This document shows positions 1-64,000 of a stretch of 64,000 bases of DNA, piece after piece (the first letter of the stretch is position 1; each line of letters opens with the position of its first letter). This DNA is from Pseudomonadota bacterium (GTDB lineage: Bacteria > Pseudomonadota > Gammaproteobacteria > Xanthomonadales > Xanthomonadaceae), in the NCBI GenBank assembly GCA_021821195.1, contig JAKACT010000002.1, positions 186,001 through 250,000 of the forward strand. Direction: 5' to 3'. Under the pieces are notes generated by a model. It made no database searches. It saw only the letters and a program-made list of their open reading frames with translations, and was not told where the DNA came from. A program made the position numbers and the translations under genes.

Positions 1-1107
1 GCGTTCGCGTTCTCGATCGTGCAGTTCTTCTGCACGCCGGTCCAGGGCGCGCTGTCCGACCGCTTCGGCCGCCGCCCGGTGATCCTACTGTCCTGCTTCG
101 GGCTGGCCGCGGACTTCGTGTTCATGGCGCTGGCGCCCACGCTGGGCTGGCTGTTCGTGGGCCGGCTGCTGTCGGCGGCGACTTCGGCCAGCTTCTCCAC
201 CGCCAACGCCTACATCGCCGACGTGGTGCCTGCGGAACAGCGCGCGAAGAGCTTCGGCATGATCGGCGCCGCGTTCGGGCTGGGCTTCATCGTCGGCCCG
301 CTGATCGGCGGCGTGCTGGGCGACATCAGCCACCGGCTGCCGTTCTGGTTCGCCGCCGGGCTGGCCCTGCTGAACTTCATGTACGGCCTGTTCGTGCTGC
401 CAGAATCGCTGCCGCGCGAGCGCCGCACCGCGCGCTTCGACTGGAAGCACGCACGCCCGATGGGCGGCGTGCGGATGCTGCTGGAACACCCGCGCATCTG
501 GGCGCTGGTGGCGGTGGTGTTCATCGCCAACTTCGCCCACTACGTCTATCCCAGCACCTTCGTGCTGTTCGCCGACGCCGCGTTCGGCTGGAAGGAAAAG
601 CAGGCCGGCTACGTGCTGGCGGCGGTGGGCGCGTGCAGCGTGATCGTCAACGTGGCGCTGGTGGGGCGGCTGGTGAAGGCGCTGGGCGAGCGCCGGGCGA
701 TGCTGCTGGGGCTGGCCTGCGGCACCGCCGGCTTCGTGCTGTACGGACTGGCGGGGGCGGGCTGGGTGTTCCTCATCGGACTGCCGATCAGCGCGCTGTG
801 GGCGGTGGCCGGACCGGCGACGATGGCGCTGATCACCCGCCAGGTGCCGGCCAACGAACAGGGCCGCATCCAGGGCTCACTGGGTAGCTTGGTCTCGCTG
901 GCCGGGATCGTGGCGCCTGCCCTGTTCGCCGGCTCGTTCGGCTTTTTCATCGGCCCGCGCGCACCGCTGCACCTGCCCGGCGTGGCGTTCCTGATCGCCG
1001 CGCTGCTGCTGGCGGTCGCCGCCCTGGTGGCGTGGCGCTATACCGATGCGGCGCACCTACCGGCAGGCGCGGCCCCCGGCGTGCAGGGCTTCGACGAGCG
1101 CGCCTGA
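1..1107 (+). CDS. MFS multidrug/tetracycline-type exporter (5' truncated by window edge)
   Basis: Inner-membrane proton-driven drug efflux transporter of the TetA/MdtG type. The reading frame is open from the first base, so the true start and first membrane helix lie outside the window; 368 codons are visible. The loop 2-3 signature DRFGRRP follows GALSD near the start, and about eleven hydrophobic segments follow, with a central basic loop ([15 protein letters not shown]) dividing the two six-helix halves. The ends of the two halves are typical of the TCR/Tet family. It converges on the small lipoprotein gene 20 bp downstream. Substrate cannot be read from sequence; tetracycline resistance should not be assumed. 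Confidence 0.9.
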
Positions 1108-1127
1108 GCGCGTCGACTTGATGGCGC

Positions 1128-1424
1128 TCAGCCGCAGCTGATCCGCTCGATGATGCCGGCGCCGTCCTGCAGCACGTTCACCCGATCGCCGCGGTATTCC
1201 AAGGTCACCATCTGGTCGGGCTTGAGCGCGCGCACCAGCGTGGCGCCACTGGCGACGCGCACCGCCTCGACATTGGCCGCGGTGGCCGGCTGGCCGACAT
1301 AGCGCTTGGCCGCGTCGGCATTGCAGGCCATCGGCGCATCCGCGGCGGGCGGCGGGGTGACGGGACGACCGGCGCAGGCGGCCAGCAACAGCAGCGGGGA
1401 CAGCAGCGACAGGCGCATGGACAT
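1128..1424 (-). CDS. I78-family peptidase inhibitor lipoprotein
   Basis: Small (98 aa) lipoprotein with a signal peptide ending in a lipobox (LAAC, Cys17), so probably anchored in the membrane facing the periplasm. The mature part carries the Inhibitor_I78 pattern: a VEAVRVASGATLVRAL helix-strand unit, then LEYRGDRVNV and a C-terminal ISCG. I78 proteins are elastase-type serine-protease inhibitors of the potato-inhibitor fold; here the natural role may be protecting the cell from its own secreted peptidases, several of which are encoded in this window. That role is inference. Start chosen at the Met giving a clean signal peptide. Confidence 0.8.
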   Translation of the reverse strand: MSMRLSLLSPLLLLAACAGRPVTPPPAADAPMACNADAAKRYVGQPATAANVEAVRVASGATLVRALKPDQMVTLEYRGDRVNVLQDGAGIIERISCG

Positions 1425-1557
1425 GGTGTGGCTCGCGGAAATGTGACGCGCCCATCATGTCGCCGCGCCGATGAATCCCCGGTGCATGCCTTTCGGCAGG
1501 GGGGCCTGCCCGGTGCGGCCAGTAGCATGCGGGTTTGACCGTCCTAACGGAGTTGCC

Positions 1558-3453
1558 ATGACCCGCCGCCGCCTGCTGCCCCTTGCCCTTTCCCTCGTGC
1601 TTGCCGGTGGCGCACACGCGCAGGCCTCGGTGCCGCAGCCGCAGGACGTGCCGTATGCGCCGGGCATGATGAAGGTCGAGGTGGACGCCACCAATCTTTC
1701 GCAGCGCATCTTCAGGATCAAGCAGACCATCCCGGTGCAGGCCGGTCCGCTGACCCTGCTGTACCCGCGCTGGGTGCCGGGCGGCCATTCGCCGCGCAAC
1801 GGGCTGGACGACATCGCCGGCCTGACCTTCAAGGCCAACGGCCAGAAGCTGGACTGGAAGCGCGACACGCTGGAAGTGGGCGCGTTCCACCTGGTGGTGC
1901 CGGACGGCGTGACCGAGATCACCGCCGAGTTCGACCTGCTCACCGCCACCGGCCCCGGCCAGGGCCGCGTGGTGATGACGCCGAACATGCTCAACATCCA
2001 GTTCATCTCGACCTCGCTGTACCCGGCCGGCCACTACATGAGCCGGATCATGGTCGACCCGCGGGTCACCTATCCGGCTGGCTGGACCGCGTTCACCGCC
2101 CTGCACGAGGACGGCCGCAGCGGCGACACCGTCGACTACGAGGACGTGCCCTACGACATCTTCGTCGACTCGCCGGTGTACGCTGGCCGCCACGCGAAGA
2201 ACATCGACCTGACCCCGGCCGGCAAGCCGCAGGTGAAGCTGGGCGTGGTTGCCGATGCGCCGAAGTACCTGGAAGCCAAGCCGGAGCAGGTGGCGATCCA
2301 CAAGAAGATGGTCGACCAGGCGATGAAGCTGTTCGGCGCGCAGCACTACGACCACTACCAGTTCCTGTTCTCGCTGTCCGACCAGATGGGCGGCAACGGC
2401 CTGGAGCACCAGCGCAGCAGCGAGAACGGCGTCGGCACCGACTACTTCACCGGCTGGAAGGAGAAGCAGGGCTTCACCGACCTGCTGGCGCACGAGTTCG
2501 TGCATTCCTGGAACGGCAAGTACCGCCGCGGCAAGGACCTGTGGGTGCCCAACCTCAACACGCCCATGCAGGACAGCCTGCTGTGGGTGTACGAAGGCCA
2601 GACCCAGTACTGGGGCAACGTGCTGGCCGCGCGCAGCGGCATGCGCCCGCTGCCGGCCTCGATCGACGCGCTGGCGCTGGTCGCCGCCACCTATGCCGAC
2701 AACCGCCCGGGCCTGTCGTGGCGCGGCATCCAGGACACCACCAACGACCCGATCGTGGTCGGCCGCGCGCCGCGCGCCTACCTCAACTACCAGATGAGCG
2801 AGGACTACTACCGCGGCGGCCAGATGATCTGGCTGGAAGCCGACGCGCTGATCCGCGCCGGCAGCAACGGCAAGCGCTCGCTGGATGATTTCGCCAAGGC
2901 GTTCTTCGGCGTCAACGACGGCGAATGGAAGGTGCAGGACACTTACACCTTCGAGGACGTGGTGGCCACGCTCAACGGCGTATATCCGCACGACTGGGCG
3001 AAGTTCCTGCGCGACCGCCTCGACGGCAAGACCGGCCTGGCCGGCGGCATCGAGGCCAGCGGCTGGAAGCTGGTCTACAAGGACGAACCCAACGCCTACG
3101 CGAAGGCCGCGGGCAGCCGCGGCGGCGCCGACTTCACTTATTCCATCGGCCTGTCGCTCGGCAAGGACGGCAGCATCGGCGACGTGCGCTGGGACGGCCC
3201 GGCGTTCAACGCCGGCCTGGGCAGCGGCACCCAGGTGATCGCGGTCAACGGCATGGCCTACGACAGCGAAGCGCTGGAGGAAGCGATCAAGGCGGCCAAG
3301 GCCAGCAAGGCGCCGATCGAGCTGCTGGTCAAGGAGTTCGATCGCTACCGCACGGTCAAGATCGACTACCACGGCGGCCTGCGCCATCCGCACCTGGTGC
3401 GCATCGAGGGCAAGCCGGATTACCTGACGCCGATCCTCAGCGCACGCAAGTAA
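1558..3453 (+). CDS. Secreted M61-family metallopeptidase (glycyl aminopeptidase type) with PDZ domain
   Basis: Predicted periplasmic or secreted zinc aminopeptidase of 631 aa. A Sec signal peptide (TRRRLLPLALSLVLAGGAHA) is followed by the M61 N-terminal beta domain. The catalytic zinc motif is HEFVHSW (H312, E313, H316), with the downstream LLWVYEGQTQYW segment supplying the third ligand Glu. A PDZ domain lies around residues 525-605 (YSIGLSLGKDG to VIAVNGM). The frame is open further upstream to 1471, but GGAG at 1549-1552 sits 5 nt before ATG 1558 and this start gives the signal peptide directly. It is convergent with the next gene across a strong hairpin. Confidence 0.93.
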   Translation: MTRRRLLPLALSLVLAGGAHAQASVPQPQDVPYAPGMMKVEVDATNLSQRIFRIKQTIPVQAGPLTLLYPRWVPGGHSPRNGLDDIAGLTFKANGQKLDWKRDTLEVGAFHLVVPDGVTEITAEFDLLTATGPGQGRVVMTPNMLNIQFISTSLYPAGHYMSRIMVDPRVTYPAGWTAFTALHEDGRSGDTVDYEDVPYDIFVDSPVYAGRHAKNIDLTPAGKPQVKLGVVADAPKYLEAKPEQVAIHKKMVDQAMKLFGAQHYDHYQFLFSLSDQMGGNGLEHQRSSENGVGTDYFTGWKEKQGFTDLLAHEFVHSWNGKYRRGKDLWVPNLNTPMQDSLLWVYEGQTQYWGNVLAARSGMRPLPASIDALALVAATYADNRPGLSWRGIQDTTNDPIVVGRAPRAYLNYQMSEDYYRGGQMIWLEADALIRAGSNGKRSLDDFAKAFFGVNDGEWKVQDTYTFEDVVATLNGVYPHDWAKFLRDRLDGKTGLAGGIEASGWKLVYKDEPNAYAKAAGSRGGADFTYSIGLSLGKDGSIGDVRWDGPAFNAGLGSGTQVIAVNGMAYDSEALEEAIKAAKASKAPIELLVKEFDRYRTVKIDYHGGLRHPHLVRIEGKPDYLTPILSARK

Positions 3454-3500
3454 GCGCGGCGCGGCGGTAACGCGCGCGGGCGGCCATCCGCCTGCGCGCG

Positions 3501-3523
3501 GGCAGCGCTGGGCCAGCGCTGCC
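3501..3523. terminator. Hairpin between convergent genes
   Basis: GGCAGCGCTG and CAGCGCTGCC form a perfect 10-bp stem with a 3-nt loop between the stops of the M61 peptidase and the convergent secreted protein. There is no T-tract on either side, so it may act as a bidirectional transcript end or an RNA 3' stabiliser rather than a classical intrinsic terminator. Confidence 0.5.
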
Positions 3524-3540
3524 TAGCCCAGCCGGGGGGC

Positions 3541-4470
3541 TTACTGCGCGCCCAGCCACTCCACGTACGACTCGAAGTGGTGCACCGCGAAACCGCCGAA
3601 GCCAGCGTGCCCGGCATAGGCGCTGGCGGTCTGCGCTAGCGCCTGTTCCAGCTGCGCGTCGGTGTTGTCGAAGAAGGTCACCTTGGCGATCTCGTTGTCG
3701 GCGGTCTCCACCCCGATCACCACGCGCTTGCCGCGCAGCGCCGCCGCGTCGACCTCCGCGCGGGCGTGGGCGATGATGCCGTCGCTGCCATCGGCGTGGT
3801 CGCGGTAGTCCATCAGCACCGCGTGGTCGAACACGTCCAGCACGTGTTCATGCATGTACTGGGTGCGCCGGTTCCACTTCACCCGCAGGCCGTCGTACCA
3901 GAACGGGATCGCCGGCCCTACCTGCAGCGCCGATTGCCCGGAGCGCCGCTTCATGTCCATCAGGCTGCGGCCGAGGTCGAGGAATTGCGTCAGCAGCTTG
4001 GTCTTCTGGCTTGACCATGCCTTGAGCAGGTGCGGTTCGATATCCAGGCTCACGCCCTCGAAACGCTCCGCCGGCAGCGCGCTGGCGTTGTAGTCCAGCA
4101 CACCCTGGAACTGGGCCTCCGCGATCGCGCGTCGCTGGGCAGCGGTGTAGGCGTCGCTGTTGAGATGGCCCGACCCCAGCAGCGCGTGCGGGCGGATGCC
4201 GTTGGCGCGCAGGCGCGACAGCAGCACGCGGTACGCGGCCGGGTCGTTCGCCAGCCGGTTGCTGGCGGGATAGGGCTCCACGTACAGGTACACGGTGGAA
4301 ATGCCGCGCCCGCGCAGGAAGGCGATGGCGTCGCCGGCGTAGGCGGGGTCGTCCAGCCAGCCGGTGCTGGCATCTTCCCAGACCCACACCGCGCGCTCGG
4401 CGGCGTGCAGTGCCGGGGCGGACAAGAGCGCAAGCAAGGCAAGCAGCAGGGCGCGAACATGGGTGCGCAT
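3541..4470 (-). CDS. Secreted TIM-barrel-like protein of unknown function
   Basis: 309 aa with a clear Sec signal peptide (RALLLALLALLSAPALHA, cleavage after AHA-type site). The mature protein starts AVWVWEDASTGW and contains strand-loop segments typical of glycoside-hydrolase-like TIM barrels: GISTVYLYVEPYPAS, GIRPHALLGSGHLNS, FEGVSLDIEPHLL, AVLMDYRDHADGSDGI and VVIGVETADNE. The acidic residues at strand ends (SLDIEPH, LMDYRD) would suit a sugar-hydrolase active site, but no named family was recognised with certainty. It stands alone, convergent with the M61 peptidase and 150 bp beyond the end of the indolepyruvate oxidoreductase gene. Confidence 0.75.
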   Translation of the reverse strand: MRTHVRALLLALLALLSAPALHAAERAVWVWEDASTGWLDDPAYAGDAIAFLRGRGISTVYLYVEPYPASNRLANDPAAYRVLLSRLRANGIRPHALLGSGHLNSDAYTAAQRRAIAEAQFQGVLDYNASALPAERFEGVSLDIEPHLLKAWSSQKTKLLTQFLDLGRSLMDMKRRSGQSALQVGPAIPFWYDGLRVKWNRRTQYMHEHVLDVFDHAVLMDYRDHADGSDGIIAHARAEVDAAALRGKRVVIGVETADNEIAKVTFFDNTDAQLEQALAQTASAYAGHAGFGGFAVHHFESYVEWLGAQ

Positions 4471-4585
4471 CGTCGTGTCCCGGGAGTTGACCCGGGATCA
4501 CGCTAGCACCGCAAATCCTTGCACCGCCGTGACGCCAGCCACGTTTCCGCATGCGGCGGATACCGCCTGTCGGCAGGTTGCCGCC

Positions 4586-4605
4586 GCCCGGATTCGCATC
4601 CGGGC
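4586..4605 (-). terminator. Possible terminator after the indolepyruvate oxidoreductase gene
   Basis: GCCCGGAT-TCGC-ATCCGGGC is a perfect 8-bp stem with a stable tetraloop, 15 bp past the TGA of the oxidoreductase gene. It lacks a T-run, so function is only likely. Confidence 0.4.
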
Positions 4606-4619
4606 AGCAAGCCGCCGGC

Positions 4620-7600
4620 TCACGCCGCCTGCACGATCCGCAGCGGGTTGTCCCACTCCTTGAGCAGCCGGTCCAGCTGGGCACGGGCCTTGTGCAGGTG
4701 CGCTTCCTTGACGTGGCCGAAGCCGCGGATGTGTTCCGGCACGCTGGCGATCTCGGCGGCGAGGTCCACGTTGCCGGCGTCCAGCTTGTCCAGCAGCGCG
4801 CTCACGGTCTTCTGGTACTCGCCGATCAGCGCGCGCTCGCCTCGACGCTCCGCGGTGTAGCCGAACACGTCCAGCGGGGTGCCGCGCAGGCCCTTGAACC
4901 TGACCAGCACGCGGAACGCGGTGAACACCCACGGGCCGTATTCCTTCTTCACCAGCTGGCCCTGCGCGTTCTTTTTCGCCAGCAGCGGCGGGGCAAGGTG
5001 GAACTTCAGCTTGTAGTCGCCTTCGAACTGCGCCTCTAGCTGCTTGCGGAAATCGCCGCTGGTGTACAGCCGCGCCACTTCGTATTCGTCCTTGTAGGCC
5101 ATCAGCTTGAAGAAGTAGCGGGCCACGGCTTCCGACAGGTCGCTGCTGCCCGGCGCCTTCGCGGTTTCGGCGGCGCGCACCTTGGCCACGAAGTCGCTGT
5201 AGCGGCGCGCGTAGCCGGCGCCTTGGTAGCTGGTGAGGAAAGCGACGCGGCGCGCGATCACCTCGTCCAGCGAACGCGACAGCCGCGCGTCGTCCAGCGG
5301 CGCAAAGACGCCGACGGCATCGCCGCTGGCCGGTACGTGGCGCAGCGCATCCTCGTCCCGCAGGTCGGCGGCCTGCGGCATCAGCCCGGACTCGGCCGCC
5401 TCGTTGGCGGTGGCGCCAAGCATCGGCAGCGCATGCGCGGTGGCCTCGCTGCGGGTGGGGGCGTTGCCCACGATGCCGGCGGCCTCGACCACCGCGGCCA
5501 GGTCCACCACCGCCAGGCGGCCCCAGGCGAACGCGGTCTTGTTCATCTCGATGGCGGCGCCGTTGAGCTCGATGGCGCGCATCAGCGCCTCGAACGAAAT
5601 CGGCACCAGCCCCTGCTGCCACGCATAGCCGAGGATGAACAGGTTGGCGGCGATGGCGTCGCCGATCAGCGCGGTGGCAATCTGGGTGGCATCGATCTGC
5701 AGCGGTGCCTGTCCGCCCAGCGCGGTGGCGATCGCCTTGACGATGTCGGCGGCGGGGAACTGCATGTCCGGTCGGGTGGTGAAGGTGCCCGGCATGGCCT
5801 CGTAGGTGTTGACCACCACCGTGCTGCGCTCGGGGCGGATCTTCGACAACACCCAGTAGTCGTTGACCACCACCATGTCGCAGCCCAGCACCAGGTCGGC
5901 CTCGCCGGCGGCGATGCGCACGGCGTGGATGTCGGCCGGCGTCCGGGCGATGCGGATGTGGGTGGTGACGGCGCCGCCCTTCTGCGCCAGCCCGGTCTGG
6001 TCGAGCACCGTCGCGCCCTTGCCCTCCAGGTGCCCGGCCATGCCCAGCAGCGCGCCGATGGTCACCACGCCGGTGCCGCCGACGCCGGTGATGAGGATGT
6101 TCCAAGGCTGGGACAGGTCGGTGCGCGCGGCGGGCGCGGGCAGGTTGGCCAGCAGGCTGGCGGCATCGACCTTCTTGCCCTTGCGCACCTTGCCGCCGTG
6201 CACGGTCACGAAGCTGGGGCAGAAGCCCTCGACGCAGCTGAAGTCCTTGTTGCAGTCGCTCTGGTTGATCGCGCGCTTGCGCCCGTATTCGGTTTCCTTC
6301 GGCGTGACCGACACGCAGAAGCTCTTGGCGCCGCAGTCGCCGCAGCCCTCGCAGACCAGCGAATTGACCATGACGCGCTTTTGCGGATCGACCAGCTTGC
6401 CGCGCTTGCGGCGGCGGCGCTTCTCGGTGGCGCAGGTCTGGTCATAGATCAGGATGGAGGTGCCCTTCACCTCGCGCAGCGTCTTCTGCACGGCGTCGAG
6501 GTCGCGACGGTCGTGGAAGCTGGTGCCGGCCGGGAAGATCGACGGATCGGTCCACTTGTCGATGTCGTCGGACACCAGCGCGATGGTCTGCACGCCCTCG
6601 GCGCGCATCTGGTGGGCGATCTGCGGCACGGTCAGGGTGCCGTCCACCGGCTGGCCGCCGGTCATCGCCACCGCGTCGTTGTAGAGGATCTTGTAGGTGA
6701 TGTTGACGCCGGCGGCGATGGCCTGGCGGATCGCCAGCGAACCGCTGTGGAAATAGGTGCCGTCGCCGAGGTTCTGGAAGATGTGCTGCGTGTCGGTGAA
6801 CGGCGCCTGCCCCGCCCACGTCACGCCTTCGCCACCCATGTGGGTGAAGGTGTCGGTGCTGCGGTCCATCCACGTCACCATGTAGTGGCAGCCGATGCCG
6901 CCCTGTGCGCGCGAGCCCTCCGGCACCTTGGTGGACGTGTTGTGCGGGCAGCCGCTGCAGTAGTGCGGCACGCGCGGGAAGTTGGCGCGCGGCAACGCCA
7001 GCTCGCCTTCCTTCTGCGCCATCCACGCCAGCACCGCGTCGATCTTCTCGCTGCGGTGGAAACGCTGCAGGCGCCGGCCGATCACGCCAGCAATCGTCGC
7101 CGGGGTCAGCTCGCCGGTGGACGGCAGGATCCAGTTGCCGGCCTCGTCGTACTTGCCGACGATGGACGGCCGCGCGCCCCAGCTGTCCGGCCAGTTGTAG
7201 AACTGTTCCTTGAGCTGGCGCTCGATGAAGGCCTTCTTCTCCTCGACCACGAGGATGTCTTCCAGCCCGCGCGCGAAGCGTTCGATCCCGACCGGCTCCA
7301 GCGGCCAGGTCATCGCCACCTTGTACACGCGGATGCCGAGCTCAAAGCAGGCGGCCTCATCGAGGCCCAAGTATTCCAGCGCCTGCAGCACGTCGAGGTA
7401 GGACTTGCCGGTGGTGACGATGCCCAGCCGCGCCTTCGGCGAATCGATCACCACCCGGTCGAGCTTGTTGGCGCGCGCGAACGCCTGCGCGGCCTTTACC
7501 GCGTAGCGGTGCAGGCGCATCTCCTGCTCCATCGGCGGGTCCGGCCAGCGGATGCCAAGTCCACCGGCGGGCATTTCGAAATCGTCGTCGCCCGGCAGCA

Positions 7601-8324
7601 CGATTTGCAGCGCATGCGGATCTACATCGACCGAGGCGGAGGATTCCACCGTCTCGGCGATCGTCTTGAAGCCCACCCAGCGCCCGGTGTAACGGCTCAT
7701 CGCCCAGCCCAGCACGCCCATGTCGAGGATGTCCTGCACGCCGGCCGGGTTGAGCACCGGCATCATCGCGCTGACGAATTCGTCCTCGCTGCCATGCGGC
7801 AGGGTGGAGCTGCGGCAGGCGTGGTCGTCGGCGGCCAGCGCCAGCACGCCGCCGTGGACGGAGGTGCCGGCGGCATTGGCGTGCTTGAACACGTCGCCGC
7901 AGCGGTCCACGCCCGGGCCCTTGCCGTACCACATGGCGAACACGCCATCGTGCTTCGCGCCCGGGAACAGGCCCGGCTGCTGGGTGCCCCAGACCATGGT
8001 GGCGCCGAGGTCCTCGTTGAGGCCCGGGGTGAACTTGACCGACGCGCCTTCCAGGTACTTCTTGGCCCGCCACAGTTCCAGATCGAAGCCGCCCAGCGGG
8101 CTGCCGCGATAGCCGGAGACGAAGCCGGCGGTGTTCAGCCCGGCACGCTCGTCGCGCAGCTTCTGCACCAGCGGCAGCCGCACCAGCGCCTGCACGCCCG
8201 ACAGGTAGATCCGGCCCTGGGTGCGGCGGTATTTGTCCTCCAGCGTGTAGTCGGTGTCCAGCACGTCGTGCGTCAGCAGCGACTTGGCGGATTCAGGCGA
8301 GGACAGTTCGGCGGTGCTGGTCAT
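4620..8324 (-). CDS. Fused indolepyruvate ferredoxin oxidoreductase (IorA-IorB type)
   Basis: Cytoplasmic enzyme of 1234 aa that oxidatively decarboxylates aryl-2-oxoacids (from Trp, Phe, Tyr transamination) to aryl-acyl-CoA, passing electrons to ferredoxin. The alpha part has the pyrimidine-binding domain (FVSGYRGSPLGGFD) and a TPP-binding region (GCHYMVTWMDR, GDGTYFHSG, KILYNDAVAMTGGQP). A Cys-rich cluster (CSGCPHN, VCEGCGDCG, CNKDFSCVEGFCPS) suits Fe-S centres, and the gamma part begins near ILITGVGGTGVVTIGALLG. Archaeal enzymes use two subunits; the single chain is the common proteobacterial form. ATG 8324 is preferred over an upstream frame start because GGAG lies 6 nt before it. It is divergent from the iron permease. 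Confidence 0.93.
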   Translation of the reverse strand: MTSTAELSSPESAKSLLTHDVLDTDYTLEDKYRRTQGRIYLSGVQALVRLPLVQKLRDERAGLNTAGFVSGYRGSPLGGFDLELWRAKKYLEGASVKFTPGLNEDLGATMVWGTQQPGLFPGAKHDGVFAMWYGKGPGVDRCGDVFKHANAAGTSVHGGVLALAADDHACRSSTLPHGSEDEFVSAMMPVLNPAGVQDILDMGVLGWAMSRYTGRWVGFKTIAETVESSASVDVDPHALQIVLPGDDDFEMPAGGLGIRWPDPPMEQEMRLHRYAVKAAQAFARANKLDRVVIDSPKARLGIVTTGKSYLDVLQALEYLGLDEAACFELGIRVYKVAMTWPLEPVGIERFARGLEDILVVEEKKAFIERQLKEQFYNWPDSWGARPSIVGKYDEAGNWILPSTGELTPATIAGVIGRRLQRFHRSEKIDAVLAWMAQKEGELALPRANFPRVPHYCSGCPHNTSTKVPEGSRAQGGIGCHYMVTWMDRSTDTFTHMGGEGVTWAGQAPFTDTQHIFQNLGDGTYFHSGSLAIRQAIAAGVNITYKILYNDAVAMTGGQPVDGTLTVPQIAHQMRAEGVQTIALVSDDIDKWTDPSIFPAGTSFHDRRDLDAVQKTLREVKGTSILIYDQTCATEKRRRRKRGKLVDPQKRVMVNSLVCEGCGDCGAKSFCVSVTPKETEYGRKRAINQSDCNKDFSCVEGFCPSFVTVHGGKVRKGKKVDAASLLANLPAPAARTDLSQPWNILITGVGGTGVVTIGALLGMAGHLEGKGATVLDQTGLAQKGGAVTTHIRIARTPADIHAVRIAAGEADLVLGCDMVVVNDYWVLSKIRPERSTVVVNTYEAMPGTFTTRPDMQFPAADIVKAIATALGGQAPLQIDATQIATALIGDAIAANLFILGYAWQQGLVPISFEALMRAIELNGAAIEMNKTAFAWGRLAVVDLAAVVEAAGIVGNAPTRSEATAHALPMLGATANEAAESGLMPQAADLRDEDALRHVPASGDAVGVFAPLDDARLSRSLDEVIARRVAFLTSYQGAGYARRYSDFVAKVRAAETAKAPGSSDLSEAVARYFFKLMAYKDEYEVARLYTSGDFRKQLEAQFEGDYKLKFHLAPPLLAKKNAQGQLVKKEYGPWVFTAFRVLVRFKGLRGTPLDVFGYTAERRGERALIGEYQKTVSALLDKLDAGNVDLAAEIASVPEHIRGFGHVKEAHLHKARAQLDRLLKEWDNPLRIVQAA

Positions 8325-8429
8325 GGCGGACTCCGGAAACGACAGAACGCCGCGGCTTGGGCGGCGTTCGAGCAAAGATTCGGGATTTTACCAGCGCAGC
8401 AAGGCGGGGGTTTTGACGTGGCGCTGTTT

Positions 8430-8448
8430 GATTTTGATTCTCATTCTC
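8430..8448 (+). promoter_or_regulatory. Fur box upstream of the FTR1 iron permease gene
   Basis: GATTTTGATTCTCATTCTC matches the 19-bp Fur consensus GATAATGATAATCATTATC at 14 of 19 positions, with both inner GAT/ATC arms preserved. It lies 45 bp before the permease ATG, where a Fur dimer would cover the promoter. A TTGATT at 8434-8439 could be the -35 hexamer, with GATACA 17 nt later as a weak -10. Iron-repressed transcription of the permease is the natural reading. Confidence 0.75.
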
Positions 8449-8492
8449 GAATTAGGGATACACTGTCCGCCTCGCTTGACCGGGATATCGCG

Positions 8493-10427
8493 ATGCTGGC
8501 CCGCTGGTTCACCTGCCTGTTGGTACTGCTGCTGTCGGCTGCAGCCGCGGCCGCGCAGCCGGCGGATGCCGACGTGCGCCAGGCCTGGCAGCTGCTGGAT
8601 TACATCGCGGTGGACTACGGCGGCGCGGTAGCCGATGGCAAGGTGGTGAGTGACGGCGAATACGCGGAAATGCGCGAGTTCTCCGCCACCGCGCGCGAAC
8701 GCATCGGCGCGCTGCCGGACAATCCTCGGCGCGGGGCGCTGCTGGCGCAGGCGGATGGGCTGATCGCGCTGGTGCAGCGCCGGGCCGATGCGGCGCAGGT
8801 CGCGCAGGCTGCGCATGCGCTGGCTGACGGGCTGCTGGCGGCCTACGGCGACGGCGGCGCGTCGATGCAAACGCCGAACCCAGCCTCCGCGGCCAGCCTG
8901 TATGCCGCGCAGTGCGCCGGCTGCCACGGGGCCTCCGGGCGCGGCGACGGCCCGGCCGCCGCGGGCATGGTGCCGGCGCCAATCGATTTCACCGACATGG
9001 CGCGGGCGACCCAGCGCAGTCCGCTGGCACTGTACGAGGCGATCAGCCGCGGCGTGGCCGGCACCGCGATGCCGGCGTATGCGCAGCTGGACGAGGCGCA
9101 GCGCTGGGCGCTGGCGTTCCACGTCGGCGGCATGGCGTTCGACGCCGCCACCCGCTGCGAGGGCGAAGCGCTGTGGGCACGGGACGATGGCCGCCTGCAC
9201 GCCGCACTGCCATCGCTGCAGGCGCTGGTGCGCAGCAGCCCGGCGCAGCTGGCGCAGGTGCTGGACGCCCGCCAGGCCGCCGCCATCACCGCCTTCCTGC
9301 GCGCGCAGCCGCAGGCGCTGCAACAGGCAGGCGACGCCAAGCCGGCGACGCTGGCGCTCGCGCGCAGCCAGCTGCAGGCCACCCTGCGGGCGTATGCCGA
9401 CGGCGATCGCAAGCGGGCGGCGGCGCTGGCGCTTTCGGCCTACCTCGATGGGGTGGAGCCGGTCGAGCCGCTGCTGGCCGCACGCGATGCCCCACTGCTG
9501 CGCGGGATTGAAACCGCGATGGGCAAGCTGCGTTCGGACATCAGCGCGGGGGCCGGCATCGACGCGATCCGCCAGGACACAGCGCAGGCAGCGCTGCTGT
9601 TCGACCGCGCCGACCGGGTGCTGCAGGAAGGACGCGGCGACGTCACCGCGGCCTTCCTCGGCAGCTTCGCCATCCTGCTGCGCGAAGGACTGGAAGCGCT
9701 GCTGGTGGTGATCGGCATGATCGCCTTCCTGCGCAAGAGCGGCCGCCAAGAGGCACTGCCGTGGGTGCACGCGGGCTGGTCGCTGGCGCTGGTGGCCGGC
9801 GGGATCACCTGGGCGCTAGCCACCTGGCTGGTCGACATCAGCGGCGCCAGCCGTGAGTTGACCGAAGGCCTGTCGTCGCTGTTCGCGGCGCTGGTGCTGC
9901 TGGGCGTGGGCATCTGGATGCACCAGAAGAGCCTGTCCGGGCGCTGGCAGCACTACCTGCGCGAGCGGGTCTCCGCCGCGCTGGGGCGGCGCTCGATGGT
10001 GTTCCTGTTCGTACTGGCGTTCGTCGCGGTGTACCGCGAGGTATTCGAAACCATCCTCTTCTATGCCGCGATGTGGGCGCCGGACACCGCGCGCGCGATC
10101 CTCGCCGGCATGGCAACGGGGGTGGCGCTGCTGGCGCTGGTGGCCTGGGCGCTGCTGCGGCTGGGCATGCACCTGCCGATCGGCAAGTTCTTCGCCTGGA
10201 GCTCGGCGCTGATTGCAGTACTGGCGGTGGTGCTGGCCGGCAAGGGCGTGGCCGCGTTGCAGGAGGCGGGCTGGATCGGGCTGGGCGCGGTAGCCGCGCC
10301 GCGCGTGGACTGGCTGGGCGTGTTCCCGACCTGGCAGACGCTGCTGGCACAGCTGCTGGTGTTGCTGGTGGCCGCGTTGGGCTTCTGGATCAACCAGCGC
10401 GGCGGGCGTCCCGCCGCCGCGGGATGA
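8493..10427 (+). CDS. FTR1-family high-affinity iron permease with N-terminal cytochrome c domain
   Basis: 644 aa inner-membrane iron importer. A signal peptide (LARWFTCLLVLLLSAAAAAAQ) leads into a periplasmic domain carrying a c-type haem site, CAGCH near residue 142, with a probable distal Met in GTAMPAY. The C-terminal half is an FTR1 permease with two iron-passage motifs, REGLEALLVV and YREVFETILF, in separate helices, and about seven membrane segments. The haem domain may oxidise Fe(II) for passage as Fe(III) or relay electrons; this is inference from the fusion. The frame is open far upstream, but only ATG 8493 gives a signal peptide and it lies just after the Fur box. Confidence 0.9.
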   Translation: MLARWFTCLLVLLLSAAAAAAQPADADVRQAWQLLDYIAVDYGGAVADGKVVSDGEYAEMREFSATARERIGALPDNPRRGALLAQADGLIALVQRRADAAQVAQAAHALADGLLAAYGDGGASMQTPNPASAASLYAAQCAGCHGASGRGDGPAAAGMVPAPIDFTDMARATQRSPLALYEAISRGVAGTAMPAYAQLDEAQRWALAFHVGGMAFDAATRCEGEALWARDDGRLHAALPSLQALVRSSPAQLAQVLDARQAAAITAFLRAQPQALQQAGDAKPATLALARSQLQATLRAYADGDRKRAAALALSAYLDGVEPVEPLLAARDAPLLRGIETAMGKLRSDISAGAGIDAIRQDTAQAALLFDRADRVLQEGRGDVTAAFLGSFAILLREGLEALLVVIGMIAFLRKSGRQEALPWVHAGWSLALVAGGITWALATWLVDISGASRELTEGLSSLFAALVLLGVGIWMHQKSLSGRWQHYLRERVSAALGRRSMVFLFVLAFVAVYREVFETILFYAAMWAPDTARAILAGMATGVALLALVAWALLRLGMHLPIGKFFAWSSALIAVLAVVLAGKGVAALQEAGWIGLGAVAAPRVDWLGVFPTWQTLLAQLLVLLVAALGFWINQRGGRPAAAG

Positions 10428-10624
10428 GGCGCAGCCGTCAAGGTTGATGCCAGCAGGCATCGCGCTGTTGCATGGAAACGCATGGGTCTTGCGCAATGCA
10501 GGCACCCATTGGCACGCCGATGCCTTTATTATTTCGACGGGGGAAAATAAAACCTGCTTGCAAGCTCGTGAATCACGCCGGGCGCGCAAGCATTCGCGTG
10601 ACCACGAAATGGGGAGAGTGGGGA

Positions 10625-12586
10625 ATGCGGCTGAATCGTCGAATCTTGGTGGCTGCCGCTGGCGCGGCAATGTGGATGACAGGCAACGCCGTGGCGCAGG
10701 CGCAAGCGCAGGTGCCGGTGGAAAATTTCGTCATCCAGCAGACCTTCGACAACCCGCGCCTTTCTAGTAATGGCAGCTATTTGGCGGTATCGGTCGATCT
10801 TGGCGACGACTACCATGGAATCATGGTGTACCGCCTGGCGGACATGGCGCAGACGGCCTATATCAAGCTACCCAAGTACGAATTGGCCAACGAGATCCAT
10901 TGGGTCAACGATACCCAGTTGGTTTACGTGAAGGGCGGCAAATGGGGTGCGCGCGAAGAGCCGTACGACTTCGGCGAAATCATCGCCATGGACTACGACG
11001 GCAAGCACCACAAATACATCTACGGATGGAAGGAAACGACCAAGAGCATGGGTCTTCCCGCCGGGCATGGCAATTATGCGGGGCAGCCACTGAAGCCGGA
11101 TGGCCGTTTCTACATGACCCGCACTTCGGAAGAAAGCGCCATCGGGCGCAGCATCCTATACGCGGTGGACGTGAACACGGCCCGGCATGAATTGGTTGCC
11201 GATGTCGGCGGCCAGAACATGACATTTGCCATGGACAGCAAGGGCGTACCGCGGTTTGCCTTCGGCACGGACAAGAATGAATTGCAGCAGCTGCATGTTG
11301 CGGTAGACGCGGAGGGCAAGGACTGGCGCAAGATGGAGGGCAGCGCCATCGGCGGCACCTTCGTGCCGCTCTGGTTCACTCCGGATGACCAGCACGTGGT
11401 GGGTCGCTACGCAACCAGCAACGGCCCCGCGTCGCTGGTCAAGGCGGATCTCACCCTGGCCCACCGGGAAGTATTGGCCAGCGACGGCTTCAACGATATC
11501 GGCGACATCATCTGGGATAGCAACGACCAGCCACTGGCCGTCGAGTTCAAGGGCGCGCAGCCGAAAGTCCAGGTCCTCAATCCAACGTCGCCTGACGCCA
11601 AGCTATACCAGCAGCTCCGCGCCGGATTCCCAGGCCAGCACGTGAAATTCGTCGACCACAGTGTCGATGGCAACATCTTGCTGGTCTATATCTACAGTGA
11701 CCGCAATCCTGGCGAATGGGCGGTCATGAACCGCAAGACCGACAGCCTGGCGCGACTCCTGCAACGCAACCCGTCGATTGACCCCAAGACTATGGGGCAA
11801 CGCCACTACATCCGTTTCAAGGCCGACGACGGCCTGGAGTTGGACGCTTTCGTGACGGTGCCAGCCGGCACCAGCGAAATCAAGGGCTTGCCGATGGTGT
11901 TGTTGCCGCATGGCGGTCCGCACGAGGTTTCGGATACATGGGGCTTTGATACCGATGCGCAGTTCCTGGCATCGCGCGGCTACCTGGTGTTGCAAGTCAA
12001 CTACCGCGGCTCCGGTGGTCGTGGCTACGCATTCCAGAACGCGGGCTACCTGCAGTGGGGCAAGCGGATCCAGCAGGATTTGGTCGATGGCATGCGCTGG
12101 GCGGTATCGAAGGGATATGCCGACCCCGCGCGCATCTGCGTGTACGGCTCTAGTTTCGGCGCATATTCGGCGCTGATGCTGGCGGCGCAAGCGCCGGAGC
12201 TGGTCAAGTGTGCCGCCGGCCTTTCCGGCCTCTACGACCTGCGGGCGATGGCCAACAAGAGCGACACTTCGCGGAGCTTCTGGGGCCGTGCCTACATCAA
12301 GCGGGTGGTTGGTCGTGACGACGCCGAGATGCTGGCCAATTCGCCGTTGTCGCAGGCCGACAAGATCAAGGCGGCGGTTTTCCTAGCGCATGGCAAGGAG
12401 GATGAGCGGGCCCCGTTCCGGCAGGCGGAACAGATGCAGAAAGCGTTGGAGAGGGCTGGCAACCCACCGCAATGGATGGCGATACCGAACGAAGCCCACG
12501 GCTTCTATGTGCGCGAAAACGCGATCGCTTTCTACAGGAAGCTGGAAATGTTCCTGGCGGAGAACATCGGCAAGCCCGTGCGGTAA
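10625..12586 (+). CDS. Secreted S9-family prolyl oligopeptidase / dipeptidyl aminopeptidase
   Basis: 653 aa serine peptidase with a signal peptide (RRILVAAAGAAMWMTGNAVAQA). The first two-thirds would form the beta-propeller gate (repeats such as IHWVNDTQLVYVKGG and IIWDSNDQPLAVEFKG). The alpha/beta-hydrolase domain carries the nucleophile in YGSSFGAYSAL (Ser about 509), the Asp in HGKEDERAPF and the His in NEAHGFY. It fits S9C-type peptidases that clip dipeptides from oligopeptides in the periplasm. A G-rich Shine-Dalgarno (GGGGAGAG) precedes ATG 10625; the upstream in-frame extension has no signal peptide. Codon use is a little less GC-rich than its neighbours. The 197 bp upstream hold no other gene. 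Confidence 0.9.
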   Translation: MRLNRRILVAAAGAAMWMTGNAVAQAQAQVPVENFVIQQTFDNPRLSSNGSYLAVSVDLGDDYHGIMVYRLADMAQTAYIKLPKYELANEIHWVNDTQLVYVKGGKWGAREEPYDFGEIIAMDYDGKHHKYIYGWKETTKSMGLPAGHGNYAGQPLKPDGRFYMTRTSEESAIGRSILYAVDVNTARHELVADVGGQNMTFAMDSKGVPRFAFGTDKNELQQLHVAVDAEGKDWRKMEGSAIGGTFVPLWFTPDDQHVVGRYATSNGPASLVKADLTLAHREVLASDGFNDIGDIIWDSNDQPLAVEFKGAQPKVQVLNPTSPDAKLYQQLRAGFPGQHVKFVDHSVDGNILLVYIYSDRNPGEWAVMNRKTDSLARLLQRNPSIDPKTMGQRHYIRFKADDGLELDAFVTVPAGTSEIKGLPMVLLPHGGPHEVSDTWGFDTDAQFLASRGYLVLQVNYRGSGGRGYAFQNAGYLQWGKRIQQDLVDGMRWAVSKGYADPARICVYGSSFGAYSALMLAAQAPELVKCAAGLSGLYDLRAMANKSDTSRSFWGRAYIKRVVGRDDAEMLANSPLSQADKIKAAVFLAHGKEDERAPFRQAEQMQKALERAGNPPQWMAIPNEAHGFYVRENAIAFYRKLEMFLAENIGKPVR

Positions 12587-12619
12587 GTCGAATGTGGCAG
12601 CAGCATGGATCGGCGGTCC

Positions 12620-12646
12620 GGACGGTTGCGGCAAACCGCGCCGTCC
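12620..12646. terminator. Hairpin between convergent S9 peptidase and nagA
   Basis: GGACGG and CCGTCC arms enclose a second small inverted repeat (GGTT/AACC), in the short gap between the two convergent stops. No T-run follows, so this is only a plausible bidirectional transcript end. Confidence 0.35.
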
Positions 12647-13777
12647 CTACTCGCCACCGATCCAGCAGCGCTGCACGTTCACCCCGGCATCCAGCACTAC
12701 CAGGTCGGCGCGATACCCAGGCGCGATCCGGCCCAGTTCGCCGCCCAGGCCAAGGAACGCCGCCGGGTACTGCGACGCCATCCGGCAGGCTTCGTCCAGC
12801 GGCAGGCCAAGCAGGCGCACGGTGTTGCGGACGGCGCCGGCCATGTCCAGCGCGGAGCCAGCCAGCGCGCCGGCGGCGTTGCGCACCACGCCGTCGACGG
12901 CGGTGATGGTTTCGCCGTAGAGGTCGAAGCTGGGCGTGGCGCCGCCGACCATCGGCATCGCGTCGGTCACCAGCAGCACCTTGCCCCGTGGCTTGGCGGC
13001 AATGGCCACCTTCAGGCTGGCCGGATGCACGTGCACGCCGTCGACGATCACCCCAACCCAGCTGTCGGCATCCTCCAGCGCCGCGCCGACCACGCCGGGC
13101 TCGCGGCCCTGCAGGGGGGTCATCGCGTTGTAGAGGTGGGTGAAGCCGGTGATGCCGGCATCGAGGCCGATCCGGGCTTCCTCGTAGCTGGCGGCGCTGT
13201 GGCCGGCGCAGACGATCGCGCCGCGCGCCACCAGCGCGCGGATGCTGGCAGCGGGCACCCGTTCCGGCGCCAGCGTGATGACGGTGACGCCGTTGTCCAG
13301 CGATGTCGCCATCGCGATTTCCGCCGCATCCGGCACGCGGAACTTGCCGGCATCGTGGGTGCCCCTGCGCGCCGGCGCGAGGTACGGCCCTTCCAGGTGG
13401 ATGCCGAGCACACCGGGCACGCGCCGGGCGATGGCGCTGCGGGTGGCATCGATCGCGCGCTGCATCACCGCGGCGTCATCGCTGACCAGGGTGGGCAGGA
13501 AACCGGTGGTGCCGAAGCCGCGATGCGCGCGGCCGATGGCGGCGATGGCCTCGACGCTGGGGTCGTTGTTGAACAGGACGCCACCGCCGCCGTTGACCTG
13601 CACGTCGATGAAGCCGGGCACCAGCCAGCCGCCCTGCAGGTCGATGCGTTCGCCGCGCGCCGGCGGCTCGCCGTGCAGCAGCGCGACGACGTGGCCGTCC
13701 TCGACCACCACGCAGGCATCCCGCTCGAAGCCGCGCGCGGTGAGGACGTGGCCGTTGTGGAAAATGCGGGTGGTCAT
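12647..13777 (-). CDS. nagA: N-acetylglucosamine-6-phosphate deacetylase
   Basis: 376 aa amidohydrolase that removes acetate from GlcNAc-6-phosphate, feeding amino-sugar catabolism and cell-wall recycling. The NagA-type metal-site start PGFIDVQVNGGGG (rather than HxH), the HLEGPYL strand, ICAGHSAASYEEA, GFTHLYNAMTP and LLVTDAMPMVGG are all in family order, and the length is usual. The gene is the last of a run on the minus strand (lptM, dapF, DUF484, nagA), 20 bp after the DUF484 stop. No nagB, PTS or ROK kinase is adjacent, so the transport and deamination steps must be encoded elsewhere. It occupies the place usually held by xerC. Confidence 0.93.
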   Translation of the reverse strand: MTTRIFHNGHVLTARGFERDACVVVEDGHVVALLHGEPPARGERIDLQGGWLVPGFIDVQVNGGGGVLFNNDPSVEAIAAIGRAHRGFGTTGFLPTLVSDDAAVMQRAIDATRSAIARRVPGVLGIHLEGPYLAPARRGTHDAGKFRVPDAAEIAMATSLDNGVTVITLAPERVPAASIRALVARGAIVCAGHSAASYEEARIGLDAGITGFTHLYNAMTPLQGREPGVVGAALEDADSWVGVIVDGVHVHPASLKVAIAAKPRGKVLLVTDAMPMVGGATPSFDLYGETITAVDGVVRNAAGALAGSALDMAGAVRNTVRLLGLPLDEACRMASQYPAAFLGLGGELGRIAPGYRADLVVLDAGVNVQRCWIGGE

Positions 13778-13797
13778 GCGCAGCGCCCGCTCGCGCC

Positions 13798-14475
13798 TCA
13801 GCCGAAGCGCCGCAGCCCCGCCGCCAGCGCCTCGCCCATCATGCGCAGGAACAGCGTGCCCATGCCGGGGAAGAAGCGGTTGGCATCACGGCTGCCCACC
13901 GCCACCAGACCCACGCCCGGCAACGCCAGCAGCGCGGAGCTCTGCACCTCGTCGGCACGCACGCCGTACAGCAGCGCGTTCTTGTCCGGGTGCAGGCGGC
14001 CGCAGACCGGCTCGCCGGCGGCGAGGATGTCGCGGAAACCTTCCACCCGCGGATGGTCCTCGGCGATGTGCTGGTACCAGTCGGCATCTTCCAGCCCGTC
14101 GACGGCGCGGAAGCCGACGATGCGCACCAGGTCGCCGTGGAAGTCCTCGGCCAGCGCCGCCGCCATCGCACGCAGGGTACTGGCCGCGCTGTCCTGCTTC
14201 AGCAGCGCGAGGGTGAGCTGGTGCGTGCGCACCGCCAGCCGCTCGTTTTCCTGCGCGTTGGCGAACAGCTCGTGCAGGCGCTTGGTTAGCTCGCGGTTTT
14301 TCTCGCGCAGGATGTCCAGCTGGTAGCTGGCCAGCGAGGCGGTGGGACCGTTCTCGCGCGGCACCACCAGGGTCAGCGCCAGGTCCGGGAACTGCTGCAG
14401 GAAGGCCGGGTGGCGGCGCAGCCAGGCCGCCACTTCGTGCGCACCGAGCTTCTCGGTGGCGTCGTTGAAATCCAT
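13798..14475 (-). CDS. DUF484 family protein (YigA-like)
   Basis: 225 aa cytoplasmic protein of the DUF484 family, a GAF-like fold of unknown role that conservatively follows dapF in gammaproteobacteria. The N-terminus (EVAAWLRRHPAFLQQFPDL) is the family signature, followed by a coiled-coil stretch (LDILREKNRELTKRLHELF) and the GAF-like part ending LFLRMMGEALAAGL. ATG 14475 is annotated; a GTG at 14481 overlaps the dapF TGA and lies 5 nt after AGGAG (14487-14491), so translation may start two codons earlier and be coupled to dapF. Confidence 0.88.
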   Translation of the reverse strand: MDFNDATEKLGAHEVAAWLRRHPAFLQQFPDLALTLVVPRENGPTASLASYQLDILREKNRELTKRLHELFANAQENERLAVRTHQLTLALLKQDSAASTLRAMAAALAEDFHGDLVRIVGFRAVDGLEDADWYQHIAEDHPRVEGFRDILAAGEPVCGRLHPDKNALLYGVRADEVQSSALLALPGVGLVAVGSRDANRFFPGMGTLFLRMMGEALAAGLRRFG

Positions 14476-14477
14476 CG

Positions 14478-15326
14478 TCACGGTTGCTCCTGGGAAAGCA
14501 GGTTGCCTTCGAACACGAATGCGGCCGGGCCGGCCATGAACACGCTGTTGGTGGCGGTATCGTGGCGGATACGCAGGGTGCCACCGGGCAGTTCCACCGC
14601 CACCTCGGCATCCGCCTGCACGCGGCCGCGCCGGACCAGCACCGCCACCGCCGCGCAGGCGCCGCTGCCGCAGGCCAGCGTCTCGCCGACGCCGCGCTCG
14701 AACACGCGCAGGCGGATGCGGTCGGGTGCCAGCACCTGCGCGAAACCGACGTTGGCCGAGTCGGGAAACATCGCGCTGGCCTGCACGGCCGGGCCGATGC
14801 GGGCGACGTCGGCAGCCGCCGCGTCGGCGACCTCGATGACCGCATGCGGGTTGCCCATCGATACCGCGCCGAAAAGCAGGCTGTCGCCGCCGATGGCGAG
14901 CGCGTATGCATCGCGCTCGCCGTCGACGTCGGCCAGCGGCACGTCGACCGGGGCGAAGCGCGGCGCGCCCATGTCGATGACGAAACCACCCTCGCCGTCG
15001 TGTTGCACGGGATGCACGCCGGCCGGGCTTTCGATGATGAATCCCGCATCCGCGGGGGCAGCGCCGTCGCGCACCAGCCACGCGGCGACGCAGCGCGCAC
15101 CGTTGCCGCACTGGCCGGACGCCGAACCATCGGCGTTCCAGATGCGGTAGCCGGCGACGACATCCGCGCTGCGCGGCGGCTCGATGGTCAGGATCTGGTC
15201 GCAACCGACGCCGAAATGACGGTCGCCCAAGCGCGCGCACAGCGCGGCGGTGGGCGCGGGCAGGCCGCCGCGCAGGTCCAGCACGACGAAATCGTTGCCG
15301 GCACCGTGCATCTTGGTGAAGCGCAT
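14478..15326 (-). CDS. dapF: Diaminopimelate epimerase
   Basis: 282 aa cytoplasmic enzyme converting LL-DAP to meso-DAP for lysine and peptidoglycan synthesis. The two catalytic cysteines lie in [10 protein letters not shown] and ACGSGACA, each placed in one of the two similar half-domains; the start [13 protein letters not shown] is diagnostic. The frame extends 13 codons upstream into the lptM end, but the Met of MRFTKMHG at 15326 is the family start. lptM ends 7 bp upstream and DUF484 begins at its stop, so the three are almost surely one transcript. Confidence 0.96.
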
Positions 15327-15333
15327 GGCCGGC

Positions 15334-15519
15334 TCAGGGCTGGCTGGCGGGGCTGCCGGCGTCATCCTCGGCCGGCGGTTCCACTGCGGGTGCGTTCGGC
15401 GCCGCGGCCGGCGCTTCCGCGGCCGGTGCCGGCTTTTCCGGCAGCACCAGCGGCCCCTTGTTGCCGCAGGCGGCCAGCAGGCAAGACAGGAGCGAGAGCA
15501 GGACGAGGCGCTTGGTCAT
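15334..15519 (-). CDS. lptM: LptM-type small lipoprotein (YifL)
   Basis: 61 aa lipoprotein. The signal peptide ends in the lipobox LAAC (Cys18), followed at once by [11 protein letters not shown], the hallmark of LptM/YifL, then a disordered Ala/Pro-rich tail ending in acidic residues. In E. coli LptM helps oxidative maturation of LptD in the LPS translocon, and the gene lies directly before dapF as here. The long upstream extension in the same frame is antisense noise; ATG 15519 gives the complete signal peptide. Confidence 0.88.
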
Positions 15520-15545
15520 CGCCGCAGTGTACCCGCGCGCCTGCG

Positions 15546-15914
15546 TCACTGTCGCGGCTCCGGGCGCCGCCACAGCCATACCGACACCAGCGCCATCACG
15601 CCGATGCCGATCGCGGCCATCCACCAGCGCGGCGCGAAGATCGCCATCGATACCGACGACACGCACATCATGCCGATGGCCAGCCGTTTGGCCTGCCGCG
15701 ACACCGTGCCGTCCTGCTCCCACGCGAGGATGGCGCGGCCGAACTTCGGGTGCGACACCAGCCAGCGGCGCAGGCGGTCGGAACCGCGGGTGGCGGCGAA
15801 GGCCGACAGCAGCACGAACGGCACCGTCGGCATCACCGGCAGGAATGCGCCGATGATGCCCAGCGCCAGGCTGGTCCACGCCAACAACGCCCACAGCCAG
15901 CGGGTCATCGGCAT
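15546..15914 (-). CDS. ybaN: DUF454 (YbaN) family inner-membrane protein
   Basis: 122 aa with about three membrane helices (LWALLAWTSLALGIIGAFLPV, LAIGMMCVSSVSMAIFA, WMAAIGIGVMALVSVWLW) and the DUF454 core PVMPTVPFVLLSAFAATRGS, followed by the conserved HPKFG and WEQDGTVSRQAKRLA. Function unknown; relatives are sometimes linked to haem use. ATG 15914 is chosen, with ATG 15908 two codons later equally possible. It lies 26 bp ahead of lptM on the same strand. Confidence 0.85.
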   Translation of the reverse strand: MPMTRWLWALLAWTSLALGIIGAFLPVMPTVPFVLLSAFAATRGSDRLRRWLVSHPKFGRAILAWEQDGTVSRQAKRLAIGMMCVSSVSMAIFAPRWWMAAIGIGVMALVSVWLWRRPEPRQ

Positions 15915-16040
15915 GCGCCCGCCCCTGCCGGCAGCGGCCGGCCGGTCATTTCCCCTCCCTGCACGCAAGGGGCGGGGGAGCGCTGGCAACAGCATCCATT
16001 CCCGACCATCCCGCGCCTTCGCAGGGGAAGGAGGCCTGCA

Positions 16041-18203
16041 TCAGCGCCCGCTTTCGACACCCAGCCGTTCCAGCATGAAGGCGTACATCTCCGCCTGCTC
16101 GCGATAGCGGCGGAAGCGGCCGGACTTGCCGCCGTGGCCGGCTTCCATGTTGGTGCGGAAGATGACCGGCTCGCTTGATGTGTTGAGGTCGCGCAGCCGC
16201 GCCACGTACTTGGCCGGTTCCCAGTACTGCACCTGCGAGTCCCACAGCCCGGTGCCGACGAACATCGCCGGGTAGGCCTTGGCCTCCAGGTTGTCGTAGG
16301 GCGAGTAGCTGGCGATGTAGTCGTAGAACTGCTTCTGCTCCGGGTTGCCCCACTCGTCGTATTCGTTGGTGGTCAGCGGGATGGTGGGGTCCAGCATGGT
16401 GGTGACCACGTCCACGAACGGCACCTGCGACAGGATCACCCGGTATTTTTCCGGCGCCATATTCGCAATGGCGCCCATCAGCAGGCCGCCGGCACTGCCG
16501 CCGTGCGCGGCCACGCGATCGGGTGCGGCATAGCCTTCCTTGACCAGGAAATCGGTGACGTCGATGAAGTCGGTGAAGGTGTTCTTCTTGTGCAGCAGCT
16601 TGCCGTCCTCGTACCACTTGCGGCCCATTTCCTGGCCGCCGCGGATATGCGCGATGGCGTAGGCCATGCCGCGGTCCAGCAGGCTGACGGTGGTGACCGA
16701 GAAGCCCGGATCCATCGACATGCCGTAGCTGCCGTAGGCGTACTGCAGCAGCGCGGCCTTGCCGTTCTTCTCGAAGCCCTTCCGGTAGACGATGGAGACG
16801 GGAATCTTGGTGTCGTCGCGGGCGGTGGCCCACAGCCGCTCGGTGACGTAGTTGGCCGGGTCATAGCCACCCAGCACCGGCTGGCGCTTGAGCAGGCGGC
16901 GCTCGCCGGTCCTCACGTCCAGTTCGTACACGGTGGCCGGGGTGGTCATCGAGGTGTAGCTGTAGCGCACCCAGTCGGTGTCCGGCTCGCTGTTGACGTC
17001 CAGGCCCATCGAATAGGCGGACTCGTCGGCCTTGATGTATTCCTCGCCGTTCGGGTTGAGCAGGCGCACGCGTTCCAGCCCGCCGCTGCGTTCGGCGATG
17101 GCGGTGAATCCGTCGAACAGCTCGAACCCTTCGACCAGCACGTCGTCGCGGTGGGCGATCCAGTCCTGCCAGTCCTTGCGCGAGGTCGCGCCGTCGGCGG
17201 CGGTGACCAGCTTGAAGTTGGTCGCCTTGCCATCGTTGGTGCGGATCACCCAGCGCCCGCCGAAGTGGTCGGCGTCGTATTCCACGTCGCGCGCACGCGG
17301 TGCCAGCACCTTGAATTCGCGCGGGTCGGCGGCCGGCGCGTAGCGCAGCTCGTCGGACACCGTGCTGCTCACGCCGATGACGATGTACTGCTCGTCGCGG
17401 GTGCGGTCGATGCCCATGTAGAAGCTGTCGTCCTTCTCCTCGTACACGACCGGGTCCAGCTTCGGGTCGGTGCCCAGCACGTGCTTCTTCACCCGCACGG
17501 TGAGCAGCGTCTCCGGATCGTTCTCGACGTAGAACAGGGTCCTGTTGTCGTCGGCCCAGACCAGGTTGGCCGAAACGCCGGCGATGGTTTCCGGATAGGC
17601 CTGCCCGGTGGCGAGGTTGCGGAAGCGGATGGTGTACTGGCGGCGGCCGTTGCTGTCGTCGGCATAGGCCAGCACGGCGTTGTCCGGCGTCACTTCGTAA
17701 TCGCCGACGCTGTAGTAGTCCTTGCCGGCGGCAAGCGCATTGACGTCCAGCAGCACTTCTTCACCGGCGAAATCACCGGCGGCGTTGGCCTGCTGGATCG
17801 ACAGTGCGTCGACCCCCGGCGCATCCTTGCGGCGCGCGTGCACCGGGTAGTCCTTGCCGGTCTCGAAGCGCGAGTAGTACCACCAGCCGCGCTCGCGGTA
17901 GGGCACGCTGGCGTCGTCCTGCTTGATGCGCGCGACGATTTCTTCGTAGAGCTTGTCCTGCACCGGCTTGGTCGGCGCCAGCACGGCATCGGCGTAGGCG
18001 TTCTCGGCATTGAGGTAGCCGAGCATCGCGGGGTCCTTGCGGCTGTCGTCGCGCAGCCAGTAGTACTCGTCCTGGCGCTCGGCGCCGAACGGCGCCTTCA
18101 CCACGTGCGGCTTCTTATCCGCATCCGGCGGAGTGGGGGGCGTCTGGGCGGAGGCAAGGCTGCTCATGAGGAAGAGACCGGCGATCAGTGCGTGGGATTT
18201 CAT
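16041..18203 (-). CDS. Secreted oligopeptidase B (S9A)
   Basis: 720 aa serine peptidase cutting after basic residues in oligopeptides. A signal peptide (KSHALIAGLFLMSSLASAQ) indicates export, which differs from the cytosolic E. coli PtrB. The propeller domain begins with EYYWLRDDSR; the catalytic domain holds GGSAGGLLMG (Ser about 570), Asp in GLWDSQVQYWEP and His in EAGHGGKSGRF, all in OpB context. Acidic residues in the domain (YDEWGNPE) suit Arg/Lys specificity. GGAG precedes ATG 18203 at proper distance. A second secreted S9 peptidase lies just upstream in the same direction. Confidence 0.93.
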   Translation of the reverse strand: MKSHALIAGLFLMSSLASAQTPPTPPDADKKPHVVKAPFGAERQDEYYWLRDDSRKDPAMLGYLNAENAYADAVLAPTKPVQDKLYEEIVARIKQDDASVPYRERGWWYYSRFETGKDYPVHARRKDAPGVDALSIQQANAAGDFAGEEVLLDVNALAAGKDYYSVGDYEVTPDNAVLAYADDSNGRRQYTIRFRNLATGQAYPETIAGVSANLVWADDNRTLFYVENDPETLLTVRVKKHVLGTDPKLDPVVYEEKDDSFYMGIDRTRDEQYIVIGVSSTVSDELRYAPAADPREFKVLAPRARDVEYDADHFGGRWVIRTNDGKATNFKLVTAADGATSRKDWQDWIAHRDDVLVEGFELFDGFTAIAERSGGLERVRLLNPNGEEYIKADESAYSMGLDVNSEPDTDWVRYSYTSMTTPATVYELDVRTGERRLLKRQPVLGGYDPANYVTERLWATARDDTKIPVSIVYRKGFEKNGKAALLQYAYGSYGMSMDPGFSVTTVSLLDRGMAYAIAHIRGGQEMGRKWYEDGKLLHKKNTFTDFIDVTDFLVKEGYAAPDRVAAHGGSAGGLLMGAIANMAPEKYRVILSQVPFVDVVTTMLDPTIPLTTNEYDEWGNPEQKQFYDYIASYSPYDNLEAKAYPAMFVGTGLWDSQVQYWEPAKYVARLRDLNTSSEPVIFRTNMEAGHGGKSGRFRRYREQAEMYAFMLERLGVESGR

Positions 18204-18242
18204 GGATGGGGCTCCGCGGGGCGGTTTGCAATTGCGCGCGCG

Positions 18243-18268
18243 CTCCTCCCGTGCCTACAGGGGAGGAG
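18243..18268 (-). terminator. Hairpin between the two tandem S9 peptidase genes
   Basis: CTCCTCCC and GGGAGGAG form a perfect 8-bp stem with a 10-nt loop in the 74-bp gap. It could end the upstream peptidase transcript or attenuate read-through into the next gene; there is no T-run. Confidence 0.4.
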
Positions 18269-18277
18269 GAACGCCAA

Positions 18278-20368
18278 TCACTTCGCCAGCTGGTTCCACA
18301 GGAAGGTATAGGCCAGCGTGGTCATGTGCGCGGCCTGGGCATTATTGGCCGCGCCGCCGTGGCCGCCCTCGATGTTCTCGTAGTAGCGCACGTCCTTACC
18401 GGCGGCTTCCATCAGCGCCATCATCTTGCGTGCATGGCCGGGATGGACGCGATCGTCCTTGGTCGAGGTGGTGAACAGGGTCGCCGGATAGGTCTTGGCC
18501 GGGTCGAACAGGTGGTAGGGCGAGAAGCCCTTGATGAACTCCCAGTCCGCCGTATCGGGATTGCCGTACTCGGCCATCCACGAAGCGCCGGCGAGCAGGT
18601 GGCTGTAGCGCTTCATGTCCAGCAGCGGCACCTGCACCACGATGGCGCCGAACTTCTCTGGATACTGGGTCAGCATGTTGCCCATCAGCAGGCCGCCGTT
18701 GCTGCCGCCCATGGTGCCGAGGTGCTGCGGCGTGGTGATCTTGCGCGCCACCAGATCGTCGGCGATTGCGGCGAAGTCCTCGTAGGCCTTGTGGCGGTTG
18801 GCCTTGAGCGCGGCCTGATGCCAGCGCGGACCGTACTCGCCGCCGCCGCGGATGTTGGCCAGCGCGTACACGCCCCCCTTCTCCAGCCAGCCCTTGCCGA
18901 TGCCGCCGGAATAAGCCGGCGTCATCGACACCTCGAAGCCGCCGTAGCCATACAGCAGGGTCGGCGCCTTGCCGTCGAACGCCAGCGCCTTCGGCCTGAC
19001 GAGGAAGTAGGGCACCTTGGTGCCGTCCTTGCTGGTGGCGAAGTGCTGCTCGATCACGTCCTTCGATCCGTCGAAGAACACCGGGTTGGACTTCAGCACC
19101 TCGGGCTGCTGGCCGACCTCGGCGATGGACAGCGTGGTCGGGGTCAGGAAGTCGGTGGCGGTCAGCCACACTGCATTGCCCTCGTCCGCATCCACCGCGC
19201 CCACGCCCAGCGTGCCAATGGTGGGCGCACCGACGAAGGCGGACTTCGCCCAGCCGCCCTTGCCCGGGGTCAGCACCGACAGGCGGTTCTTGACGTCCTG
19301 CATCACGTTGAGGACCAGGTGGTCCTTCGTCCATGCATAGCCGGCCAGCGAGGAATGTTCGTCGGGCTCGAACAACGCCGTGAACTCACGCTTGCCGGCC
19401 ATGAAATCGTTGAAATTGGCGGCGATCAGCGAACCGGGCGCATAGGTCTTGCCACCGACGGCGTAAGGCTCGCGCAGCTCCAGCAGCAGCCATTCCTTGT
19501 GGACGTTCTTCTGCGCGCTGTTGGGCACGTCGATCTTGGACAGGCCGCCGTCGGCGCCGCGCAGGTACAGCTCGTCGTTGTAGAAGGCCAGCGTGCGGCT
19601 GACGAAGTCACGCTGCCAGCCGGGGGTGTGGTCGCGCATCGCGGCGATGTACATGTCGCCCGGCTTGCCTTCGTACACGGTCTTCGCCGCCGATAGCGGG
19701 GTGCCGCGCTTCCATTCCTTGACGATGTTCGGATAACCCGAGCTGGTCAGGGTGCCCGGGCCGAAATCGGTGAACACGTAGACCGTGTCCTCGTCGATCC
19801 AGGCCAGGCCACCCTTGGCTTCCGGACGGAAGAAGCCGTCCTGCACGAACTGCTTGGTGGTCAGGTCGAACTCGCGGGTCACGTCGGCATCGGAGCCGCC
19901 CGGCGACAGCGCGATCAGGCAGCGCTGGTACTTCGGCTTGAGGCAGTCGGCGCCATGCCAGACCCACTTGGCGTTCTCCGCCTTGTTCAGCGCATCCAGG
20001 TCGAGCACGGTTTCCCACTTCGGCTCCGGCTTGCGGTACTCGTCCAGCGTGGTGCGGCGCCAGACGCCGCGCTCGTGCTGCTTGTCCTTCCAGAAGTTGT
20101 AGTAGTACCCGCCGATCTTCTCGACGCCGGGGATCTTGGCGTCGGAATCGAGGATGGCGCGGATCTGCGCTTCCAGCGTCTTGAACGCGGGGGTGCCGGC
20201 GATCTCCGCCTCGGCCTTGGCGTTGCGCGCCTTGACCCAGTCCAGCGCCTTCTCGCCCTGCACGTCCTCCAGCCAGGCATGCGGATCGGCAGTCGGCGGG
20301 GTCTGGGCGGACGCGCTGCCGGCGATGGCAAGGCCGGCGATCAGGCAGGCGCTGGAAAACTGGGACAT
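18278..20368 (-). CDS. Secreted prolyl oligopeptidase family (S9A) serine peptidase
   Basis: 696 aa. The signal peptide (ACLIAGLAIAGSASAQ) is followed by the S9A N-terminal start DPHAWLEDVQGEKALDWV. The propeller spans roughly residues 60-420, and the hydrolase domain has MGGSNGGLLMGNM (Ser about 555), Asp in TKDDRVHPGHARKM and His in EGGHGGAANNAQAA. It differs from oligopeptidase B in its triad context and resembles proteobacterial periplasmic prolyl oligopeptidases that act on Pro-containing peptides. It is in tandem with the oligopeptidase B gene, 74 bp away, and together they look like a peptide-scavenging pair. Confidence 0.92.
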   Translation of the reverse strand: MSQFSSACLIAGLAIAGSASAQTPPTADPHAWLEDVQGEKALDWVKARNAKAEAEIAGTPAFKTLEAQIRAILDSDAKIPGVEKIGGYYYNFWKDKQHERGVWRRTTLDEYRKPEPKWETVLDLDALNKAENAKWVWHGADCLKPKYQRCLIALSPGGSDADVTREFDLTTKQFVQDGFFRPEAKGGLAWIDEDTVYVFTDFGPGTLTSSGYPNIVKEWKRGTPLSAAKTVYEGKPGDMYIAAMRDHTPGWQRDFVSRTLAFYNDELYLRGADGGLSKIDVPNSAQKNVHKEWLLLELREPYAVGGKTYAPGSLIAANFNDFMAGKREFTALFEPDEHSSLAGYAWTKDHLVLNVMQDVKNRLSVLTPGKGGWAKSAFVGAPTIGTLGVGAVDADEGNAVWLTATDFLTPTTLSIAEVGQQPEVLKSNPVFFDGSKDVIEQHFATSKDGTKVPYFLVRPKALAFDGKAPTLLYGYGGFEVSMTPAYSGGIGKGWLEKGGVYALANIRGGGEYGPRWHQAALKANRHKAYEDFAAIADDLVARKITTPQHLGTMGGSNGGLLMGNMLTQYPEKFGAIVVQVPLLDMKRYSHLLAGASWMAEYGNPDTADWEFIKGFSPYHLFDPAKTYPATLFTTSTKDDRVHPGHARKMMALMEAAGKDVRYYENIEGGHGGAANNAQAAHMTTLAYTFLWNQLAK

Positions 20369-20450
20369 GGCGGGCTCCGGGGGCTTTCTGTAAAGCCCCG
20401 AACGCTAGCACAGCGCCGGCAACGCCAGCATGGCCCGCAAGTCGCCGCGT

Positions 20451-20723
20451 TCAGGCGCGCCGGGCGGCCCGCACCACCGCCGTCACGCGGTGCCCGCGCC
20501 GCCGCCGCGCCTGCGCCCGGCGGCGCCTCGGCAGGCGCAGCGCCAGCGTCGGCAGCGGGAAGCGGCGCAGGCTCCACCACGCGGCCAGCGGCATGCCGAC
20601 CAGCCACAGCGGCAGCCAGCCGAACAGCGCGCTGCTGCCGCGCGCGGCGGGCACCAGCAGCACCGCCAGCGTGCCCAGGATCACCAGTTGGCGCAGCAGG
20701 GAATCAAGGTCGCGATGGGTCAT
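20451..20723 (-). CDS. Small two-helix membrane protein, hypothetical
   Basis: 90 aa. Two hydrophobic stretches (LLRQLVILGTLAVLLVPAA and ALFGWLPLWLVGMPLAAWW) precede a strongly basic tail (LPRRRRAQARRRRGHR), so the tail is probably cytoplasmic. No family was recognised with confidence. ATG 20723 is chosen because a GGAG lies a few bases upstream and the earlier in-frame codons are antisense noise. It sits alone between the S9 peptidase start and the patatin stop on the same strand. Confidence 0.6.
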   Translation of the reverse strand: MTHRDLDSLLRQLVILGTLAVLLVPAARGSSALFGWLPLWLVGMPLAAWWSLRRFPLPTLALRLPRRRRAQARRRRGHRVTAVVRAARRA

Positions 20724-20820
20724 GGCGGCAACTCCGTGGTAGGTGCCGCCAGCTTGCAAGGCGCACATCTCACCGGCTGCGACGCGCGAAGGCGACGGCC
20801 GATGGGGCACTTCCGGACGA

Positions 20821-21720
20821 TCAGTACCCTGCCGCGTCCAGCGCCTTTTCCGCCTCGCGCCGGCCAATGTCGATCAGCTCGGAGGCGCGCCAGAATTCGT
20901 AGAACTGGCAGGCATCGCGGGGGATGCGGATCAGCAGTTCCGGCGGCTCCAGCGCCAGCTGCACGCGGGCGATGCGCTCCTGCATGGTGTCCAGCGCACG
21001 CGACATCACTTCCATCAGGCCGAAGCGGTGGGTGGGCTTGGCCGCTTCCTCGCCGAGCCGGTCGATCCAGCGCCCCAGCAGGCCCACCGCGGGTTCATCC
21101 GGCTGGGTGTCCACCACGCGCACCGGCTCGTCCCTGCGCTGCGGCGTGCTGCCGTGGATGTCCACCGCTACCACCCGGTGGGCGCCGGCCAAGCGGGTGG
21201 CGGTGATCGGCAGCGGTGCGAGCAGGCCGCCATCCACCAGCTCCATGCCGCCGATGTTCAGCGGGGTGAAGATGCCGGGGATCGCGAACGAGGCGCGCAG
21301 CGCGTCCCACAGGTCGCCCCGGCGCAGCCAGACTTCGCGCTGGCGCAGCAGGTCCACCGCCACCGCGGTGAAGTCGATCGGCAGGTCCTCGATGCGGGGC
21401 TCGCCGACCACTTCGCGCAGCGCGCGCACCAGCCGGGTGCCGGTGAACATGGCCGGGCGGCCGAGGCCCGGGTCGAGCAGGCGCAGCATCTCGTTGCGGC
21501 TGGTGCGCAGCATCCAGTCGCGCAGTTCGTCCAGCTTGCCGGCCGCGAACGCCCCACCCACCAATGCGCCGCAGGACGTGCCGGCCACGGCCTCGATGTC
21601 CATGCCGCGTGCCAGCAGCACCTCGATCACGCCGATCTGGGCCAGCCCGCGCGCGCCGCCGCCGCCCAGCGCCAGCACGATCGTGCCCGGCGGCGAATCC
21701 TCGCGGGCGGGCGCTGCCAT
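20821..21720 (-). CDS. Patatin-like phospholipase (RssA type), cytoplasmic
   Basis: 299 aa predicted lipid acyl hydrolase with no signal peptide. The oxyanion motif GGGGARGLAQIG, the nucleophile elbow GTSCGALVGG and the dyad Asp in LVDGGLLAPLP are all present and in patatin order. Family members cleave acyl chains from phospholipids; the substrate here is unknown. The nucleophile motif has Cys after the catalytic Ser (GTSCG), common in RssA-type proteins. Its ATG overlaps by 1 nt the TGA of the upstream WYL regulator (TGATG), so the two are translationally coupled, suggesting the regulator and lipase work together. Confidence 0.9.
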   Translation of the reverse strand: MAAPAREDSPPGTIVLALGGGGARGLAQIGVIEVLLARGMDIEAVAGTSCGALVGGAFAAGKLDELRDWMLRTSRNEMLRLLDPGLGRPAMFTGTRLVRALREVVGEPRIEDLPIDFTAVAVDLLRQREVWLRRGDLWDALRASFAIPGIFTPLNIGGMELVDGGLLAPLPITATRLAGAHRVVAVDIHGSTPQRRDEPVRVVDTQPDEPAVGLLGRWIDRLGEEAAKPTHRFGLMEVMSRALDTMQERIARVQLALEPPELLIRIPRDACQFYEFWRASELIDIGRREAEKALDAAGY

Positions 21721-22691
21721 CAGTCCTGCCCGTAGTTGGACAGCGCCAGCTGCAGGTGCGCGCGCAGCTGTTCGCGCAGCGCCTTCGGCTCCACGATCTC
21801 GGCGTCGGCGCCGTAGTGCAGCACGTCCATCAGCAGCTCGCGCGGCACCGAGTAGGGCAACTTCAGTTCGTAACTGCCGTCGGACAGGAAGCGCCCCTGC
21901 TGCTGCGAATGCCAGTGTTCGTCGGCCACCCAGCGTGCGGCCTTGGCGGAAAAACGGATCGTGGCCCAGCCCTTGGGCGCGCCGGAAAAGATGCCGTAGC
22001 TGCCGGCGAGATGGGCGTTGAGTTCTTCCTCGGCCACGTCGCGCGCGCTGCCATCGGCCAGCCGCGCGCCGGCGATGCGGTCGATGGAGAAGCTGCGCAG
22101 GCCCTCGCGGTCTTCGTCCCACGCGTCTAGATACCAGTTGTCGCGATAGTGGGTCAGCCGCTGCGGGCTGACCGTGCGGCGGGTCTTTTCGTCGGTGGAA
22201 CGGGCGCGATAGTCGAACGCCAGCCGGCGCCGCTCCAGCACCGCCGAGGCGACGATGCGGAACGCATGCTCATCCATCCGGCGGATGCGGTGCGGGATGA
22301 CCCGCACCCGCTCCACCGGCCAGCGCTTGCCGCCGGAATGCGCATCCAGCAGCTTTTCCACCCGCTGCTGCAGCGGCGCCAGCGCGGCCGACAGCATCCC
22401 GCCGCTGCTGCGCGCCAGCAGCTGCTGGGCGGCCAGCAGCGCGTGCAGCTCCTCGGAGTTCAGCCACAGGCCGGGCAGCTCGAAGCGCTCGGCCTCGGCC
22501 TTGTCGTAGTGGAAGCCGGCCTCGCCGTCGCCGATCACCGGCGCCATCAGCGCATCCCGCAGGAAGGCGATGTCGCGGTAGACGGTGGCGCGCGAGCAGC
22601 CCAGCTCGTCCTGCAGGTGGGCCACGGTCACCGGGCGGCGCGCGGCCTGCAGGCTGCGGTGCAGGGCGATGATGCGTTCATAGCGGTCCAT
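21720..22691 (-). CDS. WYL-domain transcriptional regulator (HTH_11 / YafY type)
   Basis: 323 aa cytoplasmic regulator. Residues 1-60 form a winged helix (ERIIALHRSLQAARRPVTVA, then CSRATVYRDIAFLRDAL), then a linker and the WYL domain with the conserved arginine-rich ligand patch (RRLAFDYRARST, RRTVSPQRLTHYRDNWYLD) and a C-terminal WCX-like extension (AKAARWVADEHWH). WYL domains bind nucleic acid or small ligands and often respond to DNA damage or phage, but many control metabolic genes. The gene ends inside the patatin start codon. ATG 22691 is the first Met of the HTH. Confidence 0.9.
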   Translation of the reverse strand: MDRYERIIALHRSLQAARRPVTVAHLQDELGCSRATVYRDIAFLRDALMAPVIGDGEAGFHYDKAEAERFELPGLWLNSEELHALLAAQQLLARSSGGMLSAALAPLQQRVEKLLDAHSGGKRWPVERVRVIPHRIRRMDEHAFRIVASAVLERRRLAFDYRARSTDEKTRRTVSPQRLTHYRDNWYLDAWDEDREGLRSFSIDRIAGARLADGSARDVAEEELNAHLAGSYGIFSGAPKGWATIRFSAKAARWVADEHWHSQQQGRFLSDGSYELKLPYSVPRELLMDVLHYGADAEIVEPKALREQLRAHLQLALSNYGQD

Positions 22692-22772
22692 GCGCCGATT
22701 ATGCGACAGGCGTTCACCGTGGGTGCCTGCGGGCGTGGTTAGAATGCGGCCGAGCCCCCGAGCAAGACGACC

Positions 22773-23405
22773 ATGCTGCCGCTGCTGTGGCTGGCGTTCT
22801 CCGCGCCGCCGACCGCCCTCCACCCGCCGCTGTTGCCGGTGCTGCCACCCGAGGTGGCGGAGCGCCTGGTGGCGCCGCCGCGCTGCCTGAAGGCGCGGTG
22901 CGTGAATGGCGAATGGTCGGTGGCCGCGATGGCGGCGATCCCCTCCGGCCAGCGCCGCGTCGATGCCGACGACCTGCCCGGCGGCGGTGGCCGCCTGCGC
23001 CTGCCCAACGAACGCCGCGACTGGGTCAAGGCGCAGGGCAGCAACGCCCGCGTCGGCATGCAGTACGGACTGCAGGCGGTGAAGAAGCCGGGCACCAGCG
23101 TGCGCGTGTCGGTGGATACCGGCTACCGCCTGCAGGGCTATGCCGACGACGGCACCGCCGGCACCGGGCCGATCCTGCGCGGGCAGGTGGAATGGAACCA
23201 GGCGCTGGGCAAGCGCGCGCGGCTGTCGCAGGTCACCCGGGTGGAAACCGGCCAGCACGGCGCCTACCTGCGCAACAGCCTGCTGCTGAACGTGCAGCTG
23301 CAGCCCACCCTGACCCTGAGCTCCGGCGTGGAAATGCGCCGCGACAGCGACCTGGTCGGCCGCAACCAGACCGACGCGACGCTGAAGCTGAAATACGCGT
23401 TCTGA
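22773..23405 (+). CDS. Putative small outer-membrane beta-barrel protein (DUF481/YdiY-like)
   Basis: 210 aa. The first 20 residues are hydrophobic (LPLLWLAFSAPPTA) and could be a signal peptide. The C-terminal 120 residues are alternating amphipathic strands (ARVGMQYGLQAVKK, VRVSVDTGYRLQGYAD, LNVQLQPTLTLSSGVEMRRD) and the chain ends in ATLKLKYAF; a terminal aromatic residue is the outer-membrane insertion signal. It resembles the last strands of DUF481 salt-induced proteins but is short. A four-Cys stretch is absent; one CLKARC pair may form a disulfide. It is divergent from the WYL regulator 82 bp away. Confidence 0.65.
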   Translation: MLPLLWLAFSAPPTALHPPLLPVLPPEVAERLVAPPRCLKARCVNGEWSVAAMAAIPSGQRRVDADDLPGGGGRLRLPNERRDWVKAQGSNARVGMQYGLQAVKKPGTSVRVSVDTGYRLQGYADDGTAGTGPILRGQVEWNQALGKRARLSQVTRVETGQHGAYLRNSLLLNVQLQPTLTLSSGVEMRRDSDLVGRNQTDATLKLKYAF

Positions 23406-23516
23406 AGACGCTTCGCCCATCCCTGCCGGACGAGACGTCAGCAACCCGCCTCGATGACCGCCCTGCGCGCAGCGCCCGGGTGCGGTGAAGCGGCCGAGAC
23501 CGCGCGACGAATCGCC

Positions 23517-24428
23517 TCAACTGTCGATCAAGGCGCGCGCGCCCTGCGCCAGCAGCGCCTGCGCGACTTCGATGCCCAATGCCTCCGGCGCTTGCGCCGG
23601 GCCCTCCGCCTGCGCGCGGATACAGCGGCCGTCGGCGGTCGCGCCCACCAGCCCCTGCAGCAGCAGGCGTTCACCCTGCAGGGTGGCCAGCCCCGCCACG
23701 GGGACATGGCAGCTGCCGTCCAGCGCGCGGTTCATGGCCCGCTCGGCGGCCACGCAGGTGCGGGTGGCGGCATCATCCAGCGCCGCGCACAGCCCCGCGA
23801 TGCGCGGATCGTCGTCGCGGGTTTCGATGGCGATGGCGCCCTGCGCCGGTGCCGGCAGCCACGCCGGTGCGTCCAGCCGCGCGCGGATGCGGGCGTCGAA
23901 GCCCAGCCGCTGCAAACCCGCACAGGCCAGCACGATGGCGTCGTAGTCACCGGCGTCGAGCTTGGCCAGGCGGGTGTTGACGTTGCCGCGCAGGTCGCGC
24001 AGCTGCAGGTCCGGGCGCAGTGCGCGCAGCTGCGCCTGCCGGCGCAACGAGGAGGTGCCCACGCACGCGCCCTGCGGCAGGTCGTCGAGGCCGTCGAACC
24101 GGTTGCTGACGAAGGCGTCGGCATGGTCGGCGCGCGGAAGGATGGCGGCCAGCGCGAAGCCGGGTTCCAGCGTCATCGGCACGTCCTTGAGCGAGTGCAC
24201 CGCGCAGTCGGCTTCGCCGCGCTGCATGGCGATCTCAAGCTCCTTCAGGAACAGTCCCTTGCCGCCGATCGCCGCCAGCGAGCGGTCGAGGATCTCGTCG
24301 CCGCGGGTGCTCAGCGGCACCAGTTCGACGGTCAGGCCCGGATGCGCCGCACGCAGGCGCCCGGCGACGTGTTCGGTCTGCCACAGGGCGAGCGGGCTCT
24401 TGCGGGTGGCGATGCGCAGCGTAGTCAT
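23517..24428 (-). CDS. hemC: Hydroxymethylbilane synthase (porphobilinogen deaminase)
   Basis: 303 aa cytoplasmic haem-pathway enzyme joining four porphobilinogens into hydroxymethylbilane. Family start [19 protein letters not shown], then STRGDEILD, the catalytic Asp in [13 protein letters not shown], the basic cofactor cleft [18 protein letters not shown] and the dipyrromethane-binding Cys in [11 protein letters not shown]. Length is standard. The in-frame upstream extension over rmuC is antisense noise; ATG 24428 starts exactly at the conserved N-terminus. rmuC ends 53 bp upstream on the same strand; hemD is not adjacent. Confidence 0.96.
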
Positions 24429-24481
24429 GCGCGCATTATCGCCGCTGCCCGGGGCGCGTGCCCGCGCCGCCCGCAACGCGC

Positions 24482-25840
24482 CTAGTCGAGCGCCGGCGGC
24501 GCCAGCGCCGCAGGTTCTTCGCCCGGCAGCGTATCCACCTCGCGCAGGCTGCGCTCGATGGCGCGGGTGCGCACGCCGGTGTGCTCGATCTGCTTGCTGG
24601 CCTGGTCGAGCTTGTTCTTGACGTTGTCGAGCACGTCGCCGAACTTGCCGAATTCGGTCTTGGCCTTCTCGAGGATGCGCCAGACCTCGGCCGAACGCTT
24701 TTCGATGGCGACGGTGCGGAAGCCGATCTGCAGGCTGGTCAGCAGCGCCAGCAGGGTGGTCGGGCCGGCGATGGTGATGCGCTGCTCGCGCTGCAGGCCC
24801 TCGAACAGGCCCGGGCGGCGCAGCACCTCCGCGTACAGGCCTTCGGTGGGCAGGAACAGCACCGCGAATTCGGTGGTGTGCGGCGCGGCCACGTATTTGC
24901 CGCGGATGCGCTTGGCTTCCTCGCGCACGCGCCGCTCCAGCGCGTCGCCGGCCAGGCGCGCGGCCTCGACGTCGGCGCGTTCCTGCGCGTCCAGCAGGCG
25001 TTCGTAATCCTCGCGCGGGAACTTGGCGTCGATCGGCAGCCACACCACCGCGTCGGCACCCGAACCCGGGAAGCGCACCGCGAATTCCACCCGCTCGCTG
25101 CTACCGGGGATGGTGGCGACGTTGGCGGCGTACTGGTCGGGCGCGAACACCTGCTCCAGCAGCCCGGCCAGCTGCACCTCGCCGAAGATGCCGCGCGACT
25201 TCACGTTGGTCAGCACGCGCTGCAGCCCGCCCACGTCGGCGGCCAGCTTGCTCATGTCGCCCAGGCCCTGGTGGACCTGCGCCAGCATGCGGGTGACGTT
25301 GCCGAAGCTCTCGGTCAGGCGCGTTTCCAGGGTGGCGTGCAGCTTCTCGTCGACGGTGGCGCGCATCGCCTCCAGCTTGGCCGCGTTGTCGGCCTGCAGC
25401 GCCTGCAGCTGCTGCTCCAGGGTGGCGCGCAGTTCACCCAGCCGCAGATCGTTGCGCTCGCCCATCTCGCGCAGCTGCTGGCCCTGCGACTCGGCGTGGC
25501 GCTGCTGGCTGCCGGCTGCTTCCAGCCGCGCCTTGCGAGCATCCTCGGTCAGCGCTGCACGCAGCTCATCCAGCCGCTTGTCGATGCTTTGGGTGAGATC
25601 GTCCAGGCGCTGGTCGGTGCGCGCGGCCACCGCCTGCAGCTGCGCGCCGAAACCGTCGATGCGCTGGCCCTGCTGCAGGGCGAAGCTGTCCAGCTGGCCG
25701 CGCAGCTCGTCGCGGCCGCCGCGCTGTTCGTCGCGCAGCAGCGCGGCGATGCGGTCCTCCGGCCGGCGCAGCAGCAACAGCGCGACGAGGGCCAGGACGG
25801 CGAGCAGCAGCAGCGACAGCAGGAGCGTGTTGGTATCCAT
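24482..25840 (-). CDS. rmuC: DNA recombination protein RmuC homologue
   Basis: 452 aa. One N-terminal membrane helix ([19 protein letters not shown]), then a long coiled coil (about residues 30-190, rich in Leu/Gln heptads), then the RmuC core with [50 protein letters not shown] and [15 protein letters not shown]. RmuC limits DNA inversions and may act as a nuclease; an anti-phage link has been proposed in the literature for some relatives. The core resembles a restriction-endonuclease-like fold. The start at 25840 gives the anchor helix. Confidence 0.92.
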
Positions 25841-25883
25841 CCCGCCAGTGTAGCGGCGGGCGTCGCAGCGCCTGCGACCGCGA

Positions 25884-26594
25884 TCAGCCGACGCTGACCC
25901 CGAACGCCCAGCCGATCGCCGCGGTCGCCGCCTGCGCCAGGCTGCCCCACAGCAGCACCCGCCATGCGCCCTTGATGCCGCCGCCGCCGGCAACGCGCTC
26001 GGCGACGTAGCCCAGCACCGCCAGCAGCACGGTGGTGCTGGCGACGATGGCGATGGCCAGGCTTCCGCTGCGCCACAGCCAGGCCAGCAGCACCGGCGGC
26101 AGGGCACCGACGGTGAACGAGGCCGCCGAGGCCAGCGCGGCCTGTACCGGCCGCGCGCGCTGCAGGTCATGGATGCCGACTTCGTCGCGCAGGTGCGCGG
26201 CCAGGTCGTCGTGGGCAGTCAGCTGCTCGGCCACCTGCCGCGCCAGCTCCGGTTCCAGTCCACGGTGCACGTAGATCTGGGTGAGTTCGCGCAGCTCCGC
26301 TTCCGGATGCAGGTCCAGCGCCGCGCGCTCGATGCGGATGTCGGCGTGCTCGGCATCGGCCTGCGAGCTGACCGAGACGTATTCGCCGGCCGCCATCGAC
26401 AGCGCGCCGGCGGCCAGGCCGGCGATGCCGGTCAGCAGGATGGTGGCCGGCTCCGCCTGCGCGGTGGCCATGCCCAGCACCAGGCTGCTGGTGGAAATCA
26501 GGCCATCGTTGGCGCCGAGCACCGAAGCGCGCAGCCAGCCACTGTGCTGGCTGCGGTGCGGCTCGTGGTGATGGTGGTGGATCTCGTGTTGCAT
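25884..26594 (-). CDS. VIT1/CCC1-family Fe/Mn transporter
   Basis: 236 aa membrane protein. The His-rich N-terminus (HEIHHHHHEPH) could bind metal, and is followed by the family signature GANDGLISTSSLVLGMA, GLAAGALSMAAGEYVSVSSQ, then a soluble acidic metal-binding hinge (ELRELTQIYVHRGLEPELA, HDDLAAHLRDEVG) and three further helices. Members move Fe(II) or Mn(II) out of the cytosol in exchange for protons. It lies 49 bp downstream of the metal-efflux operon on the same strand and may be its last gene. Confidence 0.9.
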   Translation of the reverse strand: MQHEIHHHHHEPHRSQHSGWLRASVLGANDGLISTSSLVLGMATAQAEPATILLTGIAGLAAGALSMAAGEYVSVSSQADAEHADIRIERAALDLHPEAELRELTQIYVHRGLEPELARQVAEQLTAHDDLAAHLRDEVGIHDLQRARPVQAALASAASFTVGALPPVLLAWLWRSGSLAIAIVASTTVLLAVLGYVAERVAGGGGIKGAWRVLLWGSLAQAATAAIGWAFGVSVG

Positions 26595-26643
26595 GGGTAG
26601 CAGCCTGCCGGGTTCACGGACGCGCGCATTGTAGGCGCCACTG

Positions 26644-27873
26644 TTACTCGTCGTGCCAGATGTCGTGCGCGTCCACCAGCACGCGCAGCCGCGCGCGCTC
26701 GGCATCGGCACGGGCATCGGCTTCGGCGGCGGCGATCTGGGCATGCTGGCGCTGCACCAGCAGCCATTCGGCCACCGCCACTTCGCCCAGTTCCCAGCCG
26801 CGCTTGACCCGCTTCAGCGCCGCCTCGCTGGCGTCGAGTGCATTGCGCTGGGCCTGCCACTGCGCCGCCAGCGTGGCGGCCGCGGTCACCGTCACCACCG
26901 CTTCGCGGCTGATGTCGCGGCGCATGCTGGCGACATCGCCGTGCACGGCGGCGGCCTGGGCGGACTCCGCCTGCGCATTGGCCGCACGGTAGCGACCGCC
27001 CAGCGGGATGCTCAGGACCAGGCCGTTGACCTGCTCGGCGCCGCCGCGCTCGTCCAGGCGGCGGAACCCGAGGACGGGGTCGGCGATGCGTTCGGCACGG
27101 ACGCGCGCGGCGCGCGCGTCGGCCTGTTCGGCATCGGCCGCCAGCGCACCGATCTCGTGGCTGCGGGCGATGATCCGGTCGATCCACGCCTGCGGCGTCT
27201 CCGGCAGCGCCAGCGGCGGGTCCACCGCCGGCGCGCTGGCGGGGATCGGCAGGCCCGGGAAATCGCTGTGCATGGCCTCGCGGGTTGAATGCAGCGCCGC
27301 CTGTGCGGCCAGCAGGCGCGCGTGCGCCTGGGCGCGCTCGACGTCGATCAGGTCCAGGTCCTTGCGCGAGGATTCACCCAGGTCCACCCGCCGCGCCAAC
27401 CCGCTGCGCTCCCGCTCCAGCAGGGCGGAGGTCGCCTCCGCGGTGCGCAGGTGCTCCGCCGCGCGCAGCCAGTCCATCCAGTCGTCCAGCATGCGCCGCG
27501 CGCCCTGATGGCGGGCATCGTCCAGCCGCAGTTCCGCGGCCACCACCCCGGCATCGCCGATGCGGCGGTCCAGCGCGGCCTTGCCGGGCAGCCGGAACGC
27601 GCGACTGAGGGTGAATTCGGATTCCGAAAAGCGCTGCCGGCCGCCCAACTCGTCGGTGCTGCGCCGCTGCGCCACCGCATCCAGCTGGAATTCGTGCGGT
27701 CCGGCCGCCAGCGCGCCGGCGCGCGCACGCGCCACCTCCACCCGCGCGCGCGCGGCGACCACATCCGGCTGGATATCGATGGCCTCGTGCACCACGGCAT
27801 GCGGGGGCAGCCACTGCTGCGCCTGCGCACCGAGGCTGCAGGCGCCCAGCAGGATCACGAACAGTCGTTTCAT
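26644..27873 (-). CDS. CzcC/TolC-type outer-membrane efflux channel
   Basis: 409 aa. Signal peptide (KRLFVILLGACSLGAQAQ), then two repeats of long amphipathic helices with Ala-rich heptads, and strand segments such as FTLSRAFRLPGKAALDRRI and NGLVLSIPLGGRYRAANAQAE, which sit where TolC-family channels enter the outer membrane. It completes a tripartite heavy-metal RND pump with the adaptor and inner-membrane pump encoded upstream. The ATG overlaps the DUF3240 stop (ATGA), showing coupling. Confidence 0.9.
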   Translation of the reverse strand: MKRLFVILLGACSLGAQAQQWLPPHAVVHEAIDIQPDVVAARARVEVARARAGALAAGPHEFQLDAVAQRRSTDELGGRQRFSESEFTLSRAFRLPGKAALDRRIGDAGVVAAELRLDDARHQGARRMLDDWMDWLRAAEHLRTAEATSALLERERSGLARRVDLGESSRKDLDLIDVERAQAHARLLAAQAALHSTREAMHSDFPGLPIPASAPAVDPPLALPETPQAWIDRIIARSHEIGALAADAEQADARAARVRAERIADPVLGFRRLDERGGAEQVNGLVLSIPLGGRYRAANAQAESAQAAAVHGDVASMRRDISREAVVTVTAAATLAAQWQAQRNALDASEAALKRVKRGWELGEVAVAEWLLVQRQHAQIAAAEADARADAERARLRVLVDAHDIWHDE

Positions 27874-28175
27874 CCCAGCCTCCCCATCGCCAGCACCGGC
27901 TCGATCCACCAGCGCACCTCCTGCGCATCCACCTGCCCGCGCAGCGCCGCCAGCACGATGTCCACCTGCGCCCGCGGCAGCAACATCCACAGCACCCGCC
28001 GCTGCACCCGGCCGTGCACCTGCTCGGCGGCCGAGGCGGTGCTGAAGTCGCTGGAATGGCCTTCGGCATGCAGCAGGGTGAAGCCGGGCAGGCCGGCCCC
28101 GGCCACCAGCGCTTCGGTCAGCGCGGTTTCCAGCCGCGGCGGGAACACCAGGCTCAATCGCACCAGATCGTTCAT
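27870..28175 (-). CDS. DUF3240 family protein (metal-efflux operon accessory)
   Basis: 101 aa, no signal peptide or helix for the membrane; probably cytoplasmic with a ferredoxin-like, PII-like fold. Sequence features include LVFPPRLETALTEALVAG, the loop with a His pair (HAEGHSSDFS) and QRRVLWMLLPRAQVDIVLAALRG. DUF3240 proteins are found in RND metal-efflux operons and may sense metal or nucleotide; this role is not established. It overlaps the pump gene before it and the channel gene after it by 4 nt each (ATGA). Confidence 0.85.
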   Translation of the reverse strand: MNDLVRLSLVFPPRLETALTEALVAGAGLPGFTLLHAEGHSSDFSTASAAEQVHGRVQRRVLWMLLPRAQVDIVLAALRGQVDAQEVRWWIEPVLAMGRLG

Positions 28176-31100
28176 GCGCGCTCCTTCGAGGGTTCGATGC
28201 CATAGCGCTGGTACAGGATCGGCAGCAGCAGCAGGGTCAGCGCGGTGGAGGTCACCAGCCCGCCGATCACCACGATGGCGAGCGGGCGCTGGATCTCGGA
28301 CCCCGGTCCGCTGGCCAGCAGCAGCGGCACCAGTCCGAGCGCGGTGATGCTGGCGGTCATCAGCACCGGCCGCACGCGTTGCAGCGCGCCACGCCGCACC
28401 ACCTCGGCGATCTCCAGCCCGGTGTCGTGCAGCTGGTTGAAGCAGGTCACCAGCACCAGCCCGTTGAGGACGGCGATGCCAAGCAGGGCGATGAAGCCGA
28501 CCGAGGCCGGCACCGACAGGTATTCGCCCGACAGCCACAGCGCCATCAGGCCGCCGACCAGCGCGAACGGGATGTTGCCGAGGATCAGCAGCGCCTGCCG
28601 CAGCGAGCCGAAGCTCAGGAACAGCACCACGAAGATCGCCGCCAGCGCGACCGGCACCACCAGTCCCAGCCTTGCGGCGGCGCGCTGCTGGTTCTCGAAC
28701 TGGCCGCCCCATTCCATCCGGTAACCGGGCGGCAGCTTGACCGCGGTGGCCAGCGCCGCCTTGGCTTCCTCGACGAAGCCGACCAGGTCGCGGCCGTCCA
28801 CGTTCGACTGCACCAGCGCATAGCGCGACCCCTGTTCGCGGCCCACCTTGACCGGGCCGTTGCCGGCCTTGAGGGTGGCGATCGCGGACAGCGGGATGTC
28901 GCCGCCACCGGGCAGGGCGACGCGCAGGGTGCGGAAACGCTGCGCCGACATCCGCACCTCGTCGCCGCCGCGCACCAGGATCGGCGTGCGCCGGCCGGGT
29001 TCGATCACGGTGCCGGCCGGCATGCCGTCGATCTGCGCGCGCAGCTCGTCCTGCACGTCGGCCACCGCCAGCCCGTTGCGACCGGCCGCCACCGGGTCGA
29101 CCACCACCTGCAGGTAGTCCACGCCCTCGGTGGTCTGGGTGAGGATGTCCTGCGCGCCGGGCACCTTCTCCAGCGCGACCGCGGTCTGGTGCGCCAGCGT
29201 GCCGAGGGTGGCGAGGTCGGGGCCGAAGATCTTGATGGCGAGGTCGCCGCGGCTGCCGGTGAGCATTTCCGAGACGCGCATCTCGATCGGCTGGGTGAAG
29301 CCGATGTCCATGCCGGGGAACCCGTGCAGCACCTTGCGGATCTCCTCCGCCAGCCAGGCCTTGTCCGGGTTGCGCCACTGCGCCTTGGGCTTGAGCTTGA
29401 GGAACATGTCGGTTTCGTTCAGGCCCATCGGGTCGAGGCCCAGTTCGTCCGAACCCACCCGCGCCACCACGTGGTCGACCTCCGGCACCTTCGCCTTGAT
29501 CGCGCGCCCGACCGCCAGGTCCAGCTCGGCGGAACGCTGCAGCGAGATCGCCGGCGACTTGGCGATCTGCACCAGGATGTCGCCTTCGTCCATGGTCGGC
29601 ATGAAGCTCTTGCCGACCCCGAGGTAGGCCGCCACGCCCAGCACCAGCGCCACCAAGGCGGGCACCAGCGCGCGCCTGGGCCGCGCCAGCACGGCGTCCA
29701 GCAGCGGCCGGTAGATGCGGTCCACCTGGCGCATCAGCCACGGTGTGTGTTCCACGTGCGAACGCAGCAGGAACGAGGCCAGCACCGGGATCAGGGTCAG
29801 CGACAGCAGCAGCGAGGCACCCAGCGCAAACACGATCGTCAACGCCACCGGCCCGAACAGCTTGCCCTCCAGCCCTTCCAGGGTGAGCAGCGGCAGGAAG
29901 GTCAGGGCAATGATCAGCATGCCCGCGGCCACCGGCGTGGCCACCTCGCGGGTGGCATCGAACACCCGGTGCAGGCGCGGCAGGTGCGCGCCGCGTGCAT
30001 CCGGCTGCAGGCGGGTCACGGTGTTTTCCACCACCACCACCGCCGCGTCCACCAGCATGCCGATGGCGATCGCCAGCCCGCCCAGGCTCATCAGGTTGGC
30101 GCTCTGGCCGGTCAGCCGCATCAGCAGGAAGGTGAACAGCGCCGCCAGCGGCAGCATCAGCGACACCACCAGCGCCGCGCGCAGCTCGCCCAGGAACAGC
30201 AGCAGCAGCACCACCACCAGCACGGTGGCTTCCAGCAGCGCGTTGCGCACCGTGGCCACCGCGCGCTCGATCAGCTCGCTGCGGTTGTAGAAGGGGACGA
30301 TCTTGACGCCCGGCGGCAGGCTGGAGGCCAGCGACTGCAGCCGCGCCTCGGCCGCATGCACCAGCTTGGAGGCGTCCACGCCGCGCAGCGCGACCACGAT
30401 CCCCTGCACAGCCTCACCCTTGCCGTCGCGGGTCACCGCGCCATAGCGGGTCATCGCCTCGGTGCGCACGCGCGCCACGTCGCGCACCCGCACCGGCGGC
30501 ATACCGGGCTTCAGCACCACGTTGCCGATGTCGTCTGCATTCGCCAGCGCGCCTTCCACGCGCACGATCAGCGCGTTCTCGCCGGCCTGCAGGCGGCCGG
30601 CGCCGTCGTTGCGGTTGTTGCGTTCCAGCGCCTGCACCAGGTCGTCCAGATGCAGGCCGTTGGCCAGCAGGCGGGCGCGGTCCGGCACCACCACGAAGGC
30701 ACGCGCGTGGCCGCCCAGCACGTTGACGTCGGCCACGCCGGGCACGGTGCGCAGGGCCGGGCGGATGGTCCAGTCGAGCAGGGTGCGCTTTTCCTGCAGG
30801 TCCAGGCCGCCGCCCTCGATGGTGAACATCAGCACGTCCGACAGCGGCGTGGCGATCGGCGCCAACCCGCCGCCGACGCCCGCCGGCAGCACGTCGACGA
30901 CGTTGCCGTAGCGCTCCGCCACCTGCTGGCGCGCCCAGTAGATGTCGGTGCCTTCCTTGAAGTCCAGGGTGATGTCGGCGATCGCGTACTTCGCGGTCGA
31001 GCGCAGCATCACCGCGTCGGGCACGCCCAACAGCTCCATCTCCAGCGGCGCCACCACCCGGCTTTCCACTTCCTCCGGGGTCATGCCCGGCGCCTTCAGG

Positions 31101-31249
31101 ATCAGCTTGACCTGGGTGGGCGAAATGTCGGGGTAGGCATCGATGGGCAGCTGCAGGTAGGCGCGCAGGCCGAAACCAGCCAGCACCAGCACCGCCAGCA
31201 GCACCATCAAGCGCTGGCGCAGGGAAAACGCGATCAGCCGTTGCAGCAT
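28172..31249 (-). CDS. CzcA/CusA-family heavy-metal RND efflux pump
   Basis: 1025 aa inner-membrane proton/metal antiporter. Twelve predicted helices with two large periplasmic loops, starting LIAFSLRQRLMVLLAVLVLAG. Signature segments: YPDISPTQVKL, PLEMELLGVPDAV, AIGMLVDAAVVVVENTV in helix 4, GKSFMPTMDEGDILVQ, and LDPMGLNETDMFLKLKPKAQW, the last resembling CzcA/CnrA divalent-metal pumps more than CusA. The helix 4 sequence is closer to CusA, so metal choice (Co/Zn/Cd/Ni versus Cu/Ag) is left open. The frame opens 58 codons earlier over the adaptor gene; MLQRLIAF at 31249, just past the adaptor stop, is the real start. Confidence 0.94.
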   Translation of the reverse strand: MLQRLIAFSLRQRLMVLLAVLVLAGFGLRAYLQLPIDAYPDISPTQVKLILKAPGMTPEEVESRVVAPLEMELLGVPDAVMLRSTAKYAIADITLDFKEGTDIYWARQQVAERYGNVVDVLPAGVGGGLAPIATPLSDVLMFTIEGGGLDLQEKRTLLDWTIRPALRTVPGVADVNVLGGHARAFVVVPDRARLLANGLHLDDLVQALERNNRNDGAGRLQAGENALIVRVEGALANADDIGNVVLKPGMPPVRVRDVARVRTEAMTRYGAVTRDGKGEAVQGIVVALRGVDASKLVHAAEARLQSLASSLPPGVKIVPFYNRSELIERAVATVRNALLEATVLVVVLLLLFLGELRAALVVSLMLPLAALFTFLLMRLTGQSANLMSLGGLAIAIGMLVDAAVVVVENTVTRLQPDARGAHLPRLHRVFDATREVATPVAAGMLIIALTFLPLLTLEGLEGKLFGPVALTIVFALGASLLLSLTLIPVLASFLLRSHVEHTPWLMRQVDRIYRPLLDAVLARPRRALVPALVALVLGVAAYLGVGKSFMPTMDEGDILVQIAKSPAISLQRSAELDLAVGRAIKAKVPEVDHVVARVGSDELGLDPMGLNETDMFLKLKPKAQWRNPDKAWLAEEIRKVLHGFPGMDIGFTQPIEMRVSEMLTGSRGDLAIKIFGPDLATLGTLAHQTAVALEKVPGAQDILTQTTEGVDYLQVVVDPVAAGRNGLAVADVQDELRAQIDGMPAGTVIEPGRRTPILVRGGDEVRMSAQRFRTLRVALPGGGDIPLSAIATLKAGNGPVKVGREQGSRYALVQSNVDGRDLVGFVEEAKAALATAVKLPPGYRMEWGGQFENQQRAAARLGLVVPVALAAIFVVLFLSFGSLRQALLILGNIPFALVGGLMALWLSGEYLSVPASVGFIALLGIAVLNGLVLVTCFNQLHDTGLEIAEVVRRGALQRVRPVLMTASITALGLVPLLLASGPGSEIQRPLAIVVIGGLVTSTALTLLLLPILYQRYGIEPSKERA

Positions 31250-31253
31250 GGGC

Positions 31254-32354
31254 CTACTCCGCCGCCGCCAGGGTCTTGAGCAGGTTGGCGCCGGCGCTCG
31301 CCACCGGCAGGCCGGCGCGCAACCCTTCGCCGGTGACGACGGCGTGGCGCCCGTCGCCGCCCAGCAGGCGCACCGGCAGGCCGCGCCAGGCATCGCCTTC
31401 GAGCACGAACAGCAGGTGGCCATCGCCCGCCTGCAGCAGCGCGCCCACGGGCACCGCCACCGCGCCGGCGGGGGCCGGCAGCTGCAGGGTCACGTCCAGC
31501 TGCTGGCCCGGCAGCAGCCCGCTGCCCGCAGCCAGCTGCGCGCGCACGCGCAGGCTCTGCGCCCCGGCGTCTGCATCGCCGCCCACTGCGGCCACCGTCG
31601 CCACCGCGCCGCCGGGCAGCGCCACCGGCTGGCCGACGCGCAGCTGCGTCGCCAGTTCCACCGGCACCGCGAATTCCAGGTCCAGGCGGTCGTCGCTGGC
31701 AAGGGTGAAGGCCGCGGCCAACGCCTCCAGCGCCTGTCCCGGCGCCACCCGGCGGTGCACCACGCGGCCGGCCTGCGGGGCCAGCAGTTCGAACTCGCCG
31801 GCCGCGCCGCCGCTGGGCCGCAGCTGCGCCAGCGAAGCACCGGCCTGCTGCAGGCTGGCGCTGGCCACCTGTGCCCGCGCCCGGCTTTCCTGCGCGCGCG
31901 CGGCCGGGATCAGCCCTTCGCGCTGCAGCAGCGCGTCGCGCTGCGCCTGCTGCGCCGCCAGCCCGGATTCGGCGCGGGCCCTGGCGTAGTCGGCCTGCAC
32001 GGCCACCAGCTCGCGGCTCTGCACCCGCAGCATCGGCTGGCCGCGGCGCACGGTCTCGCCTTCGTCCACCAGCACCCGCGTCACCACCCCGGCATACGGC
32101 ATGGTCACCTGCGCGCTGGAGGCCAGCGGCACCGTGACCTCGGCCGGCAGGCCGGCCACCGGCACGCTGTCGGCGGCCACCGCCGGGGTGCGCTGGATGC
32201 CGAGGTTGGCGGTCTGCGCGGCGCTCAGGCGGATCCGGCCCTGGGCGTCGGCCTGCGGAGCGGCTTCCGTTGGCGCGGCGTCGTTGGAGGAGCCGCAGGC
32301 GGTGAGCGCCAGCAGCGCGGAGGTCAGGAGGAGGACGGCGGGAAGACGGCGCAT
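31254..32354 (-). CDS. CzcB-type periplasmic adaptor (membrane fusion lipoprotein)
   Basis: 366 aa. Signal peptide with lipobox LTAC (Cys20). Order of parts: Gly/Ser-poor linker, lipoyl-like half motif VTMPYAGVVTRVLVDEGETVRRGQPM, helical hairpin (about residues 115-175), second half motif LLAPQAGRVVHRRVAPGQALEA, then beta-barrel and membrane-proximal domains. It links the RND pump to the outer-membrane channel. It lacks the extra C-terminal metal-binding extension of some CusB/CzcB proteins. The pump gene begins 4 bp after its stop. A 99-bp gap separates it from the sensor kinase, so it could have its own promoter. Confidence 0.92.
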   Translation of the reverse strand: MRRLPAVLLLTSALLALTACGSSNDAAPTEAAPQADAQGRIRLSAAQTANLGIQRTPAVAADSVPVAGLPAEVTVPLASSAQVTMPYAGVVTRVLVDEGETVRRGQPMLRVQSRELVAVQADYARARAESGLAAQQAQRDALLQREGLIPAARAQESRARAQVASASLQQAGASLAQLRPSGGAAGEFELLAPQAGRVVHRRVAPGQALEALAAAFTLASDDRLDLEFAVPVELATQLRVGQPVALPGGAVATVAAVGGDADAGAQSLRVRAQLAAGSGLLPGQQLDVTLQLPAPAGAVAVPVGALLQAGDGHLLFVLEGDAWRGLPVRLLGGDGRHAVVTGEGLRAGLPVASAGANLLKTLAAAE

Positions 32355-32452
32355 GGCGATGACGGAGTCAGGCGGATGGCCGAAGTCTGAATACGCAAAC
32401 TTTCGCCACGCTTAAGGAGCGCCGGAACGCCCACCGGCTGCCCGAACCGCTT

Positions 32453-33796
32453 CTACAGCGCCGGGATCGGCCCCAGCGCGGCCTGCAGCTCGCCGCCTTC
32501 GAGGGTGAACTGCAGCTGCAGGCCCAGCGCGGTGGCCATCGCCCGCGCCAGCGCCAGCCCCAGACCGGCGTGGCGCGGGTCGGTCTCGCGGTCGCCACGC
32601 CAGTGGCGCTCACCGAAGCGGGCCAGGTCGGCTTCGGCCAGCCCGGAGGCGCGGTTGCGCAATTGCAGCCACCAGCCCTGCGGCGTCCGCACCAGCGCCA
32701 GTTGCACCGGCACCCCGGGATCGCCGTATTCCAGCGCGTTCTGCAGCAGGTTGCTGGCAACCCGCTCCAGCATCCCTGCATCGCAGACCGCCCAGGCTTC
32801 CACCGGCAGCTGCAGGTGCAGTCGTTCCGCTGGCCAACCATTGCCGCCGCCGGCCAGCTGGCGCAACAGCGCGGCCATGTCCAGCGGATCGGCCTGCGGC
32901 GCTTCCTGCCCGGATTCGAAACGGGCCAGCGCCAGCAGCGCCTCGATGCCGCGCTGCATGCGCGCGTTGGTGTCGCGCACGCTGGCCAAGGCCTGGCGCA
33001 GCGCGGCCGGGTCATCATGGCGCTGCGCCAGTTCGGTCACCGCGGCGATTTCCGCCACCGGGGTGCGCAGTTCGTGGGCCACGCTGCGCGAGAAACTGCG
33101 CTCGCGCCCGGCCATTGCCCACGAGCGGCGCAGGGCTTCCTGCGCGGCCTCGACGAAGGGCTGAAGTTCGCGCGGGCTGCTGGCCAGTAGGCCCGGTTCC
33201 GGCGGACCATCGTGCGGCAGTCGCCGGGCCTCGCGCGCCATGTGCACGAAGGCCTGGCGCACCAACAGCAGGCATAGCAGCACCGCCAGCACGATGGCCG
33301 CCAACGTACCGGCCAGCAGCACGCCGTGCATGCGCCGCTCGGTGCGATCCCAGCTCTCGCGCTCGGTGGCCATCACCAGCCGGCCACCGGCAAACCGACC
33401 CGCCGCCAGCGGCAGCACCCGGTAATGGCCGGCGTGGCCGTCCGGCAGCAGGATGTCGCCGCGCACGCTGGCCGGCAGGCGCAGTGCGCCGTCGCCGCTG
33501 TTCATCGAGGCCGCGCGCAGGTGGCCGCCAGCGTCGTAGATGGCGAAGAAATCGGTATGCCCGGCGATGTCCCATGCCGGCAGGATGTGCGCGCGCGGGT
33601 CGTCGTCCACCTGCAGCTGCTGCACCAGCGCGGACGCACGCGACTCCACGAACTGGTCGAGCTGGCGGTACATCGCGCGGTCCACCAATACGTCCAGCAG
33701 CAGGAACAGCCCGCCCAGCAACAGGCCGATCGCCAGCACCAGCTGCCACAGCAGGCGGGTGCGCAGCGACCATCCGCGCGGGCTATTCGATGACAT
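32453..33796 (-). CDS. Sensor histidine kinase of the metal-efflux locus
   Basis: 447 aa inner-membrane kinase: helix 1 (LLWQLVLAIGLLLGGLFLLLDVL), periplasmic sensor of about 110 residues, helix 2 (LLAGTLAAIVLAVLLCLLLV), a short juxtamembrane linker and the HisKA domain with phospho-acceptor H241 in SVAHELRTPV. The N box NLLQNALEYG and the G2-like GLGLALARAMA are present, but the usual DxGxG of the G1 box is replaced by NRASGLAEADLARF, so ATP binding may be altered. It overlaps the response regulator by 14 nt and is followed by the efflux genes. Confidence 0.9.
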   Translation of the reverse strand: MSSNSPRGWSLRTRLLWQLVLAIGLLLGGLFLLLDVLVDRAMYRQLDQFVESRASALVQQLQVDDDPRAHILPAWDIAGHTDFFAIYDAGGHLRAASMNSGDGALRLPASVRGDILLPDGHAGHYRVLPLAAGRFAGGRLVMATERESWDRTERRMHGVLLAGTLAAIVLAVLLCLLLVRQAFVHMAREARRLPHDGPPEPGLLASSPRELQPFVEAAQEALRRSWAMAGRERSFSRSVAHELRTPVAEIAAVTELAQRHDDPAALRQALASVRDTNARMQRGIEALLALARFESGQEAPQADPLDMAALLRQLAGGGNGWPAERLHLQLPVEAWAVCDAGMLERVASNLLQNALEYGDPGVPVQLALVRTPQGWWLQLRNRASGLAEADLARFGERHWRGDRETDPRHAGLGLALARAMATALGLQLQFTLEGGELQAALGPIPAL

Positions 33797-34448
33797 AGCC
33801 GAAGCCGCGGCGGGTGTGGATGGGATCGGGCGCGCCAGCCTTGGCCAGCTTGCCGCGCAGGGTACTCAGGATCACTTCCACCACCTTGTCCGAGGATTCG
33901 CTGGCGCTGTCGTACAGGCGGTCGAAGATCGCCGGCCGCGACAGCACCTTGCCACGCTCGCGCAGCAGCAGTTCCAGCAGGGCGTATTCCTTCGGCGACA
34001 GCTGCAGGTCCACGCCCCGCCAGCGCGCGCGACGGGCGCCGGTGTCCACCTGCAGGCCCTCCAGCTCCAGCACGGTGTCGCCGCCGTCGCGCCCGCGCCG
34101 CGCCAGTGCGCGCACCCGCGCCTGCAGTTCGTCCAGCGCAAAGGGTTTCACCAGGTAGTCGTCGGCGCCGGCATCCAGCGCGGCCACCCGGTCGGCGACG
34201 GTGTCGCGCGCCGACAGCATCAGCACCCGCGCGCGCGCGCCGGAACCACGCAGCGCCTTCAGCACCTGCAGGCCGTCGCGCCGCGGCAGCATCCAGTCCA
34301 GTACCAGCAGGTCGTAGTCATGGCCGGCGAGGAAGGCGATGGCCTGCTCGCCGTCGGCGGCGTGGTCGCAGGCGTGGCCGTCCTGCTCCAGCGTAGCCTG
34401 CAGGCTGGCGGCCAGGGTCGGCGAATCCTCGACGATCAGCAGGCGCAT
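33783..34448 (-). CDS. OmpR/CzcR-family response regulator
   Basis: 221 aa. Receiver domain with acidic pair E7-D8, phospho-acceptor D51 in LLVLDWMLPRRDG, switch region MLSARDT and Lys in DYLVKPF; winged-helix DNA-binding domain from about residue 125 with LSPKEYALLELLLRERGKVL and VVEVILSTLRGKL, ending RRGFGYVIE. It would activate the efflux genes on metal stress sensed by the overlapping kinase. No OmpR-type box could be assigned with confidence. It is the first gene of a six-gene same-strand unit. Confidence 0.93.
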   Translation of the reverse strand: MRLLIVEDSPTLAASLQATLEQDGHACDHAADGEQAIAFLAGHDYDLLVLDWMLPRRDGLQVLKALRGSGARARVLMLSARDTVADRVAALDAGADDYLVKPFALDELQARVRALARRGRDGGDTVLELEGLQVDTGARRARWRGVDLQLSPKEYALLELLLRERGKVLSRPAIFDRLYDSASESSDKVVEVILSTLRGKLAKAGAPDPIHTRRGFGYVIE

Positions 34449-34537
34449 CGCCGGCGCATCCGGGGGAATTGGTGCATGGGGCTCCTTCGCATGCCGCCGG
34501 TCTTGCCGCGCATGCTAACGCCCCATCCCCATCCGGG

Positions 34538-35608
34538 TCAGCGCAACACCTGCTCCGCGTCGACCACTTCCACGCCCTGCGTCATGCCCAGCAGGGCATC
34601 GAACCACGGCTTGTGCGAGGCGCCGACCACCGCCAGCACGCGCGTACCCGGGCGTTCGCGGAAGGCCGCGACCAGATGGCCGAGCATGTGCAGGTTGCGC
34701 GCGTCCCAGCCGGCCACGTACTGGCGGCCGAAATGCTGCGGCGACGGATCGCGCAGGGCCTGGCCGAAGTCCGCATCCACGGTAGGCCGCAGGTAGGCCG
34801 GCGCATTGATTGCCCGATAGGTCCCGATCAGGTCGCCGCGCGCGCGCAGCCCGGCGATGTGGTCCTGTGCCTGCTTCGCGGTCTCGCTGGCGCCGGCCCA
34901 CGCCTGCCGGATCGCCTGCTCGAACGCTGCCTCGTCGCGGATGTCGAGGTTGTCGCCAACGTGGTCGTCCACCGCATGCAGGCGCTGCAAGTCGAGGCGC
35001 GCTGCAAGCCGCGCCGCGAGCTGGTAGTTCTCGTTGGGGTTGGCCTCGCGCTTGCGCAGGGCCTGCACCAGCGCCTCGTCGAGGCCGTCGCCGGCACGGC
35101 GCTCGGCCTCCGGCAGCTGCCACCACTGCACCAGCGCCGATGCCGGTTCACCGACGGCCAGGAAGACCGATGCCAGCCGCCTGCGCTGCGCGGGCGTCGG
35201 CTGCGCCGGCCAGTCGCGCAGCGCCGCATCCATCGCGTCCAGCGCGGCCGGGCCGTCCAGCCCGGTGGCGGCACGGGCGGCCGCCACGTCCGGGCAGTAG
35301 TCCATGACCTGCCGGTAGATCGCGCGCCGGCGCAGCAGCTCGCAGGTTTCGCCGGACAGGGCCTCGATGGTGATGATTTCGGGCCGGTACGCGGCCAGCC
35401 GCTGCAACACCGGTTCCAGCGTCGCCGGGTCGAACGCGGCCGCCCCGCCTTGCGAAAGATGCACCGACCCCAGCACCAGCACCCGGGTCGGCGGGCCGGG
35501 CATCGCCGTATCCAGCGTCGACAGGTCCACCCGCTGCGCCGCGACCGGCGCGCTGCCCGCGCCCGCCAATGCCAGCGCCAGCAGCGCCGCCGTGATCCGT
35601 CCCGTCAT
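34538..35608 (-). CDS. DUF5694 (TraB/Tiki-like) secreted protein
   Basis: 356 aa with a signal peptide (RITAALLALALAGAGSAPVAAQ). The DUF5694 hallmarks are the first strand VLVLGSVHLSQ, the IITIEALSGETCE segment and a late VLAVVGASHKPWFDALL with the paired His. These resemble the catalytic GxxH sites of the TraB/Tiki/EreA-like superfamily, so a hydrolase, perhaps metal-dependent, is possible, but no activity is established. It stands alone between the efflux regulator and rlmI on the minus strand. Confidence 0.82.
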   Translation of the reverse strand: MTGRITAALLALALAGAGSAPVAAQRVDLSTLDTAMPGPPTRVLVLGSVHLSQGGAAAFDPATLEPVLQRLAAYRPEIITIEALSGETCELLRRRAIYRQVMDYCPDVAAARAATGLDGPAALDAMDAALRDWPAQPTPAQRRRLASVFLAVGEPASALVQWWQLPEAERRAGDGLDEALVQALRKREANPNENYQLAARLAARLDLQRLHAVDDHVGDNLDIRDEAAFEQAIRQAWAGASETAKQAQDHIAGLRARGDLIGTYRAINAPAYLRPTVDADFGQALRDPSPQHFGRQYVAGWDARNLHMLGHLVAAFRERPGTRVLAVVGASHKPWFDALLGMTQGVEVVDAEQVLR

Positions 35609-35672
35609 CTGTAGCCCCGCGCGATTGGAGATGCGGGGTGCGATGCGCGGAACGCCGGCAGGGTTGAAAGGC

Positions 35673-36842
35673 TCAGTCCAGCACGCGGCAGAACACCGCC
35701 TTTAGGTAGCGCGATTCCGGCACCTGCGCCAGCCACGGGTGGTCCGGGCCGGCGCCAGCGACCTTCAGCACCTGCACGGTGCGGCCTGCGTAGAAGGCGG
35801 CGCGGCGCAGCATGTCGAGGAACTGCTCCTCGCTGACCAGGCCGGTGCAGCTGAAGGTGGCAAACAGCCCGCCGGGCTTGACCACGCCCAGCGCCAGCTT
35901 GTTCATGTCAAGGTACTTCTTCAGCGCGTTGATGACCTGCTCGCGGTCGCGGGTCATCTTGGCCGGGTCGAGGATGACCACGTCGAACTGTTCGCCGGCC
36001 GCCGCGGCATCGCGCAGCCACGGGAAGATGTCGGCCTGCACGAAGCGCGGCTTGACGTGATTCAGATACGCGTTCTGCTTCGCGATCTCGATCACCGCCG
36101 GGTCGATGTCGATGCCCACTACCTCGCTGGCGCCGCGCGCCGCCGCATACACGCCGAAGCCGCCGGTGTTGCAGCACAGGTCGAGCACGCGCTTGCCCGC
36201 CACCTGCTGGCTCAGCCACTGGCGGTTCTCGCGCTGGTCGGCGAAGAAGCCGGTCTTGTGCGCGCCGGCCGGATCGGCGCGGAACTTGATGCCGTGTTCG
36301 GTGACGATGGCGGGCTCGGTGCCCTGGGTGTCCTTGTAGTCGAAGCTTTCCTGCTTCTGCACGTGCTCGTCGGCGAAGCTGTGGAAGCGGCAGCCGGGGA
36401 AGTGCTCGCGCAGCGCATCGAAGATGATGCTGCGGTGGCGCCATGCGCCGGCGCTGAAGAACTCGACCACCAGCAAGTCGTCGTAGCGGTCCACCACCAG
36501 CCCGCTGATGCCGTCGCCCTCGCTGTGGACCACGCGCCAGGCATTGGAGACCTCGTCCAGCCTGAGGATCTCGCGGCGCAGCTGGATCGCCTCGCCGATC
36601 TTGCGCACGAACCAAGCGGCGTCCACCGCCACGTCGGGGTCGCGCTCCAGCATCCGCAAGGCGATCCGCGAATGGCCGTTGTAGAAGCCGCGGCCAATCC
36701 AGGTACCGTCCACCCCGACCACGTCGACAATGCTGCCGGGCTTGGGCCGCTGCGCGGGCTTCTCCACCAGCCGCTGGAAGATCCACGGGTGGGTGGAATT
36801 CCAGGCGTTCTTGAGCTGGACAACGGGCAGGGGTTCGGCCAT
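35673..36842 (-). CDS. rlmI: 23S rRNA m5C methyltransferase, RlmI family
   Basis: 389 aa cytoplasmic SAM-dependent methyltransferase. The N-terminal PUA domain (LKNAWNSTHPWIFQRLVE, then IVDVVGVDGTWIGRGFYN) is followed by the RlmI middle domain and the Rossmann methyltransferase with VLDLCCNTGGFGVYAA, GIDIDPAVIEIA and VVILDPAKM, plus the catalytic-type Cys segment FATFSCTGLV. It modifies C1962 of 23S rRNA in E. coli. ATG 36842 is chosen; a GTG at 36854 in the same frame is the alternative. It is divergent from terC across the riboswitch region. Confidence 0.93.
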   Translation of the reverse strand: MAEPLPVVQLKNAWNSTHPWIFQRLVEKPAQRPKPGSIVDVVGVDGTWIGRGFYNGHSRIALRMLERDPDVAVDAAWFVRKIGEAIQLRREILRLDEVSNAWRVVHSEGDGISGLVVDRYDDLLVVEFFSAGAWRHRSIIFDALREHFPGCRFHSFADEHVQKQESFDYKDTQGTEPAIVTEHGIKFRADPAGAHKTGFFADQRENRQWLSQQVAGKRVLDLCCNTGGFGVYAAARGASEVVGIDIDPAVIEIAKQNAYLNHVKPRFVQADIFPWLRDAAAAGEQFDVVILDPAKMTRDREQVINALKKYLDMNKLALGVVKPGGLFATFSCTGLVSEEQFLDMLRRAAFYAGRTVQVLKVAGAGPDHPWLAQVPESRYLKAVFCRVLD

Positions 36843-36887
36843 GGCGGCGTTCACGCGGTTTTACGGGGGTCTGCTATTGTCTCCCAA

Positions 36888-37063
36888 GAAGGGGAGTAAC
36901 TCCGCGTGCGGTCGTCGTCATTACGGGCAGGTTGTCTTTCGACAGCAGCCCCGGCGCCGCAGCTGGCCACCGGCCAGTGAGTGAGACCTTCGCCGAACGG
37001 CGAAGCGCGCTTCCTTTCCATGCGTCCCTGCATGGACGCCTCCGCCGGTCGCAAGGCGCGGAG
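36888..37063 (+). ncRNA. yybP-ykoY (manganese) riboswitch leader of terC
   Basis: The aptamer core is recognisable: the 5' GGGGAGTAAC (36891-36900), a variable arm, and the 3' GTGAGACCTTCGCC (36981-36994). P1 pairs GAAGG (36888-36892) with CCTTC (36987-36991). The class binds Mn(II) and commonly controls TerC/Alx-type exporters, as here. The expression platform is visible: CTCCGC (37040-37045) pairs with GCGGAG (37058-37063), which contains the Shine-Dalgarno GGAG of terC, so control is probably translational, with Mn freeing the ribosome site. A second small hairpin (TCCATGC/GCATGGA, 37017-37036) lies between aptamer and platform. Confidence 0.88.
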
Positions 37064-37068
37064 CTCTC

Positions 37069-38022
37069 ATGGAAACGATCGGAACCCCCCTCCTCTGGCT
37101 GGTCTTCGGCGGCGTGGTGATCGCCGCGCTGCTGGCCGACCTGGTGCTGATGCGCCACGGCGGACCGCACAAGGTCAGCTTCAAGGAAGCCGCCTGGTGG
37201 AGCATCGGCTGGGTGGCGCTGGCGCTGGCCTTCAACGGCTGGCTGTGGTGGTACACCGGGCAGCGCTTCGGCGCGCAGGCCGGAACCGACATCGGCATGG
37301 AATTCCTGACCGGCTACCTGGTCGAGAAGGCGCTGGCGGTCGACAACATCTTCGTGTTCCTGATGCTGTTCAACTATTTCGCGGTGCCGGAGATGCAGCG
37401 CCAGCGCGCGCTGGTGATCGGCATCATCGGCGCCATCGTGCTGCGCGCGATCCTGATCTTCGCCGGCGCGCTGCTGTTGTCGAAGTTCCACTGGGTGCTC
37501 TACGTGTTCGGCGCCTTCCTGCTGTTCACCGGCATCAAGATGTGGCGCGCCGCAGGCCAGGAGCCCGACCTGGAATCCAACCCGGTGCTGCGCTGGCTGA
37601 CCGGGCACATCCCGTTCCTGCGCCGCTACCACGGCAGCGCGCTGTGGGTGGGCCGGGGCCGCCGCCGCAAGTTCACCCCGCTGTTCATCGTCATCGTGAT
37701 GCTGGGCATCACCGACGTGATCTTCGCGGTGGATTCGATCCCGGCGATCTTCGCCATCACCACCGACCCCTTCATCGTGCTGACCTCCAACGTGTTCGCG
37801 GTGCTGGGCCTGCGCGCGATGTTCTTCCTGCTGCAGGGCATGGCCGACCGCTTCCACCTGTTGCCCTACGGACTCGCGCTGGTGCTGGTGTTCATCGGCA
37901 TGAAGATGCTGCTGATCGACGTGTACAAGCTGCCGATCCTGCTGTCGCTGGGCGCGGTGGCGGTGATCATCGGCAGCACCATTGCACTGAGCCTGGCGCG
38001 GCCGGCGAAACCGCACGCCTGA
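37069..38022 (+). CDS. alx: TerC/Alx-family membrane protein, probable Mn(II) exporter
   Basis: 317 aa inner-membrane protein with nine or so helices. TerC-family motifs are EFLTGYLVEKALAVDNIFVF and ITDVIFAVDSIPAIFAI, each with conserved acidic residues buried in helices, plus SNVFAVLGLRAMFFLL. Alx/TerC proteins export Mn(II); the manganese riboswitch directly upstream supports that role. ATG 37069 has GGAG 5 nt before it, inside the switch hairpin. The rhomboid gene follows 77 bp later on the same strand. Confidence 0.92.
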   Translation: METIGTPLLWLVFGGVVIAALLADLVLMRHGGPHKVSFKEAAWWSIGWVALALAFNGWLWWYTGQRFGAQAGTDIGMEFLTGYLVEKALAVDNIFVFLMLFNYFAVPEMQRQRALVIGIIGAIVLRAILIFAGALLLSKFHWVLYVFGAFLLFTGIKMWRAAGQEPDLESNPVLRWLTGHIPFLRRYHGSALWVGRGRRRKFTPLFIVIVMLGITDVIFAVDSIPAIFAITTDPFIVLTSNVFAVLGLRAMFFLLQGMADRFHLLPYGLALVLVFIGMKMLLIDVYKLPILLSLGAVAVIIGSTIALSLARPAKPHA

Positions 38023-38099
38023 TTGCGTGCACGGCGCGTCTTGGCGGCAGCCAGGCGCGCCGGCTTGCAATCATCGGGCCACCGCCCCACCTCGGTTGC

Positions 38100-38867
38100 A
38101 TGTCCGCCATCACCGACCACCAGCACCAGGCCGACCGCGGCCGCGTCCGCCGCGCGCTCAACACCAGCCTTGCCGGCGTGCTGCTGCTGTGGCTGTGCTT
38201 CGCCGCGCAGCAGGGCTTCGACTGGGGCTTCCTGGCGGTCACGCCGCATACGCCGGCAGGCCTGCTCGGCCTGCTCACCGCGCCGCTGCTGCACGGTTCG
38301 GTGGCGCACGTGCTAGCCAATACCACCGCGCTGCTGCTGCTCGGCACGCTGGCCGGCACCGTCTACCCGAAGGCCAGCCTGCGTGCGCTGCCGCTGCTGT
38401 GGCTGGGCGCAGGGCTGGGCGCGTGGCTGCTGGGCCAGCCGGGTTCGCACCACCTCGGTGCCAGCGGCGTCACCCACGGGCTGGGCTTCCTGGTGTTCGT
38501 GCTGGGGCTGCTACGGCGCGACCGCGCGGCGATTGCCGCCGGCATGATCGCGTTCCTGTTCTATGGCGGCATGCTGATGAGCGTGCTCCCGCGCGAAGCC
38601 GGCGTGTCGTGGGAATCGCACCTGGGTGGCGCGCTGGCCGGCATCGTCTCCGCCTTCCTGTTCCGCCGCAGCGACCCGCAGCCGGCGCGGCAGAAATACA
38701 GCTGGGAGCTGGAGGAAGAGTTCGAGGCCGAACAAGCCCGCCGCAAGGCCGAAGACGGATTCGGCACCTTCGAAACCCGCGCCCCCGACGATGTGCCGGT
38801 GCTGTGGCAGCGCGAAGCGCCGACGGAAGCGCGCGGCCAGGTGCTGCCGTTCCGGCGGCGCGAATGA
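38100..38867 (+). CDS. Rhomboid-family intramembrane serine protease
   Basis: 255 aa with six predicted helices. The catalytic Ser lies in LGASGVTHGLGF (GxSG) and the His in ESHLGGALAGIVSA (HxxG); the oxyanion-side HGSVAHVLANTTALLLLG is the usual loop with the His-Asn pair. A cytoplasmic charged C-terminal tail (ELEEEFEAEQARRKAEDGF) follows. Rhomboids cut membrane proteins within the bilayer; substrate unknown. ATG 38100 is the first Met of the family alignment; the frame opens earlier over terC only as noise. Confidence 0.9.
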   Translation: MSAITDHQHQADRGRVRRALNTSLAGVLLLWLCFAAQQGFDWGFLAVTPHTPAGLLGLLTAPLLHGSVAHVLANTTALLLLGTLAGTVYPKASLRALPLLWLGAGLGAWLLGQPGSHHLGASGVTHGLGFLVFVLGLLRRDRAAIAAGMIAFLFYGGMLMSVLPREAGVSWESHLGGALAGIVSAFLFRRSDPQPARQKYSWELEEEFEAEQARRKAEDGFGTFETRAPDDVPVLWQREAPTEARGQVLPFRRRE

Positions 38868-38889
38868 CCGCGTGGATGATGCGCCGGCG

Positions 38890-39534
38890 CTACCTGCCAG
38901 CCAGCACCGCCACGCCCAGCTGGCGGTCGTGCCAGCGTGACAACAGCAGCAGCGAGGTAGCCGCGCCGAGCAGGCACAGGAACATGTCCCACTGGGTGTC
39001 CCACTGGTCGCCCTGGGTGGCGAGGAAGGCATCGGCATCCGCGCCGTAGACCAGCGCCGCCCACCATTCGATCAGCTCGAAGAACGCCGAGAAGCTCAGG
39101 CAAGCGGCCAGCACCAGATAGGTCAGCCAACCGCCGCGGCGCAGCGGCGTCAGCCGCAGCAGCAGCTCGCGGGCGAGGATGGCCGGCACGAAGCCCTGCA
39201 TCCAGTGGCCCAACCGGTCCCAGGGATTGCGCGCGGTGCCCAGCAGCTCCTGCAGCCAGAACCCGCCCGGGGTCAGCGAATAGGTGTAGGCGCCGCCGTG
39301 GATCAGCACCAGTGCATGCAGCGCCAGCAGCCAGCACAGCAGTCGGGTCAGCGGGAAGCGCTGCCAGCGCCAGGCCACCAGTGCCAGCCCGACCATCGCC
39401 CAGATCACCTCCAGCGACCAGGTCAGGCGGTCGCTGGCGATGGCGAACGAGACCGCCAGTGCGGCCAGCACGCCGCCGGCCAGCAGCCAGCGTTCCGGGC
39501 GCGAAGGCGGGATGGCGACGGCGTGATGGGGCAT
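38890..39534 (-). CDS. DUF2238 (YjdF) inner-membrane protein
   Basis: 214 aa with about six helices. Family traits are LIHGGAYTYSLTPGGFWLQ, a conserved RNPWDRLGHWMQGFVPA loop, FSAFFELIEWWAALVYGADAD and the ending DTQWDMFLCLLGAATSLLLL; the His, Asp and Glu residues in these loops suggest a metal site or a small-molecule pocket. No function is established. It is convergent with the rhomboid gene (22 bp) and divergent from the patatin lipoprotein. Confidence 0.88.
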   Translation of the reverse strand: MPHHAVAIPPSRPERWLLAGGVLAALAVSFAIASDRLTWSLEVIWAMVGLALVAWRWQRFPLTRLLCWLLALHALVLIHGGAYTYSLTPGGFWLQELLGTARNPWDRLGHWMQGFVPAILARELLLRLTPLRRGGWLTYLVLAACLSFSAFFELIEWWAALVYGADADAFLATQGDQWDTQWDMFLCLLGAATSLLLLSRWHDRQLGVAVLAGR

Positions 39535-39663
39535 CGTGGTTTCCGGAGTCGCGGGTATGCGCCCGGATTATGGCGGTCATTCCTGCGCGGAAGTGGCCGC
39601 GGTTCGGCTGGCGTTGCGGCATTCGCCGCTAAGCTGCGCGCTTCCCGGTCATTCCCTCATCCG

Positions 39664-40674
39664 ATGCGCGTCTTTGCTGCCGTCCTTGCCTGCACGCTCC
39701 TTGCCGCCTGCGCCAGCGCACCGCCTGCACCCGCGGTCGCGCCTGCCAATGCACCGGTCGCCGTCGCGCCAATCAGGGTGGGGCTGGCGCTGGGCGGCGG
39801 CGCTGCCAAGGGCTTTGCCCACATCGGCGTGATCAAGATGCTGGAAGCCAATGGCATCAAGCCGGTGGTGGTGTCAGGCACCAGCGCCGGCAGCGTGGTC
39901 GGCGCGCTGTACGCCAGCGGCATGGATGCGTACGCGCTGCAGCAGAAGGCGGTGGCGCTGGACGAAGCCAGTATCCGCGACGTCAGCTTGTTCTCTGGCG
40001 GCGTGGTGAAGGGCCAGAAGCTGCAGGACTACGTCAACGCGCAGCTGGGCGAACGCACCTTCGAGAAGCTGAAGAAGCCGCTGGCGGTGGTCGCCACCCG
40101 GTTGGAAGACGGCCAGCGCACGGTGTTCGTGCGCGGCAACGTGGGCCAGGCGGTGCGCGCGTCCAGCTCGATCCCGGGCGTGTTCGAGGCGGTCGGCATC
40201 GGCAAGCACCACTATGTCGATGGCGGCGTGGTCAGCCCGGTGCCGGTGGACGCCGCGCGCGACCTGGGTGCCGACTTCGTGGTGGCGGTCGACATCAGCA
40301 GCAAGGCCAGCGGCGCGGCCGATCCGTCCAGCATGCTCGGCAACGTCAACCGCAGCATCGCGATCATGGGCCAGAAGCTGGGCGCGGCGGAACTGGCGCG
40401 CGCGGACGTGGTGATCCGCCCCAGCGTCAACGACATTGGCGCTACCGATTTCGCGCAGAAAAACCGCGCCATCCTCGAAGGCGAGCGCGCCGCGCAGGCG
40501 GCGCTGCCGCAGATCCGCGCCAGGATCGCCGCACTGCAGGCGCAGCGGCTGGCGCAGGCCCGGCAGGCCGCGGAAACAAAGGCGGCGCAGCAGCGCGAAG
40601 CCGAGCGCAAGGCACGCTGCGCGCAGCAGACCGGCTGGCTGGACAAACTGCGCCGCGACGCCGACTGCAAATGA
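39664..40674 (+). CDS. Patatin-like phospholipase lipoprotein (RssA-related)
   Basis: 336 aa. Signal peptide with lipobox LAAC (Cys16), so anchored at the periplasmic face. Catalytic motifs: GGGAAKGFAHIG (oxyanion), GTSAGSVVGAL (Ser nucleophile) and YVDGGVVSPVPV (Asp). The C-terminal 70 residues form an Ala/Arg/Gln-rich helix (RIAALQAQRLAQARQAAETK) ending in two Cys (RCAQQTGW and DADCK) that may form a disulfide. This is the second patatin in the window, and unlike the one at 20.8 kb it is exported. Confidence 0.9.
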   Translation: MRVFAAVLACTLLAACASAPPAPAVAPANAPVAVAPIRVGLALGGGAAKGFAHIGVIKMLEANGIKPVVVSGTSAGSVVGALYASGMDAYALQQKAVALDEASIRDVSLFSGGVVKGQKLQDYVNAQLGERTFEKLKKPLAVVATRLEDGQRTVFVRGNVGQAVRASSSIPGVFEAVGIGKHHYVDGGVVSPVPVDAARDLGADFVVAVDISSKASGAADPSSMLGNVNRSIAIMGQKLGAAELARADVVIRPSVNDIGATDFAQKNRAILEGERAAQAALPQIRARIAALQAQRLAQARQAAETKAAQQREAERKARCAQQTGWLDKLRRDADCK

Positions 40675-40686
40675 CCGCGCGCGGCA

Positions 40687-41115
40687 CTACCCCTTGCGCG
40701 GCGTGACGCCCACGCCGTAGCCGTACACCAGCCTGCCGCCCAGCCAGCCGGTGGCCAGCAGCGCCAGCAAACCCGCGCCGCTGAGCGCCAGTGCCAAGGC
40801 ATCGGGCGGCAGCGGCTGCCGGTCGTGCAGGCGCAGCAACGCGCTGCCGGCATACAGGCACCAGCTGGTCAGCGCCAGCCCCATATGCGCATTGACGGTA
40901 CTGCCGGCGGGGTGCTCGGCCGGCAGCTTGAGCAGCTCCCAAAACCCTGCCAGCGCCGCCACCAATCCGAACGCGCAGCCCAGCACGGTCAGCGCGAACG
41001 CCAGCTGCCACAGCCACGGCGGCGCCCACAACAGGCCGACGGCATCCGCCGCCGTGGCCAGCGACCAGCAGGCCACCGGGAAATGCACCACGGCGGGATG
41101 GATGGGATGGCTCAT
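40687..41115 (-). CDS. DUF2231 membrane protein
   Basis: 142 aa with four predicted helices, start HPIHPAVVHFPVACWSLATAADAVG, the DUF2231 hallmark (HP.HP.LVHFPI). His residues in the first loop could bind haem or metal. Its ATG overlaps the upstream gene's TGA (ATGA). It is the last gene of the folE, sigma-factor, membrane-protein run. Confidence 0.85.
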   Translation of the reverse strand: MSHPIHPAVVHFPVACWSLATAADAVGLLWAPPWLWQLAFALTVLGCAFGLVAALAGFWELLKLPAEHPAGSTVNAHMGLALTSWCLYAGSALLRLHDRQPLPPDALALALSGAGLLALLATGWLGGRLVYGYGVGVTPRKG

Positions 41116-41459
41116 TGCATCACTACCGCCGCGATCAGCAGCAGCGCCCCGGTCACCGCGAAGCCGGCATGGGTCAGCACCACCCGCTTCAACGCCACCC
41201 GCTTGCCATAGTGGATCGACGCCAGATAGAAGCCGAACAGGGCGGCGACCAGGAAGACGCACAGCGCCACCACCGGCAAAGTGCCGACGCCATCGCCGGT
41301 CAGGATGGCCGCGACCAGCAGGATCAGCCCACCGGCACCCAGCAGGGCGTGCAGCAGCGACACCGCCCACGGCGCCAGTTTCCCGCGCAGCACGTACGAC
41401 GCCAGCACCAGGCCACCACAGGCGCCCACCAGGAACACGATCAAGGCATACAGCAACAT
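41112..41459 (-). CDS. Four-helix membrane protein, hypothetical
   Basis: 115 aa, almost wholly hydrophobic: LLYALIVFLVGACGGLVLASYVL, SLLHALLGAGGLILLVAAIL, LPVVALCVFLVAALFGFYLAS and THAGFAVTGALLLIAAVVMQ. Conserved-looking His residues occur in helix 2 (LLH), at SIHYG and at LTHAGF, arranged like quinone- or haem-associated small membrane proteins. Not assigned to a named family. Follows the sigma-factor gene by 34 bp and overlaps the DUF2231 gene, so the two are likely partners. Confidence 0.75.
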   Translation of the reverse strand: MLLYALIVFLVGACGGLVLASYVLRGKLAPWAVSLLHALLGAGGLILLVAAILTGDGVGTLPVVALCVFLVAALFGFYLASIHYGKRVALKRVVLTHAGFAVTGALLLIAAVVMQ

Positions 41460-41493
41460 TCCACACCCCCTTTTGGGCTGATAAACAGGGACA

Positions 41494-42201
41494 TCAGGCT
41501 TGCGTGCCGGGCAGTGCCGCGATCCGCGCCATCACCACGTCGGTCATCCGCGCACAGCGCGCGCCCATGAACTGGAACGCTTCCACCTGCGCCGCCGACA
41601 CGCGGCTGGCCAGCGCCGCGCGCAGCTGGCGGCGGGCGCGGTGCAGGCGGGTTTTCACGGTTTCCGGGCGGATCTCCAGCGCGCTGGCGGTTTCCTCCAC
41701 CGAGCAGCCCTCCACGTCGCGCAGCACGTACACCAGCCGGAACGCTTCCGGCAGCTCGTCCACCGCCTGTTCCAGCAGCCGGCGCAGCTGCGCGCGCGCC
41801 GCTTCCTCGGCGGGGTCGTCGCCCAGCACGCGGCCGGGAAACGCAATCAGCTGCGCCGCAGGTGCGCCCCTGTCGATATCGTCGATGTCCACGCTGTCGC
41901 GCCTCCGGCGCAGGCGACCATAGGCTTCATTGAGGGCGATGCGGGTCAGCCAGGTCGCCAGCGATGCTTCGCCGCGGAAGCTGCCCAGCTTTTCGTAGCC
42001 GTGCACATAGGCTTCCTGCACCACGTCCTCGGCCTCGGCCTCGTTGCGGATGACCCCGCGCACCACCCGGAACATGCGCTGGTTGCAGCGCTGCATGACC
42101 TGCCGGAACGCATCGCGCTCGCCGCCGCGCACGCAGGCCACCAGCGCGGCATCGTCCAGTGCGGCGTAGTCGCGCGTGGCGCCTGCTGCAATCGTGTTCA
42201 T
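41494..42201 (-). CDS. ECF-type RNA polymerase sigma factor
   Basis: 235 aa. Region 2 (FRQVMQRCNQRMFRVVRGVI, DVVQEAYVHGYEKLGSFRG, TWLTRIALNEAYGRLRRRR) and region 4 (LPEAFRLVYVLRDVEGCSVEE, RPETVKTRLHRARRQLRAAL) are complete, separated by a 50-residue linker. A C-terminal extension of about 30 residues (VEAFQFMGARCARMTDVVMAR) may sense or bind a regulator. No anti-sigma gene follows; instead two membrane proteins do. folE ends 13 bp upstream of its start, so it shares the folE transcript. Confidence 0.9.
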   Translation of the reverse strand: MNTIAAGATRDYAALDDAALVACVRGGERDAFRQVMQRCNQRMFRVVRGVIRNEAEAEDVVQEAYVHGYEKLGSFRGEASLATWLTRIALNEAYGRLRRRRDSVDIDDIDRGAPAAQLIAFPGRVLGDDPAEEAARAQLRRLLEQAVDELPEAFRLVYVLRDVEGCSVEETASALEIRPETVKTRLHRARRQLRAALASRVSAAQVEAFQFMGARCARMTDVVMARIAALPGTQA

Positions 42202-42214
42202 GGCTGTTCCTCCA

Positions 42215-42838
42215 TCACGCCGACAGCGCAGCGAGGATATCGCTGCGCCACGGCTCCCGTTCGAACGCGCCCAGCAGCCGCCGCGTCAGCATCGCGCTGC
42301 CGTGCACGTGCACGCCGCGGGTGGTCATGCAGCCGTGGCTGGCGCGGATTGCCACCGCCACGCCGCGCGGCTGCAGCTCGCGCTGCAGGGCGTCGGCGAT
42401 TTCCACCGTCAGTCGCTCCTGGATCTGCAGCCGGCGCGCGTAGGCATCCACCAGCCGCGCCAGCTTGGACAGGCCCACCACGTGTTCGCCCGGCAGGTAG
42501 GCGACATGGGCAACGCCGGTGATCGGCGCCATGTGGTGTTCGCAGGTGCTGTGCAGCGGGATGTCGCGCAGCAGCACGATGTCGTCGTAGCCGGAACGCT
42601 CGAAGCGACGGCCGAGGATCCGTGCCGGGTCCTTGGCGTAGCCACCGAACCATTCCTCGTAGGCGCGTACCACCCGCGCCGGGGTGTCGTGCAGGCCGGC
42701 GCGCAGCGGGTCGTCACCGGCCCAGCGGATCAGCGTGCGCACCGCCGCTTCGGCCTCGGCGCGACTGGGGCAGGGCGTTTCGGCGTCGGTGTCGTTGGCA
42801 TCGGCAACCTGCGGCACGGCGGCTAGCGAGTTCAGCAT
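42215..42838 (-). CDS. folE: GTP cyclohydrolase I
   Basis: 207 aa cytoplasmic enzyme making 7,8-dihydroneopterin triphosphate, the first step of folate and pterin synthesis. Zinc ligands C99 and H102 in STCEHHMAP and C170 in SHGCMTTRG match the spacing of the E. coli enzyme; [22 protein letters not shown] is the substrate-side helix. ATG 42838 is preferred to ATG 42847 because a GGA lies at suitable distance. First gene of a run with the ECF sigma factor, divergent from the Rieske-FAD oxidoreductase over a palindrome. A pterin-dependent phenylalanine hydroxylase lies 2 kb away. Confidence 0.95.
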
Positions 42839-42887
42839 GGCGGGCATTCCAAGGGGTCTTGCTTCGGCAGATGTAGCGGCGCAAAAA

Positions 42888-42903
42888 AGGTTCCCGGGAA
42901 CCT
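42888..42903. promoter_or_regulatory. Perfect 16-bp palindrome in the folE / oxidoreductase divergent promoter
   Basis: AGGTTCCCGGGAACCT reads the same on both strands. Each arm contains GGAACC, the -35 type of ECF sigma factors, and in both directions exactly 16 nt follow before an ATC (ATCAG forward at 42919, ATCTG in reverse at 42873). It may be a repressor operator or a pair of face-to-face ECF promoters. Confidence 0.55.
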
Positions 42904-42964
42904 GCTGGCCCCTGCTGCATCAGTGGAGCAGGATTCCCCCATCGACAAGGCAACGGAGCGCGAC

Positions 42965-44467
42965 ATGGCACAGGCAGCAGTTCTTTCCGGTCCGGACTTC
43001 ACCGCCGGCGTGGCGCTGGCTTCGCTCCCGGCAGGCGGCGTGCTGCTGGGCCACGTCGGGGCAACCGCGGTGCTGCTGGCGCTGGTGGACGGTAGACCGC
43101 ACGCGGTCTCCGCCAGCTGCACCCACTACGGCGGGCCGCTGGGCGAAGGGTTGCGGGTGGGCGATGAAATCCGCTGCCCGTGGCACCACGCCTGCTTCAG
43201 CCTGCGCAGCGGCAAGGCGGTGCGGGCACCGGCGTTCGCGCCGCTGGACTGCTGGAAAGTGGAAGTGGAGGGCGACCGTGTGTTCGTGCGCGGCGAGCAG
43301 GTCGCGGCCGAGGCCGAACCCGGGCCCGTGGCGACTTCGCTGCAGGATGTCCTCATCATCGGCGGCGGCGCCGCCGGTTTCGCCTGCGCCCAGCGCCTGC
43401 GCGAGCGCGGCTTCGCCGGCCGCATCACCATGCTCAGCGAAGACAGCGCGCCGCCGGTGGACCGGCCCAACCTGTCCAAGGACTACCTCGCCGGCAGCGC
43501 GCCGGCCGAGTGGATCCCGCTGCAGCCGCCCGAGTTCTACCGCGAGCACGGCATCGACCTGCGCCTGGATTGCGCGGTGACCGCGCTGGACCTGCGCGAG
43601 CGCCGGGTGGCCACGCGCACCGGCGGGCGCTTCGGCTACGACGCGCTGCTGCTGGCCACCGGCGCCGAGGCCAGCCGCATCCCGCTGCCGCGCTTCGACC
43701 TACCCAACGTATTCACCCTGCGCACGCTGGCCGATGCCGACGCGCTGCTCCGCGGCATCGCCGATGCCCACGCCATCGCGGTGATCGGGTCCGGCTTCAT
43801 CGGCATGGAAGCCGCCTCCGCGCTGCGCGCACGCGGGCTGGCGGTGCACGTGGTGACGCCGGAAGCGCTGCCGCTGGCGCGCATCCTCGGCACACCGCTG
43901 GCGCAGCACCTGCTGAACCTGCACCGCGGCCACGGCGTGCAGTTCCACCTGCAGACGCAGGCGGAGCATTTCGATGGCAACAACCTGCGGCTGGCCAATG
44001 GCGACACGCTGGCGGTGGACGCGCTGCTGGTGGGCATCGGCGTGCGCCCGCGGATCCAGCTGGCCGATGACGCGGGACTGCGGATCCAGAACGGCATCGT
44101 GGTCGATGACCGCCTGCGCACCGCGGTCGCCGGGGTCTACGCCGCTGGCGACGTGGCCCGCTATCCACGCGGCGGCGGGATGGCACGGGTGGAGCACTGG
44201 GTGCACGCGCAGCGGCAGGGCCAGTGCGTGGCCGACAACATGCTGGGCGATGACCGCGCCTTCACCGACCCGCCGTTCTTCTGGACCCACCACTACGGCA
44301 CCGACTTGCGCTACCTCGGCCACGGCAGCGGCTGGAACCGGGTGGAAATGGATGGCGATCCCGCCGCCAATGACTGCCTGGCCCGCTACTACCGCGACGA
44401 CGTGCTGGTGGCGGCGGCGGCGATCGGCCGCGACCGCGCGCTGCTGGCGCTGCAGGCGCAGCTGTAG
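42965..44467 (+). CDS. Rieske-domain FAD-dependent NAD(P)H oxidoreductase (AIFL/ferredoxin reductase type)
   Basis: 500 aa. Residues 1-105 are a Rieske [2Fe-2S] domain with C52-x-H54 (SCTHYGG) and C71-x2-H74 (CPWHHACFSL). After a short linker comes a two-dinucleotide-domain flavoprotein: VLIIGGGAAGFACAQ for FAD, VDRPNLSKDYLAG, LLLATGAEASRIPLP, IAVIGSGFIGMEAASAL for NAD(P)H and GVYAAGDVARYP, then a reductase C-terminal domain. The layout matches AIF-like reductases. Partner and substrate unknown; electron supply to a redox protein is likely. ATG 42965 with GGAG 6 nt before is preferred over GTG 42923. Confidence 0.92.
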   Translation: MAQAAVLSGPDFTAGVALASLPAGGVLLGHVGATAVLLALVDGRPHAVSASCTHYGGPLGEGLRVGDEIRCPWHHACFSLRSGKAVRAPAFAPLDCWKVEVEGDRVFVRGEQVAAEAEPGPVATSLQDVLIIGGGAAGFACAQRLRERGFAGRITMLSEDSAPPVDRPNLSKDYLAGSAPAEWIPLQPPEFYREHGIDLRLDCAVTALDLRERRVATRTGGRFGYDALLLATGAEASRIPLPRFDLPNVFTLRTLADADALLRGIADAHAIAVIGSGFIGMEAASALRARGLAVHVVTPEALPLARILGTPLAQHLLNLHRGHGVQFHLQTQAEHFDGNNLRLANGDTLAVDALLVGIGVRPRIQLADDAGLRIQNGIVVDDRLRTAVAGVYAAGDVARYPRGGGMARVEHWVHAQRQGQCVADNMLGDDRAFTDPPFFWTHHYGTDLRYLGHGSGWNRVEMDGDPAANDCLARYYRDDVLVAAAAIGRDRALLALQAQL

Positions 44468-44473
44468 CGCGCG

Positions 44474-44956
44474 TCAGCCGGCGTCCGCCTGCAGCGGCAG
44501 CGCCTGCGCGCGCTTGACCGTGCGCAGCACGAAGCTGGAATTGACGTCGTCCACCTCCGCCTGCGCCAGCAGCTTGTCCAGCAGGAAGCGCGAGAAGTGC
44601 TCGAGGTTGCGCACCACCACGTGCAGCAGGTAGTCCATGTCGCCGGTCAGCGCATGGCAGGCCACCACTTCCGGCCAGGCGTTGACCTGGCGGGCGAAGG
44701 TATCGATGCGCTCGGCGTCGTGGCTCTTCAACTGCACCCGCACGAACGCCTGCAGGCCCAGCCCCAGCCGCTCGGGATCAACCTCGGCGCGGTAGCCGAC
44801 GATCACTCCTTCGCGCTCCAGCCGCTGCACCCGGCGCAGGCAGGCCGAAGCCGACAGGTGGACCCGCTCGGCCAGCTCGGCATTGGTCTGCCGGCCCGCC
44901 CGCTGCAGCTCGGCGAGCAGGGTCAGGTCGGTGCGGTCCAGCTGGATTCCGGTCAT
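44474..44956 (-). CDS. Lrp/AsnC-family transcriptional regulator
   Basis: 160 aa. HTH (LDRTDLTLLAELQRAGRQTN, then LSASACLRRVQRLEREGVI) and the RAM ligand-binding domain (GLGLQAFVRVQLKSHDAE, TGDMDYLLHVVVRNLEHF, VNSSFVLRTVKRAQALP). Such regulators respond to amino acids. It is divergent from phenylalanine 4-monooxygenase, which is the likely target, with Phe or Tyr a likely effector (inference). The frame opens 30 codons earlier; ATG 44956 is the family start. Confidence 0.92.
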   Translation of the reverse strand: MTGIQLDRTDLTLLAELQRAGRQTNAELAERVHLSASACLRRVQRLEREGVIVGYRAEVDPERLGLGLQAFVRVQLKSHDAERIDTFARQVNAWPEVVACHALTGDMDYLLHVVVRNLEHFSRFLLDKLLAQAEVDDVNSSFVLRTVKRAQALPLQADAG

Positions 44957-45012
44957 TTCTTCCACTTGTCCTCGCCATGGCGCTGGAATATTGCGCCTAT
45001 GACCGTATTCGA

Positions 45013-45024
45013 TGCAATTTTGCA
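45013..45024. promoter_or_regulatory. Candidate Lrp operator in the lrp-phhA divergent region
   Basis: TGCAATTTTGCA has 5-bp inverted arms (TGCAA/TTGCA) around TT, inside the only AT-rich patch of the 103-bp space between the two divergent start codons. A related half site, TTGCAC, follows at 45041. Position and symmetry suit a site bound by the neighbouring regulator; no footprint evidence. Confidence 0.45.
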
Positions 45025-45059
45025 GACATCTTGCGCACCGTTGCACCTACCCTTGGGGG

Positions 45060-45953
45060 ATGTCCACAGCCGATCCCGCCATGTCCGCCCAGCCGCAGCC
45101 GCAGCCACGCCGCCTCGAAAGCATCCAGACCGATCGCGGTTCGGTGCCGGTCTATGCCACCGGCACGGTGGAGCAGCCGTGGGACAGCTACAGCGATGAC
45201 GACCACGACGCCTGGCGCCAGCTGTACGCGCGCCAGCAGGCGCTGCTGCCCGGTCGCGCCTGCGACGCCTTCCTGCAGGCGCAGGCGCGGATGCGGATGC
45301 CGCCGGACCGGATTCCGAAGTTCTCCGACCTCAACGCGATCCTCGGTGCCGCCACCGGCTGGCAGATCGTGGCGGTGGAAGGGCTACTGCCCGAGCTGGA
45401 CTTCTTCACCCATCTCGCCAACCGGCGCTTCCCGGTGAGCTGGTGGATCCGCCGCGCCGACCAGATCGACTACATCGAAGAACCCGACCTGTTCCACGAC
45501 CTGTTCGGCCACGTGCCGCTGCTGATGGAGCCGATGTTCGCCGACTACCTGCAGGCCTACGGCGAGGGCGGGGTGAAGGCGCACGGCTTCGGTTCCGAGG
45601 CGTTGATGCAGCTGGCGCGGCTGTACTGGTACACGGTGGAATTCGGCCTGATCCGGCAGCCCGACGGGCTGCGCATCTACGGTGCCGGCATCGTCAGCTC
45701 GAAGGGCGAATCGATCCACTGCCTGGAATCGGCGTCGCCGAACCGGATCGGCTTCGACCTGGAGCGGGTGATGCGCACGCGCTACCGCATCGACAGCTAC
45801 CAGAAGACCTATTTCGTCATCGACAGCTTCGAGCAGCTGATGGACGCTACCCGCCCTGACTTCGCACCAATCTATGCGCGGCTAGCCGGACAGGACGAGT
45901 ACGCGCCGGAAGCGGTGCTGGCGACGGATCACGTCCTGCACACGGGCAGCTAG
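45060..45953 (+). CDS. phhA: Phenylalanine 4-monooxygenase (pterin-dependent)
   Basis: 297 aa cytoplasmic non-haem iron enzyme converting Phe to Tyr with a reduced pterin and O2. The iron triad is H146 and H151 in FHDLFGHVPLL and E194 in YWYTVEFGL; PRIPKFSDLNAIL-type pterin-side and CLESASPNRIGFD segments are present. The bacterial one-domain form has no N-terminal regulatory domain, as here. ATG 45060 has GGGGG directly against it; ATG 45081 is an alternative start. The neighbouring Lrp gene is the likely regulator, and folE 2 kb away could supply pterin. Confidence 0.95.
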   Translation: MSTADPAMSAQPQPQPRRLESIQTDRGSVPVYATGTVEQPWDSYSDDDHDAWRQLYARQQALLPGRACDAFLQAQARMRMPPDRIPKFSDLNAILGAATGWQIVAVEGLLPELDFFTHLANRRFPVSWWIRRADQIDYIEEPDLFHDLFGHVPLLMEPMFADYLQAYGEGGVKAHGFGSEALMQLARLYWYTVEFGLIRQPDGLRIYGAGIVSSKGESIHCLESASPNRIGFDLERVMRTRYRIDSYQKTYFVIDSFEQLMDATRPDFAPIYARLAGQDEYAPEAVLATDHVLHTGS

Positions 45954-46166
45954 GCCGATTAAGCACGCACCGCGGCGCGCGGTCTCCGGCGCCCGGAAGT
46001 TGCGACCGCGCCGCCAGTGCGTCCGGAAGTCCGTGAATTTTCGGAATTAAAAACCATCAGGTCTGTATCCTGACTACCTGTCTGTGGAATGCAGGGCAGT
46101 CCAACCTGCCCCCGTTTTCCTTTCCCTGACCAGAGAAAGTCGACTCTGGCCCGGATTTTCAAGAAG

Positions 46167-46241
46167 TGAGGATATTTGGGTGTCCCGGTGTTTGCGCCGG
46201 TGTTTTCCGTTGTTCAATAATTATCCCTGACACCATTATTC
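46167..46241 (+). repeat. 75-bp direct repeat, copy 1
   Basis: Starts TGAGGATATTTGGG and ends GACACCATTATTC. The second copy, in the same orientation at 48595-48669, differs at only two positions. Together they bracket the displaced RHS cassette and its immunity-like gene. Confidence 0.9.
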
Positions 46242-46252
46242 GGAGGGTTTAA

Positions 46253-46411
46253 TTCCCTCCGTCCCGATTTATCCAGCTCCCGCCCGACGAACAGGCCGTG
46301 GTGCGCGAAGTGCTCGACAGCTTGATCATCAAATACCAAGCCAGACGCTGGGACTCGGCACGAACTGCGGCAGTCCACAAAACCGCGCAGCGCAAACAGG
46401 CCAGCCGCTAA
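46253..46411 (+). pseudogene. 3' remnant of a coding region, possibly a HTH regulator
   Basis: In-frame segment reading RFIQLPPDEQAVVREVLDSL and IIKYQARRWDSARTA before TAA. It has the look of the C-terminal helix of phage-type XRE regulators, with normal codon use, but there is no start or HTH; upstream sequence is unrelated repeat. A strong terminator follows the stop, consistent with a once-functional gene end. Confidence 0.4.
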
Positions 46412-46413
46412 AC

Positions 46414-46441
46414 AAGCAGCCCCGCAAGTGCGGGGCTGCTT
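46414..46441 (+). terminator. Strong hairpin terminator
   Basis: AAGCAGCCCCGC and GCGGGGCTGCTT form a perfect 12-bp stem around AAGT directly after the TAA of the remnant gene. It also lies just beyond the stop of the convergent immunity-like gene, so it may serve both directions. Confidence 0.75.
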
Positions 46442-46466
46442 TGAAAACTCGAATACAGTGACGGAT

Positions 46467-46904
46467 TTAGCGAATCGTCGACTTAATTACTTGAAGATAG
46501 CTAACGCAACGGCCTTCCTCACCAAGGGGATCCATACAGAACGCTTCTAGCTCTGCATAGGTCAACTGGCGCGGCAACTGGCGACCTCGCTGCACTCGAA
46601 CGGCCAGCGCCTGTATGTAGTCAAGCCGAAGATAAACACTGTCTCCGCGCTTCAACTCATCTCGAAGTGCCAGAAGTGTCGCGCCATCCTGGCTAGCTAT
46701 CACATCGGTAACGCAACTTGGCTGGGGCTTCGACAGCATCGCCCGCTGAATGATCCTAGCGTTCTCGCTAGGATCATTTGTCGCCGACAACGGCTTTCCG
46801 GAACAGATATCGGATGCGGATTGACCGAAAGGAGCACCGCACCCACTGGAACAAGCGAGTGCGGTGGCCATGACCAGTATGGCCAGAGTGCGCCAGCTAG
46901 TCAC
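46467..46904 (-). CDS. Putative immunity lipoprotein paired with displaced RHS tip C
   Basis: 145 aa, start GTG 46904, which overlaps the last 8 nt of the RHS cassette (stop 46897), so the pair is coupled. The N-terminus is a signal peptide ([19 protein letters not shown]) with Cys residues suited to lipid attachment, so the product would face the periplasm. The rest is soluble, with four further Cys that may form disulfides. No family recognised. GC content is clearly below that of the housekeeping genes. The immunity role is inferred from position, size and export, as for the two other tip-linked genes. Confidence 0.6.
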
Positions 46905-48558
46905 ATGGATTGCCTTCTCTCTTCAACTGCTCGGCCATCGTCTTGCCGGCCTCGTGACCCATCCCTTCCCATCCAATTCCGCGATAAGCATCGTAGTCGG
47001 AAAAACCGCTACGCACGCCATTGAGATATTGCCCAAGGTAGCTCGGAAGAAACATCCCAGAAAAGATCCGCTGCTGTGCAACGTGATCGATCTCATGAGC
47101 TAGCAGGGCAATAGTTTCACTACTTCCGGGATGATCCACCCCGGTAGCATGGAAGATGTGATTCCCGATAGTAATCGCTTCGGTTCCGCCCATGAGAGGC
47201 GCCCAATTGAAGCGGATGGCGTTCAGGTCAACGTAGCCTTCGTATTTGCGCAAAGCTTGCTTCTCACATGCACACAACTCCCGGAGGCCGGAAGGGTCGG
47301 TGCTATTAACCGGATTCCCTCCGACATAGGCATACGTATTGACCCCACCAGCAAGCCCAATCGGGTCACTCTGCAAGTACCGCCCCGCATCCGCCAGATA
47401 CTCCCGATACCCGTTGTGCCAGATGCCTGATTCACTGTCGTAGTACTGCCCCGGCAAGCCCAAATTGAGTCCGCCGAAGGTATCCGTCGTCACCGTGCGG
47501 TCGAACGCGGTGTTGTTCGCTTTCCAGACCACGGCCTTGCTGGCGTTCGTGGCCAGTTGCGGGCGGCCCAGATGGTCGTTGTGCAGGTAATAGATCTGGT
47601 TGTTGCGAACCAAGGCCACCGGCTCGCTGCCGTACCAGATGTAGCTGGTCCAAGTTCCATTGGTGTTCTCGGCCAACAGCTGGTTGAAACCCGCATATGC
47701 ATAGCGGCTGGTCGTGCCGGGCGTGCTCTTGGCCATGCGCTGGTCGAGTGCGTTCACGGTGTAGGTCGTCGTGGTGCCGGTGCGGGTATGGCTGGCGAGG
47801 CGTCCGAACGGATCATAGCCCAGGGTGTTGGCCTGTCCCGCCGCATTGGTGAACGCGGCGATGTCGCCATTGGCGTTGGTGGCGTAGGTTCGGGTCAAGC
47901 CGCTGGTCGTCGATTGCAGCAGGCGGTTGCTGGTGGATGCGTAGCTGTAGCTGGTGCTGTTGGCGGGACTGGTATTGCCCGCATTGCTGCGGTTGCCTAC
48001 CGCGTCGTAGCCATAGGTGGCGATGTTGCCGCCCGCCAGCGCCGCCCGCGTCAGCCGCGACAGGCCATCGTACTGGTACTGCTGGGTCTGGCCTGCATCG
48101 ATGCCGTTGGTCATTGCCGCGATCCGACCGTTGGCGTCGAAACCGTAGGTCAGGCTCTGGATCGGGGTGGTGCCGTTCTTCGTGCTGAGCCCGGCCACGT
48201 GGCGGTAGCCGTCGTAGTTGGTCTGCCGCCACAGCCCGTTGCCGTAGTCCAGCGTCTGCGCCGGGCCGAACAGCTGGTAGCCGCTGGGCTCCGCCACCGT
48301 GGTCGTCACCCCGTTCACCGTGGCGGTGATGGCCAGCAGCTGGCTGGCGGCGTTGTAGCCATAGCCCACGCCGATCCCGCTGGGATAGGCGATGCCGGTC
48401 AGCCGGCCCAGGCCGTCGTAGCTGTAGGCGGTGGTGTCGGTGGCGCATCCCATATTAAGTGAACCTGACCCCGCTACTTTGGAAGCTGGCGGCATTGCCA
48501 CCGACCAATGCGGCTTGCGTGAACCGCGAAGTCCGACGTATTCATTAAATGCTGACAC
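46897..48558 (-). CDS. Displaced 5'-truncated RHS cassette with HExxH toxin-like tip (tip C)
   Basis: The open frame of 553 codons begins with 37 residues unrelated to RHS; homology to the complete RHS gene starts abruptly at 48446 ([20 protein letters not shown]). It has YD repeats, the RHS core ([59 protein letters not shown]) ending at DPSGL, then a unique tip of about 145 residues with AHEIDHVAQ, a zinc-peptidase HExxH. No signal peptide or ribosome site is seen, so it is probably a silent reserve cassette, expressed only after recombination into the complete gene. Overlaps its immunity-like gene by 8 nt. Confidence 0.75.
48025..48446 (-). repeat. 422-bp block identical to 51501-51922 (RHS core)
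   Basis: Offset 3476 bp. No difference was found by eye over the whole block, while both genes diverge clearly on the downstream (tip) side, and upstream homology ends outright at 48446. This is the arm by which the displaced cassette could recombine with the complete gene. Confidence 0.9.
48457..48473 (+). repeat. 17-bp repeat AAGTGAACCTGACCCCG, copy 1
   Basis: Exact second copy at 48701-48717; a partial third (CTCTGACCCC) at 48791. The first lies 10 bp beyond the end of RHS homology, so it marks the cassette edge. Confidence 0.75.
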
Positions 48559-48594
48559 GATTATTGCGGATTTTCCGCTGGAAGGTCAAAGAAA

Positions 48595-48669
48595 TGAGGA
48601 TATTTGGGTGTCCCGGTGTTTGCGCCGGTGTTTTCCGTTGTTCAATAATTGTCTCTGACACCATTATTC
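48595..48669 (+). repeat. 75-bp direct repeat, copy 2
   Basis: Same orientation as 46167-46241 and 73 of 75 bases identical. Recombination between the copies would remove 2.4 kb including the displaced RHS cassette and its immunity-like gene. Confidence 0.9.
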
Positions 48670-48700
48670 CTGAACCCAACTCTGTTTGTTACTTGTCAGG

Positions 48701-48717
48701 AAGTGAACCTGACCCCG
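48701..48717 (+). repeat. 17-bp repeat AAGTGAACCTGACCCCG, copy 2
   Basis: Identical to 48457-48473. Short GAACCTGACCCC-like units of this sort recur between genes here and look like remnants of a dispersed repeat family. Confidence 0.75.
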
Positions 48718-48858
48718 TTACTGAGGCCCGTACTGAGGCCCGCGAATGCGGGCCTTGTGCTGTGTGGAACCAGATTCAAACGCTAATGTTCTCTGACCCC
48801 TTTTCCCGGTCGCAGTTGCGACTACAGCCGCAGAAGAAGAAGACCAGCCGCTAAAGAA

Positions 48859-48888
48859 GAAGCCCCGCACTTTCGAGGGCGGGGCTTC
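48859..48888 (+). terminator. Hairpin terminator after the second gene remnant
   Basis: GAAGCCCCGC and GCGGGGCTTC pair perfectly (10 bp, 10-nt loop), 4 bp past a TAA, repeating the arrangement found at 46.41-46.44 kb. Confidence 0.65.
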
Positions 48889-49056
48889 GATCATTTCAAT
48901 CCCGGATTGCGCTGCGCTTATCCGGGCTATGCTGGCTGCCAGCCACGAGTAGAAACGCATCGCGCTGGCGTTTGATTACCGCGTTTTGTCATGACGGGTT
49001 AGAACTGTGGGTGTCCTTGATGGTGCCATCACGCTGGCTGGCTGGTTCATGCGCCA

Positions 49057-49335
49057 TCAAAACATACCAGCCTCATTGCAATCAGGGCCATTGCTGCACA
49101 CTGCCCATCGGACTTTACCTTTTTTCATCCCATCGCCGCCATCGACGCGACGGTCAATCTTTTCGCACTCAACCGTAAGCAGGGTTCTTTGCTCACCGCC
49201 ACTGTGCTGAAGCCACCCCCCTGTGTAGTCCCCCTCATTATTCGTGACTACACAATTGGAATAGTTCGACTTCCCACAGCCACTAAGAATGGCCACGCAA
49301 AAACAGAGGACGGCCGTTAATTTGCGCATCCACAT
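49057..49335 (-). CDS. Putative immunity lipoprotein paired with displaced RHS tip B
   Basis: 92 aa lipoprotein: signal peptide RKLTAVLCFCVAILSGC with a canonical lipobox (LSGC), mature part with four Cys. Its ATG 49335 lies 19 nt inside the preceding RHS tip (stop 49317), so translation is coupled; ATG 49329 is also possible. No family recognised. Low GC, like the tip. Role as immunity protein is inferred from arrangement. Confidence 0.6.
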   Translation of the reverse strand: MWMRKLTAVLCFCVAILSGCGKSNYSNCVVTNNEGDYTGGWLQHSGGEQRTLLTVECEKIDRRVDGGDGMKKGKVRWAVCSNGPDCNEAGMF

Positions 49336-49817
49336 TCCTTCAGCGCAGGCGCAAATATTTCCGACAGGCTTTTGTCACCCTGGAGCCATTCAGACATAAC
49401 AAACGGCGCACGTTCATTTTCAGGACTGAAGATTGAGTTGTACTCCAACCTATACGAATCCCCCATCGCCCTAAATGTATTCCAATAGAACTTCCCGACC
49501 CTGTAATCCATCCATGCCCCGAATCTCCCGATCTCGCCTTTCCCAGCAAGGCCGAAACCACTAACTCGGAACATCCAGTCCATATCCACATCGCCATAGA
49601 TGCTCTGGGCCGGATCGTTCAATGGAATCAGCAAGTCATTGTTAATCGGGTTATAGCGCATTACCGTAGCCTGTTTGCCATTTTTCTTTTCGTAAGCAAC
49701 AAGCTTCTTCAACGCATTGCAATCTACGAGTCCAAGTGGATCGACATTACTAACCGGATTCCCCCCGACATAAGCATAGATATTTTTGCGCAGCAATGTC
49801 AGCCCATACCATGGCAT
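49317..49817 (-). CDS. Displaced RHS toxin tip B (fragment)
   Basis: 166 codons, of which residues 13-30 ([18 protein letters not shown]) are the end of an RHS core; the first 12 overlap the previous gene's end and are not RHS. The remaining 135 or so residues are a unique tip with no recognised domain, rich in aromatic residues (MDWMFRVSGFGLAGKG, MDYRVGKFYWNTF) and ending ECGCAN. Without core or start it is probably a silent cassette. The immunity-like lipoprotein gene overlaps its end. Confidence 0.65.
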   Translation of the reverse strand: MPWYGLTLLRKNIYAYVGGNPVSNVDPLGLVDCNALKKLVAYEKKNGKQATVMRYNPINNDLLIPLNDPAQSIYGDVDMDWMFRVSGFGLAGKGEIGRFGAWMDYRVGKFYWNTFRAMGDSYRLEYNSIFSPENERAPFVMSEWLQGDKSLSEIFAPALKECGCAN

Positions 49818-50302
49818 GGCTTTAGTGAGGCCATCATTTTTAAGGCAGATGACTGCGCATCTAATGTTGAGCCGTCAAAAAATTTTGCGTATATCCAAAC
49901 CGGAGGAAGGTTTGGCTGCGATGACTTAGCGATGAAGAAAAGCCCGTCTCTTTGAAACAACTGGCCGTACACAATAATATGGCTGTCTTTGCGAAGTGAT
50001 ACGCCAGTCACTGCAGCATCTTGAATCATCTTGCTGTAAGCACCAGTCCCCATTTCGCTGAAAATTAGCTCTGCAAAAATTTTGCCTCTCTTGCTGAGAT
50101 GAACCTTCTCCACGTCAATAACGTCATAACGATGGACGGTAAATTCGTCAGCTCCAATAACGCAGACCTTGTAATCGACGCTTATTGCGCGTTCTTTCCA
50201 TGAACTGGCGAACAAGAAGCCGGCCGGCAGCGCCACCAGCAGAATTACAGAAGCAGCTATAGCGCACCACCACTCGCGCCCGCCGCGCCCCCTAACCTCC
50301 AC
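49799..50302 (-). CDS. Putative single-helix immunity protein for the complete RHS toxin
   Basis: 167 aa, start GTG 50302, overlapping the RHS stop by 11 nt. Short basic N-terminus, one membrane helix ([21 protein letters not shown]) and a soluble domain of about 135 residues that would face the periplasm ([38 protein letters not shown]). No family recognised. Lower GC than the RHS core. Its position at the RHS stop is where contact-dependent and RHS toxins carry their immunity gene; this is inference. Confidence 0.65.
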
Positions 50303-53300
50303 AGCCGCAGCCCTTTGGGTTGTTCGGATTGTTCATAGCTCCCTCTACGTGTTGCGGAAGCATGGCTGGACCTGGCGCAGGTATTGGCGGTGCGTTCGGA
50401 AATGCGCCGTAGTTCAAAATTGAACCCGGTAACGTGTCATGACCATAACTCCACCCCATGATCGTATGCATAGCTTCATGCATAGAAGTGTAGTCACCCC
50501 ATGCGCCAGGCACTGCCCAGTTAGCGGCATTGGATCGACCTGTGCCCGTAACCAAATTTACGTTGTTCTCAACGTACTGCGTCGGGCTGCTACTTAACGA
50601 AACTCTCGTCGTAACGTTGTATTGCCCCACTTGACCCGACAGCCCTTTCTCAATCGCGTTCACGATGTTCGTAATATTCGACGGCGTCGCAGCGGGACCA
50701 GTAAAGTGATATGGAATAGTGATGTTGATGTTGTTCCCTTGTGCGCAAATTTCCGCCACTAACCCGCTTGGGTCGATGGCATTTACCGGATTGCCTGATA
50801 CATAGGCATAGGTATTGACCCCACCCCCCAACCCGATCGGATCAGACTGCAGATACCTCCCCGCCTCCGCCAGGTACTCCCGATACCCGTTGTGCCAGAT
50901 GCCCGATTCGGCATCGTAGTACTGACCCGGGAAGCCGAGGTTGAGTCCGCCCAGGCTGTCCTGCGTCACGCTGCGGTCGAACGCATGGTTGTTCGCCTTC
51001 CAGACCACGGCCTTGCTGGCGTTGGTCGCCAGCTGCGGCCGGCCCAGGTGGTCGTTGTGCAGGTAGGTGATCTGGTTGTTGCGCACCAGCGCGACGGGTT
51101 CGTTGCCGTACCAGATGTAGCTGGTCCAGACGCCGTTGGTGTATTCGGCCAGCAGCTGGTTGAAGCCGGCGTAGGCGTAGCGGCTGGTGCTGGCGGCGTT
51201 GGCCTTGGCCATGCGCTGGTCGAGCGCGTTCACCGTGTAGCTGGTGGTGATGCCTGATTTGGTGTGGCTGGCCAGCCGTCCGAACGGGTCGTAGGCCAGG
51301 GTGCTGGCGATGCCGGTCGCGTTGGTGAACGCGGTGATGTCGCCGTTGGCGTTGTGCACGAAGCTGCGGGCCACCCCGCCGGTGGTGGCCTGGGTCATGC
51401 GGTTGCTGGTGGTGGCCAGGGTATAGGCGGTGGTGCTGGCAGGGCTGGTGTTGCCCGCGCTGGTGCGGTTGCCCGCCGGGTCGTAGCCGAAGGTGGCCGC
51501 GTTGCCGCCCGCCAGCGCCGCCCGCGTCAGCCGCGACAGGCCATCGTACTGGTACTGCTGGGTCTGGCCTGCATCGATGCCGTTGGTCATTGCCGCGATC
51601 CGACCGTTGGCGTCGAAACCGTAGGTCAGGCTCTGGATCGGGGTGGTGCCGTTCTTCGTGCTGAGCCCGGCCACGTGGCGGTAGCCGTCGTAGTTGGTCT
51701 GCCGCCACAGCCCGTTGCCGTAGTCCAGCGTCTGCGCCGGGCCGAACAGCTGGTAGCCGCTGGGCTCCGCCACCGTGGTCGTCACCCCGTTCACCGTGGC
51801 GGTGATGGCCAGCAGCTGGCTGGCGGCGTTGTAGCCATAGCCCACGCCGATCCCGCTGGGATAGGCGATGCCGGTCAGCCGGCCCAGGCCGTCGTAGCTG
51901 TAGGCGGTGGTGTCGGTGGCGCCATTGACCGTGTCCTGCCGGCTGGCCACCTGGCCCCAGGGGGTGTAGGTGAAGCTGGCGGTGGTGGCCGCGCCGCCGG
52001 TCTTGGCGGCGCTGCACAGCTGGCCCTTGCCGTAGGTGCAGGCGTCCCAGGTGAAGGCGCGGGCCTGCCCGCCGCCAGACTGGGTCTTCAGGCGGCCCAG
52101 GGCGTCGTAGGTGTACGCCAGCGTGGACAGGTCGGCGCGCTGGACCTGCACCAGCTGGCCGCTGCCGTTGTAGGTGAAGGTGGTGGTGCCGGTATCCGGG
52201 CTGTCCTGCGCCCACAGCAGGCCCAGGCCGTCGTAGACATAGCTGGTGGCCAGGTGGCGCGGATCCTCCACCCGCACCAGCCGGTCGGCCGGATCGTACT
52301 GGAAGGTGGTCACGCCGCCGTCGGGCGCGACGGAGCGCACCAGCCGGTCCAGCGCGTCATAGGTGTTGGTGGTCGTCCCACCCATGGCGTCCTGCACCGT
52401 GGCCACGTTGCCATTGTCATCATACGTGTAGACCACGTGCTGGCCATGGTCCGCGCGCAGGCCGCGCACCCGCCCCAGCTCGTCGTATTCGGTGCGGGGG
52501 GTGTAGAACTCGGTGTCGATCCAGTCGTACCACTCCAGCCGGCCGGAATATTCATCGTAGGTTTTGCCCTGGTAGCGGTAGCCGGTGGTGGCCTGCACCG
52601 GCAGCGACAGGGCGTTGTACTCGAACGCCGTCTGCTCGGTGGTGGTTTCCATGATCGTGTCGGGATTGCCGTCGTCGCTCTGGTACTTGGCACTGTAGGT
52701 GGACGTCAGGCGGTTGGCATCGTCGTAGACGTAATTCAGCACGTCGCCCGTGGGCAGGGTCCGCTTCCACAGGCGGCCGCGACTGTCGTAGGCGAAGGTG
52801 GTGGTCTGCACCGCGCCGTTCACGGTGCGCTTTTCGGTGAGCAGGTGACCGCGTGCGTCGTAGGTGTAGTTGGTGATGGCGCCATTGGGCCCTACCATCC
52901 GCCCCGGCAGCCCCAATCCGTTGTACAGGGAATAGGTGGTGGCGTGATCAAGGCTGTTCTTCACAGACAGCAGGTTGCCCATGGTGTCGTAGATCATGGT
53001 CACCGCATCGCCCAATCCCGCCAGCGGACCATCGATGACCACCGTCGCTAGCAGGCCGTTGGGGTGCATCGCATAGCCGTAACTCGTTGTCAGCGTCTGG
53101 TTGGCCACGCCGTTCGGACTCAGGTTCTTGCGTGAAATCGACTGCACCAGCCCGTCACTGCGATAGACGTAATCGGTCTGCGACCAACCGGTGACACGCT
53201 CCTGAACCATGCGCCCGTTGGCATCCCACGCATAGGTGGTCTCCCGTGCCAGCGGCGTCCCGGCAGCCTCCACCTTGCGAAGGAGCTGGCCCTTCGTGTT

Positions 53301-54539
53301 GTAGTCGTAGTCGGTGAGGTTCTGATTGAAGTCGGCGGCAACATCCACGAAGCCGTTGGCGTCATAGGTGATGTCGCGATAGCTGGCATCGCAATTGGCA
53401 GAAAGATGGCCGGTCTCCGACTGTAGCTTGCCGTTCTTGAACACCGAGGTGGTCTGCTTGCCTAGCGGATTGGTCCGCAGCACGGTTAGCTGTCCATTGG
53501 CGCCAGCCGTGTATGAGAAGGTGTATTTCTCAACACCGCTGGCGTGTTCGCTGCTAATCGCGCGGCCAGCGCTGTCGTAGGCAAAGGTCGAATAACGGAC
53601 ACTATTGAAGCTCTTGCCCAAGAACTGGCTGACATCACCCGACGTGGCGTAGTGGTAGGTGATCGCAGTTGAAGGCGTGCCGGGCAAGGTCGTGGCGGCG
53701 AGCCGGTGCTGGCCGGAGCCGAAGACGTTGGCGGTGTAGGCGTATCCAAAGGCATTGCCGGCCGGATCCCTCACGCTAGTCAGCTGGTCACCAGTCCAGT
53801 AAAACGTGATCTGCTTGCCTGATGTGTGAACCACGCTTGCCAGGTAACCATTGCTGTAATTGAAGGTCAGCCCGATTCCACGCGAATTCTTCTGCGTGGT
53901 GACAAGCCCCTGCGGGTTGTAGGTCTCGACCGTATTGTCTTCCGCGTAGTAGATGTAGCCACCCGCGCCATCCGACACAATGCGCGCCGTGGATTGCGAC
54001 TTGTCTTCCCACCAGGCGGCACTCGGCGATGTGCCGTAGACGAACTCCACTTGGCGCCCATCGTTGCGATAGATGGTGATGTGTTGCCCGTCGGTGGCCT
54101 TTTCCAGCCTGAGGTCAAAATTGCTGACCCAGTACTTGCCGAACAGGCCCTTGCGGTTCCAGTAATGGTTGTAGGTGCGCTTCAGGTACAGCGGCACTTC
54201 ACCCGTGGTCTCGAAATCCAGTTCCGGCTCGATCTTGTTGCCGGTTGCATAGTCGATGGGATTGCCTGCGAGGGAGCACGTGTTCGTCGCAGGACTGCCA
54301 CTGCCGGAATATCCACTCCTTGCAGGGGAAACGGGGCCAGTCTGGCTGTTGTAAAACGAGTGCGCCGAATAGCGAAAGAGGAAGTCCCCAAACCCGCCTG
54401 CGTCATACAGCGCTATCCCAATCACCGTGATTTTATCCAAGTTGGTCGGGTCATCGACCTGCTGGACAGCAAGGGCAGGGGCGTTGAAGCCGACAACAGC
54501 GGTCATGACCGCAATCTTTAGAGTAGTGCGAACGGACAT
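50292..54539 (-). CDS. Sec-exported RHS/YD-repeat polymorphic toxin with HExxH tip (tip A)
   Basis: 1415 aa. Signal peptide ([23 protein letters not shown]), then a DUF6531-type start ([30 protein letters not shown]), many YD repeats through residue 1130 or so ([21 protein letters not shown]) and the RHS core ([39 protein letters not shown]) closing at DPSGL near residue 1256. The tip of about 160 residues has H1354-E-A-M-H1358, a zinc-peptidase motif, and ends in a GCGCGG tail. The RHS shell normally encloses the tip until release. ATG 54539 with GGGGAGG before it is preferred over an earlier frame start. Export by Sec rather than a PAAR/type VI route is suggested. Confidence 0.88.
51501..51922 (-). 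repeat. 422-bp block identical to 48025-48446
   Basis: Lies inside the YD-repeat region just before the core of the complete RHS gene; see the partner block for details. Confidence 0.9.
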
Positions 54540-54629
54540 GTGCCTCCCCAAGGCGATTGGTGCCGTATGGCGTGCGTGGCATCGAACCATTGAATGGTTG
54601 AGTTTACCTTGCAATTTCGGCGCGTGGCT

Positions 54630-54923
54630 TCACTTGGAGTTCCCAGGCTTGGGAACTCCACACATAGACGGCCGTACACCCCAAACCTCTACGGCATTCA
54701 GATCCGTGGGCGGTGGCGGCGTTCCCCAGATCTCGCATCGATAAGACGACGTGGAACCATCGGAACTGGGCTCCATGATGCATTTCGTTTCATTGATCGG
54801 CTGAACCGCATGCACAGGAACAGTAAATCTCACCGCCAGCGCAACCAACGCCAGCACCTTGCGAATACGTATCTTTTCTCCCCATGCAGGTAACGATGAC
54901 GCCGTGGAATGACAAATGGACAA
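54630..54923 (-). CDS. Small secreted protein upstream of the RHS gene, hypothetical
   Basis: 97 aa with a hydrophobic export segment (KVLALVALAVRFTVPVHAVQ) after a basic stretch. The mature part has three Cys and ends near PPPPTDLNAVEVWGVRP, which resembles the N-terminus of the mature RHS protein ([12 protein letters not shown]). It is on the same strand, 90 bp ahead of the RHS gene, and may be co-transcribed as a chaperone or export partner (inference). The start is uncertain; the first 15 residues may not be translated. Confidence 0.5.
   Translation of the reverse strand: MSICHSTASSLPAWGEKIRIRKVLALVALAVRFTVPVHAVQPINETKCIMEPSSDGSTSSYRCEIWGTPPPPTDLNAVEVWGVRPSMCGVPKPGNSK
54636..54659 (-). 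terminator. 10-bp hairpin at the end of the small gene before RHS
   Basis: GGAGTTCCCA and TGGGAACTCC form a perfect stem with a 4-nt loop, within the last codons of the small secreted gene. With no T-run it may act as an attenuator or RNA processing site before the RHS gene. Confidence 0.35.
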
Positions 54924-55070
54924 AATCCCCGTGCCTATTCAAGGTAAGCATCGGAGGCTTGTCCACAAGCTGATATTCGGGACAAGGAAAAGAACAGTGG
55001 CCGCCCGATTCCCCACTCCGCGCCTGCTTCGGCGACAATGCGCTCCCGTCCCCGCACAAGGTTCGCGCCC

Positions 55071-56108
55071 GTGACGCCAAACAACATCTCCCTAACCCGT
55101 TTCCTGATCGAAGAACAGCGGGCCGGCCGCGTCAACGCGGAGCTGCGCCTGCTGGTGGAGGTGGTGGCGCGCGCCTGCAAGCGCATCTCCATCGCGGTGG
55201 GCAAGGGCGCGCTGGGTGGGGTGCTGGGGGAAGCCGGCGGCGAGGGCGAAGCCAGCATCAACGTGCAGGGCGAGGCGCAGAAGAAGCTCGACGTGATCGC
55301 CAACGACGTGCTGCTGGAAGCCAACGCCTGGGGCGGCCACCTGGCCGGACTCGCCTCCGAGGAGATGGACCACAGCATGCCGATCCCGGACGTGTATCCG
55401 CGCGGCAACTACCTGTTGCTGTTCGATCCGCTGGACGGCAGCTCCAATATCGACGTCAACGTCTCGGTGGGCACCATCTTCTCGGTGCTGCGCTGCCCGG
55501 AAGGCGTGACCACCCCCACCGATGAAGACTACCTGCAGCCGGGCACCGAGCAGGTCGCGGCCGGCTATTGCGTGTACGGCCCGCAGACCACGCTGGTGCT
55601 GACCGTCGGCCACGGCACCCATGCCTTCACCCTCGACCGCGAGGTCGGCAGCTTCCTCCTGACCACCCGCGGCATGCGCATCCCGGAGGAGACGAAGGAA
55701 TTCGCCGTCAACGCCTCCAACCAGCGCTTCTGGGAAGCGCCGATGCAGCGCTACGTCGGCGACCTGCTGGCCGGCAAGGAAGGCCCGCGCGGCAAGGACT
55801 TCAACATGCGCTGGATCGCCTCGATGGTAGCCGACGTGCATCGCATCCTCACCCGCGGCGGCATCTTCAGCTACCCGCTGGACAGCAAGTGCGCGCCCAA
55901 GGGCGGCAAGCTGCGCCTGCTGTACGAGGCCAACCCGATGAGCCTGCTGGTCGAACAGGCCGGCGGTGCCGCCAGTACCGGCCGCCAGCGCATGCTGGAA
56001 GTGCAGCCCACCGGCCTGCACATGCGGGTACCGGTGTTCCTGGGATCGAAGGCGGAAGTGGAGGCCGCGGTGTCCTACCACCGCAGCCACGACGCCGGCG
56101 CGGCCTGA
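55071..56108 (+). CDS. fbp: Class 1 fructose-1,6-bisphosphatase
   Basis: 345 aa cytoplasmic gluconeogenic enzyme removing the 1-phosphate of fructose-1,6-bisphosphate. Start [20 protein letters not shown]; metal-site motifs LASEEMD and [21 protein letters not shown]-terminal [21 protein letters not shown] is the substrate loop. Chosen start is GTG 55071, which fits the family N-terminus and has AAGG upstream; ATG 55038 in the same frame is possible. Lies alone, 150 bp after the RHS island, and marks the return to housekeeping sequence. Confidence 0.95.
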
Positions 56109-56206
56109 CCGGGCAGGGCGGGCAGTCGCCCGCCCAGAACGCTTCCTGCGCTCGTCATTCCCCGGCGTGATGCGGCACCTCCCCGCGACTCCGGCAGAAT
56201 GCGCCC

Positions 56207-58021
56207 ATGCACCTTGATCCCCACCTGTGGTCCCAGCTCGCCTTCGGCCTGATCCTGGCCGGCGGGCTGTACCTGTTCATCAGCGAGCGGCTGCGGGTCG
56301 ACGTGACCGCCATGCTGATCCTGCTGGCGCTGGTGCTGACGGGAGTGCTGGACGGCAGGCAGGCGCTGTCGGGCTTTTCCAGCGAACCGGCGATCATCGT
56401 GGCAGCGGTATTCGTGATCTCCGGCGCACTTGGCGCCACCGGCATCAGCGAGCGCCTCGGCAGCTGGGTGGAGCGTGCCTCCGGCGAACACGAGTGGCGC
56501 ACCATCGCGGTGGTGATGCCGCTGGTGGCACTGCTGGCCTCGTTCACCCACCATGTGATGGTCACCGCGATGATGTTGCCGCTGCTGCTGCGGCACGCGC
56601 GCAACCGCCGCCTGCCGGCCTCGCGGCTGCTGATGCCGATGTCGCTGGCGGCCTCGCTGGGCACCACCCTGACGCTGTTCAGCGCGCCCGCCTTCCTGCT
56701 GGCCAACGACATGCTGGAGCGCGCCGGCGCGGAAGGGCTGGGGATCTTCTCGATCACCCCGATCGGTATTGCGCTGGTGCTGGTGGGCACCGCCTACATG
56801 CTGCTGACCCGCTGGCTGCTGCCCAAGCGCAGCGGCGAGCAGAACGACGACGACTACCTGCGGCTGGACCGCTACCGCACCGAGCTGCTGGTGGTGAAGG
56901 ACGGCCACTGGTGCACGCGGCCGCTGGCGGAACTGCAGAAGGCGCTGGGCGGGCGCTTCCGCCTGCTCGGCTGGCTGCGCGACGGCGAGCGCCGCGACGA
57001 CCTCGGCGCCAGCAGCCCGCTGCTGGCCGGCGACGTGCTGCTGGTGGAAGCAGCCGCCGACGAACTGATGTCGCTGCACGACGACAGCGGCCTGGACATG
57101 AACGCGATCGCCCGCTTCGGCAGCTTCGCCGCCGGCGAAGGCCGGCCGCAGCTGGTGCAGGCGGTGGTGGCGCCGGGCTCGGAGTTCATCGGCCGCAGCA
57201 TCCGCGAGCTGGATTTCGCCCGCCAGTTCCACACCGTCATCGCCGGACTGTGGCGGCGCGGCGAACAGATGGCCGACCGCCTCTCCGACGCGCGCCTGCG
57301 CGAGGGCGACCTGCTGGTGCTGTGGGGCCAGCCGGGGCGCTTCAACGAGCTGGCCGCGCACCACGGCTTCCTCATGCTGGTGCCGTTCGCGGGCGAGGCC
57401 AAGCGCCGCCTGCGCGCGCCGCTGGCGCTGGCGATCCTCGGCCTGACCGTGCTGGCTGCCGCCACCGAGTGGCTGTCGCCGCCGCTGGCCTTCCTGGCCG
57501 GTGCGGTGGCGATGGTGGCCACCCGCTGCGTCGACGTGGAACAGGCCTACCGTGGCATCGACGTGCGCATCTTCGTGATGATCGCCGGCGTCATCCCGCT
57601 GGGCATCGCGATGGAGCAGACCGGCACCGCCGCGCTGCTGGCGCAGTGGCTGTCGCACTTCATCGCGCACTGGCCGCCGCTGGCGATCCTGCTGGTGATG
57701 TTCTCGCTGGCCGCGCTGCTGACGCAGGTAATGAGCGATGCCGCCACCACCGCGCTGCTGGGGCCGATCTCGATCGCCACCGCGCAGGTGCTGGACCTGC
57801 CGCCGGCGCCGTTCGTGGTGTGCACCGCGCTGGGCGCGGTGGTGGCCTTCCTCACCCCCATCGGCCACCATGGCAACTTGCTGATCCTGCGCCCCGGCCA
57901 GTACCGCTTCGGCGACTTCCTGCGCGTGGGCCTGCCGCTGACGGTGCTGGTGGCGCTGGTCAGCGCGTGGATGGCGCGCTGGCTGTGGATGGGCGGGCCG
58001 CTGCTGCCAAGCTTCGGTTGA
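56207..58021 (+). CDS. SLC13/DASS-type permease with paired RCK_C domains
   Basis: 604 aa inner-membrane transporter. Helical half 1 (residues 10-200) contains the motif MSLAASLGTTLTLFSAPA, a variant of the Na/carboxylate site SLGG.TL.G; half 2 (about 395-600) contains ALLTQVMSDAATTALLGPISI and TPIGHHGNLLI. Between them are two TrkA-C (RCK_C) domains (TRPLAELQKALGGRFRLLG, GRSIRELDFARQFHTVIAGL), as in sulfate- or citrate-type SLC13 proteins of bacteria. Substrate unknown. Start ATG 56207. Confidence 0.88.
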   Translation: MHLDPHLWSQLAFGLILAGGLYLFISERLRVDVTAMLILLALVLTGVLDGRQALSGFSSEPAIIVAAVFVISGALGATGISERLGSWVERASGEHEWRTIAVVMPLVALLASFTHHVMVTAMMLPLLLRHARNRRLPASRLLMPMSLAASLGTTLTLFSAPAFLLANDMLERAGAEGLGIFSITPIGIALVLVGTAYMLLTRWLLPKRSGEQNDDDYLRLDRYRTELLVVKDGHWCTRPLAELQKALGGRFRLLGWLRDGERRDDLGASSPLLAGDVLLVEAAADELMSLHDDSGLDMNAIARFGSFAAGEGRPQLVQAVVAPGSEFIGRSIRELDFARQFHTVIAGLWRRGEQMADRLSDARLREGDLLVLWGQPGRFNELAAHHGFLMLVPFAGEAKRRLRAPLALAILGLTVLAAATEWLSPPLAFLAGAVAMVATRCVDVEQAYRGIDVRIFVMIAGVIPLGIAMEQTGTAALLAQWLSHFIAHWPPLAILLVMFSLAALLTQVMSDAATTALLGPISIATAQVLDLPPAPFVVCTALGAVVAFLTPIGHHGNLLILRPGQYRFGDFLRVGLPLTVLVALVSAWMARWLWMGGPLLPSFG

Positions 58022-58046
58022 TCGCTTCGCCAACAGGGAGGACGCC

Positions 58047-58910
58047 ATGACCACCTTGATCGCCCCGCGCAGCCACGACATCGGCGGGCTGGAAGTCCGC
58101 CGCGCCGTGCCCAGCCTGCAGGCACGCAGCATCGGCCCGTTCGTGTTCGTCGACCACATGGGCCCGGCGCTGTTCGAGCCCGGCCGCGGCATCGACGTGC
58201 GCCCGCATCCGCACATCGGCCTGGCCACCGTGACCTACCTGTGGGCCGGCGCGCTGCGCCATCGCGACACCCTCGGTAGCCTGCAGGACATCCTGCCCGG
58301 CGACGTCAACTGGATGACCGCCGGCCGCGGCATCGCCCATTCCGAACGCACCCCGCCGGGTCCACGCGCGGCCGGCCACGACCTGCACGGCATGCAGACC
58401 TGGGTGGCGCTGCCGAAATCGCACGAGGAAACCGCGCCGTCGTTCCACCACCACGATGCCGCCACCCTGCCGTGGCGCGAACATGCCGGCGCACGGCTGC
58501 GGGTGATCGCCGGGCGCGGCTTCGGCATGGAATCACCGGTGCGGGTGTTCGCCGACACCTTCAACGTCGCCGTCGACCTGGCTGCCGATGCCGAGCTGGC
58601 AGTCGAAGCGGAAGCACCGGAGCGCGCGCTCTACGTGCTGGAAGGGCAGGCCCAGCTGGACGGCGCGGATATCCCGGAAAAACATCTGGTCGTGCTCGAC
58701 CCGGGCGCGCGCCACGTGCTGCGCGCGAAGACGCCGCTCAAGGCGATGCTGTTCGGCGGCGAACCGCTGGATGGCCCGCGCCACATGTGGTGGAACTTCG
58801 TCTCCAGTTCGAAGGAGCGCATCGAGCAGGCCAAGCAGGACTGGGACAACGGCGCGTTCGGCCTGATCCCCGGCGACGAGGCGGAGCGGATTCCGCTGCC
58901 GACGCGCTGA
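58047..58910 (+). CDS. Pirin family protein (cupin)
   Basis: 287 aa cytoplasmic cupin protein. The N-terminal cupin has FVFVDHMGPALFEPGRG, RPHPHIGLATVTYLWAGALRHRD (metal ligands His, His) and the pirin signature DVNWMTAGRGIAHSERTP. The C-terminal domain has RALYVLEGQAQLDG and MLFGGEPLDGPRHMWWNFVSSS. Some bacterial pirins act as quercetin dioxygenases or bind pyruvate dehydrogenase; which applies is unknown. Start ATG 58047 with GGGAGGACGCC before it. Convergent with the radical SAM gene. Confidence 0.93.
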   Translation: MTTLIAPRSHDIGGLEVRRAVPSLQARSIGPFVFVDHMGPALFEPGRGIDVRPHPHIGLATVTYLWAGALRHRDTLGSLQDILPGDVNWMTAGRGIAHSERTPPGPRAAGHDLHGMQTWVALPKSHEETAPSFHHHDAATLPWREHAGARLRVIAGRGFGMESPVRVFADTFNVAVDLAADAELAVEAEAPERALYVLEGQAQLDGADIPEKHLVVLDPGARHVLRAKTPLKAMLFGGEPLDGPRHMWWNFVSSSKERIEQAKQDWDNGAFGLIPGDEAERIPLPTR

Positions 58911-58958
58911 GGCTTCAATCCACGCAGCCGGATCGGCTGGCGGCGGGAAACCCGCGGG

Positions 58959-60077
58959 TCAGAACAACTCGCCCTGCGGCGACGGCTTGCGCGGCGACAC
59001 GAACAGGTCCGTGCGCAGCGGCGGCAGGGCGCCATAGCCCAGCCGCTTGCGCGATTTCGCGAACCGCATCGCCACCAGGTCTGCAAAGGGCCCCTGCCCG
59101 CGCATCCGCGTGCCGAAGGCGCTGTCGTAGTCCTTGCCGCCGCGCATCTGCCGGACCAGGCTCATCACGTGCGCGGCACGGTCCGGATAGTGCAGCTGCA
59201 GCCACTCCCGCCAGAGCTCCTTCAGCTCGTGCGGCAACCGCAGCAGCACATAGCCGGCGGACTGCGCACCGGCCTCGCGGGCGGCCTCGAGGATGCGTTC
59301 CAGGTATTCGTCGGTGATCGCCGGGATCACCGGCGCCACCAGCACGCCCACCGGCACCCCCGCCTCGCGCAGCGCGGCCACCAGCTTCAGCCGCGTGTGC
59401 GGCGCGGCGGCGCGCGGTTCGAGCTTGGCCGACAGCGCGTTGTCGAGGGTGGTGATCGAGACATGCACGTTGGCCAGTCCGTGCGCGGCCAGTTCCGCCA
59501 GCAGGTCGAGGTCGCGCAGCAGCGCGCTGCCCTTGGTGACGATGCTGAGCGGATGGCGCGCCTGCAGCAGCACGTCCAGGCAGGCGCGGCTGATGCCATG
59601 GGCACGCTCCACCGGCTGCCAGCCGTCGGTATTGATGCCCAGCGCAATGGGCACCGGCACGTAGCCGGGCCTGGCAAGTTCGGCGCGCAGCAGTTCCGCG
59701 GCATTGGCCTTGGCAAACAGCCTGGTCTCGAAATCCAGCCCCGGCGACAGGTCGAGATAGGCGTGCGAGGGCCGTGCGAAGCAATACACGCAGCCGTGCT
59801 CGCACCCGCGATACGGATTGACCGACTGCGAGAAACCGACGTCAGGCGAGTTATTGCGGCTGATGATGCTGCGCGCGTGCTCGCTGGTGACCTGGGTGCG
59901 CGGCGCCGGTGCTTCCTCCAGGGCTTCATACACCGAGCCCCAGCCATCGTCGTCGTAGCGCAGCGTGCGCTTCTCGAAACGACCCGCAGGCGCGGAGGCG
60001 GCGCCACGCCCCTTGCGCGGCGCCATCGCACGGCGCGCATCGTCGTCGGGATGGGGCGGGGCGGGTGAAATCTCCAT
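58959..60077 (-). CDS. PA0069-family radical SAM protein (SplB-like)
   Basis: 372 aa cytoplasmic protein with the radical SAM Fe-S motif CEHGCVYC in NPYRGCEHGCVYCFARPSHAYL. Further SplB-related segments: GINTDGWQPVERAHGISR, LSIVTKGSALLRDLDLLAEL, VSITTLDNALSAKLEPRAA. Family role unknown; the likeness to spore photoproduct lyase suggests repair or nucleotide modification, not demonstrated. ATG 60077 is used, ATG 60026 being an alternative. Divergent from the cardiolipin synthase gene. Confidence 0.9.
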   Translation of the reverse strand: MEISPAPPHPDDDARRAMAPRKGRGAASAPAGRFEKRTLRYDDDGWGSVYEALEEAPAPRTQVTSEHARSIISRNNSPDVGFSQSVNPYRGCEHGCVYCFARPSHAYLDLSPGLDFETRLFAKANAAELLRAELARPGYVPVPIALGINTDGWQPVERAHGISRACLDVLLQARHPLSIVTKGSALLRDLDLLAELAAHGLANVHVSITTLDNALSAKLEPRAAAPHTRLKLVAALREAGVPVGVLVAPVIPAITDEYLERILEAAREAGAQSAGYVLLRLPHELKELWREWLQLHYPDRAAHVMSLVRQMRGGKDYDSAFGTRMRGQGPFADLVAMRFAKSRKRLGYGALPPLRTDLFVSPRKPSPQGELF

Positions 60078-60129
60078 CCGCCCAGCCTACCCTGTGGCGG
60101 TCGCACGACCCGCGACGCAGGAGGACGCC

Positions 60130-61569
60130 GTGGCCGCATTGATCGACGCCTGGGACGCGTTGTGGGCGATCCCCCACATCCGCGCCTGGCTGACCGCTGG
60201 CTGGGCGCTTTACCTGGTCTGGCTGGGCGGCTGGATCGTGCTGCAGAAGCGGGAACCGGTGGCGACCCTGAGCTGGCTGGTCAGCCTGGCGGCGCTGCCC
60301 TACATCGGCTTCGCGATCTACTACATCCTCGGCCCGCAGCGGATCGTCCGCCACCGCGCCCGCCGCAAGCGCCACCATGCCCACCTGCCGACCGAAGCCG
60401 AAGGCCCCGGCGACGAGAGCCTCGAGCTGCGTGCGCTGGCGCATGCCACCAGCGGGCTTGCGCCCAGCACCGCGCACGGCGTGCGCTTGCTGGTCGACGG
60501 CGGCAGCAAGTATCCGGCGCTGTTGGAAGCCATTGCGCAAGCGCGCGACCACGTCCACCTGGAGTACTACATCTACAACCCGGACCGCACCGGCACGGCG
60601 CTGCGCGACGCGCTGGTGGAACGCGCGCGCGCCGGCGTCAAGGTGCGGCTGCTGGTCGACGCGATGGGCTCGATGCAGTGCCGCAAGCGCTTCTTCGACC
60701 CGCTCGTCGAAGCCGGCGGCGAACTGGCTTGGTTCCACCCGGCGCGGCTGTGGCTGCCGTGGAAGCGCCCATGGCTGAACCTGCGCACCCACCGCAAGAT
60801 CGTGGTCATCGACGGCCGCGTCGGCTTCCTCGGCGGCATCAACATCACCGACGAGGAAGACGAGCGGCTGCGCGACGATGCCTATCGCGACCTCCACCTG
60901 CGCGTCGAAGGGGACATCGTGCGCTCGCTGCAAGAAGTGTTCGTCGAGGACTGGGCCTATGCCACCGAGCGCAAGGACTTCATCGGCGACGTGGTGCGCG
61001 CGATGCCGGCGCCGCGGCCTGGCCCGATCCACGCCCAGCTGCTGGTGTCCGGCCCCGACTCGCCATGGGAGGCGATCCACCGCACCTACGTCGGCGCCAT
61101 CCACTCGGCAACGCGGCGGATCTGGCTGACCACGCCGTACTTCGTCCCCGGCGAAGCCGCGATGATGGCGTTGACCTCCGCCGCGCTGGGCGGCCTGGAC
61201 GTGCGCCTGCTGCTGCCGCGGATGAGCGATAGCCGGCTGGTCACTTGGTGCGTGCGCTCCTACTACGACGACCTGCTGGCCGCCGGGGTGAAAATCTACG
61301 AATACGGCCCGCGCATGCTGCACAGCAAGTCGCTGCTGGTCGACGACCGGCTGGTGATCATCGGCAGCGCCAACTTCGACCATCGCAGCTTCCGCCTCAA
61401 CTTCGAATCTTCGCTGCTGATCGATGATGCCGGCGTCGCCGACGCGCTGGCCCTGCTGATCGAACGCGAGTTCGCCTCGGCGCCGCGGGTGCGCCTGGAT
61501 CGCGAACGCCCGCTATTCAGCGCACGCCTGCCGGAGGCGCTGGCGCGGCTGATGGCGCCGCTGTTGTGA
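60130..61569 (+). CDS. cls: Cardiolipin synthase
   Basis: 479 aa inner-membrane phospholipid enzyme joining two phosphatidylglycerols. Two N-terminal helices ([40 protein letters not shown]), then two HKD motifs of the phospholipase D family: H221-x-K223-x4-D228 ([19 protein letters not shown]) and H398-x-K400-x4-D405 ([19 protein letters not shown]). Start is GTG 60130, with a perfect AGGAGG (60119-60124) 5 nt upstream, which decides it over the longer open frame over the radical SAM gene. Confidence 0.95.
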
Positions 61570-61616
61570 CCGCCGCGGCGGCGTAAACTCCGCCCATCCG
61601 ACCCGGAACCGCACGC

Positions 61617-61874
61617 ATGCACTGGTTGTTCCTGTTCCTCGCCGTCGCCGCGATGGCACTGGCGTTCCTGACTACCTCGATGGCGGTGTTGGCCGGTTGC
61701 CTGCTGGCGGCGCTGGTGCTGTTCATCGTTTGGGTGCTTGGCCTGTACCAAGCGCGCGTTGCCGGCAGCGATCGCGACGCCAGCCTGATGCTCGACCCAG
61801 CCGAACTACGCCGGCTGCGCGAACAGGCGGAGGCGCGCAAGCAGGAACGCGACGCCGCTGGCGACGCGCCATGA
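61617..61874 (+). CDS. Two-helix membrane protein, hypothetical
   Basis: 85 aa: two adjoining helices ([18 protein letters not shown] and [21 protein letters not shown]) and a charged cytoplasmic-type tail ([20 protein letters not shown]). No family recognised. Its stop overlaps the pdxJ start (ATGA), so it is translated with pdxJ. Confidence 0.75.
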
Positions 61875-62629
61875 CCGCGCTCAGCGTCAACCTCAACAAG
61901 ATCGCCGTGCTACGCAATTCACGCGGCGGCGACGAGCCCTGCGTGCTCGCGGCGGGCGTGGCCTGCCTCGATGCCGGCGCCCACGGCCTCACCGTGCATC
62001 CGCGCCCCGACGCGCGCCACATCCGCAGCGACGACGTGTACGCGCTGGGTGCGCTGTGCACTGCGCGCGGGGTGGAATTCAACGTCGAAGGCAACCCGTT
62101 TGCACCGCCACGCACCGGTTATCCGGGCCTGCTGGCATTGTGCGAGGCGGTCCGGCCGGCGCAGGTCACCCTGGTACCCGATGGCGATGGCCAGCTGACC
62201 TCCGACCACGGCTTTGACTTCGCCCGCGACGGCGAATCGCTGCGTCCGCTCATCGCCGCATTCAAGGCACTGGGCTGCCGGGTCAGCGTGTTCGTCGACG
62301 TCGGCGATCCCGCCGTGGCACGGGCCGCCGCGGTGGGCGCAGACCGGGTCGAGCTGTATACCGGCCCCTATGCCGAGGCCTTCGCCGCCGGCGACGCCGA
62401 TGCGGCGCTGCGCTTGGCTGCCGAGACCGCGCGCACCGCGCAAGCAGCCGGCCTGCAGGTCAACGCCGGCCACGACCTCAACCAGACCAATCTTGGCCGC
62501 TTCCTCGCGGGCGTGCCCGGCGTCCGCGAGGTTTCGATCGGCCACGCGCTGGTTGGCGAAGCGCTGTACGCCGGCCTCGACGCGACCGTGCGCGCCTATC
62601 GGCGCATCGTCGATTCGGTTCCCGCGTAG
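61871..62629 (+). CDS. pdxJ: Pyridoxine 5'-phosphate synthase
   Basis: 252 aa cytoplasmic TIM-barrel enzyme making pyridoxine 5'-phosphate from deoxyxylulose phosphate and aminoacetone phosphate (vitamin B6). Family motifs: [30 protein letters not shown] with the catalytic His, [25 protein letters not shown] and INIGH-type end [16 protein letters not shown]. Overlaps the small membrane protein gene by 4 nt. In Xanthomonas too, pdxJ neighbours the exbB-exbD cluster, convergent as here. Confidence 0.96.
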
Positions 62630-62650
62630 CAGGGGCCCCCGGCCATAAAA

Positions 62651-62676
62651 AAACGCCGCCCGGTTGGGCGGCGTTT
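62651..62676. terminator. Bidirectional intrinsic terminator between pdxJ and exbD2
   Basis: AAACGCCGCCC and GGGCGGCGTTT form a perfect 11-bp stem with a GGTT loop, with A-runs before and T-run after. It ends pdxJ on the plus strand and the exb operon on the minus strand. Confidence 0.85.
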
Positions 62677-62715
62677 CGTCATCCACGACGTGCCCCGGAA
62701 GCCGGGGCTGAATGT

Positions 62716-63126
62716 TTATTTCTGGACGAAGCCGATCTTGATCATGTCGGCGTTCTTCGCGGCTGCCAGCACCTGGGCCAGCACGCCGTATTCCGCCGAT
62801 TCATTGGTGTCGATCTGCAGCTCCGGCTGGTTGCTCGGATCACGGGCGACTTCCTCGTCCATCATCCGCTGCAGCGCCGAAACGGCGACCGGCGAGTTGT
62901 TCCAGAACACCTGGCCGGAGGCGTCGATCCGCAGTTCGATCGGATCCGGCGGCTCCTTCGGGTTTTCCGGCGGCTTTTCCGTCTTCTGCGGCAGATCCAC
63001 GTCCACCGGCACCGACTGGATCGGCATGGTCACCATGAAGATGATGAGCAGCACAAGCATCACGTCGATCAACGGGGTGACGTTGATGTCCGCCATGGCA
63101 CCTGCGCTGGCTTTGGCAAAGGCCAT
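62716..63126 (-). CDS. ExbD/TolR-type proton-channel subunit (second copy, ExbD2-like)
   Basis: 136 aa. One helix near the N-terminus ([22 protein letters not shown]) holding the conserved channel Asp, then a periplasmic domain ([40 protein letters not shown]). With ExbB it converts proton flow to work on TonB. In Xanthomonas campestris the second ExbD is not needed for iron uptake but affects plant responses. It follows exbD1 by 12 bp. Confidence 0.9.
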
Positions 63127-63138
63127 CGTGCGTTCTCC

Positions 63139-63570
63139 TTACTGCCCTTTCTTCGGCGGCGTGGTGACGAAGCCGACCTTGGCCATGCCCTGCGCCTGCG
63201 CGATCTTCACGACTTCGTTGATCAGCCGGTACGGGGTGGTCTTGTCGCCACGGATCTGCACCGGCGGCTGCGGGGTCTTCTGGGCCTCGACCGACAGGCG
63301 GCTTTCGATCGCCTGCCGGGTCGCCGGCTCGTCGTTGAGGAAGAGCTCGCCCGCCTCGGTCACCGTGATGGTCACCGGCGGGATCGGCTGCTTCGTCTCT
63401 TCCTTCTTCTGGACCACCGCCTGCGGCAGCTGCACCTTGACCTTATGGTTCATCAGCGGCGTGGTGATCATGAAGATGATCAGCAGCACCAACATCACGT
63501 CCACCAGGGGCGTGACGTTGATCTCGGCCATCGGCGCGCCGTCTTCCTTGTTACCGACACTTGCTGCCAT
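63139..63570 (-). CDS. exbD: ExbD proton-channel subunit (first copy)
   Basis: 143 aa. N-terminal helix [23 protein letters not shown] with the channel Asp, then a periplasmic dimer domain (VQLPQAVVQKKEETKQPIPP, LFLNDEPATRQAIESRL). Works with ExbB and TonB to energise outer-membrane receptors. Start ATG 63570. Sits 36 bp after exbB. Confidence 0.92.
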   Translation of the reverse strand: MAASVGNKEDGAPMAEINVTPLVDVMLVLLIIFMITTPLMNHKVKVQLPQAVVQKKEETKQPIPPVTITVTEAGELFLNDEPATRQAIESRLSVEAQKTPQPPVQIRGDKTTPYRLINEVVKIAQAQGMAKVGFVTTPPKKGQ

Positions 63571-63606
63571 GGTCAGGGGCCTCCGTCAGGTTCCAGTGGC
63601 CAACGA

Positions 63607-64000
63607 TCAGCGCTTGCCGGCCGCGTCGCCGACGCGAGCGCCGGTGGCGAAGAAGTCGTGCAGGTCGTGGGCGAAGGTGTCGAACTGGTTGTTGGTGATC
63701 CGGTTCGCGCGCACGAAGGCGTTGTACGCCAGCAGCGCCGGGATCGCCACGAACAGACCGATCGCGGTCATGATCAGCGCCTCGCCCACCGGGCCGGCCA
63801 CTGCCGAGATCGACGCATCGCCCGACGAACCGATCGCGATCAGCGCGTGGTAGATGCCCCACACGGTGCCGAGCAGGCCGACGAACGGGGCCGACGAACC
63901 GGTGGTGGCAAGCACGGTCAAGCCGGCTTCCAGGTTCAGCGACTCGCGGGTCACGGCCTGGCGCAGGGCGCGGTCCACGAACTCGGAGCGGTTCAGCGAC
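63607..64000 (-). CDS. exbB: ExbB (MotA/TolQ/ExbB family) proton-channel subunit, 5' end beyond the window
   Basis: The frame runs through the end of the window; the last 130 residues are visible. Features are LTVLATTGSSAPFVGLLGTV, IGSSGDASISAVAGPVGEAL and the two helices of the TolQ/ExbB core with IMTAIGLFVAIPALLAYNAF, then a cytoplasmic tail. It forms the pentamer around an ExbD dimer. tonB would be expected just upstream, outside the window. Confidence 0.93.
   Translation of the reverse strand, partial: SLNRSEFVDRALRQAVTRESLNLEAGLTVLATTGSSAPFVGLLGTVWGIYHALIAIGSSGDASISAVAGPVGEALIMTAIGLFVAIPALLAYNAFVRANRITNNQFDTFAHDLHDFFATGARVGDAAGKR

Follow-up and report, generated by a model that had tools for sequence, protein, structure and literature searches.

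An RHS locus of Thermomonas with two displaced tip/immunity-like cassettes and a possible odd-cysteine rule for its tips

Organization of the RHS locus

The RHS locus lies on the minus strand of the window (the whole 64,000-nt stretch of DNA that was analysed), where the listing of open reading frames gives the order RHS gene with tip 1, immunity-like gene 1, tip 2, immunity-like gene 2, tip 3 and immunity-like gene 3. The main gene (50292..54539, minus strand) encodes a predicted Sec-exported RHS protein of 1415 amino acids that ends in tip 1; its best start is the ATG at 54539, with the Shine-Dalgarno-like sequence GGGGAGG directly upstream, and a signal peptide is called by a simple hydropathy rule. 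Profile searches match the protein to RHS_repeat (E 7.4e-53), DUF6531 (E 3.9e-23) and RHS (E 1.2e-6) in Pfam and to Rhs_assc_core (E 1.7e-21) in NCBIfam, and the full-length RHS_core model NF041261 scores far below its cut-off (156 bits against 2000). The sequence features by which RHS toxins are recognized are present, namely YD/RHS repeats and an Rhs-associated core that run to a DPxGL boundary, a variable tip, and an adjacent immunity-like gene; DPxGL occurs twice in the protein, at a spacing of about 18 residues. A profile search for a PAAR domain in the main protein gave no match up to E 1, and the N-terminus carries the signal peptide instead.

Relatives of the RHS protein are found, among the named genomes, in T. 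flagellata, T. haemolytica and Thermomonas sp. S9. A small frame upstream of the main gene (54630-54923) was considered as an N-terminal RHS remnant and rejected since BLAST gave it no support, and when the genes ahead of full-length RHS frames were compared for a conserved one, the largest shared group covered three loci. The genome encodes the type II secretin GspD (495.7 bits, cut-off 351.35). A VipA gene is also present elsewhere in the genome.

The initial annotation had read this stretch as a Sec-exported RHS protein followed on the same strand by two displaced tips, with three tips that differ after DPxGL and overlap their small genes by 11, 19 and 8 nt. All six reading frames are in place, each pair overlaps by the length given, and BLAST at E 1e-3 puts each tip into a group of its own. 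Matches to unrelated housekeeping families had been named as evidence that would count against this reading, and Pfam and NCBIfam gave none above cut-off for any part of the locus.

Tips and immunity-like proteins

Tip 1 (50292..50759, minus strand) consists of the 155 amino acids that follow DPSGL in the main protein, and has a HEAMH motif and cysteines at positions 5, 151 and 153; in the alignment of six members of its family, HE..H is invariant (6/6). Its relative L052 matches Reprolysin_3 at E 3.8e-5 (24.6 bits, cut-off 22.4), a cut-off of which the window's tip 1, L047 and L055 all fall short. Tip 1 probably belongs to a metzincin-like family, as judged from these alignments and profiles.

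Stored tip 2 is carried by a displaced frame of 166 amino acids (49317..49817, minus strand) that overlaps immunity-like gene 1 by 19 nt. The frame has 30 residues through the end of the boundary, a stub of core on which the tail of Rhs_assc_core scores under cut-off (E 4.9e-4), followed by 136 amino acids after DPLGL with cysteines at positions 3, 132 and 134. Relatives of tip 2 were sought in 296 genomes of the family, 369 of the class and the plasmids, and only tip 2 itself was returned. Pfam has no family match for tip 2 or for the window's own tip 1, sequence searches of the PDB with these two tips gave no match, and AlphaFold models of tip 2 alone (mean pLDDT 43.4) and of tip 1 together with a relative (mean pLDDT 41.7) were set aside.

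Stored tip 3 lies in a longer displaced frame (46897..48558, minus strand) with RHS repeats and 425 residues through the end of the boundary, after which come 128 amino acids behind DPSGL with a HEIDH motif and cysteines at positions 4, 6 and 127. The tip matches Pfam eCIS_core at E 1.6e-9 (38.2 bits, cut-off 22), and on this profile match it is an eCIS-core (PVC-type) HExxH domain. The initial annotation had recognized no family for any of the three tips; this stands for tip 2, which has no Pfam match, is corrected for tip 3 by eCIS_core, and probably has to be given up for tip 1 in view of the Reprolysin_3 match of L052. A further peptidase type, a VanY/M15 tip, is kept in store by T. flagellata.

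The small gene beside each tip encodes a predicted membrane protein or lipoprotein, as the annotation had also claimed. Immunity-like gene 1 (49799..50302, minus strand; 167 amino acids), which overlaps the RHS gene by 11 nt, has an N-terminal transmembrane segment; no Pfam family scored above cut-off, and comparison with 15 other immunity-like proteins gave no relative. Immunity-like gene 2 (49057..49335, minus strand; 92 amino acids) overlaps tip 2 by 19 nt and bears a lipobox, and immunity-like gene 3 (46467..46904, minus strand; 145 amino acids), which overlaps tip 3 by 8 nt, is likewise lipoprotein-like. The latter is weakly similar to the immunity-like protein beside the T. flagellata relative of tip 3 (E 5e-4, 16 sequences compared). 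Across the loci compared, a hydrophobic N-terminus occurs in 59 of 70 frames picked beside non-DPDGR tips and in 26 of 41 beside DPDGR tips, the start codon of each frame having been chosen by a simple score.

Insertion site and exchange of cassettes

The interval bounded by two genes taken, by eye, to be phhA and fbp is filled by the locus. Matching phhA-fbp intervals were taken from 20 of 24 congeners, and the 19 congener intervals with both flanks contain no RHS match at E 1e-4; in the three congeners nearest by phhA identity (L071, L072 and L073) the gap measures about 1552, 354 and 63 nt, respectively. In the remaining genome, G019 (L086), fbp is absent within the stretch and RHS-like matches are present, as is a fragment of Rhs core some 7.6 kb beyond phhA, so that the window is not the sole case of an RHS insertion near this site.

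The core fragment in front of tip 3 is 87% identical to the main RHS gene over 1153 nt. Sliding identity along this alignment reveals a tract of 400 nt (48040..48439) that is 100% identical to positions 51516-51915 of the main gene in ten consecutive 40-nt blocks, and the stretch adjoining it is mostly 73-90% alike, with lowest blocks of 58%, and 68% at the boundary. A perfect tract beside a diverged stretch fits the expectation after recombination. The unit of tip 3 and immunity-like gene 3 is flanked by an 81-nt direct repeat, found by repeat search on the plus strand at 46161..46241 and 48589..48669 (the second copy 96% identical), that occurs in just these two places genome-wide.

The initial annotation had proposed a search of sister genomes for exchanged tips, and two were found; the contrary outcome that it had foreseen, fixed unrelated genes in these places, did not occur. 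The RALTDC tip forms the end of a 1390-aa RHS frame in congener G010 (a frame without a signal peptide call, so that "full-length" here refers to the frame only); in T. flagellata it belongs to a stored cassette. The pair is nearly the same in both genomes, with 122/130 identical residues in the tip (94%) and 133/150 in the immunity protein (89%), and the main cores share 47% identity over the last 900 residues; the core fragment of the stored T. flagellata copy is 48% identical to G010 and 90% identical to the T. flagellata main gene. The RECYY tip, which ends the full-length T. flagellata gene, is stored in Thermomonas sp. S9 (tip 134/137, 98%; immunity protein 59/61, 97%; core fragment 91%). 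Congeners show, then, the same tips in both states, at the end of a main gene and in store. For the window's own three tips no swap was seen between close strains, and their distant relatives on full-length carriers are L052 (38%) and L055 (29%) for tip 1, L063 (37%) for tip 3, and none for tip 2.

Cysteine number in RHS tips

Each of the three window tips contains three cysteines. Counted over all loci, the number of cysteines is odd in 102 of 108 DPxGL tips and even in 39 of 45 DPDGR tips (odd in 6/45). The family loci provided 117 distinct tips, which were divided according to their boundary into DPDGR and all others, with tips below 60 or above 400 amino acids, frames that contain X or run off the end of a locus, and boundaries missed by the regular expression left out; non-DPDGR tips were odd in 71/74 (67/69 for strict DPxGL), and DPDGR tips even in 39/43. 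DPxGL tips of class loci (other Gammaproteobacteria), a set that was not wholly blind as some tips had been glimpsed before counting, were odd in 35 of 39 cases, or 21 of 24 among tips outside the earlier loci; 23 of the 126 class hits were unusable, 8 of them run-offs, and tips under 60 amino acids were excluded. Where the boundary of a class tip ended in Y, N, F or H, the count was even in 14/16, and other endings followed no clear rule (DPDG[REKN] odd in 3/8, the rest odd in 15/20).

Proline-less boundaries cover part of the set that the regular expression had missed earlier. With the form D(non-P)xGL, 28 of 29 such tips are odd, five of the 29 having been listed before with a shifted boundary; other proline-less endings are odd in 3/5. 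The D-x-x-G-L tips new to the count are odd in 23 of 24, two of which (L064 and L209) had already been seen before the count. By similarity, 70 BLAST-separate tip families have a DPxGL member, and of these 64 are all odd, five all even and one mixed; p values treat tips or families as independent, and independence is not assured. C-x-C tails occur in 34 of 74 non-DPDGR and 0 of 43 DPDGR tips (shuffle mean 0.56, maximum 3 in 1000 shuffles). The pattern was first read as a clamp formed by a cysteine at the head and the C-x-C tail, a reading superseded by the odd count as the wider pattern.

Three tip families occur on both kinds of carrier. The tip 1 fold has 1, 3 or 5 cysteines on eight GL carriers and 0 on two DPDGR carriers, with HE..H kept in the six aligned. 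Of the other two families, one fits the rule (L192 with 1, L318 with 0 and L293 with 4) and the other departs from it, L215 having 1 cysteine on DPDGR like its GL relatives.

The distribution of cysteines over whole chains was counted in family chains with a signal call: an even core is joined to an odd tip in 19/19 GL chains (among them L148 and L194, whose signal calls are doubtful) and to an even tip in 10/11 DPDGR chains. Chains with a core below 1150 amino acids and GL chains without a signal call (L063, L047, L160, L193 and L214) were excluded; a cruder first count had given odd totals in 22/27 GL-like frames, with even totals in L063, L148, L193, L197 and L214. Because the core is even in all 19 family GL chains, the leftover cysteine is in the tip and without an obvious partner in the chain. 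GL chains outside the family (n=11) had an even core with an odd tip in seven cases, both odd in two and both even in two, and a tip-core bond is possible in the two chains where both are odd. As a control, lipoprotein-like genes beside tips were even after the lipobox in 21/23; one of the two exceptions is the window's immunity-like protein 3 as counted, which becomes even if the next possible lipobox is used. These mostly even counts in immunity lipoproteins disfavour a disulfide between tip and immunity protein, which had been considered as a candidate.

Proposed function and alternative explanations

We consider it likely that this is a polymorphic-toxin locus with an exported RHS shell, a peptidase-like tip, two swappable reserve cassettes, and an odd number of cysteines as the rule in its GL tips. 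The main gene product would be the shell carrying its peptidase-like tip, exported by Sec and perhaps then by the type II system to which GspD belongs. By analogy with known Rhs proteins, the tip would be cut after GL; it would then act, presumably as a toxin, outside the cytoplasm, and the membrane-anchored immunity protein would guard the producer and its kin on the envelope side. Tip 1 is the putative expressed tip and presumably the active one. The downstream tip/immunity cassettes may be kept as a reserve that can replace tip 1 via recombination in the shared core.

From the counts we infer that one cysteine of each GL-type tip bonds outside the chain. Most likely, all but one of the tip cysteines would be paired inside the tip and the last would bond a partner outside the polypeptide; which molecule that might be can be suggested only with low confidence. 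Stated as a rule that is independent of fold, every tip behind a cleavable G-L would have exactly one cysteine unpaired in the chain and engaged in an intermolecular bond, to another tip, a carrier or a target. We advance this general form tentatively, as a possibility somewhat short of even. If true, the thiol that all these tips share would serve as a common socket through which unrelated toxins could be exchanged on one carrier, and it would impose a new structural constraint on which tips can be swapped. The cysteine rule, if it holds, would amount to a law of counts that applies to unrelated toxin folds and distinguishes two kinds of RHS boundary; it would predict a bond not yet seen and might indicate which tips function on which carrier. 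No such parity rule was found in print, in literature listings mostly without subscription journals and in term finds covering the first 300,000 characters of PMC3482391 and the available part of PMC8636562.

The odd cysteine might instead bond the RHS shell itself and so tether the cleaved tip. In Lysobacteraceae this tip cysteine would compete with two lone cysteines of the core, of which one precedes the DUF6531 region and the other follows about 300 residues on, and another core thiol would be left free or an exchange switch would result. This explanation gains from the observation, in the accessible portion of PMC8636562, that fragments of known Rhs proteins remain together after cleavage, from two held-out chains with odd core and odd tip (L275 and L262), and from a C-x-x-C at the second core site in L275, L264 and L268. 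However, L261 has five cysteines in its tip and zero in its core, the tips of L195, L151, L152 and L157 are odd even though their core cysteines are, by eye, arranged in close pairs, and the core is even throughout the family GL chains with a signal call. A bond to the shell is in our estimate rather unlikely, and a partner outside the polypeptide remains the preferred reading.

That the displaced tips are decaying relics without function is suggested by their lack of an export signal and by one relative, in L026/L053, that appears frame-shifted by eye. Against decay, the window's displaced tips and all its immunity-like genes are open frames, odd counts are kept in 30 of 33 displaced GL-like tips of the family, and near-identical tips recur on full-length frames; we regard loss of function as unlikely and favour a reserve of exchangeable cassettes.

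Three is the commonest cysteine number (39/74 non-DPDGR family tips), often as one near the start and a terminal C-x-C, and such a trio could form a metal site rather than a disulfide and a free thiol. The odd rule also extends to tips with 1, 5 or 7 cysteines, however, and the neighbouring exported lipoproteins are mostly even, as disulfides predict, so that a metal site is very unlikely. We give equally little credence to the stored pairs as intracellular toxin-antitoxin modules, stated for Salmonella in the part available of PMC7043789, for although tip 2 begins inside immunity-like gene 1, where the 19-nt overlap would permit coupled translation, the immunity-like proteins bear signal or anchor sequences and relatives of the tips match peptidase families.

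Comparison with known RHS systems

The layout is of a known kind, the orphan Rhs tip/immunity cassette, and its carrier in Thermomonas is an RHS protein of Sec type. Enteric Rhs carriers are of the T6SS type, and the store-and-swap layout is known from enterics; its occurrence on a predicted Sec-exported RHS protein, with both states seen among congeners, widens it to a further type of export. In the orphan rhs-CT/rhsI cassettes of Enterobacteriaceae, as described in the accessible sections of PMC3967940 and PMC2935791, a main gene is followed by displaced tip/immunity pairs, as it is here. The enteric displaced pairs have 522 bp of core at 95% in common with the main gene, to which they can be fused, and evidence from Salmonella suggests that recombination can place stored cassettes behind the export part (PMC3967940, in the portion available). 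Core shared with the main gene is present in front of tip 3, and tip 2 keeps its 30-residue stub. The locus differs from the enteric cassettes in the Sec signal on its carrier, in a best tract of 400 nt at 100%, and in immunity-like proteins that are envelope-anchored in appearance.

The individual tips also have described counterparts. The available part of PMC3482391 reports the PVC-metallopeptidase as an occasional RHS tip, and tip 3 is like it in being an eCIS-core HExxH domain, by profile match, after RHS repeats; PVC-dependent systems are said there to be without immunity genes, whereas tip 3 has an immunity-like neighbour. Tip 1 can be likened, by description, to Tox-MPTase 1-5 and other zincin-like tips in the same portion of that source (PMC3482391), as it too is a short HExxH peptidase-like RHS tip, but its relative scores as reprolysin-like. 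T6SS Rhs effectors such as Photorhabdus Rhs1, for which the accessible text of PMC8636562 shows cleavage after the second DPxGL, resemble the main protein in their RHS shell and in the spacing of their two DPxGL motifs; the main protein differs from them in its signal peptide and in having no PAAR match.

Results

The unit formed by stored tip 3 (46897-48558) and its overlapping immunity-like gene (46467-46904) is bracketed by two 81-nt direct repeats at 46161-46241 and 48589-48669, which are 96% alike and of which a search of the genome returned no further copy. Clustered at the edges of the same unit are five copies of a YCTGACMCC-type motif, at 46225, 48463, 48653, 48707 and 48791. Other RHS loci contain similar motifs, which in two of the compared loci, L047 and L049, lie between the cassettes, and a literature search on related words gave nothing relevant among the matches listed.

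At the opposite end of the locus, a small frame on the minus strand (54630-54923) ends directly before the RHS frame and shares its phase. Its product has a possible signal sequence followed by three later cysteines, and a search for relatives yielded none that was convincing. Many tips with the DPDGR type of boundary (for example, L198 and L199) have two closely spaced cysteines near their start and sometimes another such pair near their end.

The genome that contains the window has additional RHS pieces at contig ends, namely at the start of contig C4 (L208), the end of C5 (L209) and the start of C8 (L016). By eye, the C5 tip is similar to that of an RHS frame 1500 aa long (L064) in the congener G010. 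The interval between the flanking genes named by eye as phhA and fbp, which occupies 45954-55037 in the window, ranges from ~63 nt to ~9.1 kb across congeners. In the congener G019, a fragment of an Rhs core likewise lies past phhA, at a distance of ~7.6 kb (L086).
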